The translations under genes were made by a program, and so were the position numbers. The notes under the pieces are model-generated. The model saw only the letters and a program-made list of their open reading frames with translations. It was not told the DNA's origin and did no database searches. Below, piece after piece: positions 1 through 64,000 of a stretch of DNA of 64,000 nt (its first letter is position 1; each line of letters starts with the position of its first letter). The stretch comes from Dipylidium caninum (lineage: Eukaryota; Platyhelminthes; Cestoda; Cyclophyllidea; Dipylidiidae), in contig QEYB01001208.1 in assembly GCA_017562135.1 (NCBI GenBank), positions 62,001 to 126,000 on the forward strand, given 5' to 3'.

Positions 1-1784
1 AGTCCAAAGTATTTGGCATTCGGGCAGGCAAGTTCTTAATGGCGAGCATTCAACTCGCCACCGGGGTAAGTAAATATGTTTGAATTACTCGAAGTGCGTA
101 AAGCCAAATTCATGTAGTTGAGCAGAAGTCGCTCCTGAACAATAGAATAATTTGGGTAAATGGGAGCCTTGCAAAGGAAGCCCATTAGGGCTCAATTATA
201 CAATGTTGAAGACCTAATTTACCAAAAAACATTGCTGATAGAACATCAAATAGGTGTTTTTCCGCCCCAGAGGAAATTAAATCAGTTCGACATTGTTTGC
301 TCCCAAATTGTGCAATTTCATTGCGTTCACTTGCATTTGCCTCAAACCCGAGAAGTCTGCCCTCTGATGCTACACCGATTTGGGACTTAGGAGATATAAC
401 TTCCAAAACATCGCCAATATTCCGACAACTTTTATTTTATTCAGGTCCATCAATGTTCGTTTTCTTGCCATTACTTTTGATATTCTTCCATTTGAGATGT
501 GTTCATAGGCTCCGCTGAACCCTTCTGTTTGCCACTAATAAGATATAAACTTTCGTGGAGGACTCGGGACGGTGTTGCTGAGGATCTAGAGTCACGCAAT
601 CGGCAACTAATATGTGCAATCAAACCATTGAGAATTACCTTAAGGGTTCACTACCAGTTACAGTCCTATAAAGATGTTTTGGATGGCTGAAATGCGAAAA
701 TTATTAGAAGATATTGATATGATGACTGCTTTTGGCAAAGTTCTAAGAAAGAAACACGGCTATGGGATGTGACAAGATTTCTTAGGAAACTTGTCAAATT
801 TACGTAGTAAATATAAGAACTGTTTACTTAAAGAATATGATTTTACCCTTTGTCTCATCGCCCGCATTATATCACTCCCGTTTTACTATAAATGGAAATG
901 TTTGAACACAACTTATAACATTCGAGAACACTCGCCCGTTTTTAACACCTTGTTCCAAGTAATCAGTACTGTAACGACTTAAAAGGAAAGGTGGCGCAAT
1001 GAAGCAAATTCCAATCACCAGGACAATACTTCATTCTCTATAACACCCCTGATAACTCAGTAATATAAACCGATGGTTTTGATTCTACTTTGCTAATGTC
1101 CTGAGTTAGGGTTATAATGGGACAAGGGGACAGTACATAAGTGAGTTTAAGAGAAGAAGTAGCTACCAGACAGTGGAGTTTCTTCACTGGTTCCCATTAG
1201 TGCTAAAGTTTCGGATTTCGAGCTAGTTAAAGTAGCTTAAGCTATCGAGTGTAATATCAGATGAAACCTAAGATTATGTAGAGGCGAAATATCCGCAGCT
1301 GTTTTAAAAAACTTTATTAAAACCCATAAACAATATGTGGGCCGCGAATAAGGACGGAAGCTGTGACCTCACCGGTTTATGTCCACGTCATTGTAATATT
1401 CAACGCTTTAAACGCTTTAAAATTTAATGTATTTGCACAACTTGTGAACTTTTACACTTGCCTCTCTCTCCAAAAACTACGGGATGTATATCAACCCGCG
1501 TACCCTGCGGGAACATTTAACTTGGTAGTTATGTAGTCAACATGCCTCCCACGCTATAAAAAATAAACCTGGGTCCAAATATAGCCATGCATACCTATAT
1601 GCCTATGTGTGTTTCACATTAACAAAATTAGTAAGAACTGAAATGCTTACGGTCCTTTCAGGTATGGCTGACATAGTACTGCTTTGATTGGTCGAAATAT
1701 CAGATCGGCGGTTGGGCTTTTGCACCGTTTAGCCTCTTAAATTCGCTCTCAGTTACTCCTTTTTGAGCTTCGGTAGCGACCTAG
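1..1784. other. AT-rich region upstream of PBX, no gene seen
   Basis: Only short open frames with no recognisable protein features occur here. The sequence is AT-rich like the PBX introns. It probably holds 5' flank or 5' untranslated sequence of the PBX gene, because a stop codon sits directly before the chosen PBX start at 1785 in the same frame. I saw no convincing TATA box, RNA gene or repeat. Confidence 0.5.
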
Positions 1785-8409
<6,625 letters not shown>

Positions 8410-9222
8410 ACCTCTTTTCTCTCTCTCTCTCTCCTTACCTCCTCCACTCTCCCATTTCCTACTCCCCTATCCGCGATAGCGACGACGGGCCCTCGAAATG
8501 TTCCCGATTGTTCTAACCTCTGACTTCCTCGCCCACATCTTGAGTGTTTACCCTCATACGGTTTTACCCTCCTCTTCCATTGCCAACATCGTAATAAGTA
8601 CTTCCCTCCTTATTGTCTTTTATCATTTTGTCACCATTTTAATTCCCACACTTACGCGCATTTTGCCTGTCTTACAGAACTCTAAAAATATACACACATT
8701 GTGGCGGAATTTGCCCTAGTACTGTAACTCTTGCCATCTCGATAAAAGCGAATGGTGCAGTGTTTAGAAAAGTCGGCGGCATTTTCGTTAAAACAGTGCA
8801 ACTTGAGCGATTTTGAGGAAAGTTAGTCGCAATTTGGGGACCATGTCTCGTGGCGGTGATAAGTCGGATGTTAGGACAATTGATGTAACTTGACAGAGGG
8901 GCGACGCAGCCATAGTTTTACCAAATATTAGTTGATATTATCAAAACCGTCCATAGAGCCCTCTGCTGCTTAGGAGAATGGGATACTGGAACAAGAAGTC
9001 TTGACGCAATCCATCTCCGAGGTTATTTCGGCCTCGAGTCTACTAAATATGCATTATGAGGTCCGGTGAAGCTACCGTTGGATCGTCGTTGGGTTATCGC
9101 ATGTCCTTTACCCTTCCCGGCTAGTTTCAAAGCCACTCCACCAACTTGACTAGTTATCCTTTTTGATTGCAAAAGTTAAAAATACACTAGAATACGTAGG
9201 TTAACGCGTCATCTCAGTGGAA

Positions 9223-9228
9223 TTTATT
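9223..9228 (-). promoter_or_regulatory. Candidate poly(A) signal for the SURF6-like gene
   Basis: TTTATT on the plus strand reads AATAAA on the minus strand, about 285 nt downstream of the SURF6-like stop. It lies beyond the candidate PBX signal at 9314, so the two convergent transcripts would overlap by roughly 100 nt if both signals are used. Confidence 0.35.
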
Positions 9229-9313
9229 TGGTAGAGGAAGGCAGTGCAGTTCCAATATTGAAAACTCAAATGGAGGGTCATCGGCCCAGTGGTATGCCCC
9301 CAAAAAAAAAGCT

Positions 9314-9319
9314 AATAAA
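9314..9319 (+). promoter_or_regulatory. Candidate poly(A) signal for PBX
   Basis: AATAAA on the plus strand about 900 nt after the PBX stop, and the first such hexamer I found after it. It lies close to the end of the convergent SURF6-like gene, so the two 3' ends may overlap. Confidence 0.35.
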
Positions 9320-9512
9320 CTACTGTAAAAGAGAAACCAACAACTTTCAAGACTGTAAGTACAGTTATAGTGAAATTATAACGCAGATGTCGTAATATGA
9401 ATGTATATTTTGTAAGAGTCTCTCACAGGAGAGGGAAGGGAAAGTTACAATATCTAACCCCAAATGTACACCTCCAAATCTATTTACAATTAGCACTCGG
9501 ATCACAGTTACA

Positions 9513-10062
9513 TTAGTCCTGCAGTTGCGGTAGAATATGACCTTTCTTAACCATTCTTTTGTACTTCTTCTCTCGTTTGTTATCAGACCGACGTTGCAGA
9601 TTGCGACGTCGTTTCTTTTGCTTGCGGTCCGACTCTTCCTGGGTTCTACGAATTCGCTCCTGCCAGTTCTTACAACTCTTTTTCTTCAACGTTCTAATTT
9701 TATTAGCGGACTTTCGTATAAGCGCAACGTCAGTTTTCACTTTCACCCCTACGACGGACGACAACTTTAGGAATCAAAAATGTACCTTGAGCCTTTAACC
9801 GCGCCATTTCCCACGCTTTGCGTCGACAAAGTTCCGCAGCCTTCTCTGGATTTTCGAGCTTTAGAGTTGAGACATATTTATCGAATTGCTCCGCCTTCTT
9901 TAGTAATTTCGCTGAAGCCTTGCCCACAAAGATGCCAAAACTCTCCAACTTTTTATCGCGTCGCTTTGATTTTCTCTCTTTCTTTCGAGAAAACGTGTAA
10001 CTACAGAGTTCCTGTTGATCGAAAGTCTCAATTTTAGAAAAATAGCAGTCCATTTTATGCAC
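9513..10062 (-). CDS. SURF6-domain nucleolar protein (ribosome biogenesis), 2 exons
   Basis: SURF6 proteins are basic nucleolar RNA-binding proteins needed for ribosome assembly. Exons are 10062-9786 and 9748-9513, giving 170 residues. Removing the 37-nt intron joins MARLKAQ to GVKVKTDVALIRK, which restores the family pattern of Q-x-G-V-K-x-x-x-D followed by a long basic helix. Supporting features are the Arg/Lys-rich helix with NWQERIRRTQEE and the terminus KKGHILPQ, which closely resembles the SURF6 C-terminal KKGRILPQ. Without the intron the frame stops. The start at 10062 has a second Met three codons later. The protein is about half the length of vertebrate SURF6 and covers mainly the conserved C-terminal domain; it may be a short form or lack an upstream exon. 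It is convergent with PBX. Confidence 0.82.
9749..9785 (-). other. 37-nt intron in the SURF6-like gene
   Basis: On the minus strand the segment starts GTACAT and ends GTCGTAG. It splits a Gly codon (G|GG). Skipping it is the only way to keep the SURF6 frame across two otherwise separate open frames. Introns of this size are reported for several flatworms. Confidence 0.75.
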
Positions 10063-11104
10063 TCCGCCAGATAGTCAACAGTTCACCCGACACCGCCAAT
10101 GTATTAATGGGTTAGACGGCAAAAGACCGCCCTTGTATTTATTTGTAACAAGTCTTTTTATAAAGACTGATTCTGCTCCGGACCCAGTTAAATAAGCGCT
10201 CTGTCATGTTCACTTTGACACAATTTATCAAATTCATTGGTTATCGTAGTCATTTATGCTTACCGCGTAGCCGCAGTCCAAGCTGTGGTAAGTTATTACA
10301 AAATAAAGACGTTGTTTAGAACCCAAACTACAACTCATTGATGAACACTGCACCGGTATCTATACTCTCCTAAATACTACAGAAATGGCATTGTGTTCAT
10401 ATCGAAGACGTGGTTTTTGGTAACCCCATTCATTTTTGCTCTCCAAGCCGGAAGCAAGGCGATAGAGTGGAAAAAAGGCAAAAAAACTTTCTTTGAAAAG
10501 ATCAAGTGCAAGACCCTTACTGTTTGACAAATAGGTTGCTCCTAATTTGAGCGAGGCGTCAGATTAGGAAGTAGGACAGTGTTCGCTACTTATTTGTCGT
10601 TTACGTCGGCAAAGTAATTCTATCGGTCACAACAATCCTTGATTTGCAGTTAAGTTAGAAAATTCGTTTGCTCCAAACAATGGTGTTCTGAGTCTTGGCC
10701 ACAGACCCGGTAGGAGCCAGAGCTCTTCAACTTATTTGTACTCCAATTTCCTTAATAGTCCCCACAATTTTATCGTTCATATATTGCTGCTACTGCATTC
10801 CACCAGTGAAAGTACGCTTCAGCCATCTTAATAATTTGGTATTCTCTACGCTCTGCGCGTCCTGCCAGAACATATTTTGTTCTAAGTCATTCTATTAGTA
10901 CCGATAAAGAAGTTTTAACAAATGTTGAGAATACGCGTATAGTTCGACGTGTGACTTTCATGTGAATTTCTCTGATTTACTAAGTGACTAAATGAATCAA
11001 TTTCCTTTTGAAAATGCCGTTCCATAATTTACAGAACCGGTGCCGAAACAACGCAAGACCGATTGCGCGCAAATATATTGAACAAGGCTTGGTTACAACT
11101 CAAT
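10063..11104. other. Intergenic region, no gene seen
   Basis: Separates the 5' end of the SURF6-like gene from the 3' end of the next minus-strand gene. It presumably holds the SURF6-like promoter. I saw no recognisable coding segment, repeat or RNA gene. Confidence 0.5.
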
Positions 11105-11106
11105 TC

Positions 11107-11112
11107 TTTATT
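11107..11112 (-). promoter_or_regulatory. Poly(A) signal of the four-exon gene
   Basis: AATAAA on the minus strand about 80 nt downstream of the stop codon at 11190. It fits as the 3' end of the gene at 11190-12712. Confidence 0.6.
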
Positions 11113-11189
11113 GAAATGTGATATATTATTATTATAATTATAAAACGATGTAAAGTGCTGACGTGATCCAGTTTTGTCGTTTCACTGGC

Positions 11190-12712
11190 TCAAGTATAAT
11201 AGCCACTTTTGTAATAGTCGCTAAATTTTCTTTGCTTCCGCCCATGGCCCTGTTTGGGATAATTGGCTCCATCCCGCCTGCGATTCCCGTGGTTGCCGTA
11301 ACTTTCAGGAGGTACCGGATATCCAGGGTTTGCAGCCATGCCAGGTCCCTCCGACATGGATGAGATCGACCAGCTATTGGAGTATTCACAGCCGTCGGGA
11401 CTCAGCGATGCGCGGGACGAGCGCTTCCTTCCCTCTGTCGGAGACTGCGCAGTGAACATGTCTTTGTTTTTTGGATCCACTGGGGCCGTTGAGAATTTCC
11501 TTCCTAAAGCCTATTTCGGGTGGGCCCACCTGCCTTTCTTTGATCAGCCTGTAAATTTAGACCACATCTGACAAATTTATGGCGGGAATTTGACGTTCAA
11601 ATTATATGAATTTGTCGAGATTATCGATAAACATATCGGTCCAGGTCGCAGGGATTAAATACAATCGTTCCGTGCATTCACGGGGCTGTGTGATTTTGGA
11701 GGGGCACAAGAGGCGTACTTCGATTGTGCTATCGTAATTCGTCTTCATTGATGTGCCTACCAGTAAGGCTTCAATTCCTCACTTTGTGGCGACTAATTAA
11801 TCGGAAGTCATTTTTCAGATGATAATGAGGCCATGGCAATTTGTCTCGACAAATTTACTATTAGAGGACACTAGAAGTCGTGGTAACCATTTGTCTCGAC
11901 ATCGAGGAGGTGCCTGAAGTGTAGAACTTTTGATGCTAATGAGAGACGCAGCACTAGAGACAAGACATCTTTACAAACACAAGAGCGACTACCACTTAGG
12001 GGCCTCCAACTCGCTGTCGCTCTACCTCTCACGCCATCTGAAATGCGTCGTGAGGACGACGGAAGTGGTTGTCGCAGCTCCGTAAACAGCTGAAATAAGG
12101 AGTGCTCCGTGTGTGGAAAACGGAAGGAATGCTATCACTTATGGGAAAAATTATCTCACTGTTGCAACACTCGAATTAGCGCATATATATATATGTAACT
12201 GAGCATATCGCCATGAGAAAGTCAGAAAGCATGCCATTGTAGACTGAAATGGGTGGGGTTTTCCTTGGCAAGAAAGAAGTGGATCGACCGTCTCGACGTC
12301 CGTAAGTGGGAAAGCACTGGCGTTTAGAGGGAGGAAGTCGGCACAGTCGTGCGCTTTTTCACGCCGTCCGACTTCACCAATTCTCTGCGTCAAGCAACCG
12401 GAGAATCGACGAAGGGGTGCATTACGCTCGTCGTGACTGAATCTATTCATAGCGTTACTCTCAACAAAGTCGCCTCCACATGTTCAAGTGGACGCGAGGG
12501 GAAACCTGCGAATTTCACATAATTTGATTCGCATCTGCAATATCACTAGCGGAAATGGATAAATAGGAATAAGTTGGGGAGTGAGGAGCGTGGGCACCCA
12601 CGCGATCTCGGTCGCAAAACTCTGGCGCATTGTGGAGACTCTCACACGGGTACGGCAATACCCCCGGCCTCCCATTCTTATATCCTTTGTCGGATTGATG
12701 ATTCCTCGACAT
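11190..12712 (-). CDS. Unrecognised basic protein, 4 predicted exons, 179 residues
   Basis: I do not recognise the family. Predicted exons are 12712-12598, 12505-12459, 12089-12026 and 11503-11190. All introns have GT-AG ends and the three junction phases (1/2, 0/0, 1/2) agree, giving one open frame of 180 codons with the stop. The protein starts MSRNHQSDKGYKNGRPGVLP, has no signal peptide or membrane segment, and becomes Ser/Arg/Gly/Tyr-rich. Notable stretches are GRKRSSRASLSPDG and the C-terminal GRKQRKFSDYYKSGYYT, which suggests a disordered, nucleic-acid-associated protein (inference only). A poly(A) signal lies about 80 nt after the stop. The last exon is best supported; exons 2 and 3 are short and rest on splice motif and phase. 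Confidence 0.5.
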
Positions 12713-15226
12713 GATTTCACCCTTGATGAGGAAAAATGTGGTGAGAGTTAGCAGACGGCGATAATTGCAAACATTTTTGTCCTTGTAAAATTGAACCGTA
12801 GACAGTAGTTCTGGTGCACAAGCCACACAAAGGCTTTTTACGAAAGAGGCAGAGGCAGAGGCAAAAACGCATTTGTGGGTGTGGCGATTACATCCTCTTA
12901 ACAGTCTCATGGTTCGTGTAAAGAGGCAGCACTTTAAAAATCTTCCGAGCTATTTCAGGAAGACCATTACACTTTCAGGACAGAAGAATCGGTTCTGTTA
13001 CCGCTTTGGAGTGGAAAAGAGCATTTTCTCTGCACGCACTCCCGCAGTCAGTATTTGCAGCAGGGGTGTGCACGTGTGGTTCCACGGTACAGGGGCATTG
13101 CGACAAATAACCCAAAATATTCCGCTTAACTCTGGCCTTTTAACCACGCGAATGTGTATAGACCGGTACAGACGATGTCATCACCTCTTCCACGAAGTGG
13201 CAAGAGCTCCATCGAGGTGTTTTTCGCGTTCGGCAAGGGGAGAGAATAGGTCGAAGACCATGTTTACACGCAGTTGGGATCTGCGACAACTTATGTCTCA
13301 AAGTAACCTTAAAGCAGAATTGATGCTGAAGTTGCGCCACAGGTTAATTGACAGACTTCACCAGTGAGAGAGACGAGAGCGATAGCAGAATTACCCGAAA
13401 CATCCGCATTAAGGAAGTGATCCTTGCATTTTACGAGTTAAAAGAACATACACTCTATAAAAAGGGGGGATATTACTCACTGGAGGCGTCTCAGTGTTGT
13501 GTCTAGCCGCGGTGGCATGTCAGCTCTATAAAAGGCGAGCTGTCACCCTCTGCGACGGCTGTCAACCAATCCGAGGCACGAAGGGGCGAGTCGAGCGATT
13601 GATAACGCCGAGGTGATGGCTGTGGAAGGCGGCACGGTTTTGGCAGGTGCGGCTTGCTCAGACATCCGAAGGATGCATCTTCGGTACATTAATAAAGTAC
13701 GGGGCATAATGCATCCTCCCGCGTCTTCTGTTGCCCTTCTCTGTACCGCAAGTCAACGTTTTACGGCACTCGAACGTCTACTCATAGGTGAAAAAAAACT
13801 AATTAAACGAGATACTCAACACGAAGAATGTATTTCCGGTGAGGATACAATCCTTTTATTTCTGGCCACATCCAGGAGGTCTTACAGTTGAGGCATGATC
13901 AGAGGCGCCCCATTCAAGGTTGAATTGCAAAGTGTTCCAATCGTGACACCTGAGATAACCATGGCGTTGCCACTTAGCAGACAACCGATTCTGAGTTAAA
14001 TAATACGCTGGTGAAGTCGAGCGTGCAGTCAACAGGATGTCTAGGTGAATGAGGAGTTTATAAAGACGTGTATGTACCACCAAATACCTCAAGTTATCTG
14101 TGCCAAAGCTAAAGTCGAGGCAGGTGGGCATAAAAACTTTGGGCGACAGGAAGAGTGACATTTAGTAACTACCACGAATAGGCGCTGATTAGACGCAGCG
14201 AGGACTAGGTCTCATTCATTATCATCCAAAATGATTATCACAACTATGCTTCTTTTTCACGTAGGTGTGCACCGAGAATCGACGAGATGCGGAGGCGTCA
14301 GAATAAAAATAACCCATTTCTTCCCCATCTGCTGATACACTGTTTTATCAACTCCAGGATGCCTTTAAAGAGGAAGGCGAATCTGTCGTGACGTGAAATA
14401 TTTTGCTTTAACACGGGTGTTAAGGAATTGTCCATTGTCGGAACGGCGCAGGTTCCTCACGGTCGACAGCTCTCCCCAAACCGTTAACGAAATTGCAGTT
14501 TCATCGTTGCGTGTGCTACTATGTGGATTTAAGTAGCAGAACTGTGTGCCAACAGTTACGTTATGAATGCTTGCGAGAGGGAACCATAGATGCTAGTGCG
14601 ATTATTCATTTTAGTATTTTGACATAAAAATATGCTTCCAGCGTTTCTTGTGTTCTCTAACCCATGCGGGTAGAGAATACGAAGCCCCCATCCGTTTAAA
14701 TCAACGCGCTTTTCCCCAACAAACATAACAGCTTTGTTGAAATTTCTTCAATTGTGTTCAAGACTACATCCCCTACCGTCAATTCTTTATGGCGTAATTG
14801 TTTAATCGAACCTAAGGAAGTGGTAATTTCGTTTTATGTCAATTTCCACCGGGAAATCGAGCGCCAGGAAAGGATGTTTCGACCGAACGAATATGCATCC
14901 GAGGTTGATTTGCTACTACGACTAGAGGTTAGCATAAATTTCGAGTCAAACAGGCACTTAATCCACATTTATTGACGCCAAAAACGGTGTGTTTACGAGA
15001 GGCGCCCTTTTCCCTCTATTTTGCTGTCAGTTGAGAGTGCATCATTGGATAAATTTTGAGGTGAAATTTTTCGCCATCGCTGCGGCGGCCGGCATGTCGA
15101 CTGTCCTCGGGTCTTTCACACACTGCGAAGAAAAGAACACAAAGGCTGTTGATATGAGGCGCGGAAGCCCTAAATCCAAATATTTCCCAAGGAGTTTTGC
15201 CCCTGACAGGCTTGAGTGAGAACAAC
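12713..15226. other. Intergenic region with candidate TATA elements, no gene resolved
   Basis: The open frame at 12873-13367 has no recognisable features. Two TATA-like sequences lie at 13452-13465 and 13523-13540. A minus-strand AATAAA at 15227-15232 could be the 3' end of the next gene. No repeat or RNA gene was recognised. Confidence 0.4.
13452..13540 (+). promoter_or_regulatory. Two TATA-box-like elements
   Basis: CTCTATAAAAAGG at 13452 and GCTCTATAAAAGGC at 13523 are near-consensus TATA boxes 71 nt apart on the plus strand. A CCAAT is at about 13566. The first ATG that opens a frame is at 13616, about 90 nt after the second element, and a possible donor GGCAG|GTGCGG follows about 31 nt later. 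No downstream coding exon could be recognised, so these may be chance matches. Confidence 0.3.
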
Positions 15227-15232
15227 TTTATT
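15227..15232 (-). promoter_or_regulatory. Candidate poly(A) signal
   Basis: AATAAA on the minus strand downstream of the last recognised exon (15872-15763) of the unrecognised minus-strand gene. The connecting terminal exon was not identified, so the assignment is tentative. Confidence 0.3.
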
Positions 15233-15762
15233 TGGGGCCCCCACACCTGTGGAAGGTCTTCTTAAGAGTTGCTTTTTGTTCTATTCGTAAGTCAGTGGGT
15301 TTCGTAACACACACAAATGTCACGTCTTTTGTATCTGTGCACATTTTCAGGAAATCCTAGCACAATTGCGTCAAACCTTCTTATGTGCTCACCATTGGCG
15401 CATCTAGTTTGTGCAGGTTCCCTTTCCAAGTAAATTCCTGTTCTGTGTTCGTAATGGCCTCGAGTTTGGCTTTCCATTTGAAAGAGCTATTCAAAAAAAG
15501 CAACAATGCAAGAAAATTTCTCAGCTGTTTACCGCTTGGAACGCACTCAAACCAGTCACGTGAACTTTCTACTAACGTCCTCAACTCTAAGTTAGTCGTG
15601 AAAGTTCGCACCCGCCCCAACCCCGCCACATTTGGGCACTTGAAGGACTCCAAGGACTCTTTACTATGCGCCATTTGCCTTCGTGCATACCCCCTCCTCG
15701 GGAGCATGTGCCCCCAGCGCCGCTCCGAGCCCCAAGGAGGGGCGCGCGGCTCGCCCGCTCAC

Positions 15763-18050
15763 CTGTTGAGGCCTTCGGTGGACATTTGACTGGGGGGCGA
15801 CAATTCCGTCTCGTTGAAGCCCGACTCCTCGAAGTACTCGGCCACGGAGCTGTTTTCCATCTGAAACAGCGCCTGTGGGCGAACAGACGCACTCGGCTTG
15901 TTAAGGTGCCTGCGAGTGAGCAGGTTAAGTAGCTATCGGGTGCAGAGGACGTACCTCGATAAATCGCAGGCCTATTTGGATGGTCTCGGTCAAATACGTC
16001 CCTCGCGCTGACAAAATAAATGAAAGAGTAACAGGAGAAAGTGTTAGACTGGACAAACGACAGCATGCAGCATCATCACTACTAACAGTAGCAGTAATAC
16101 GAATGTGCTTCAGAAAGCCGGAACACGATTTAATATTATCGGAAGCTGGAATTAACAGAATCGCTCTTTCTGCTATAATAAAGCGTGGTGGTTGACTTGT
16201 TATTTTGCGAAGGAAGGTGGAGACCAGTGCGCTAAGCTCGCTTCTCCGTCAGCCGCGTGGTGCATACGTAATGACGCAGTGGTCAAGAAAACCCACCTAC
16301 TTCGGAGTAGCGTCGGCGCATACATTAAAGGGGCCGAGGGGACGTACCCGTGAGCGACTGGTACCACTGCCAAAATCCATCCACCGGCTCCCAAGAAATG
16401 TCCTCTTTGCCAAATTGCTCGATCCACCGGATGAGGGAGTCTCTCAAGTGTTGCGGCAGCTGCGCGGCGCTATCGTTCCTCGGTTTGGGCGGCGTCGGCG
16501 TGCGAGGGAAATGCAATGCCCACCGCGTCTCCGTCGGAGGCTCAACGCAAAGCGGTATCACAATTAGGGCCCGTAGTGTTTCGAATAAAACTTATCGGCC
16601 ACGCAAAAGTCACCTTTGTTTCCTTCAGTCTGCGCAAAAGCGTTTGGCAGGTCCTCCTTAGACAGGCCGCCTTGAAGGAGTCCAGATTAGTCTGCACTCT
16701 GCAAGGCAAAATTAACGGAGGATGTCAAAAATTACCGGTTTGTGGATTGCCTGACGTTTATTTTCTCACTTTTCGCATAATCTTTCTTCTGGGCCGCTAA
16801 ATGAAGGTTCCAAAAATATGGATGGGATTTCCTGTCCCGTTTCAGCAAGCTACAAAACACATCCACAGAAAGGTAAGGCGATACGTTGAGAAGGTTTTGC
16901 GGTGGTGATAGTGAGTACATGACTCCAAATAGCCAAGGTGTCTGAGGACTGCTGTGGAACCCCGTGGCGCCTCACCTTCCACAGGAATGGATCCCTTCGA
17001 TGGACCACCGTGTACATACGTCCGTTTTCGATGACGCAGCCTAGCTGAAGGCAGCGAATGTTGTTGAAAGAGACCATTCTGTGTTTGTGCATGATTAAAG
17101 TTACCTCGGGTTGGTTCACTCCCACAATCGCCTTGGCCTTGAATATGCAAGGCTTGTCGTTGGTGTCCCCCTCACATGGCAGACGGTAGGTGATGGCACC
17201 CAGCCTGTCCATCTCCCTGATTGTCATTTGCACGCTCTCGTGCTGCATGCGGAGGTCGTTGGCGAGGACCTGCGGGGAGAGGCAGGGGCACCAGTCAGCC
17301 TCTAATTAACTGTTACATTTCACGGCACACAGCGAACCCCCGATGACCGCCCACTTGTCTTTCTGTGAGCTTCTCGTTGTCTCCTCTTAGGACTACTGAG
17401 CTGCCAAATTTCATTCGTGCAACTGGCGAAATCCCTAGTCATCATCAGTCAATAAGTCTTGAGTCGGTGGACCGGGCAACTAGATTCCTGAGAATGGTGG
17501 CGGCCACTTCTTGCAAGTGTGAATGCACAAGAGATGGGTAAAAGCCCGGAGGAGGAAATGGAGCTGCCACTCACCACCAAACCGCCACCCCACTGGAATA
17601 TGTCGGATATCCGATCGAGCTCAAGCTCGTGTTCTTCAATCCAGACCAGGGACTTTCTCAGCCTCGTTATCATCTGTGGAGGTGACAAAAAATTTGGTTG
17701 GCGAGAGACTACTGAAGAGGACAACAAAGCGGCGCTGGCGAACCCCGTGCGGACTGGCCGTTAGCCCGCCGAGTGGACGTCAGGGCTAAACTGGGGGAAA
17801 GCGTGCCCGGGGAGGGGGGGTGGTTGTCCGGGAGATTCGGCACCAAGGGCTTACCTCGCCAATTCGGGAAATATTCTCCATGTGATGCTTAAATGCGGAG
17901 AGCACAGCAAACGGCACTTCCTGCGAGCTTTGTCGCGCACGGAACCGGACCACCTCGAAAAGACGAAAAGTTGATGTGGCATTGACAACAAGTCGTCGGA
18001 TGTCCTCCTCCCTGAGGTCGTCGCTCGTGTTGAAGAAGCGGTTGGGCCAA
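15763..18050 (-). CDS. Unrecognised multi-exon gene, ends unresolved
   Basis: I do not recognise the family. Predicted exons are 18050-17855, 17673-17575, 17269-17105, 17044-16976, 16691-16614, 16540-16348 and 15872-15763. The first six join in phase into roughly 266 residues. The last is open in a frame that does not follow directly from the sixth, so an exon or splice choice is missing between them. Peptides include WPNRFFNTSDDLREEDIRRL, MENISRIGEMITRLRKSLVW, VLANDLRMQHESVQMTIREM, RMYTVVHRRDPFLWK, LIRWIEQFGKEDISWEPVDG and SVAEYFEESGFNETELSPPS. The product looks soluble, mostly helical and tryptophan-rich; no membrane segment is visible. The first exon begins mid-codon, so the true start lies upstream of 18050. 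The 3' exon below 15763 was not found; a minus-strand AATAAA at about 15230 may end the transcript. Coding status is well supported; function is unknown. Confidence 0.55.
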
Positions 18051-20509
18051 CTTAAGTAGACACCAAGTGCAAACCCACTTGTCCCCAGAGTTTTAGCATA
18101 AATCAACCCCGACTCTCTCTCTCTCTCTCGAACGATTACGTTGACTCACCACTGAAGCGGATTTTCTTTCCAACGCAGCGAAACACGAGAAAAGTCACAT
18201 TGTTAGAATTTGTGAGAGTCAATGAAAGCCACACCTTAGGAACTTTGCACTTAGGTGTAATCTATTTCAGACTGAAGGACTCTGATTGGTAATGAATAAG
18301 TAGAGATGCTTTAAGTGTGTAAAAGGTGAGGCCTATTTAATACACCCGACTGTCATCAAAACAACCCGAAACCAAGGGAAAAGTTGGTGCAGAAAATGAA
18401 ATCTTACGGTCTTCTGTGGGGCCTGCACTGTAGACGGGAATGTTGTGCAACCAAATGCTTGAGCACAAGTCGGTGAGAACGGACTAAAATCCAAGAGAAT
18501 TCCAAAGTTACTAGGAACGAGTCTGATTTAGGCACTTGGGGTATTTCTTATGACATCTAAGAGGGCCTTTGGCCCGTGTCAGGTAGGTCAGCGCTTCCTA
18601 GCACGGACCTGGCGGTGAGATGACCTTGAGCGCAGCTGCCTTTTGCTGCCTCTCAATAAAATGGCGAAATATTAAGAAAGAACTTTTGGTGTCTGCACAC
18701 TTGCTTATGTGGGACCTGTTTTACGAAAGGGAATCGTACTTACGGTGCTTTCAAACATTAATTGACCATAAGGTTTGAAGGCTTGCAATATGCTCGAATT
18801 ACTCCGGTCACTCATTTCTGCCAGAACTTGAACATTATTTTGGTCTCTCTCCCTCTCTCTCTCCCTCTTTTTTTCTGCGTTAGATCCTCTTACACGTCTG
18901 CCTTAAGCAAGAGAAGAGTAAATGTGCTGTTGTCTCCACAACAGCCTGCGGCCTTGTCATTTGCGCAATTTCATTGGTTCCGCGGGCCCGCCTCATGTGA
19001 TTGGCTGCCGCCTGGTGCTGAGTACAACGTGATGCGTGCGCAGGCGGGTGGGTTACCTCGCTGTGGAATCCTCAAACCAATGGCGGCTGCAGAGAAATAG
19101 CACCCGAGGTTGACTGGCCGACTCCGGTAAGGGAGCGGTGGAAACTGAAGAGGCGACTCTCGCGAGAGCCGAACTGTAAATCTTTCGGGGTGGAGGGACA
19201 AGGTCGCGGAGTGGCTGAGACTGCACTTATGCCTCGTTTTGAGGCGGGTATTAGACATGTTGAAGTGAAAGACCATCTGAGAGGCTATTGCCTCCAACTT
19301 CTCAGCTTCCAAAGACAGTAAATGAGCTTCCACTATAGCAGGCTCTTACTTTCTTCATGTTCGCCTCACTCGTTGCGCTGATGATTTGAAGTCGAGAGTT
19401 GTGAAGGCGACCGTCGTACAATTTGGTACCGTCTTGAACTTAGCGAAAATAAACACATAAAGACGAGTCAGCATAACTTCATGCGACCATACATAGAACT
19501 CCACATCGTAAACGAGCAACCTTCGGCCCCACTATCTGACCGTTAGTCACCCACCATTAAAGTAGATTAAAAGGCCCATAAATGGTAAAATTGCGTCGAG
19601 ACTCCGGACTTTACACTGCTGTTAACGAGAAGTATGACGCCGATAAAACAAAAGAGCCTTGGCGACGGCACAGTGGTCAGTAACAACTGAAGGCGGTTGG
19701 AGTCGAGGCACCAGAGTTGGGAGGACCATCAGGATTCCTTGGCCAGTAATGCCCATTTGCAGTGGGACCTGGTCTGGTGTCATTTAAAGGGCGGATATCC
19801 GCTCCCGCACTCGCCCCTCACACCTAAGGCAATCGGATTAAACATCCTTTGAAGGCCTAACATGGCGGATGTAGAAAACGCAGTCCGACGCGTAATAGTG
19901 GATAAATAAACCATAGGGAACGGGAGAGTTTATGGGAAAAATTTTGTTTGTACACACCAACACATGATTTTGGGAGTACAGGGATCCGGAGGGGTCCTCA
20001 CCTCAGGTAATTAGAGCCAGAACTCAGCACTTTCGTTTCCTTGACCTCGGCAAACCTCCTTCGCCACGACCGATGCGCGACTTCCTCTCGGCCCTGCGGC
20101 TCCCCCGCCCGATTCGCCGCGTGGGCCTCGCCCTCCGCCGTGGGCGACCCGCCCCCGCCAACCGCCGCGCCGCAAGGCTGTCCCCCCGCAGACGCCTCCA
20201 GTGGGGTGCTGCGACCAGGCCATCGTGTCTCATGAGTTTGGGTGCTACCAGAACACTCGAACTTTGTACTCTCGCCACGCATACTTTAACTAAGGCTTAA
20301 TTGGCGTGTCGAGGACCGCGGTGCCTTCACACTCGACGAAAAAAGTGAACCGCCATAAACGCACGAAGGTCTTTGGCGGACTTCAGCACCTAGTCAAACT
20401 GCCTTTGAGTGCATTGTTATGTCTATTGGAGGGGATTTCCCTCCGCAAGCACCAAAAATGCCACGTTCGACGTTTTACTACTCAGATGTGTAGACGCATG
20501 ATTGAAGCA
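18051..20509. other. Region between unrecognised gene and annexin, possible further exons
   Basis: A minus-strand segment at 19432-19350 is open between CAAG| and |GTAAGA splice motifs and encodes GTKLYDGRLHNSRLQIISAT followed by SEANMKK. The segment 19332-19108 is open and includes LEAEKLEAIASQMVFHF. The two cannot be spliced to each other directly, because only 17 nt separates them. They may be upstream exons of the gene ending at 18050, but this is unproven. A (CT)n run lies at about 18115-18129. Nothing else was recognised. Confidence 0.3.
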
Positions 20510-20515
20510 TTTATT
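20510..20515 (-). promoter_or_regulatory. Poly(A) signal of the annexin gene
   Basis: AATAAA on the minus strand about 105 nt after the annexin stop codon at 20619. Confidence 0.6.
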
Positions 20516-20618
20516 AGTTGTGCATAATTTAGAAATTGAGTGGACAGGGGATGGTTGGGGCAGCCTGCCAGGCACAGTTTTGGCGGCCGCGTCGCCGTCT
20601 TGTGGACTTCCGAATGGA

Positions 20619-23234
20619 TCACTTGCCGCCCTCCACAATGGCCACCAGCATGCGTTTGTAGTCGCCCGAGGTCTCACTCTGAATCACGTTAGTAAGTAGT
20701 TTCTGCGTTTGACGTTGATATGCCTCCTTGATGTCTTCCAAATCAATCTGTAAGGCAATAACATGGCCGCAGCTGAATTCGGTTTGACCGAATGAACATT
20801 TAAATAATTTTAAAATTTGGCAGGAAAGATTTTTTCAAACCGCTGCGCCCATGCAATGATGTTTAAACAATTAAAACAAGGAAACAAGCGTTGAGTCGCG
20901 GTGTAGGCGAACGACTTTCGAGGTGGGTCCTCCTCACGCCCCTGTCGGCGGGCTCCACTGCCTGTGTGCATCACGAAGTGGCTGAGCTTGCGGGCAGATG
21001 ACAAGACGACCACAAAAGCATATTGTCTGCGGCATTAGCGAGGGACGATGCAAAAAGTGGTGCTTACGGAAGTGTCCATCTACTAATCCACCATGTGCAA
21101 GGAAGTGGAGTGGGGGAAAAGGGGCACAAATGGACTGACCTCGGCTCTGGAGAGGATCAGACGAATGAGGTCGTCGTCGCGAGTCCCCATTCCGGCCATC
21201 GAGTCACACAGCCACTTCACGAAGAGTGAGATGTGGTCCTCGGCGTAGGAGACTATAGCAGAAGGCGTTAACGGTTGAGGCGCCGCACACCACCCAGACA
21301 CCCATGAGATACACAAGCCATTAGAGCAAAGAAAGCAGATCACCGGCCCGGTGAGAGACCCGACAGGACGTACCGATGGCAACCAGAGTGTCGCGGTAAT
21401 CACCCGAGGTCTCCTTCTTGATGGCGTCAATGAGAGTTTTTTTGTACCTCTAAAAGTAGGTTCAGTGTGAAATTAAGTAAGAGAAGAGCTTTGATGGCCA
21501 AAATGCTACAGACACATACAACTGCGTAAGCCTTGGCAATCTCCTTTATGTGCGCGTAACTTCTTTGCGAGAAGATTTGTGTAAATCTGGCCTCCTCTGT
21601 TCCAAGCCTCCTAGAAGAACAGACAGGCTATCAAACTCGTGAGTCGAGTAAAACAACGAGCATCATAGACCATGTTCTACTGAGCCCCACCCTTCTCCGC
21701 TTTTGTACAAGGCATCGACGTCGTTTTCCACCAGCGACTGGTTGATCTGCGGATTTTCATCGCGTTGAGCCTGTAGCATCGCCACCAAAATACGTTGGAA
21801 GTCTCCGCTTGTCTCCTTGACAATATCCTTTTCCAAATCGTGGTCTACAACTAGATAAGCGTGAAAAAGTGAACAGCAGTCCAACGCATCCCTGTCACCA
21901 CACTGCCACCTCCCGATTATCATCGGACTGTGAGAGGAGGCAACCAAACAGAAGAGGATGCGCTACGAGCGGAGGCTAACACGAGAGCAAAGCCCCTACT
22001 AGGGTCTCAGGGCCAGTGGAGGCCTTTCTAGTGGAACAGCCTTCTAAAAGAGCGCAAATCTCACTCGCTCATTGTCTTTGTGTGTTTGCAAAACACCTGA
22101 CCAACGGTTTTAGCACGGAGGCGGGTTAACCTTCGTTCGTACTGCCATCAGAGGCGGTGCCCTCCCTGCCATCTTAGCCTCGGCTTTAGCTTTCCTCAAC
22201 CCTCCCCCCCCTCTCCCTAATCCAACAGACAAGGGCATATTCAAGGGAGGTGCCATCGAAAGGGGCACAATTACTGTTTTTATAGGCATTCTTAATCTGC
22301 TCCATCTCCGCATTGGAGGCGACGGCAAGGACCTGGATGAGCACACGCTCCGTGGTTCCGGCGCCCTTCATCGCCTTGCGCAGAGCACTCGCCTTCATCT
22401 CGGGCACTTCTTGCAAGGAGGCGAGCACCACATCCTCAAAGTTCCCCGTCAACTCGCTCTTGAGATCCTTTTCTAGGCGCTATGACGAAAAAAGCCTCCA
22501 TTTAGGGCATGGCGCACTTAAACACGTGTTCTCCTTCCCTCATTGCACGATTGTTGCCAGCACTATTTCTCAAGTAGTGGGCATCTCGTCAACTTTAACT
22601 GCCTTTAGACTCACACTTATGTTGTTATACTGGATTTATATAAGAGGGGATGAAATCGTTGGAATGGGGACGTGAAGGCGGAGGTAAGTCGACCACGACG
22701 GGCCGGAAACCCTGCGATGCACCCAAGTCAATGGCACTTTTAATAATACCACTTTAGTTTGACCAGTCCGGTGTCACTTAAAGCACGGTAATGGGCCTTC
22801 GGCCTCTCGCTCCTCCCTCAGCCTATCCCTTGACTACGCATCTCACCAGAGCGTTGAATTTACGGGAGTGGCTTTTCAGGCGCCAATTCCTCAAACCTGA
22901 CCGCGGTCTGCAGCGAAGCACGGCAGTGATGAGATCCGGCGAGGTGATCGACGTACCTTTCCGTAGAGCGCTAAGTAGCGATTCGCGATGGCCTTCCGCT
23001 GCGACGCCGACCTGTTAGCCAGTACATTTATTATTCGCGCCTCATCAGTCCCTGCAAACGATAAAAAGTGGACAAGGCGTTATGCATATGCGGTAATACA
23101 TGGATTGGGAGATTTTTGGGGGGAGAAAGAGTGGATGGTTTCTTACCCAGTCCTTTCATAGCTTGGCGCAACTCCTCTGCATCCTTGTCAGCATTAAAGG
23201 AAGGCGAAGGGCGGATGGTTGGACGTCCAAGCAT
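20619..23234 (-). CDS. Annexin, 8 exons, 318 residues
   Basis: Calcium-dependent phospholipid-binding protein of membrane surfaces. Exons are 23234-23147, 23051-22957, 22479-22275, 21850-21691, 21610-21520, 21449-21374, 21252-21140 and 20747-20619. Every junction is GT-AG and in phase. Four annexin repeats are complete, with type II calcium-site loops KGLGTDE, KGAGTTE, GRLGTEE and MAGMGTRD. Downstream acidic caps lie in SELTGNFED, KETSGDF, KETSGDY and SETSGDY. The N-terminal tail is short (about 15 residues, MLGRPTIRPSPSFNADKDAE) and the chain ends MLVAIVEGGK. Length matches the usual 310-330 residues. Exon 4's donor was fixed by phase: using the GT inside GGGTGG gives the expected GEGRLGTEE. 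The start Met is the first in the open stretch, but an acceptor-like TTTAG just upstream means an upstream exon or trans-splice site is possible. The subfamily cannot be given from sequence alone. Confidence 0.96.
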
Positions 23235-26200
23235 GATGTGGTCTAAACTAAGTAAGCAAGCGGGGAGCGACTCAGAAGCTGCCGGAGACATTGTGTGCAT
23301 GAAAACAGAGCTAGTTGTTACGCTATTTTCGAGGTTATCGGCACAACATTGCAATTTACATCACTGAACGGCTTAAGAATAGGTGACTTACTGTAAGTAG
23401 TGTGAGGATGGCGAGAGCAACCTCTTGATTTGACCTTACTAGTCGTTAATGCCACTTTGTTACCTAGTTTTAAGTATAACTTCATAGCTACGTCAAAGTC
23501 CACCAACCACACAAATCAGTCACACGCTGCACAAAAAGAGATTCTACAGTTCAAAGTTCCGCAGCGCGTTAGTCCCATTCGTGTCTAGTCGAGTGTTTGA
23601 GTTTTTTAGGAAAAGCCATTTGAGTTCTGTACTTTGGGGGAAAGGGAACAAGTTCCGCATATCAGCGGTACAAAACATAACCTTTAACAAGGCTACGCGA
23701 ACCGAAATACAGTCGCACAGAGGGGCCGCAGAACCACCTTAGTGCAACCTTTCGTTAGGACTAGCGTTTGACCACTCGATCGTTAAGTTAGTTTTTCCAG
23801 TGTAGCAATCCTTATGACAGGAAAAGTGAACCTCGTGACGGGTAAAGTCATGGTTCAGCTACCATGCATCTATGGGGAACGCAATGTTAAAAGTCTGATT
23901 CGCAAACATTTTCGTAATTCAGTAGTCTTCGCTGACCGCTTAGAGAGTTTTTACTAGATTGAGGAAATAGACTATCAAGAATGCCTCCAAACGTTGAATA
24001 AAATGCAGATTAAGCAAGCGCTCACCGAGATCTCCCACCCGAAAGTGGCCTCGCCAGGCTGCGTCGACGCTTAAACCGCACGATGTCGAGAGCTTATTGG
24101 TTGGCCACGTGGCCAATCACCGACCGATGTCGTTCAATGAGTTCTCCTGGCCTGAAGGCGTGGGCAAAGACGGCAATTAGCGTTAAGCGGGACCGGAACA
24201 GGGGACTGTCTGACCCAAGTGAATTGCCAATGCTCCCCATGCACAAAACCCCATCAATTACCCCACTATTTCGATGAGGTCGGCTCGGAGAGCATGGGAC
24301 CTCTGCTCCCTTGGGCGAGGCCAATAGAGTCTAAGAACCTCGTGTGGTAAACGCATTTATTAACCGCAAATGTGCCTTGTTATCGGACAGAGTAAGAATC
24401 ATTCACCATGCGGGATGACGGTGCCCACGCCAATTCGACGTGGCCTTGGCAGGCGGTGCAGGTGATGGTCATGTGCGTGCGTGCGTGCGTGCGTGCGTGC
24501 GTCGTGCGTGCGTGCGTGCGTGCGTGCGTGGGCGCGCGCGGCGTCCGGTCGATGGCGCACCGCCTCCGCGCATTCGACGGCGTGGACGCCTGCGTGATTG
24601 TCCAGCCTGCGACTTAGCAGTTGACTGCCACCCAAGGCTGCCTCGGCCCTCATGGACCTGTGGGCGACAGCGGGCGGCTGGGCCATAAACGTCCCCCCGC
24701 TTTTCAATTGTGTACCGGTTCCCATTCCTCTTCAGCTCCCCTTCGCCGCTATTCACTGTATGAAGTTAATTACCGGCCAACTTAACAGAGTCTACAACAA
24801 GAAGGAAAGTTAAAGGTAGCTCCATGGCGAAGACATCACTCATGAATGTATTCCATTTACATTAACATTATCCTCAGGGAAAATGCGGGAACTTGTCAAA
24901 ATGTCCCATAATTTTGACACGACAATTTTGACGCCCGTGTCAGTTTGGCGGTGTCGTTGGGTGCTGCCTTAGTTTAGAGGCATGACCCAACTGCCAAATC
25001 GCTGACACGGTGGCACAGCTTTAGGAGCGAGATGGCATATTTTGATGCCAGTGCGGTTCAGCAGAAGAGGAGATGAATGGTCGAGGAAGCACTTGGTGGA
25101 CGGTCGTGGTGCATAGGTAAATAGTCGCCACATTGGGTGAAATATGCTAATTCGAAGGAAAGGTGAAAAAAAAGACAATTGAAGCAAGTGAACTACTTTC
25201 AAGGCTGTACTCAACTGATGAGGGCGAACAATTGCGTTGCTTCGCGTTTCTCGTCGGGAGGGATTAAGCGCTTGTTTGCCCACAAAACCACGTGGGCTTA
25301 GAATATGAGCTTTGAAAATAAAATACCCATTAAGGTGACAGGTTAACTGAAAGTCAAGGTATGAGCCGTAGATTTCTGTAATGAAAAATTGACCAAATGT
25401 GCGTTCTTCGAGCCCGGTTGTAATAACGAGTGACTTGCAACTGTCGTCTTAAAAAGTCAAATGGGAGTCGGCAAAACAAGTTGGAGTCATGTAACTGAAA
25501 ATCGAGCTCATACTTGAATTTTACAAGCATGTAACCTTATACGGTGGGGAAAGAGGCCTGCTTAGGAGGAAAGGCAAATTGGTGTGCGCCATAAATGAGA
25601 ATATCTTGTGCTTGATACAAATGCCATCATCCATGTTACTCATTTTGACGAGTGACCTCAAATCATAAGGAAAATATTGCCTGGCCTTAATTTATGGTTA
25701 TAGTCCGGAGGCAGTCCTGCACACTTCTGACTTTTAAGGTCCTCGCAGCCGCTCAACGTTACTCATCGGCCTGGAGTTTAACCTCTGCCCGTGTTATTCC
25801 AATTTATGAACATTGGGAATAGTAATAGTCACATAATCGCAGTTTAAAGCTTACAGAAATACCACCACTTTCTCCCAACAGCTTCCTCTATTGTGTGTAG
25901 TATTGTTGTGCATTCGTTTACAGAGCTGTTGATAGATATGCACGTCAAGATCCCCACGCCTCACCGAAGACATGCTGAAAATTTCTACTGAAATTGACAA
26001 GTAGCGTGGTTAGAGGCCTAAACTCGCTCACTGATAAAGGAAGGCGGTGGTGAGGTGGAGCGTTACGTTAAATCCATAACCTCAGCGATCACCTCAGGTG
26101 GGCTGTGCGTCGCGTGACTGAACGATTCGTCTTAGTTTGTTTAGAATAACGAATAAATTGGAACTAGGAAACGCAGGTTGCGCTTACTTTAAGCCCACTC

Positions 26201-29200
26201 ATTATCTACTGTAGTTTTGTCCAAGAATTGATTCCTACAGTGAAACGACTTCTTTTCGTACGACTCGTCTCTCTTTACCACACCTCTGTAATAGTCTACT
26301 GATTGGACAACCAAATAGAGCCTAGTATTCAACTTAACACTGCACAGACCCGCAGAAATAAGCGGGAGACGGAGCGAGAATTGAAGGGATGCTGGCTCCG
26401 GTGGTCCGCAAAGCTTGTCAAATTTGTAGCAGCAGAATTCAGGTGCTATTGCATTCCTCAGTGTCAGTGAGAATTTCTAAACGCAGGGCAGAGGGACCTA
26501 GTGTGATAGTTAATGTTCACTTTTTCCCTGACGTGGACTAAAAAATACGAATAGATGGCTGGGCAGGAAAGTAGGAGCAAAGGCCTGACTTCTGGTAAGC
26601 ACAAAATATAATGAGTAAAATTACGTGTTTATTGGAGCCACTACGCATGTCGTCCGTAGCTAATTAATTAGGCGGGCGGAGATGAATATGGAAACATTTT
26701 ACGACGGTCAACTCATTACTTCAGCGTAACAATACATTTCAATTTGAGAAAGAACAATGGATTAGGATTTAGCAGTAATTAATCCCTATGGGCAATAATG
26801 ACGAGAGTTGAGGCGCTACAGTTGGCCGCCATTTGACGGAATGGTGCTCGCCAGTGCGCGATGCTGTTGCACGCCGCGTCGGCTGTTTGGCGGGGCTCCC
26901 TCCGCGGCTCCGCGTGGCCCGGTAAACTCGCCGCCTTTCCACCTTAAAACCTGCTTCGCCCCCCTGCAAGGCCTGTCTCCTGGGTGCTTAGTGAAATCTA
27001 TGCGGACTCATATAAAGTGGCACTCGACGGGGGAAGCCGGGGGCAGTGGGGGGCTTTTAGCTGCTACGAGGTAATAGACACATTCTTCACCGTCCGGTAC
27101 ACTTTCAGACTCGTTCTTAGCCTCATCTCGGCAATTGCTTTAATAGTCACTCGCCTCGCAACCAGAAGAGCCGAAATTTCATCTATCGCTGAATAATATT
27201 TCAAAGAGATATTATCAAAAATTGGGGATGAATGACATTTTGGAAAATGTCAAGATAATCAAAAACCACTTAGTGAATTATTAGAGAGAATTTCGACTGG
27301 AACAAGGTTTTATGGGAGACATCCAAATTGATGAGGCAAGCGCCTCGATGTGTTCTACGAGGGCGCAGTCTTTTGCTCAATTAACAATACACAGGTCGGG
27401 ATAAAGCCAATCCGCCAGACGCACTTTTGACAAGAGTCGAGCCGTTAAGCTGCCCTGGAGGTTGAAAGCGCAGGGCGCTCCGACGTGAGATGAAGCTCGA
27501 CGACCGTCGAGGATGCCTGATCTCGCGACCAGGCTCTCCACCTTCACCCAGACTGCTTTGAGAGCAAGGACATCTACCTGAAAGGGGATTTTTCGGCGGC
27601 GCGGGCATTTCACCATGGGTAAAATGCACCACCTGCCCACAGTTCCGCTCCTACTTAGTATGGTTTTTCTGCCGTTGCCTGCGTTGCGTTATCTTGGATG
27701 AGGAATTTCACGCTTGCCGGTGGACCCACTTCTTGTCCAACGGTCGTCCTGAGATGCATTCATGCCACTCTCGGTTACGCGTCCCAGGCGCTGTGTGGAA
27801 GGTGCCTTCGTCCCGAGCAGCGCATGGAAACAGCGCGCGCTTCTGCCCCACAACTCACCTCGTTCGGCTGCTATGCGGACGGCAAGTCAGAAAGAGTCTG
27901 AGGTGAAATCGGGCCTGTAAAATTTATTATTCCTCCTGATTCATTAAAGGTCGACGGAGTTGTAGGGTACAGAACGGTTTTGGCCGCTCTTTAAAATGGT
28001 GTTTAAATTGCTCCCCAAAGGCGGCCCCATGCTGAGCTACAGTTGGCCGCAAGCGAACAATTGCGGTGGGAAGACATTTTGCCTTCGCTCACCCTTTTCC
28101 AAAATGGCGTCGAAGTCAGGTGATTTGGTTGTGCTAGTGCACGTGGAAGGAAGTGTTGTGTTCGCACCCTCGTGAATTAGTTCACTTATACGAGCCTAAA
28201 TAGCGGCTGCGAAGAGACGCAACTGCTCACAGCCAGACGCCGAGCCTGAAATTGAGCCTCGGAGAGCCGCAGTGCTTTATAGATGCAAATCACGCTATGG
28301 CTCGGAGGCAATTTCACTCTTGGTTACCAGCCCAAACAGAAGAAATATTCCCGCCTTTCGCGAGTGCATTTTCGGTGGAGCGGGGGAGCCAGTTGGAAAA
28401 AGTGATCATCACGAATGGAACTGCAGCGCGATTTGAGATAACAAATTGAGGTGGAAGCTACGGAAGCATGAGGCGGCCATTCTTTGGCACTGAGAATACC
28501 CCTTACTGATGTAGACGAGGCTCCCTTCCGGTCCTACCACTCCGACAATTCCACGGGGCGCTTTTCGCTCGACCCTATGCCCCACAAGGGAGAGACACTA
28601 AAAAGGGTGTGGTGGCCAAAAATAGTCGGACAGCCGTCGCTTTTGCCTCGGTCGATTGTTGCCTACCCGTGGCCAAGAAACTGAGTTGCGTTCTCCCACT
28701 CGCATAAAAGTCGTCCCCGAGAAGCAGTGCCGGCCCCTACTCCTCAAAAACGGCGTCGTCAGCGGGAAGGACAGGTGTTATAATAGGATAAGCGCCTGCT
28801 CCAATAGGTGTCGTATGTAACGAGATGAGTGGGGCGCGAGTCGGCGTATGCCACTGCCCCGATGAGTGTTACAACCGCCCGCCTGTGTTGCCCAACGGGC
28901 TCCGGCGGCCATGGCGCGGACTACTCGTCTCCTCGCCCGCTGAGGGTGCCTCCGTGAGCCCTTCAACGAGGTTAATGGCCAGAGCGAAGCACCTAATTGC
29001 AACCTTCCCAACTCGTACTATTATAGGGGATAATTAAGGAATCATGGCATTTGCTCATCCAGTTATTGCCCGAAAGTAGTTCCTCTCTCTCTCATATTTT
29101 CCTATCATCTGCATCTAACTGTGGCGGGGCGACGATTGTACACCTGAATCGTGCGTTGGCAATGCCTGGAGCGTTGGCGGCAGGGCAAAGTGAGGTAAAC

Positions 29201-30760
29201 GAGAGCGAAATTGTGTGGCAAAAGCAACGTACTGCACCACAACAAGGGGGTAGACGTGTGTGAACTGGCACTGCTGGAGTTGTTTATGGCTGAAGACAGC
29301 GGCAAACAAACACTCAGTTTCCGAGACAAGGCCAAAACGGTTTCAACGATCCTCCCGTCATGGTCCTTCGTCCATCGCAGTCTGTGGCTACCGTCACGAC
29401 GCACTTTCCAGTGGCAAGTGAATGGGACTGGAAAGTATGCGAAAATATGTGAATGCGTAAGTAGACATAACTTTTGATGAAACTATACACTAGGAAGTTG
29501 CTATGGCGCCTTGCAAAAGTGTTCATTCCTTCGTGTACTTCAACGAGAATGATGGACAAAATGGGACACTGTCGCGATGAACTTGAGCATGTTGGGCAGG
29601 TAATGGCTATTAACCGCTAGAAACTGTGATTATCAATTGGCATATGTTCATGACATCTAAAAACCAGTCTCCACCTAGATTCCAAATGCAGTTTTTAGAC
29701 ATACAAAAACATGCACACACACTTACAGATGATCCTAAACTCGCATTACAGTAGCTACTGGCAACGGACCTGTGCTTAATTAATTTCTTCGTTATCTGCA
29801 AAACATTCTACCATAGGTTGATAGCGGCGTGCTTTCCCAAAATATACTCAAAATCTATTTTGTGGGTTCCTCTCGGTTTGAAGTGATTATCCGCAGCACA
29901 GTGCAGTGCCCGAGACCGAAGACAATTGAACATTCGCTCAGTGAAACATGGAGGCATCAAATTATAACCATAGAAGATAGCAATGTCAAGGCGAGTCTAC
30001 GAGCCCACAATAAAATTATTTTCGGAACTGAATTGCAAAAGTGGGCAAATAATTTGGCGTTCCAATAAATGACGGTATTAACTCCCGCGAGGCGGTGTTC
30101 TGATTGGTCGGTCAGCGGCCAATCCGATTGGAGCGTCGCGTATTCAACTCTACTTGAAATAAAAAAGAAACTCACTTCAGTTATGACTCTCGATACATAA
30201 GATAGGAAAAACATCTGACACCAAATGCCATTCTGGCCGTCCAGGAAGGTCAGGTGCTTAATGTAGCCCTTTAATTTACAGCCTTCAATGCAATCATAAA
30301 AAATATTCATGCTTGTGTCTGCATTAGTGCTGTTTCCTTGCAGGGGACTCCTTCATTCACTGCAGCACTCAAGTACGTCTTACGCTTTACTCCTTAAAGG
30401 GGAGCTATGCTCCAGTTCCTTGCACAACTTTATGATTCAATTTTATCTGTCGCTACAATTTTTCCTTGCTCTCAGAACTGCGCATCATTTTAAGTTCACA
30501 AATAAATTTCGTGTTATTTGAGTGCCTTAATTACCCTATCCACGTTAAAATGGCTCTTGCGGAAAAATCAGGACATCCTTCCATCACATTCCATAAATGA
30601 AAAGTTGAATTTTCATGCATAGCGACTTGTCTTTGCGTAGATGAAGTGTGTCATACCCTTGAAAACAGTATATTTGTGTAGGACATATGTTGAGTTGCTC
30701 ATTTTCCCCAGATCTGCCTCTGCTGCTGCTCATTGTACACATGACGCGATTGGTGTCCAG
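23235..30760. other. 7.5-kb region with no supported gene
   Basis: Only short, low-complexity or overlapping open frames occur. A GTGC microsatellite sits at 24473-24530, and 26810-28700 is GC-richer with many short shadow frames. A plus-strand segment at about 29287-29419, starting MAEDSGKQTLSFRDKAK, is bounded by a possible donor but has no recognisable family. Upstream exons and the promoter of the gene that begins at 30761 may lie here. Confidence 0.4.
24473..24530 (+). repeat. (GTGC)n microsatellite
   Basis: About 14 copies of GTGC/TGCG, with a single-base phase break near 24503. It runs into a short GCGC-rich stretch. The open frames through it are low complexity and not believed. Confidence 0.95.
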
Positions 30761-33087
30761 CCGAGTGTGTTTTCGATTTGAGGAGGAAATGAGGGCGTGC
30801 GCGAAAAAATACAACCTTCCAGTCCCCAACGACCAACCAGTCGGCTACAACTTCGGCTACGGCTCCCTGAATGAAACGGAGGAGATGTGCCGGTATCTTG
30901 TCCTTTGGGTCGCATTTGATGCCATTTCCACTGCCTCCCTCACCCACCTAAACGCCCTCGGAAACCGCCTTCCGGGGGGAAAGCCACTGAGGGCAGATTA
31001 GCATGTACCAAGTTGGCCAAACGTGTTTAAATGTTACCTGTTTGTTAGGCGCTTGCGCATCGGAAAGGTGGAAGTGACAGTCGGCGTCTAAGTGGGCACA
31101 AATGTGAAATGTTCTTAAATGAATGCACGCCGATTCAGCCTCTCGTGCTCCCCTTTTTTCTCCACTTCGTAAGCGCTGCTTGTTGAGAACTCCTCCAATA
31201 GGTCACTGTTGAAAGTCGTTTCGCTGAAATACCTATGAAATTCACTTTGCTGTATCGTCTAACCCTTGTTTTTGCATGTCAATCTTCCTTTTAATTCATT
31301 TTACATAAGAACTTTGTTACAACGAGACTCGTTCTGATCTGATATTGTTTGTATGCGTGCAGTGAACAAAGAGAAATTCCCAGTGGGAGTTTTAGTAGGA
31401 GATATTAGAGGCAAATGCCACGAATCACCTGATTTCCCCTCCGGGAAATGAAAACGCATTAGTGCGAGGAGCGGTGCCTTGCCCAGCCCGGGCTCTCTGC
31501 GGAAGCAGAGCTCTTCGCCCCGCCTTCCCAAAGATGATGAAATAAACAGCAGCAAAGTGCTCGCTTGCCTTGGCAATGGCCAGTTTGCATTAGGTCAGAG
31601 AAGAAGCCTCACCTTCGCCCACTGACTGCGGAAAGGTGATCAGGACGCGGAGGCAGTTTGGATGTTGGCTTTGTGCCCAGGAGGGGCGCAGCAGGCTGGG
31701 GGGAAACACTCGCCCACGATGGATGGTGTACCTGGCGTAAACCTCCTCCCCTTGCAGGACTCGCGGCCACATCACCATTTTTCAATGCATGAAACGCGTT
31801 TTGGAGAAGAAGTGCAGAAACAACGCCGAGGAGCGCTACCTCAAAACCATCTGGTCCTTTACGCTCGACACCCGACGATCTGAACAGGCTGCGACGTACT
31901 TATGCAAGGAGCATAACCTTCAGAGTATGTTGCACTCGCCCGTCTTAACACTTTTGAAAGATTTGCATGCGGTTTTGTCTGCAGTCCATTTCCAGTATAC
32001 TTGGGAAGCATTTCTGCTGCAGAGTAGCTTGAAATGTACCGCTGAGGACATTCCAAAGGCCATGTCAATCCTATCATATTCTCTTATCATTTCGAAAAAT
32101 GTGTGTGTGTAAAACTTTATACGTATCAGCGCAGTAATCAGACAAAACTGCCCAATCACCTCGAAGGTGAAAAGTGTCCATCCGAAGGCGGTTGCCACTC
32201 TCGGGTTCCTCGTCCTCCGGTCTGTCGAGGACGCAGGACGTCGAGACCGTCGGCAAAGAGCCCGGCCATTCATCGTAACACTGAATGACTCTTGGCCGCT
32301 TTAAAAGGAGGAGATCACCAGGAGGCGGGCACCGCTGTCCTCTCAACCAAAGTAAATGTCCCTTCACACCGCTGACTTAGGGAGTCCACGGGGCCAGGCC
32401 TTTTACCTGCACACCAAACCACAACCTCTTGTTATCCGGCTTACAGAAGTGCATCGGCACTAGTCGCTCCGGCTCTCCGCGTAGGCCTCCATTAATGCCC
32501 CACATTCCTTTGTTATTTTGGCTTTTGAAATACTTGAGGAAATTCCTATCTCTTCAGCTTTACCGAGGCACTGCGCTTATTTTTTCAGAGTCAGTTAGAA
32601 GTAGAGTCCAAAATATTTTTGTGAGGCGAATTTTCGCTTACAAACAGTAAAGAAAAGGCAGAAACAACGTGAAAGATAATATGTCCAGAGAATCGGAGCG
32701 GAGGCTTTTGCAGGCAAGCCTCTCTTGCCGAGGGTACAGGAGGCAGCTGTACCTTTCGCCTCCCGCTAATTGCCCCGATACTAGCAGTGAACCCCGCACT
32801 CTCGCCCAGTCCACATATTTCTTCCCCGATGTGGTTCCAACGGGCAAGTAAGGAACACGCCTTTCAAAAGGTCAGGCGTTCGAGGAGATGTTAGCGCCGA
32901 CACATCGACTCCAAATTTATATGTCCTAACATTTTTGACCAGTGGGTCGCACTACCGGTCTACCGGGCTGTGTGTTGTTTCCCCCATCCTCCCATTTGTC
33001 TCCGACGGCATGAGCGGCTGCGCAAGCATATTCGGGCAGGAGTCCCTTTGAAATGATTGTGGCACTGCGCTCGCTCTCACCGTTAAA

Positions 33088-33133
<46 letters not shown>

Positions 33134-36100
33134 ACATGTTGGGAAGCGTCGTCAGTGTTTTAACAGGCCTGGCCCACGGCACAAGTAGTTTGTTTAAAGT
33201 CGGTTCACAGAGTTGTGCATTAAATTGCCTCTAGTTTTCCGACGTCACAAAAATGGCTGTCTTCGGATACAGGAGAAAAGGGCTGAGATTTGTGCACAAA
33301 TGCGGAACTCCACAATGTCGGAGGTGGTGAATGCGCTGCGATGTGAGTCGTCCAGGTCGTACGCCACTCCGGAAATGTATTTGGACCGATTGAAATCCAT
33401 TCTGGAAAAGTATGAATGCAAGTGAGTCTTCTTATTTGCCCAAATTTGTAGCTTGAGCCTTATTGAGAGTCATAACTCGGACTCGGGAGAAAGCCCAACT
33501 GAGACGGCAACAAACACCATTAAAGAGCGCATTTTGTGGCGTTTCTTTGACCTGACCTCCCCCTTATTCTGCTCGTACAGCGTCCACACTAGGCTTTTTC
33601 AACTGAAAAATTTGTATTCAGGCGAGTTTTTGGTGAGTGTCGAGGTAGCCAGGCACCGGGCAAATTTGCTGCATCAGTTGTTATAGTCTCGAAAATGTCG
33701 TTGTCAGTAAACTTGCAGATTTGCCTGCGTTTTGGCATCACATTTTTAAGTTACGAGGCTGATAGCACGAGGCAAGAATAATGGAAAGCAGCGTCTTACT
33801 GCCTGCCCCCGTCCTCCAGGCCGCTGACGCACAGGCGATGCGTTTATTTTTATAACCCTTCGGGCGAAAGCACAAGATAAAGTGACACATGCGTAGCCGT
33901 TCTGGTGCACAGGCCGGGGGCTTTCTCAAGGCATTCGGGCCTTCCCACCCAACCGAAGGTCCCCGACGTCGAGGAGTGCGAGCACCTGTGACCGCGACGT
34001 CGAGGAGTGCGAGCACCTGTGACCGCGACTCTCGGTGTCTCTCAGGGCCGCCACTATTGCGCGGGTGTTCAAAAACAAAAGTAGACATTTCGCCTAAGGC
34101 ACTCGGACTGCCTCATCTCCATTTGAATTGAGGAGCTTCGGGGCAGGAGTCTCTGCCGTCAGCGGAAACGTGGGTGGAGGATGGGAGTAGTTGCATATGT
34201 CAAGTATATTTCAAGAGAAAATAAGTGTGGTAACGTACCAGACCGTTAAGGTTTCAGCTTTTTAGCCCAAATAAATCACTATCTTAATTGCATACGACTG
34301 TCTCTATCGCGAATTCCGAGTAACGCTTTTAGGGGAAATGTTAAGATAGCTTATCATGACACTCAACACTTGTCCGAATAATCGGGATGAGAAGCGCTCT
34401 CCCGGGACGCACTGAAGGGAGAACGAGGAGGATGAGGGCACAGGCACCTCACGCTGCCTGGCTCAGCGACGCTTGGGGGGTGGTGGCACGTCTCCGTCGG
34501 AGGATACCTTGTGCTCCTAACGCTAGTGTCCAACTTCTTTCTCATTAGTGGACCACCGTCTTGAGTCCTTCCCATAAGAATTTCAACCGTTATTTGCACA
34601 AAAAAGGATTCCGAGTGCATAACAAGGCTCTACGCACCTATCAAATGATGGTTTTTATTAAACAGATCTATTAAGGCGAAATTGGATTGCCTTTACAATC
34701 TCCTACGTGACACGTGTCACCCCGACGCGACCCTGCTCATTCTGAACTACTTTAAGGAGACCCTTCCGCCAGGTTGCGTTTTCTCGCCGTCAGCGGAAGC
34801 GGTCCGCAGAGCCCCATGGAGCCCCTCGCCGCCACTCTTGCCGCCGTTCGCGCCGTCCTCGAACTCACCCTCGCAGTCGTCGGCCCGCCGGAGGACTCAT
34901 GCCGAGATCATGAGCGACTTTCCTCACGCCCCCCGCTACGTCAACGACGGCCTCTACGAAGATCGGGCCGCCGTACACCTCACTTCCTCCGGGAGGCTTT
35001 TGACACTCTATTCAGTACTGAATCTCACTGCACTTTTCGCGATTTTGTCCGCGTGAAAATATTACGTCAGAATATTTTTATCTCCTCAGTCCAAATTCAT
35101 TTCATAACTAAATAACGGTGACGGAACTCACGTCTTCTGGACATCCACTGGCTGAGGGAGCATCATGAGCCACGATATGCTCTCCACGGCTTCCCATCTC
35201 ATATGACTTGGCCAAGAAGATTCACAATTTACACATAAAAGCGTCCGCTCTCTGTCAGTAAAGTGTAAGCGACATCATGGAATGGATGGCAGGCGCGGGG
35301 CAGACGACGTAGGTGCGTACGAGCAATGAAGAGGGAAAATCCGCCAGCCAATTTGAGCAGAACCCAATCGGCACATGATTTGGGCACAACAGCACCGTCG
35401 AAGAAGAGCACAAATGGGAGCTTGACTTAAGAGCGGATCACGACGATGGTGGAGGTGTACGTGAGAAGGCGGCCGTCACGACACTTTCACAGGCGTTCCA
35501 GTAAGATGGAAAGACATGCCGAGGTTGGGGATTTCTGAAGTACTGGAAAGTCCGACTCTTTCAAGTGGGCATTCAGCCGCTTAAAACAGGAAATTTGAGC
35601 CTGATTCAGTTAGACTGTTTATGTTAGACAGTACGGTATGACACAACTCAGTCTGCCCTGGAAGATCGGCATTGGTGCTGGTCTCCCATCATCCACGTAG
35701 CTTTTGAACGGGTCTTCGCCCCTGTCATTAAAGCCCTCGACTCACTCACTTCATCACCCTCGCGATCGCCACGAGAGAGGACATTTCAAAGTACCTTACC
35801 ACATGACGCCTAATTGCCAAATTACTCTCCAGTGCATGCTACGTGTTCGTTCGCCTATCGCCTGGACGCGTTGGTCGTCTTGAGGCTCCTTCGTGCCCAC
35901 CGGGGATCGCAGAGCGAAACCCAGGACGCTGTCACCAACGCAGTCGCTCAGGCTGCTGTGTGACGGTTTCATGACTAGAGGCAGCACACGAGAAGATGTC
36001 TTTTCAAACAAACCTCCGTTCTTGCATTATTAACCAACTGGCCCAGCGCAGTAACGAGCCCTGCTGTTGCCTGCAAGCGCCCACTCTCGGGTGGACGACG

Positions 36101-39100
36101 CATCACCGGAAAAACTAGAGGGGACATCAACCTGAGGCAGGCACATATTCATGCCCGCTTCCACCAATCGGCCTGGTCATGCTCTGGGAGACGATGAAAT
36201 ATAATTCTCCGTGTCCTGCAGCGGCGTAGGGCTACGCCTTCCACGGCGGCATGGCCTCCTCACCACCCGAGGCGGATTTGCGAGAGCCGCTTGGGCACTG
36301 GACAAGTCTCCGGCGTTTCATTTTTGTGCGTTAAATGCCTCAGCCATTTAGGAGAAGCTGATCCACGCCCCGCAAGGTTTGACGGGGGAGCTAGCGGGGA
36401 GTGGAGTCTCAGAGAGGGATGTTAAAGTAACTTCTAGTGGGTCACTTGAGGTGACAGCGAAAGACGTTGACGAGTGAATGGAAATTATCATTCACCCAAC
36501 ACCATCGTGGTGCCACCACTCGGTGACATGTCGTCCGCACTGCCGACCCGCAGCCCGCACACTGCTGCGTTGTCCGTTGTCGCGGCGACTAGGAGCACCC
36601 GAATTGGGAGCAAAAATAAACCAATGATAAAAAATTTTGACCTTGAGATCCTCAAATGATCTCAATAATTAATTTGCGCGAAGCTTTACATTCTCCCTCA
36701 GGGAATATCAACTCCTCCAATCCGCATGGTTCCACCTTCCATCTGCATTATTCAGAATTTACATACAAAAGTGTCACTGGGATGACTTTTTGTGTGCTGA
36801 CACTTATCATTGTGCAATATGGCTTTTCATGGCTAAGCGACGATTGCGGGGCTGCTTTTTACCACCACAAAATTAATCATTTGCGAATTGAGGCGAGAGG
36901 AGTTCCCGTCCGCCGAAGAGGACATTCAGCATTCGGTAACGCTGGACGGGTGGGGGGAGTAGCAGATCTGGCGAAAGTCGCTTGCCCTGGCACGAGTCAG
37001 ACGGAGGATCACTCGGGCGGCCCTTCACTTGTCCACTCTGGCAACCAGGGGAGTGTGCCGTCTCCCCGGCAAAACATTTTCAATTCTCCCGAGTGCGCCA
37101 ATCGCCTGTCTGGTCGATTGTGGGGCGCAGCCTCAGTCCCCGGTGCACGGGCGGACGGCCGCGCTCCCCTCCGCCGGCATTACAGTCCGTCTCGACTGCT
37201 CCCCAATAGTGAGCAAATGCATGTCCAAAATTCATTGAGCACTACATGATGGGAACTCTGTAAAACATCTAATTAAAAAGGGTAGAAAAACTACTTAGCG
37301 GAGGGGGATTAATGCGAGCTGAAAGGCAAATGGATATACATTAGTGGAACCCCTCTAATTCGCGTCAGTATGAGCATCCACCTTACACGTCTCATCTAAT
37401 TTAACACTCTCGGGCTAAACCGCCTCCACACCCTGTCTTCGGGGCTAGGGCGCTGAGCGTGGGGAAGACGAGCAGCGCACATCCTCCTCCGCGTTAGTCC
37501 CTTGACAAGGGTGCGCAGATCACACCTCAACCGTTGACTTTAATGCCTTAATGGGTGGCACTGGCGGGGTGGAGAAGGTTTACACGGCAACCTCCACCTC
37601 CGAGGCGTGGTTTAATCACCCACTTTCGAGCATTGAAGTCGCTCGCGTGCAGGCTCACCGAGTTACTCTTCAAGTGTAAATTCTTCTCCTTGTGCACCCC
37701 AGCGCATCATCTCCATAGTCACTGCTTCAGTTCTACCTGATATTAACTTACTGGCAGGTAGATCTCGCATTCTCGTCCACCGATACGAACATGCCAACTC
37801 GCTATTCCTGAAAGCAAAATCGTCCCTCGGCGTGGCGTGCACTGCAAGCCTAACTAGTCCACTCACTTGCTTGTTGCGCCACAATTCCCCAGAGGTGGGT
37901 GACAGGCTTTTCCAAAGAAGCTATGTTCAACTTATTTGCTCACTCGTATTTTTTCGCGAGAGAAACTGAGAAGTTCTCTTTCAACCTCGCGAGGGGCTCG
38001 CACAAGGTGATGCTGGACAGGGACGGCTTGGAGAGTGACAACTTAAAAAGTAGATTAGGACATGAGACAAGGATGTGACGGTGCCCAGCTTCCCCTTGCG
38101 CACTTCTCAAAAATGCTGCGTCTTCGCAGGCTTGTCGGGTAATGAGCCTCCTGCAGAAAATATCCAACGTGGTTAAACCGCATCAGCTCGGAGATATGTT
38201 CTTCGACTTGAATATGGCAAGAGAAGTAGCTGACCACCTTTCGGAGACACAGAACCCGTCTTTTTCGGCTATGAACCGGCTGCTGATCGCATCAGAATCG
38301 CACGACCATGCCTATAGCCATCTCCTGACACTGCTAGCTTTGTGGAATATGGAGGTTTGGAAAATTCTCCCCCCCCAATTAAATGGAGCAAAATCGCCCT
38401 ATTTGGCTGTGTCAGAGCATCGTGATGGAACCGTCGTTAATGATGTAAGCAAGACAGCTCCGTGGGAGGAAAGAAAAGGCCAGTCCATCAACAAGTTTAT
38501 GTCCGATATAAAGCCGTCTTGGCCTTTCACATTCCAGTCAAATTGTCTTCCCAAGCAACCGACAATCTCCTTCTGGTGATATTGCCACGCCGAGCGCTTC
38601 CGATCAGGGTGCCCTCGTCTGTGCACAGGAGCAAATCCACGCTCTACTCCTCCCCAACCACATGCTCCCGCCTCATTCATCCCTTCATCATCTCATTCAT
38701 CTCCGAGGCTACCCTGCCCTCCCCCAAACGAGGAGAGGAACCGAAGGACCGGCAGGAGAAAGTCTTCGAGGAGAAAGTCGCACCAGTGAGGAGTGGCCTT
38801 TCTATGGAGGACAATAGTGCCCTGTGTTCACTGTACCAAGCGAGGTGGAGCATCAAGCGCCGGTCGGAGAGCGGTCCACAACTACCCTTCGCCTCCAGAG
38901 ACTTTTGCGAGGCCCGTAGTTAGAGCAACAGTAGCAAAGAATGAACGCCACTGCAAAGAATTGCTTTGTTGGCACGTGCTTGTTGAAAACACCGTAAATG
39001 GGTGCACAAAGTGCAGTTCTTCTGCCATTGGCGCTCCCCACCCACGACCGCTTATTGCGTCTCCTCCGCTTAAAACGTCAATTCACCACCCTTATCGTAT

Positions 39101-42100
39101 GAGGTGGCCCATTAACCAGCAGGTAGAGAATTTTCCCCTCAAAAATGGAAGTCACTGCATTTGTCTTTCAAATTCACTCAAGTTTACAGCCTTAAATGAC
39201 TCACTTGTAATCGTTTCAGTGCATCGAGAGAAAACGGTGTAGAGAGAAGCGGGGAGGGGGCGGAATCGACGTGGTGAGGGCTAAGACGGACGACGGAAAG
39301 GACGGGGTTGTTTTGCCTCGGCGTGTCGTATTACGCAGGTGGTTGATTGGAGTTGGTGGTGAACCTTCATGGTCCATAAAGGCGCGCAGAGTACGCGAAG
39401 CTGAACAGGCCTGTCGGCCTCATGGCGGGGTATCAAGGAAACAAATTGTCACTTTGCTGCTGTTTTCGCCTGACAATTTGCAGCCGAGGATTTGACCAGC
39501 CTCAGTGCCCCTACGCGCAGCTTGTCGGAAGCGTCTAAAATGAGATTTGGGGTGGAACGCAGGCGGACTAGATGAAGTCGTTGCGGAGGAGGCGCTCGAA
39601 CGCATAAACATTTCCTCGGAGCGCCCTATTGCGGCTTTGTGTGCTCCTCCTCTGCTTTAACCACTGCTCCCACGCAGCATCGCCGTTTGCCCTCGTGTCT
39701 GCGTTGTACCATGCTGAGGCGAATTGTTTTGCCTCATCAGCCCAAACGGAAGTGCCCTGCGGCCTTTCGCCCCTACAAATTGGGCGACCAGTTGTTGGGA
39801 AAATTCGTGATCTCTCCCTTCATCCGCTACGCCTCACAGCACCTTTTTGCGGAATTTGTTACCCAACCCGGATTTTGCGGGAATTTTCCCTTTTGGTAGT
39901 TCTCGTGTTCAGCTTCTCATGCGACCTGTTAGACGACCTTGTCTCGAGACAAGCGCTTCAACACCAAGTGGTGAGAGGTGGAGAGAATTTTTTGGGAGCT
40001 TCACAACCCAAATGCAAATTTACGCGGGAGCCTTGTTAACACAATTAACTTCCTCCGTGATGCACTTGTGCCACTGGACCTTCCCAACATAGAGTCTGGC
40101 AGACTATCCGAGCACAATTAGTGCCACCAGCTCAACCAACTAACCACATTTTGGAGAAGAGCGCAGGGCATCTGGCCCCATCCGCGTTCACGATACAATG
40201 CTCCGCCCCCCCCCCCGCCCCACCATTGCGTTTTGTACAGTTATCGTCTCATACACAACAAGAGCCCGCTTTGCTAACTGCTAGGCGTGCAACCACTCGC
40301 CTCCAAAGAAGGTTTAAATGCGCGAACGCGAAGTATATTCCCCACGTGTGTGGGCATTTAATCGTTTGTAATGACAGCAGCATCACCTTCTTCCCCGGCG
40401 CTGGCACTTCGGCTGCCGAGCCTGTGCTTGGAATCCGAATGAAGACGGTGGGACGAAGAGCCGCCCGTCCCGCGGCTGCCACTGTGGCCGACCCTCCATC
40501 CTCCGGCCTGGAATGCTCGGTGTCCCTAACCCTTCACCGGGTTACGCTTCATGGTGCGAACCCCGGGAGTAACTTGACGACATACTGTCGGAGTGAGTGA
40601 CACCGCCTCCAGCACTTGAGCAGGACTTTTAAAATTTTCCATAGAACAGAGACTGGCGGTAAAATCGCCGACGGCTTGCGCCATTTGCATGTCACCCGGA
40701 GGGACCACAAAAATGTACACTCGTGGTAAATTGGGGAAAGCGGGTGTTATCGGAGGCCAGTCAAAAAGCAGTGCAACTCAGAGGAGAGCGGCCTGGGTAA
40801 ATGTGAAGTCCTTTTTGCGGGGGAATGAGAAGAGGCAACATTTAGTTTGCTATTGCTTTTTGGCCTGATTAGTTTGTCATTAGCATGTTGCGTGTGTCAA
40901 CCAATGAAGGGCGAGTTGGCGGAAAATGACCGCCAAGAACTTAAGCGGACACTGCGGTTGCACGCGAAAAATTCTTTCTGACTTGGAGGGCCAATTTTAA
41001 ACAGCGAACATCAAATTACCTGTCTTCACATGATAAATGCACTGCTTCTCATTGCAACGTCGAGGCTCGCCGTAAAATTGTACTTCCTGGTCAATTCTGA
41101 GGCAGCCTAAATGGATAATGGAAGTGGTAGACTGCGGCGCTTTGGTCGATTACCACGGGTGCCTAGGACCACTTTGCCTCAAAAGCATGATGAATATATG
41201 GTGGGCAAAAGCTAAACACGTCCAAAGCCTCTATGGGGAAATATTACGCTTACCAGAATTAGAGGTATGTAGAAGAAATCGGGGTGTTGACAGCGCTGTT
41301 GCAGCTGACAGCGACTTGAAACTTCGAAACAATGGGGGATGAAGACTCTGCTTCATGTTGAAATGTCAAATTCCTTTCATTCCAATCATAAAAACGCAGT
41401 ACAAATTAGGTAGATGGGTATAATAATTCAGTGTGTCAAATTTTATGTTGCCAAACTTTCACCATCGCCATAATCCCCATCTCCACCACCACCACCACCA
41501 CCACCGTCATCGTCATCATCATCATGACTGTTGCTACTGCCGCCGTCAGCCTCATCAGCGTGGCCGTAGGGAGCGTCCGCGCCAACCACCGCCCTGCCGC
41601 GGATGTCTGAGGCGTGTAACAGCACACCGCCCCAGCACTCGCCGCAGGAGGCCTCAATGCGCGCCAGGCACACACGTCGAACGCGTCTGCGTAGTGGGAA
41701 AAGCCAGCCCGGACATCACGCTAAGAACATCGTGGAAACTCCTTGTGAACCTTCTCCCCTTATTCCCGAAACCATGGCGCCCGTTAAGCTTGTACTTTGC
41801 AAAATAATTTTAATTTACCGAAGCAAATTTTTTATTTCCTAACAAATTATTATGTCCACTTACCGAAAAGTTGCAAAAGAAGCGGTTGTGGAAGGTTGTA
41901 AAATTTTCACAAGTCCTTAAAACAGTGTGACATACATTTGATTCTTAATGCCTGCCTTTTCCTAGCATCTCACGCCGTAAATAACTTTGGGCCGGCCGCA
42001 ACGACCGTCCCGTCCCTCTGACGCTTACCAAATCACATTCAAAAACGGCGCACTCAAGGACGCTCTTCGGCCGTCCGAAGTCTGGCATTAGGACCCAGTG

Positions 42101-42510
42101 GCTGCTGGAGCTTACATTTGGTGGCCAGTTGTGAACAGTTAACTGACTTCCTTTAGATGGCGGTCAACTAAGTGCTTCAGTCCCCTATCATTTTCAGGTT
42201 AAGCAGATCGCCAAACCCCCTGACATGCACTTTGAAACGCTCTACCCAGGCGCCCTTTCGCGCAGGAGGCAGTCGGTGAGCGGGAATCGTGGAGGCGAGT
42301 CTCTTCCCTTCCTCCCGTCCTTCGCAACAGGACGAGATCCCGACCGTGTGTTTGGCGAGCAGTAATTGTACGCAACGCGCATACTTTTGCTCCAAGTGTG
42401 AGATGACACTGACAGACTGCTCTTTCATCACCCCTTCCAGTCCGCTCTCTCCTCTCCACCGTTCTCTCGGCTTGACCAACAACCGGACAGAAACATATTT
42501 GCATTATTAA
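30761..42510 (+). CDS. Unrecognised gene, 7 in-phase exons, Cys-rich C-terminus
   Basis: I do not recognise the family. Predicted exons are 30761-30892, 31758-31924, 33235-33421, 34666-35014, 38130-38354, 42198-42275 and 42331-42510. The six junctions agree in phase (CG|G, A|TT, AA|A, then three at codon borders), giving about 438 residues ending in a stop. The first exon begins mid-codon, so upstream exons are missing. Early exons are charged and helical, for example FEEEMRACAKKYNLPVPND and FQCMKRVLEKKCRNNAEER, then YATPEMYLDRLKSILEKYEC. Exon 4 carries a Pro/Ser-rich linker and HAEIMSDFPHAPRYVNDGLY. Exon 5 is helical, including VMSLLQKISNVVKPHQLGDM. The C-terminus has a possible metal-binding cluster, CLASSNCTQRAYFCSKCE, ending TETYLHY. 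No membrane segments or signal peptide are seen. Extra exons may exist in the 3.1-kb and 3.8-kb introns. Exon 4 could also end at 34772. Confidence 0.6.
33091..33130 (+). repeat. (TG)n microsatellite
   Basis: An uninterrupted run of about 20 TG dinucleotides within an intron of the plus-strand gene, upstream of the exon at 33235. Confidence 0.95.
33964..34025. repeat. 31-bp direct tandem duplication
   Basis: Two adjacent identical copies of a 31-nt unit beginning CGACGTCGAGGAGTGCGAGC (33964-33994 and 33995-34025), inside an intron. Identity suggests recent slippage or an assembly duplication. Confidence 0.9.
41489..41526 (+). repeat. CAC/CAT trinucleotide repeat
   Basis: A run of CAC units, then GTCATCGTCATCATCATCATGAC. 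Open frames through it give poly-His or Asp/Gly/Val runs and are not believed to be coding. Confidence 0.85.
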
Positions 42511-45500
42511 CAAATGAATTAATAGTTGCGGTAAGAGGCAAGGTGACAATGTGACACTACTGTACTCTCAAATCTTTTTATCCGATTTATACTTTGTTAA
42601 CTGTTGCGGTGAACACCTTGGTCAAAAGGCGACTTGCTACTTCCTTATTTGCCTTCTTAAGTAAAGTCAGAGTTTGTGCCAACCCGGTGGCTCCGCCGAG
42701 GGCCACATGACTTTACGAGGGGGCGAGTGCGGTCAAAAAGAGTCCCCTCTTCCTCTGCCTCGTGATGTGACACACTGACTTGGAGTCCCAAATCCGCGCC
42801 CACTGGCTGAACTAGAGCGTTGGCCGCTTCCTTCCATACCACCAATCGTCCTAATCGTCCACACCTTCCTCAAATGTGGGGTGCTGAACATCGACGCGCA
42901 TAGCGGACCGAGAACAATTTCGGCCCCTACATAAGCCTCCGGAGATCAGAAATCCCCGCGATAATCCACAGACCCCCGCATTTGACGTGAATCATCGGGC
43001 CGGTGCTAGTCAGACGTCCACAAGGTGGCAGATGGGTCAAAAGAAGGCAGGTCTGGCTGGAATGGAAGGGGCCGAAAAGGCATAAGCCGTTTTTGTAAAT
43101 GTCAACTGAAAGACTTCTTCCTCAGCCCCTGCCGTGCACCAACAGTCAAATGCTCTGCAGCCAGACTGAGGTGCGTCGACGAGGCCGCCATGAAGGTGAA
43201 TGCACGAAGACAATGGAGCCGGGACCGAGGTCGAGGGAAAGGGAGAAAACGACGCCACCTAACCAATAAGAGGTGACTGAAACGATCTTTACACAATGGT
43301 TTTTTGCGGTTTCTTTAGTAGTTCACTTATGCGGTCATGTCCCACTGTACAGTTCATTTTCTCGATAAACAAATAAAAACAGAATCAAACGAGTTAATAC
43401 CTTAACGCATTTCCGTTATGAGATGAGTTTGCATTCAAAGTGTCCAGCCGCGGGACGAAGTGTTCACTACCGCGAGGCCTTACAAAGACTTCATTTTCTG
43501 CTTTCGTCCAGCAAAGGCACCAAACGGCCATTTGAGCTCTTCGAGAGGTTTGTGCCACGGGCGGGCAGGCAACCGCGCCGCAGCCCGGTCTTCGTGGTGA
43601 GTCGCGGCTGCGCTCCGAGTCGGGAGCGAACGCGCCACACCCTGGAAGCGGCGGTCCGCGGAGACAGTTGCTCTCTCACGCCCCTCGCATGAGGATGCAG
43701 TTGGCGCTGTGTGCACAAGTGGAACTACTTGAAACCGTAGCAAACTGACGATAAATTAAATGCTACGAGTCTCCTGCACGCTAACCTCACATTCTAGTTA
43801 AAAGGACTCGCTAATAGCAATTTACTTGTCAAAGTGATTGCCTCGTAGTAAACCCGTAAATTTGGCTTTAACAGCATCCGAAATAAAGTTGAGGTTGCAG
43901 GAAAGGAGGAGGCGATTTTGATTTACTTGCTGCAAGAGTTCATCACTATTTGTACTTTGGCGTATCTTGTCCTCCTCGTCAGAAAATGCACAGGCAGAAT
44001 TGTCTACTGTAATTCCCCACGTCTGAGTAGACACAAAGTACCTGACACTGAAGTAGACAATGACAAAGTGGCTGTGAGAGAATGACAACCCCCATGGGGA
44101 AGAATGTTCCTCAGAAGAGGTGCACACCCACTCGTGGAAGCCTTAAAGACCTCCGCGCTGTCAGCGGGTGCTCCACAGCGGTTTGTCGGCATCAACCGCT
44201 TCCTTGACAAATGGAGGCGGTAGCCTCTGACAAGTCCGCCCGAAACACCTGCGCAATCGTCTTAAAACTCCCCAAATTTGCCACAAGGCAGGTATCATTT
44301 GGCGAGAAAATGCAGCCATTACTTATAATGTTTGAACCATTTGGTCCACGTTGCGTGCAGTTGTAAGTGGTACTAAATATAACAGAAAACACCCCTGCCC
44401 GAACAAAAACTCCTCTCACGAACGCTGCCATTATGGCTACACGAACAGTAAACCGCGTTTATTTCCTTTCTGAAGTTCGTCGGCACAACGCGACCGACCC
44501 CCTTCGCCGTGGATCGCAGCGCTGCTGGGCTGATGCGCCTCGACTCAGTCGCTGTAGAGTCGCCAACTGGGTCTTGACCTGATACTTTGCCTCACTTAAC
44601 TTAGTTCGGAAAAGTTTCAGCACATTCCGCTCATTTTTGCGTTACGCAAAAGGTGTTTGTTTTTGCTGTGGGGACTATTTACAATTAGGGATGGTTTCGA
44701 CGGTATCGCGGTTGGTACGGCGATGCGGGGATTCCCGTTTAACTTTCCCCTTTGTGCAGCCTGCGGAAGGAGACACTGCGTCCTCCCACGGCGTGGAGCT
44801 ACGGTCGGCCCATGGCAATCCGGTTAACGCATCTACTCGGGCGCGGTATTCGCCCCTCGGCTCAGAGAAGGCAAAAATGTTTCCTCTCCACAAATATTCT
44901 TTTGCAGAACACTTGCACCCTATTTTTGTCGCCTAGTAAAACACTGTCCGTATTTTGATTCGGTCGCCAAGTAACCTTTCACCTCTCCCATTTTCCCAAG
45001 TCTACCAGTGCGCTGGTCGTCGAAGCTATTGAGGAAAAATTCGCCTTGTCGTCTCTAAACTGCGTCTGCGGTGTGGACGACTGCAGCTTCCCCCCTTATC
45101 TGTCTCGAAATAGCAGTCACTCAATTTATAAAAGCGCAAAAATGCGCATGCTGCATTTATCTTACTCACGATAACGCAATATTCCGTCCCTACTGCCTCT
45201 AGCAAAATCCAGCCTTTCCGCAGCGTGACGAGACTGTCGTTCACATGACAAAGTCAAGAAAAGGTAGAACTATCAAGGCCGAAACGGCTGCCCGCGCCTT
45301 CTCCATCCTCGCCAACTTCGCCACAACGGTGTCGAGGCGGTCGGGATGGCGCGCACACCGTCGTCTACTTCCGCCGAATGCACAGGGCTCTCGGTGCCCG
45401 GTCGCCATTCTCGCCGAGTTCGCCGTTCCCATGGAGAGGCCACGAGGCAGTTCCGCCGTGCACTGCGAATTTGCGCTAACACGCAATCGTGGCTCAGTTG

Positions 45501-47418
45501 TTTTTGTAAATGCATCAAAATTTAGACTGAGTCAGAAGACATCTCATTTTCCTTGTCACTGTCGCTCCTTTTCTGTAATGCCTGGATCATTTTGCCTGCT
45601 GAAAGGATGTTAACCGGACTGAATGGAAAAGCAGACAGTTGCGACCTCCTCAGGCGCATAAATGTAGCGCCAAGCGTTTCAACAGAACGGTGTCTTTGAA
45701 GATTGAACGCCTTCCTGCCCATCTTTCGCCAACACTTCAAAGGAAGCACGTTCCAGTAGTCTTACATAACATAAAAAGCGATTTTTGCGGTGCACTAGCG
45801 TGCCGTCAGACGCCACGCCAGGCAAGACGAGAAGTTGGCAGCCACGCACTGGCAAGCTTGAGTCCTCCACTTCCCGACGACAATGGAGGCCCACCAAGGG
45901 CGGTGCAGGCCACGCCAGACACCACATCGAGCGAATAGCGCTTCGCTGCTGGCTGCTCACAGGCAGCTCGCAGTCGACAGAGTTGCTGCCATGCGTGGAG
46001 AGGAGGATTGTGAGGAGTGGAAATACCTCCACATCGCCAAACCCTCCTCGACCCCGCAGTAGTGCCAGGTAAATAGCCATCTTGAGGAAGTACAGTTAGG
46101 CGAAGTCTCTAAGCACGAAAACACACGTCTCTTCGCAATCTGATAGGTGTGGTTGAGGACAAGTTAAAGCGGGGTGGACATTTCAAAAGGATAACTCAAA
46201 TTTTTTGCCCCACCTGAAGTGCGCTCTCAAAAGGCAAGCTCACACTTAACCGTCATCTATAATTTCGGTGGATAATGTCTCTCGCTCCGTCCACGTCAAA
46301 CACAAAGTGGACTGGTCGCTGCAGAATAGAATAAGCACAACCTTACGGAAAGATTCGCACAGCTACCGCGAACCTGTGATCAGGGAAGGGGGAGAAAGCA
46401 GCATATAACCGGCCATTTCGCAAAGGTTACTTGGGGCAGAACCCCGTGGGGCGTGGATTTCAGAGTGCTGTGAGTCCCCCACAGTACATTGCCGTGAAGG
46501 GCAAGCGAGCGGCCGCTGCTGCGAGAGTGGCGGACGGGCGCGTCAAGTGAAAAGCGATGCGCCGACGACGTTCCTGCCATGCGGACGGGGGCGCTCGAAA
46601 TGAGATTCAAAGTCTGGCCGCAGGAGCAGCTCAACAGCACCCCAAACCATAGTCAGAGCTTCCAACCCACCTGGTCTCCTCGAGTCTTCTGCTAGTAATT
46701 TGTTAATTTGGGCCGACAACTTGGAGCCTTAGCCAGTGACTGAGCCCAGATTATTTTAACGCTTGTCCGTACGCTGATCCACCCTTTAAACTCAGAACAG
46801 AGAATCTCCTTCAAGTTTTTTCATTCTAATCGGTGCAGAACCTCTAGGAAAGTCGGCACCGCTCGGTCGAATGGACCAGGAAAAACAACCAGCCAGTTAG
46901 CCATTCTTGCGGCCTCGAAGAGTAATAAGTTACCACACGATTAACTGCTCCCCCACCTAACTCTAAGAGCTCCTTGGCGTTAACCGTGAGGACCTGGTTT
47001 CCCACGCCTTTCCGGCGACAATGGATGGCGTTTGTTGTACGAGTTCTAGGTGACGTGGCCGCAGGGGCCGCTGCAAAAGGCAAAGGCTGACGGGAGCGTC
47101 AGCGAAGTGAGCTAAGGGGAAATGCTCGGCCAACTCATCAATAAATCCTTTTGGTAATTTAAAAGTAAAAGTGCAGTTTCGTGCTCATTACACGTGGTGG
47201 ATGTTGATCACTGATTGGCCGGCAGTTAGGGCAGAAGCCAGGCCGTTGACCGTGAGGCAATTAAGAAACGCTCAAAAGCGCAGGGGCACCGAGTCGCCTT
47301 GACGCATTCAGTTAAGATTACGGCCAATTACTGACACGAAGCAGGAGGCGCTCCGATTAGTGAGGAGTGTAGTTGAGTACCCAAACCGCCCGCCTTTCAA
47401 GCGAGTTAGTTAAAGTGA
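42511..47418. other. Intergenic region, no gene resolved
   Basis: Several 70-130-codon open frames overlap on both strands without recognisable domains or a consistent splice pattern. A plus-strand AATAAA-containing stretch lies near 43372, about 860 nt after the stop of the upstream gene. No RNA genes or repeats were recognised up to the left inverted-repeat arm. Confidence 0.4.
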
Positions 47419-47720
47419 TCAACCGTCTGCTGTGTGGGTTGGCTCCACGTCCACACCGCCACGTCTGCGCACTCCACCCCACACCGACCACCGAGGCGAG
47501 GAGGAGCTACGTACCCTCCCAACGCCCCAACACCCCAACACCCGAGCACCCACTCACCCACTCACCCACCAAAGCCCCACCCCTCCCCGCCCCGTCTCGC
47601 GGTGCCACTCCAGCCCTGCCAACTGACAAACACCATGGCTCGCGTCGGGCGTTAATCACAGCTGCATTGAGGTGGGCGTCGGTGGTAGTGAGCGACTGAC
47701 CGAGCTGGGGTCTGGCGGCC

Positions 47721-47769
47721 TCTCGGCATCTCGGCATCTCGGCATCTCGGCATCATCTCGGCATCTCGG
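47721..47769 (+). repeat. 9-bp tandem repeat (TCTCGGCAT) in the left arm
   Basis: About five copies of TCTCGGCAT, one interrupted by an extra CAT. The right arm has at most one copy at the matching place, so the expansion happened after the arms were duplicated. Confidence 0.85.
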
Positions 47770-48503
47770 CCCCGCCGCCCCGCCGCCCCGGACCCGCTCG
47801 CCACCTCGTCTGGCGTCGCGAGTCTGTGGGTCGGGCGACCAGTCGGGATCTGGATGTGGGTCACGGCGAGGGCGAGGGCGAGAGGGCGAGAAAGCGAGGC
47901 AGAGAGAGAGAGAGGGGAGGAGAGGAGAGAGGAGAGAGAGGGAGAGAGAGAGGGAGACCGAGTCGCACCATTTGGCGGAAAGGGTGGGAAGTAGAGGCAG
48001 CCTCTCACCCGAACGCTGTGAGGCAAGACTTTGTGCACTGGTTATGCATCAACGACTCTCTCACCTTTGCTCAGATGCGAATGGGCGGGGTTTTAGCGGC
48101 ATCGCAGTGTCCGGGGGCGGAGCGAGCTTCTTCGCCGACGACAAGGTGGAGGCGGTGCCTCGTACATCGTTTTTCCGGTGGTCGTTTGCACTAAGCATGA
48201 AAACCAGTCGTCACCGCCCTGTACACGAAGCTTAACGAATATCTAACGTCATCATTTGAGCGCTTTCTGGTGTCAGATCGTAAACTCTGTGAGTGTGTCT
48301 CGCATAAATTATTTATTCCAAATGTGACCTCTCATTCGACCCCCAATTCCCCCTGAATATTTCACCTCCACGTATGCAAAATGATGTCTTCTTTCCGACC
48401 AATGCTCTCGTCGAAGTGGTGACAAAACATTTTGCTCCCCCAACTGCGTGTTAATCTCGGAGATATCTTGGATGTGAGGGAGTGGGAAAACGCTTCCCTA
48501 TCG

Positions 48504-48560
48504 TATGCGTATGCGTATGCGTTTGCGTCTGCGTCTGCGTTTGCGTCTGCGTCTGCCTCT
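48504..48560 (+). repeat. GCGTMT hexamer repeat in the left arm
   Basis: Tandem GCGTAT, GCGTTT and GCGTCT units. The right arm carries a shorter version at about 55620-55670, so copy number differs between the arms. Confidence 0.85.
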
Positions 48561-48745
48561 GATCTGCCACTTGCCCTCAGCCCTGCGCTCTGCGGGGCTG
48601 CTCGAACTCTCCACTTCGCCGAGCCACCATAAACTAATCATACCGACCAGGCTAATAGGGGAGCAAATGGGGACCGTGTTGGAGGACTTCATCCCGATTT
48701 GTACGGATGGCAGAAATGAGAAGAAGGTGGAGTCGAGCGCTCGTG

Positions 48746-49454
48746 TTCTCGGCAAGACCATGCGTGGTGTATCAAGAGACGGCCTGCCCTGAAGTGCGCC
48801 GCGGTGCGCCTCCTCCTTCCCTACGCCCAACTCTTCCTCTGCGAAGTGGCGTAGCCAACCCGGTGATATCTCCCATCCCATGACAACTTTATCACAGACG
48901 CCTGCTGCTCGTGGAGTTCTGGATGGGTGACCCTGTTTTACTGCGCACACGGCCTCCTAACGGCTCCGCGTATGACCGTCTTGGGCAGGGATATGAGTTG
49001 TGAGCGGCTAATGCTCCCAGGTGAAAAAAAGCATGGGAAGAAGAGGCGCGCAAGGACGGGGGAAGGTAAACTGGGCAGGAATGCTTGGTAGCCACATGCC
49101 TCAAATGCGCTCTTCCCTCACCTCTTAAAATCATTTATTTTCCCACAGTGGGTGGTAAAAGAGTCCTCTTCTTGGTGTTATGCGGTCACACATAAAAGCT
49201 ATGGGAAACTGGTAAAAATTATTTTAGCATTTGAACGCTTCAAGGTAACACTTGGAAGACTGTAGGAACCTGATGTGCTAAAAGGTTCTCCACTTTGACG
49301 CTCGGAATGACACCGGCCGTCGCTCGCCCCATGCCCCTTCAGCCGCGTGCTCCTGCATGGCTGCGAGGGCGCCACTGGGCGTCACGGACTCAGGAAGATC
49401 ATACACAAAGGCGTCTATTCGTTGAGCGTCCCAGCGCTACAACGCATCGAGGTG
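48746..49454. other. Spacer between left arm and the tetraspanin-DCST gene
   Basis: Single-copy sequence between the inner edge of the left arm and the poly(A) signal of the enclosed gene. No coding segment was recognised. GTGGAGTTCTGGATGGGTGACC near 48910 briefly recalls 5S rRNA but the rest does not match. Confidence 0.4.
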
Positions 49455-49460
49455 TTTATT
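49455..49460 (-). promoter_or_regulatory. Poly(A) signal of the tetraspanin-DCST gene
   Basis: AATAAA on the minus strand 23 nt after the stop codon at 49483, a close and convincing position. Confidence 0.7.
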
Positions 49461-49482
49461 CTTGTACATTGTTTCCAAACTT

Positions 49483-52400
49483 TTAAGGGTATCCTCCAAA
49501 CTGGCCCCCGTTGCGGTCTAGGCAGGCGACGCAAAACTCCGGGTCGTCCGAAATCCCCAACTGGCACTGGCGGCAGGTTGCGCAGGCGTCCACCGGACAA
49601 ATGTACATCCCCGGGCCCGGCTTCTGCACGTCCCGACAAATGACGCACGTCCCCTTCCTCAACTTGGCCACTTTCGCCAGCTTGGGCATCGCCTCCGCCA
49701 ACAGAGGCGGCTTGGAAAGCAGACGCACCTCCTGTTGCAGGCGATTTTCCCGGACACGCTGAATGAGGAGGTTTCTGTGCGTGCTGAGATCCCTCGCTCT
49801 GTTGGCCAGCATGGTGTTGTACAGGTACATCTGCCGCCTGCGGTGGGCGATGGGGTAGAAGAAGCCAGTGACGACGTGACGCAGGCGTAACAAGTAGCCC
49901 GAGGAAATGCCGAGCAGTAGCAAGGTTGTCCACAATATGCCAAATCTTACTCTCAAGTCGTATGACGAGAGGATAACCTTGGGAGCACAGGAGCTCAACT
50001 TGTAGGAGAAGTCGAGATTCATCAGATTAAGTAGGCCATCCAAAATGCCTTTGACCAGCTCCCGCGGCGAAACCGTCGCCGGCGAAGAACATTGCAGCAG
50101 CTGCAGTGTCGGACTTCCCGGTGCTTCCGCCCAACCGCAGCTCACCTTGTGTGACCACGTCCAGCACCACCATGAGACTGTGCAAGTAACTGTCGGCGAT
50201 GAAGAGCATCGTCAGGCCGATCCCCAGCACGGTCGACTTAACAACGGCTGTTGCGGCCCGCACCCACTCGGCTTTGGTGTATCCCAGTTTGTGCCAGAAG
50301 ACAGTCTTCCTCTCGTGGGACTTCAGTGGCAACAGGTACATACGCGACTCCTTCTTGCGCCTCTCGTCTATCTTCTCATATTCGTCCTCCACGTAGATGT
50401 TGTCAAAGTCCATGTCTTTCAAGTAGTTTGTTATGTACTTTTGTGTTTTGATTAAAAGAATGAGGAACAACAACTTTAGCAGGGTGGAGAAGAGGAGAAT
50501 GATGGCGAAAATGGCTCTGGTGGCGTCCAAAGTCAGGTACCCGAGTTGCTCGATCGCGTCCTCCGCCTTGTGACTCAGCGCGCTGACTTGCGCAGCCGCG
50601 CTCTTGAGTTTCCTGTATCCCACGACAATTTTGAAGTTCTCCGCGAACTGCTGAAGACTCGACTGCGCCACCGCGAAGTGCACGCCGAAGCCGTCCTTCA
50701 GTCCGATGCTGTAGCCGCTGCCGCCGCATTCGCTCTTGGCCTTTTCCAGGGCCTCACCAGTCGGACATGCGGTGCCCTTCGTCACATAGGAGGCGCACCA
50801 GGGCCCGATGAAAAGAGGCAGACCGGTGGTGATGACAGCCGAGGTTTGTATGCGGTAGCAGGCCGTAACGGCGGCCACATTGCACTGCTCGGTGCGGGCC
50901 TGCTGCATGGCCACACAGGCCTTCGTGAGACGAGAGCGCATGTTACTTTCGATCTTATTGCCTTTGAAAAGGGCGCTGTTGAGAATTTTGCTCTCATTGA
51001 AGTTGAGATTGAGGTTCTTCACCGCCGCATCCATCTTGGCTTTCAGCATCCTCCTGCGTAACCGCATGCGCTCTCTCTCCGAGACGTCCAGCTCCTCGAG
51101 GTGGCGACGGAAGGACTCGGTCACGCCCGCGTTCGTCGCCTGGATGTCCGCCTCCACAGCCTTATCAGTGACATTCTGCGGAGGCGGTGCAGCCTCACTG
51201 TTTGCATCAGGCTCCTTCGTCAACTAAACACAAGTAATAAAGCGGTTAGCTTGATGGTGCCCGGTAGGCTTCTCCTCGACTAATTCAGAGAACTGTTTCG
51301 TCTGTTATCTCAAATTCTGCCCCACTTAGGCTCCCGTTGTCCGATTTGGTGCTCGCTAGCTACTCTCGCAAAATATCAAGCGAACAAATCCAACGGCACA
51401 ATGCAAGGATGAAGGGGAGAGAAGAAGAAAAGAGGTGGTCATCATCCACTTCGTTCGTGGGCGAGGTGCCTCGGCTTATTACGAGCTGACTCGTGAGTCA
51501 AAAGCTTCACCACATTAATCAAATTCCATCTTGCTTGAGTGTGAATTTATGCCCCTAGAAACGAATTAAAGGCCACCTTCAAAGAATAATTAACAGGCGA
51601 TTTGGTAGAGAAGGGACAGACGAAAATGTGGAGAATGACAGAAGGTCTACGACTGAAAACGACGGCCGAAATGCCGGGGCTGCGGCCAGCACTGCGTAAA
51701 CCCCACCTGAACCGCAATAACCACAGCAAATGCATTCACCAAGGGGAGGAAAAGCCACTGTGGCCGGTTTGAGGCACCCTGGGCAGAACGAATAAGCTCC
51801 ATTGAAAAACAGGGCAGACAAATTAGAACGAAACAGTGAGGAAGAAAAATTCACATTTAAAAAGTTGACATCACTGCTTTGTCAAAGTGTCAAGTGCAGT
51901 TGGGTACCGCACTCATTTTTCTCCAAATTTTTGTAACGTCCGCTTGGTGCTTCTGTTGGGGAGGAGCCAACAAAATGCTGTTTTTGGTTTCTTCGACAAG
52001 GTGGATTCACAAGTGGCGGCTACTAATGAACAGCAAACTGGTGGTTGCCAGTGCCAGTGTCACAACACAGTTGGGTCGGAATAGGGAACTTGGGAGTCGA
52101 CCATTGCCAGGGCATTTAACCGGTGGAGGTCGCCCTGGCAAATGATCCGCTTATCCGCGGGGCAGAGGCAGAAGCCGCTGAGATGCGGGCTTAAAAGCGG
52201 GAAAGGTGGACGCCGAATGCGGCGAACGGCCGCTCGGGTCGCGCCAATGGACGCGGGTCTGCTAATTGCGGGCTGCCAGTCGATGCGGCACACGCCGTCG
52301 CCCGACTGAGTGCTTTGACGCGGCTTTGTTCGCCCAAGCCCCTGTGTCCACGTCTAATTAATGCCCCTACGTAATGGGACGGAGGAGATGTGCGGCAAAC

Positions 52401-55050
52401 AAAGGACTCACCTCCGCGTGAACCTTGTCAGTGAGTTTTCGCAGTTGGGACGCGCCTCGTCTTATTCCCCTTGACGCCATCTTCATCACTTTTTCGAAAA
52501 ACTTGTGGAAACCCGACAAATTTTTGAGTTTCGGATACTTAACCGACTTGGAGCTGTCATTGCGTCCTTCGATTTGCGTGAAGTTCTGCTGTGTAGCATT
52601 CAGGTGTGGGTCAACGCCAAATTCTTCATCATCCTCTTCGTCCTCCTCCTCCTCTTTCTCTTCCTCCCCCGTCCCGATATCCTCCTCATTTATCTCTCTA
52701 CCGCTCGGTTTCAGCATCTGATTGGCGTCATTGGTGATGTTACTAGCCAACTTCATCAGGCAGTTGAGCGAGCCGCCGGCGGCCCTCAGGTTGGTGGCCA
52801 GACCGCGCACCGGTCCGTAGACCGCGACGTTTGCCAGTTCGGCAGCAATGAACGATTGACCGGCTGTTAATCCTAAATTTGGTCCCAGAAGAGCTAGGAA
52901 GCAACGAAACCTCCTGGAGATGATTGCTGCTATAACGAAGATTATTCTTACGAGAATGCTCGTCATGTAAGCCAGCTCCTCGACTATTTGTTTGCGTTCT
53001 CCGGCATCGCTGACAACGCTTATGTTTTTTGCGATGTCGCCCTCCGCAGAATTTGCCTTATATTTAGTAATGAAAGCGGAAATGAGGATATGAGCCCCGA
53101 AATAACCGTACAAGCCACAACAAATCACTCGAACGACTGCTGCCGTGAAACCGCCGTAGAAGTCGTTGCCTTCCACCTCGTGTCTGGAGTCCCCGTCCGT
53201 GTAGAGGACGGCCTCGACGAGGGGCAGATAAGTGCGAAGGAATCGGCGAAGGGCGCTGGATTTAATCTGACCGGGGGCTTCACACCGTCTGGTGTATATT
53301 CGACGAATGTATTCGGCGCTTTGTTCTCCATTATTCCTCAAACACCAACCAATTCGCATTCTCTTCTCCACCCAGTCGGCCTTGGCACTTCCATGCGCCT
53401 CCTGCAGTTTCACCGTCTGCGAGAGGAGAGGGGTGCCTTGAATAGCCTGCAAAAGTCTGGCATTCGATATATACTTCCACTTCCTTGGGCGATTAACCCC
53501 TCCACTGGAGAGAGGTGGGTCCCTGTGACGCTCGACAAAACTCCCGATGAAGAGGCAGACATTTAAGGAGACGTCAATCAAAATAGTGGTTTTCAGAAAG
53601 TCATAAAATTCGGCGAGGACTCTGTCCCCCACCGCCTCGATGCAGCCTCTCTGAAATACGGGCAAGTCGGCGGTCAACTCCGTCTGTGGGAGACCCTTCA
53701 GCGACTGTTGCAAGTGCCAAATCCGCTCCTGTGTCAGCACGGGATTCTGGCGGGGATCGAGGCAGCTGGCCGGAATGTAGACGTCACCTGCCGCCGGAGA
53801 CCACGCGGAGCCGTCCGAGCCCGGCCGAAGGGCGGCCCAGTCCGCAATGCTCGTAGCACCGCAGCACGCGTGGCCTCTCTGGACGCCTTCCAGGTAGCGC
53901 AGGAGGCTTCCCCTGTCCCCCGCCGCCTGCAAGGGTGCAGAGCACAATCTACGCCGTTATGCACACCGTCTAATTTACCAACTCGGTGACGAGTAGTTCG
54001 CCAAAATCTCTTTCATGTGAAGAATGAGGGGAAATGTTTGGGCTTAACGTTTGCTGCAACGAAATGCCTCTTTGCAAAGCAAGGAGGAAAGAAGGAGAAA
54101 GTCATGAAACTGAGTGCAATAATTAACATTGCTGGGAGTGAATTACAAGTGAAGTGGAAGTGTTTCCTCCATCCTTCTTGTCTACTAATTCATGTGGAAA
54201 CCTCAACTTTTAGAAATTTGCTGGAGAAGAAGCAGGAGGGCTTGCGACGAGATGGCGAATGCTGGGCAGACGTTCGGTTGTTCCACCAGCTTCCGTGCGG
54301 CTTGCCCCAAAAACTCCCGCCGCCTGCATCAGCTCCGCAGCCTCGTCGTTGCGCACCTCCAGCGCCGCTCCCCTGCCTCCCCTGCACGTGCTTCGTGCAG
54401 GGGAAATGGGCGTCTGAAGGCTTGTCTGCGACTGCCCACTGCGACCTTTCAAAGTCGCCTGGCACAGGTCGGCTTTTAGCGCCGTCTTTTCAAACTGCCA
54501 ACTTTTTGTTTGCCGCGCTTATACTTTTATTCGGGTATTAAGAGGAAAAGGAGGAGATGGTAGATGAAGGCAGAGAACGCAATCCAAACGTACCCTCCTG
54601 TGGGAATTCGTTGAGAAGCTGGTGAAAGACACGAGTGAAGAAGTTTGCGACGTCAATCTTAATGAATCCCGTTTCCTCCCACGCCAGGATGGCTGAAGTC
54701 AAGCTCGTCATCAGCAAAATTATAGTCAGTGGACGCGTGAAGTAGCTCCACACAGTCCATAAGGCGCTCCTCAGCAGGACCCTTTTGCGCTGCGGAAGCC
54801 TTCGACCGAGGAGCGTCGCGAACAACTCCACGAGGCCCGCTGAGGCGAGCAGAGCCACGACTGTGCATTCAAAGTAGAAGAAGGCCAGCGAGCGCGTGAG
54901 GACGCGGTCTGGCGTGGCGAGCTGCAGGCCGCCGACCCGCAGGCGGCGCGATGAGGCGAGGGGAGGGTGCCAGGCCAGGCCGAGGTAGCTGTTGCATGCG
55001 ATCGCGGCGAGGAGGAGCAGCCTGAACAAGGCGACCGGCGCGAAGACCAT
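49483..55050 (-). CDS. Tetraspanin fused to a DC-STAMP/DCST1-like membrane protein, 4 exons
   Basis: Predicted exons 55050-54594, 53886-52412, 51223-50146 and 50048-49483 join in phase into about 1,191 residues. Residues 1-270 form a tetraspanin: TM1 (AIACNSYLGLAW), TM2, TM3, a large loop with CCG (160-162), Cys194 and GC (233-234), then TM4 (about 248-271). About 125 residues of linker follow. The DC-STAMP-like part then begins with TM segments near 397-425 and 461-480, and has RRFRCFLALLGPNLGL, an acidic stretch near 570 and a Cys-containing outer region. It continues with DMDFDNIYVEDEYEKID, RMYLLPLKSHERK, further TMs, FYPIAHRRRQMYLYN and a RING-like tail with Cys 1138, 1141, 1154, 1159, 1162, 1165, 1176 and 1179. 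DCST proteins act on sperm in gamete fusion and tetraspanins organise fusion-competent membrane. The exon 1/2 acceptor was chosen by phase: the stronger TTGCAG at 53927 would break the frame, so CTGGAAG at 53887 is used, giving QEGVQRGHACCG. No stop separates the halves. Confidence 0.85.
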
Positions 55051-55086
55051 GGCGCTGCTCGCCCCACTCGACTCGGACGACCTCAC

Positions 55087-55440
55087 GAATTATCGATTCC
55101 TTCCTGAAAATATTCGATTTTAATGAGGTTTAAACGCACTCTGCCAATCAGACGTGTAACCGGGCGTCATCGGTATCATCACGGCTTCTTTTAGCCAACG
55201 TGTACCTGAACCGCGCGTTAGTCGCATCTGGCCGGATGTGCGGCAGTGTTAAGCTGTCAGCGGAGGCCCGAATTTTCCCTGAACCGCTGCAATTACCTGA
55301 CAAGTAAGTTCCAGGAACAATAACAAAAAGTAGCTTTTCCTTTTTGGCCGGTGTCGGGGCTGGTGAGGGGGCATCGCGCAGGGGCAGACACACCCGCCTC
55401 TCGCCGGAGCACTCTGCCGCAGAACCAAGGGAGCTGACAA
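55087..55440. other. Upstream region of the tetraspanin-DCST gene
   Basis: About 390 nt separate the start codon at 55050 from the inner edge of the right arm. The promoter must lie here, in the arm, or further out. No clear TATA box was seen on the minus strand. Confidence 0.4.
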
Positions 55441-56700
55441 AAACGCGCGCTCGACTCCACCTTCTTCTCATTTCTGCCATCCGTACAAATCGGGATGAAG
55501 TCCTCCAACACGGTCCCCATTTGCTCCCTATTAGCCTGGTCGGTATGATTAGTTTATGGTGGCTCGGCGAAGTGGAGAGTTCGAGCAGCCCCGCAGAGCG
55601 CAGGGCTGAGGGCAAGTGGCAGGAGGCAGACGCAGAGCAAACGCAGACGCATGCGCATACGCATACGCATGAAGCGTTTTCCCACTCCCTCACATCCAAG
55701 ATATCTGGCAGATTAACACGCAGTTGGGGAGTAGCAAAATGTTTTCGTCACCACTTCGACGAGAGCATTGGTCGGAAAGAAGACATCATTTTGCATACGT
55801 GGAGGTGAAATATTCAGGGGGAATTGGGGGTCGAATGAGAGGTCACATTTGGAATAAATAATTTATGCGAGACACACTCACAGAGTTTACGATCTGACAC
55901 CAGAAAGCGCTCAAATGATGACGTTAGATATTCGTTAAGCTTCGTGTACAGGGCGGTGACGACTGGTTTTCATGCTTAGTGCAAACGACCACCGGAAAAA
56001 CGACGTGCGAGGCACCGCCTCCACCTTGTCGTCGGCGAAGAAGGTCGCTCCGCCCCCGGACACCGCGATGCCGCTAAAACCCCGCCCATTGGCATCTGAC
56101 CAAAGATGAGAGAGTCGTTGATGCATGACCAGTGCACAAAGTCTTGCCTCAGAGCGTTTGGGTGAGAGGCTGCCTCTACTTCCCACCCTTCCGCCAAATG
56201 GTGCGACTCGGTCTCCCTCTCTCTCCCTCTCTCTCCCTCTCTCTTCCTCTCTCTCCCTCTCTCTGCCTCGCCCTCGTCCTCTCGTCCTCGTCCTCGCCGT
56301 GACCCACATCCAGATCCCGGGTGGTCGCCCGACCCACGGACAATCGCGACGCCAGACGGGTGGCGAGCGGGCCACGGGGCTGCGGGGTGGCGGGGCGGCG
56401 GGGCCGCGATGCCGTGAGGTCCCCACACCCCAGCTCGGTCAGTCGCTCACTACCACCGACGCCCACCTCAATGCAGCTGTGATTAACGCCCGACGCGAGC
56501 CATGGTGTTTGTCAGTTGGCAGGGCTGGAGTGGCACCGCGAGACGGGGCGGGGCGGACGGGGCTGGTGGGTGAGTGGTGGTGGGTGCTCGGGATGTTCGG
56601 GGCGTTGGGGCGTTGGGAGGGTGCGTAGCTCCTCCTCGCCTCGGTGGTCGGTGTGGGGTGGAGTGTGGACGTGGAGCCAACCCACACAGCAGACGGTCGA
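55441..56700 (-). repeat. Right arm of the long inverted repeat
   Basis: This is the reverse complement of 47419-48745. It shares the same outer edge (CAGACGGT at about 56690-56698), the GA/CT-rich block (56215-56270), the identical core (about 55750-55998) and the hexamer repeat. It lacks the 9-bp expansion of the left arm. It lies on the 5' side of the enclosed minus-strand gene, so part of it could serve as promoter (inference). Confidence 0.88.
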
Positions 56701-59700
56701 CCACACCCGCCTACGAAGAGGTGGTGGGAGAACCACGCCACCGCCCTCTACGTCAGTCAGAGGCCCCACCAACTTCCCTTCGCTTCGCGACACTCTGCTA
56801 GTGCAGAATCGCCCCAGGCCGCGCCTCAACCGAGTTTACACCTGCGTCTGTGGCTACTTCTCCACTTTTCATTTGTAACTATAATGGCGCTGGGAGGAAC
56901 TTCTAATTATCGTGATTTTCTGTCTCTTGTCGTAATCCATTTGCCTCAACATCCTCCCAAACTGTTTTGCCATTTTCTCGAACTTCTGTTTTTTAATTAT
57001 GCCCCACATTCGCCATAAGTGAGGTTGGGACAACACTCAGACCGCCTGAGTTCTTCTCCCACCGAGGTACAAAAGACCGCATCCTGTGCCCGCAGCCCCA
57101 CACTCCGCTGGCCGCGCGCCGGTCCCGATTTGCCTCAGAATGGGTGCTGCATCTCGCCGATTTCTCGAGTTGTCTGCCTTTTTTGTCAAAATTGCCTTTT
57201 GAGGGAATGGGAAAACACCTTATTTTCTTCTTTGCCAAATTCAAAAAATTGACTCCATCAAAGCCAATCAAATTACCCCCTTGAGATCCCTCCGAGACGC
57301 CCGGGAAAATTAAATTTAAAGTAATCCAAGTACGCCAAGTAGAAAAGACAATTATCTCAGGGGGATTCCGCTTCTCCCAAACTCATTCCCCTTCTTTTCT
57401 CCTCATTTGCTCAACATCCGCTCCTCGGAATTTCCTCCTAATTTACTGGGACGACAGGTCGGCCCTGCACGAGTTGAATTGGAAAGGGCAGGTTCATACT
57501 CGGTGTTCATGGCTGTGCGCAGCCCGTGCGGAGTTCCGTGGCGCCCCCGCAACCGACGAAGGGTGGCGTCCTGGCGGGGGCTGGGAACCGCCTTCCCGGC
57601 TGCCGGCGGTGCGATGCGACTTTGCCGCCCGTGGACAGGTCGAGCTGCGCCCGACCGGGGTCCCCTGTTTTTGCCCTCCCGCTTGTTGTGCCACTTGTCG
57701 GCAGGTTAGGACTCGGTGCTGCGGCTTGTCCGTTGTTACATTGGACGGGGCTGGCGGACTCGGCGTTGGGCTGTTTGCATGAGATATGAATTTTGGAGCG
57801 TTTAATCCCAGTCAATTAATTTCAGTACCCCCCCCCGCCCGCCCGCCTTTCCTCTCTCTCTCCCTTCCTCCCGCGTCCTGCATCCTGCTCCGGGCGGGCA
57901 AACTCGCGTAGCCTTTCGTGTTGCCGGTCTACACCAAATGAGGAATAATTTCCGACTTCCTCTCGGTCACAGCAGAGCCCTCCCCTTCCCGTCCACTCCG
58001 CTGGTGACGGCACGGAGGCGTTGAAGTCGTGTTGAACACGGCAGTTTAAATTTAGTCCATCCATTGTCCCCGCCTGAATTAGAATCTCTATTCTCAGCAG
58101 TCCAAATCACCTCACTTTGTCCGCATAGCCACCAAATTTCCCGTCATTTGCTAATCCGACTCCTCCTCCGTCTGGTGACATTTCAGCGTGGTTTTTTGGG
58201 CCATAGAACTTGGCTTTGTGCATCAGTGTCGCATTCAAAGCAGGGAGTAGTCTTACCTCCACACTAGACTGCGAACTGCGTTCCTTGTTGAGTCCTCAGA
58301 ACCGCAGAACTTTTCATCCTCACCTCCACTGTCCACCTCCAATGCATTCGTGACCAGAAAGTGTGGAGAAAGGCCAGAATATTTCACGAAAGTCGCATTC
58401 TCCTCCTCCACCTCTTCCGCCCTTCGAAATGACATTTGGGCCCGAGGGAGACGCGGGACTGTCAGCTTTCGTCCTACTCAACGCACACTTCAACGCGTAT
58501 TTGGTTACACGAAATTCCTTTCATTGAAGAAGACGACCCGAGGAAGGGGAGATGAGTGGAGGCTTTTCGCGTAGATTTACCTCAATAATCGACTCGAAGA
58601 ATTTACCAAATTCCTCTAAAACCCAATGTAAAACCGTGTCGATAAACTATGAACCTTCGGGAAGTGGTGAAGCCCATAATAGAGGGAAAAGACGGGGCCG
58701 CACGCTCATAAATTAGACATCCCAAATGAGGAGTTCTCTCCAAAAACGCCTATCTTCCCGCAATTACGGTTACGCTTCATCCGAGAAGCTTCGAGCGGCG
58801 TACCTCCTTCGGAGCAAAGCAGACAAAGGTGGCACCCTGGAGCACCGGCGATGTCTGCTTGTCCTGCTGCCCCCGAGGCTTCGGACACGTCGGTGGTGTC
58901 ACTCGCTGATTGAGTTCTCGCCGCGGCTGGGGAGAATAACTTGGCGGTCTTTTACACTCACATGCGAATTAGGCCCTCGATGTGGCTCGAAGGACCAGAA
59001 TCGAGCGACTGGTAATGACTGGTTGTAATTGAGCTAATTGAGCGAATCCACCCCTCGAATGCCAGCCAGGTCGGCCCCATTCCTCCTGCAGCTGCATCGG
59101 CGGCTCGACTCCAGTCGCTCCCACTTCCAGCCGTGCCCACGCGCGCGCGCGCCCAGCCGGGGCTGTAAACGATTGTCAGGACGGGAGGAGGCGGGGCGGG
59201 GGCGGGGGCGGGGGCGGATGTGTCCACTTGCCACCGCCCCCTCGTCTGTTCTTCCACCTCCACTCGCGACGCGTTGTATCCCCGCTACCCACTTAGTTCA
59301 CTTTCCTGCTCTCTTAAATGAAATTCTGCGACGTCCATTAACTCTTTGTTTATGGCGGAAAGTACAGGCGTGACGAGGCGGATCCGCGGGAGCAGGGAGG
59401 AGGCTAATCACAGACGCATTCCATTTAAGTGAGAAGAATATCCTTGTTTTGCCCTGACTCCGCACCGGAAGGAAATATCCGCGAGACATGGATCACGGAG
59501 CTAAATTAAATTATCACTTTTCAGTAAGATATCCCCCTCCTCTTCTTCCATACTGTAAAAAAGAACACCTCGCATGCCTGTTTTGATCCCAGACGAGTGG
59601 GAATGGGGTGCGCGCGGCTTCCTCGGCTGGACGGCCCCTTCGCGTGCCCAAATGGGTATTCTCTGTGATAATTGGCTTTGTGCTAATGAAATTTACACCT

Positions 59701-62700
59701 GTAATGAAATTCACTCTCTTTTGCTTGAGGCAAAGCGGACGCCGCAGCTCCTCCCGCGCCCGCCGTTGACCCTCCTGTGTCCCCTCGCCCCCCCCCCCCC
59801 CGTCGAGGGGATCGCAGTCCGCGAGCAGGGCCTGCGCGATCTTCCTGTGCGCTTCGCTTGCCTCGCCAATCACCTCTCGTCCAAATCCACGGGGCCACCG
59901 TGGAAACGAGGCTTTCTTGGCGTGCAGTCCCTGCTGAATTGTGTTGGAAAGTATGAAAGTGGCGTGGGATATAAGTAGAAAACAAATGCGCGGTTTTTCA
60001 CCTTATTTATTATTTTCACTCGAAATAATTTCCGTTGTCATCTATAAATTTCTCCCGACGATTGGGTCCGCCATACATGCCTTTTTGAGGAGTTAATAAA
60101 ATAGTCAAAGTCTCTTATAATATCATTTAGGTTAGTGCATTTTTGCTCTTAAAAATAATCCTTAATTACGAACAGGGTGCTACTCAGTCGGCCGTGGAAA
60201 TACCGGTGGAATGTGGAGGATGTGCTCAAATGTCATATTGCAGAGGGGTTGCTTCATTTGTCAGCAGCAATTGAGGTCTCCATTGTCGTCATGCGTTGTC
60301 CTCGGCCAGCAATTTTCCTCCACTCGGATTGGGCGACGCTGGTTGTTTTTTCCCCTTAGGCTTCTCCCCGTGGCGAGAGGACTCCGCGGCCGCTGCGCTT
60401 TCGTCCGGCTGTGGGAAGGAAGAGCCGCCGATCACTCATGCTAATCATGATTTTTTATTTTGACGAAAACTTGACTTAGAGACGAGACCTGGCGAGAGGG
60501 GGGGAGCAGTCTCATCTCCCCATGTGCTTGATGCTCTTCTTTTATCACACGAAACCCGCTTTTAATCCCAAGTGATAATTTGGTGCAAAAACGGCGGCAG
60601 CCGTGTAATGCGAAGCGACAGAGAGGAGCTTTTGCTCACCACAGTTGCGTTCATTCGTGCTCCAATGAGCTGTTTGCATTTTTTAATATTCAGTTTCACT
60701 TAAAAGCAAATGCTGAAAGAGAAGACCCGGTTTTCCTTAAGGAAGAAGTAGGCGCTGGCCCCGTGGGCAGGCGAAGAAGAGGGTCAAACTTTCCCGCCTG
60801 TCGGAGTGAATGGACCGTCATCGCCTGTAGCCCCTGTTTCCTCCACGTCTGCCGGAAAGACTGTCTGCCCATCCGAATACCGTCGAACGACTTGACTGGA
60901 ACACACGCACGAAGCAAAGTTCGAGTTCGCGTCGGGCCTTCCACAGCCACTGGGCAGAGAGTGAAAAGAAGGCGGTAAATCGCTCAAGCCAAGCGCAGAA
61001 ATGAATTGCCTCACCCGTGGCATCCCTACTTCCTGTCCATTCATCGAGGATTTCAGGGCCACGGTGGCGTGCGCGATTTCGTTGGAGCAGAACGCCCAAG
61101 CGTGGGCCGTGGCCTGCTACATCCGCCAAAATTCACCCCTGGACTACCGACTTCCTCATCTGCCCAGAATAAAGAGGGACCTGAGGAGTTTAATAATTGG
61201 AGGTTGGCGAGAGGACGAACGGACGCAAACCTGTTATTAACGGGGCGCATGGGAAGTCGTAATGCACTGACGAAAGTCGCTGTAAATGGGCACCGGTGAG
61301 TGGCCTGTCCGACTTGGGCCGACCGTTCATCACCGAGGGGAGAGGCGCCATCCCGGCTTAATCGCAAGTCATATTCCCCCAGGGATTGAGGGCTGCCTCT
61401 CGAGGCGGCAAAAGTCCAAGTTTCTCGCCACAGATCACTGCAGTTCGGCAAAAAATGGCACCCACCTCCCAGTTAGGTGTTTTGCGCCAAATCACCAAAC
61501 CTCACGGTATTTACGATCTTAAAGGGCGGCCTATTAGGACCTGGAAGAAAGACGGTGGATTCGAGTTATGCTTAGGCTTTAACGCCTCATCGCATCCTCT
61601 CAACACAGAATAATGGCGTCAGCTCCGTACGCGCACCAGAAGAAGACAGTTCCTGGGGGGGACACTGAGCTACAGTTTGACTGGAACATTAAACGAAATT
61701 TTAACCGCCGTTGCCCCAGTGATTTCGCCTTAACGCAGCGTTTCACGGACGACCGCATGGGCTACTCTGTCAAATGACATAAGTGAGGAAGTGGCGGTCC
61801 GTTTCAGCCTCAACGGAAGGCAAAACTGCGAGAAGGTCGGGAAAGTAGTGTCGAGGGCAGCATTCCTTCCGCTCCGCTGAGGCTCGACCGAAAAGAGCAT
61901 TGTTATGTTGGGGAGAACACGAAGGGTATGGTGAATGGGGAGGTCTTCATGGGAAAGAAGCTGTTGACGCCTCCCTCCTTGATTGATGGCTTGGCGTCCC
62001 CTCACCTCGACGACTTTTCGGCCGCCTCATTGGAAAGCTGTCATGACCCCAGGGGAGGACCAGGGTTAGTCGCCAGCACTCTCCGCTCCCAGCATGTGCA
62101 GCCGAAAGCAGAAAGCTGGCCGCAAAAAACGCGTCCAAAGAGAGCAAATCTCCTTCAACAAAGTCACCTCACCGATTACTCGGGAATAATTGTCAAATTA
62201 TAGTATGTAATCCCTAAAATGAGATGAAAAGAGGCTGTTTTCCAAACAGCAGGCATAAGTACATGTAGAAATGATAAAGAGAAAGCTTCAAAATTGTTTT
62301 CTATACGCTCTTCCGATGCCATGGGCGTTAGTCATTTTGGCATATTACCCTAAGGGCAGTTTTGTAAGACGGGGATATATAAAAGCAACTCTTGTACCAA
62401 ATAGTCGGAAGCCATCACCGAAATTGTCTCTTCTCCTCTGAGTCCAGTTTGTGGCCTGTGGGGAGGGTTGCTGCGGTGTTTCCACCGAGACTAGGTTGAA
62501 CGTAAATGTGAAAAATTTAGAAGTCAAATGTCATTGAATTTTAATGAGGCCTAACCAAAGTATATTTGTGCCCAGACAGAATCACTCAACGTATGTAGGT
62601 GGGTAATGAAGATTCCCTCAAAAGCCAACATTTCCCAATGTCACAGCAGCCACCGTCATCATGAAGGGTCCATTGGATACTTCCCGTTAACTTCTAATAT

Positions 62701-64000
62701 GGCCTAAATACTGCCTGACTTCTTAGGAAACATCCATACTGGCCCGTGAGGTTTAGACAACTGCGCAATTCTCTGCGCACTCTATAGGTGTCACGTGCTT
62801 GCTCAGCCCATTGTTCCGGCAAAAATTAATTTCACTAAGATGGCATCCAATTTGCTCAGAAATTCCTATTTATTCGGATGTAAGGTATATGACTCGCCCT
62901 TAATTTTCACATTCAACTAATCTTATCTCCTCACTAGGTTATTTGAAGGTTCTAGAACTAAAGTCCTCGGACTCGGATGAAAAGTTGCTACGCCGAATTT
63001 GACTTGAGACCAACAGAAGTAATCTTCTGATTACGATAGCAAATTAATAGTTTCGAAGTCTCCAAAAAAATCACTAACGTCATCGGTATGGGAATGACTA
63101 TCATTTAAGGCCTTAGCGGGGTCAAAAACGGGTCAAAACATTATATGCATTCAGCTAGATATTTGTGGAGCAGGAATTGATTTTTTTTAAAGGAAATCAG
63201 AATTTCCAGCTCTCGTTACCAAATATTTCCCTGCTTTCCGGACCATTTGGAATTCAGGTTAACACGATTTAAAGGCGGCATTAACGGGAAACCTGGTACA
63301 ATAATTCTGGTGTGATCATAAAAACTAGAAAAATGGGCGACTCGATATCGCTGGTTTATTTTGTTACAAGTGAGGTAAAATGTGATTTATTTAACATAAT
63401 GCGGGCCACTAAATTTTCGCGCACTCTTTTGCCCACATTGTAGTTGCAAAATTGTTTGATTAATTAAAATTTTAGTGTTAGTTAATAATGATTTAAATTT
63501 TATGATAAATCTTTCTTGTTTTAATAGGTTAATTTTTAGGTCAAATTGGCGGCGAAGACTGAGATCTTTTAATTGTGCTGATTAAAGCGCATCGTATGTT
63601 TATAAACCCATTTCCCGTGATTTCAAGCCCTGATGTAGAAATAAATTTCTTAGCTGCCTCACAGATTCATAACGCTGCTTTGATGTTTCTTTGTTGAATC
63701 CTGTTATGCTTTACAGACGCGAAGCGACAACACAATTGGCAGTAATTGCATTTCATGCAACTATCCTGTTTAAGATGTCGAACTTACATCATTTTTTAAT
63801 CGTTTCACCTAACAATCTGATTTTTAGGGAAAATAAATGCAAAACTTAAATCTCTTGTAAAAAATCTGTTGAACATAATTTCACAATATAGAGACTTTGC
63901 CTCTCTTTCACATATGTTGAATTGATTTAGAGCCCTAATCAATTAATATCTCTATACTTTAATTTATGGCAAATGGCGGTTTAAGAGATTTACTTGCTAG
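56701..64000. other. Right-hand 7.3 kb, no gene supported
   Basis: 57.4-61.7 kb is GC-rich with many overlapping short frames. Candidate minus-strand stretches such as 58411-58290 (EEVEEENATFVKYSGLSPHF) and 59878-59790 (GEASEAHRKIAQALLADCDP) look coding-like but have no partners in phase and no recognised family. A TATA-like TATATAAAAG is at 62375. From about 62.6 kb the sequence turns strongly AT-rich and shows no coding signal. Poly-C runs occur at 57827 and 59790. Confidence 0.4.

Follow-up and report, generated by a model that had tools for sequence, protein, structure and literature searches.

A tetraspanin and a DCST-type protein are, on the sequence evidence, almost certainly made as a single protein in the tapeworm Dipylidium caninum. 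The gene lies in the window, the 64,000-nt stretch analysed here (contig QEYB01001208.1, positions 62,001-126,000 of the forward strand), and all positions below, except those marked C394, are window positions. The product would be one membrane protein of two modules, in which a four-pass tetraspanin is followed by a variable stretch of about 20 residues, a conserved one of about 105 and then a DCST1/2-type protein. As a whole, we infer a two-module protein of sperm that acts in membrane fusion and carries its own tetraspanin partner, an account that seems reasonably probable to us. DCST1 and DCST2 are fertilization factors common to vertebrates and invertebrates; the tegument of tapeworms and flukes is maintained by cell fusion. 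In both groups the joined protein is a well-defined candidate factor for membrane fusion, and it merits testing in fertilization or in the formation of the syncytial tegument. A permanent joining of DCST and tetraspanin also names a testable partner: does DCST1 bind a tetraspanin on the sperm of mice, flies or nematodes? The features of the gene are as follows.

54590..55050, minus strand: exon 1, with the start codon, TM1-TM3 of the tetraspanin and the first part of its large loop; open frame; 3' end uncertain (54590 or 54594)
52412..53912, minus strand: exon 2, rest of the large loop to the acidic stretch; 500 open codons; 5' end uncertain (53912 or 53886)
Within exon 2, minus strand: CCG at 53866; TM4 from 53599; conserved block from 53473; first DC-STAMP-side membrane segments from 53155, then the acidic stretch
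53474..53533, minus strand: variable linker (about 20 residues) that separates TM4 from the conserved block; the 20 columns aligned with E. multilocularis are 5% identical
49437..51223, minus strand: exon 3, with DCST ectodomain, DC_STAMP domain and C-terminal RING; two one-base frame jumps inside
50049..50145, minus strand: taken for intron 3 in the preliminary description; coding, with relatives aligning through it

Among the matches listed in the literature searches, in which few subscription journals were covered, no title or start of an abstract described a tetraspanin-DCST fusion, and none is described in the available parts of PMC1913519, PMC8830517, PMC5620054, PMC8055269, PMC5927768, PMC8989947, PMC11052572, PMC3534613, PMC3053230 and PMC4464875. 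For example, the DC-STAMP homologue and the tetraspanins of Opisthorchis are named separately in the part available of PMC1913519. The preliminary description had known of no described fusion; this holds for the literature searched, but databases already carry the pair of tetraspanin and DC_STAMP domains by automatic annotation.

The evidence for a single protein centres on the joint. As had been claimed, a single exon leads without a stop from the large loop of the tetraspanin past TM4 to the DC-STAMP part, and its 500 open codons compare with a longest open run of 216 codons in 500 base-shuffles of that exon. The Echinococcus protein P0001 (E. multilocularis) crosses the joint in one alignment (64% identity, 500 columns, 53905-52409), with identity of 50% in TM4, falling to 5% in the variable linker and rising to 76% in the conserved block. 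What had been described as a linker of 125 residues is thus only about 20 residues of variable sequence, the following 105 or so being conserved (106 columns at the latter identity). SPE-42 is predicted to have its N-terminus in the cytosol (PMC3053230, available part), where the C-terminal end of tetraspanins lies (PMC4464875, available part), and the two could therefore be joined without a change of topology.

In three protein searches, 19 flatworm proteins, gene predictions throughout, came back, and 15 of them, from five tapeworm and seven fluke species, carry both PF00335 and PF07782. The other four show no tetraspanin domain by Pfam: three models begin in or after TM4, and one is merged with a neuroglian-like part. 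Of the seven flatworm proteins scanned again, all were above both curated Pfam cut-offs. All 19 come from tapeworms and flukes (lineages were looked up for Calicophoron and Spirometra), and the tetraspanin domain is absent from both non-flatworm relatives returned, from a tick and a mussel. Trees of the tetraspanin module and of the DC-STAMP module give the same three groups. From these sequences, the joined protein looks like an old flatworm invention. The idea of a neighbouring neuroglian gene came from the Dicrocoelium model P0013 and from the record name 'Neuroglian' of Fasciola P0011; synteny with neuroglian was rejected, as a search with residues 1-980 of P0013 gave no window match at E up to 1.

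A flatworm protein search had been proposed beforehand as a test, and what came back, a joined protein in most cases, supports one polypeptide. A local merging artefact was rejected, since a single open exon holds the joint and 15/19 relatives show it too. A subtler alternative is that tandem separate genes or transcripts were merged repeatedly by automatic annotation. Merging does occur, P0013 being composed of a neuroglian-like part and the joined-gene protein; exon 1 is weakly conserved (36%), and TM1-TM3 are partly or wholly absent in four of the 15 fused models (P0002, P0004, P0016 and P0017). We nevertheless regard such merging as highly improbable, since the joint sits within one exon without a stop and without an AATAAA (none on the minus strand from 54525 to 49461), the E. 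multilocularis alignment over it is in one piece, and it is found again in 12 species besides the window. It is also improbable, if less so, that, within a fusion family real elsewhere, the copy in the window has become a pseudogene. Decay would agree with the two one-base jumps in exon 3 and with the awkward joint of exons 1 and 2, but identity to E. multilocularis is high on either side of the jumps (73% and 82%) and reaches 76% across the 921 aligned columns of the DC-STAMP half, and no second copy was found in the genome with P0001 as query. One jump falls in a run of five G, the second at a run of three. Such runs are a frequent source of assembly errors, although three is short; the two jumps may also mean that the window copy is damaged.

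The gene model needed revision in several places. The four-exon frame first proposed does translate into 1,191 residues with no internal stop, but its intron 3, its stop and its exon 2 start were not confirmed. Within the supposed intron (50145-50049), the frame shifts by one base near 50062. A second one-base jump, near 49509, precedes the stop at 49483, and the frame that matches P0001 and P0002 there runs on to 49437. Accordingly placed segments are seen by tblastn with P0001 as query (51223 side to 50063; 50061 to 49510; 49505 to 49440), and the DC_STAMP matches of exon 3 are at C394:112165-112407 and C394:111819-112058. Starting exon 2 at 53886 loses residues present in relatives (LLQYLESIQRGYRCCG in E. 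multilocularis); a start at 53912, paired with a weak donor near 54590, is the better fit, though not a certain one. Exon 1 alone gave zero Pfam matches, and its alignment covers P0001 residues 5-151. A bacterial promoter and terminator scan was uninformative for an animal gene.

The Pfam check suggested for the predicted protein gave DC_STAMP at 6.4e-22, above the cut-off, and Tetraspanin (PF00335) at 5.4e-7, its 29.9 bits being just below the cut-off of 32.1. The DC-STAMP half has about five passes by hydropathy, a cysteine-rich ectodomain and a C-terminal RING, and six ectodomain and seven RING cysteines are invariant in 16/16 rows. For SPE-42, the large ectodomain is reported to have six conserved cysteines (PMC3053230, available part), and six together with a RING are marks of DCST1/2 (available part of PMC8989947), so that the proposed likeness to DCST1/2 is upheld by that family's own marks. 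For the RING, the reference is eight cysteines in SPE-42 and six invariant ones in DCST1/2; its Pfam match is weak and below the cut-off, in two flukes. No convincing PDB sequence match was found for this half with the 17-row profile or P0001. DCST1/Sneaky/SPE-49 and DCST2/SPE-42 share the DC_STAMP domain, the six invariant ectodomain cysteines and the cysteine-rich C-terminal RING, whereas the flatworm protein has a full tetraspanin and the conserved block in front. DC-STAMP and OC-STAMP share the domain, but they are reported only from vertebrates, invertebrates having only DCST1/2 (PMC8989947, same part).

Measured against two reference proteins, tick Sneaky and mussel DCST2, the joined protein is probably of DCST1 rather than DCST2 type. 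The window gene scores 95.6 bits to tick Sneaky and 66.1 to mussel DCST2; Spirometra (91.1 vs 88.4) and Clonorchis (84.9 vs 81.1) are near ties, so the lean toward tick Sneaky is only slight in two of four flatworm proteins, and the two references score higher against each other (127-129 bits) than against any flatworm protein. A separate gene, DCST2-like by its scores, exists in the genome and was not seen fused: this other DC_STAMP locus scores 53.4 bits against mussel DCST2 and 4.0 bits against tick Sneaky.

Tetraspanins are defined by CCG and two to six further large-loop cysteines (PMC4464875, available part). The loop has CCG and two cysteines in the window and five tapeworm rows, and CCG and four in ten fluke rows; four loop cysteines are invariant in all 16 alignment rows. 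By hydropathy, TM1, TM2 and TM4 stand out in the window; TM3 stays below threshold there but is picked up at the corresponding place in E. multilocularis. The likeness to CD9/CD81 suggested earlier did not hold beyond a tetraspanin with a CCG loop: with the 17-row profile of relatives, the best PDB matches are peripherin-2 (3.9e-16) and ROM1 (5.4e-12), and both CD9 and CD81 are absent at E up to 1. CD9 and CD81 are also described on the mammalian egg side, in contrast to DCST1/2 on sperm (PMC11052572, available part). Two fluke proteins searched singly match peripherin best (1.7e-5 and 0.0034), whereas Tetraspanin-10 is best for P0001 alone (0.7) and for the window exon alone (0.014), which does not single out peripherin. 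Tentatively, this half is nearest peripherin-2/ROM1. The ten fluke rows have the RDS-type CC...CC...C...C loop pattern, but the six tapeworm rows have only four loop cysteines, and the flatworm tail, unlike that of peripherin-2/ROM1, continues into a DCST protein.

DCST1/2 serve as sperm factors in mice and fish, and a gamete role of the joined protein is plausible. Like DCST1 elsewhere, it would act on sperm, paired with DCST2, when the membranes of sperm and egg fuse. Its tetraspanin module would supply a partner in cis for shaping or clustering the site of fusion, and the loop of that module, which changes faster, may bind to the egg or to other partners. A single protein with a body-wall role, in progenitor fusion with, or shaping of, the syncytial tegument of Neodermata, is an unlikely reading. 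The restriction of all returned flatworm proteins to tapeworms and flukes is consistent with it, as are tegument renewal by fusogenic tsp-2+ progenitors (PMC5927768, available part) and the activity of DC-STAMP itself in osteoclast and giant-cell fusion (PMC8989947, same part); however, known DCST1/2 act on sperm, and the searches used cannot show absence from free-living flatworms. Beyond the preferred gamete role, it is conceivable, if rather unlikely, that a DCST1-tetraspanin cis partnership is general in animals and that flatworms welded the pair, doubling it in flukes, for gamete and tegument cell fusion. Two predicted structures, both poor, gave fold searches of weak support; for the first model apoA-IV ranked highest among the VIA rows, and BAR/dynamin-type rows were taken as common helix arrangements.

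The tetraspanin and DC-STAMP parts of the predicted protein meet within exon 2 without an intervening stop codon, as the preliminary description had stated. The features on which the gene model depends are the following:

Near 54590, minus strand: weak donor
54526-54531 and 49455-49460, minus strand: nearest AATAAA motifs, the former just within intron 1
53912, minus strand: exon 2 start that fits the relatives
52367-53956, minus strand: open reading frame of 529 codons, 500 of them assigned as exon
50063/50061, minus strand: frame change
Near 49509, minus strand: second one-base frame jump
49437, minus strand: stop codon

The longest open run in 500 base-shuffles of the 500-codon exon was 216 codons, and a relative from Echinococcus multilocularis (P0001) matches this exon in a single alignment of 500 columns with 64% identity. 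AATAAA is absent from the minus strand between 54525 and 49461. A stretch does separate the two halves, but of the 125 linker residues originally described only about 20 are variable, and the following ~105 are conserved.

The four exons first proposed give one continuous frame of 1,191 residues with no internal stops, in which Pfam places DC_STAMP above the cut-off and Tetraspanin slightly below it. The third intron of that model is in fact coding: the P0001 alignment reaches 50063 and resumes at 50061 in the next frame, with P0001 residues 1044 and 1045 adjacent across the change, and beyond the second jump an end like that of the relatives leads to the stop. Three G stand at the first jump and five at the second, which falls inside the run; relatives without the two jumps exist, and the jumps may be either assembly errors or real. 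The exon 2 start proposed earlier, 53886, loses residues present in relatives, and 53912 needs the weak donor, so the joint between exons 1 and 2 is uncertain.

The domain pair recurs among gene predictions of tapeworms and flukes. Three protein searches, in which candidates had to share exact words with the query, returned at least 21 distinct proteins, at least 19 from flatworms and two from other animals (tick and mussel), all of them gene predictions; no free-living flatworm was among the matches listed. Both domains occur in 15 of the 19 listed flatworm proteins, which supports the proposed fusion.

Domain content of the listed flatworm proteins (precomputed Pfam)
Tapeworms with both domains: Echinococcus multilocularis, Taenia crassiceps, Anoplocephala, Rodentolepis, Spirometra
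Flukes with both domains: Calicophoron (two), Echinostoma, Fasciola, Paragonimus (two), Trichobilharzia (two, one under a truncated source name), Schistosoma rodhaini, Clonorchis
P0003: no tetraspanin domain listed; model begins within TM4
P0006, P0007 (Mesocestoides): no tetraspanin domain listed; models begin in the DC-STAMP half
P0013 (Dicrocoelium): neuroglian-like part merged; CCG loop readable, tetraspanin domain unlisted

TM1-TM3 are partly or wholly missing in four of the 15 (P0002, P0004, P0016 and P0017). Eight of the nine proteins chosen for a second Pfam scan were covered by it: all seven flatworm proteins scored above both cut-offs, and the tick protein had DC_STAMP but no tetraspanin domain. 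Public databases already list the pair, for example under the names 'Tetraspanin EC2 domain' and 'E3 ubiquitin-protein ligase DCST1'; in the titles and abstract openings listed and in passages of selected papers, we found no described fusion, in line with the preliminary description. One predicted record (P0013) fuses a neuroglian-like Ig/FN3 part to this protein, and the Fasciola record P0011 bears the name Neuroglian; both probably reflect gene-model merging or adjoining genes. A DCST2-like prediction from Mytilus californianus (P0021) has SH3 domain matches, another extra domain on a DC-STAMP protein.

Unrooted trees were built for the tetraspanin module from 13 of the 16 rows (three with fewer than 200 residues being left out) and for the DC-STAMP module from all 16. 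Both separate the tapeworms from two groups of flukes, A and B, and these two groups from each other; support is 100 and 100 for tapeworms, only 77 and 71 for group A, and 98 and 100 for group B. The window sequence groups with Echinococcus and Taenia within tapeworms in both, which suggests a tapeworm genome. The simplest reading would be one fusion predating the tapeworm/fluke split, with doubling seen in flukes only; locus tags EG68_02980 and EG68_02981 suggest that the Paragonimus copies adjoin. In group B (P0008, P0010, P0011, P0012 and P0014) the linker between the halves is longer and carries HRTGS-like repeats of the form HRTGSxTHxDGS.

The tetraspanin half changes faster, with 42% identity between the window and E. 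multilocularis vs 76% in the DC-STAMP half. Hydropathy flags three of its four passes in the window. All 16 rows share four invariant loop cysteines; the loop has six in all ten fluke rows and four in all six tapeworm rows. A likeness to CD9/CD81 was not supported: with a profile of 17 relatives, PDB matches were led by peripherin-2 (3.9e-16) and ROM1 (5.4e-12), then CD63 (2.9e-7) and Tetraspanin-15, and up to an E of 1 neither CD9 nor CD81 appeared. The peripherin-2/ROM1 result was also obtained with two single fluke proteins, and flukes may drive this signal. The RDS-type assignment is tentative, since Tetraspanin-10 is the best match, a weak one, both of P0001 by itself and of the window exon by itself.

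The DC-STAMP half has about five passes by hydropathy. Against mussel DCST2 and tick Sneaky the window gene reaches 66.1 and 95.6 bits, respectively; the single other DC_STAMP locus in the genome searched (106,277,105 bases, 920 contigs; window C394:62001-126000), at C349:37360-37981, gives pieces scoring 53.4 and 4.0, respectively. Spirometra (88.4/91.1) and Clonorchis (81.1/84.9) are near ties. The window gene is probably of DCST1 rather than DCST2 type, but with two of four comparisons nearly tied this is a lean and no proof. The second gene of this family, on the minus strand of C349:33000-42900 (L017), is closest to mussel DCST2 and has a RING-like stretch with long open frames behind; none of the 22 tetraspanin matches in the genome lies on C349, where the start of this gene lies outside the modelled part.

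Two reports describe DCST1 and DCST2 as required on sperm in mice and fish (PMC8989947, PMC8055269), and in fish sperm lacking either one both proteins are gone (PMC8989947). The six ectodomain cysteines and the RING cysteines described for SPE-42 and DCST1/2 also occur in the flatworm DC-STAMP half. Both ends of SPE-42 are predicted to be cytosolic, according to PMC3053230, so a tetraspanin tail and a DCST N-terminus could be joined without a change of topology. The fusion protein is probably a sperm fusion factor with a tetraspanin built in, and this tetraspanin would hold or shape the membrane where the cells touch; the structure models lacked the quality needed to show contacts between the halves. 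Alternatively, and less probably, it may act in tegument cell fusion, a role with which its spread (tapeworms and flukes among the matches listed) and the fusogenic tegument progenitors described in PMC5927768 are consistent.

Inverted 1.3-kb copies flank the fusion gene (47415-48747 and 55440-56704). When 751 bases from one of the arms were searched against the genome, only these two sites matched, and the copies share 90% identity over 1341 columns, with blocks of 96-100%.
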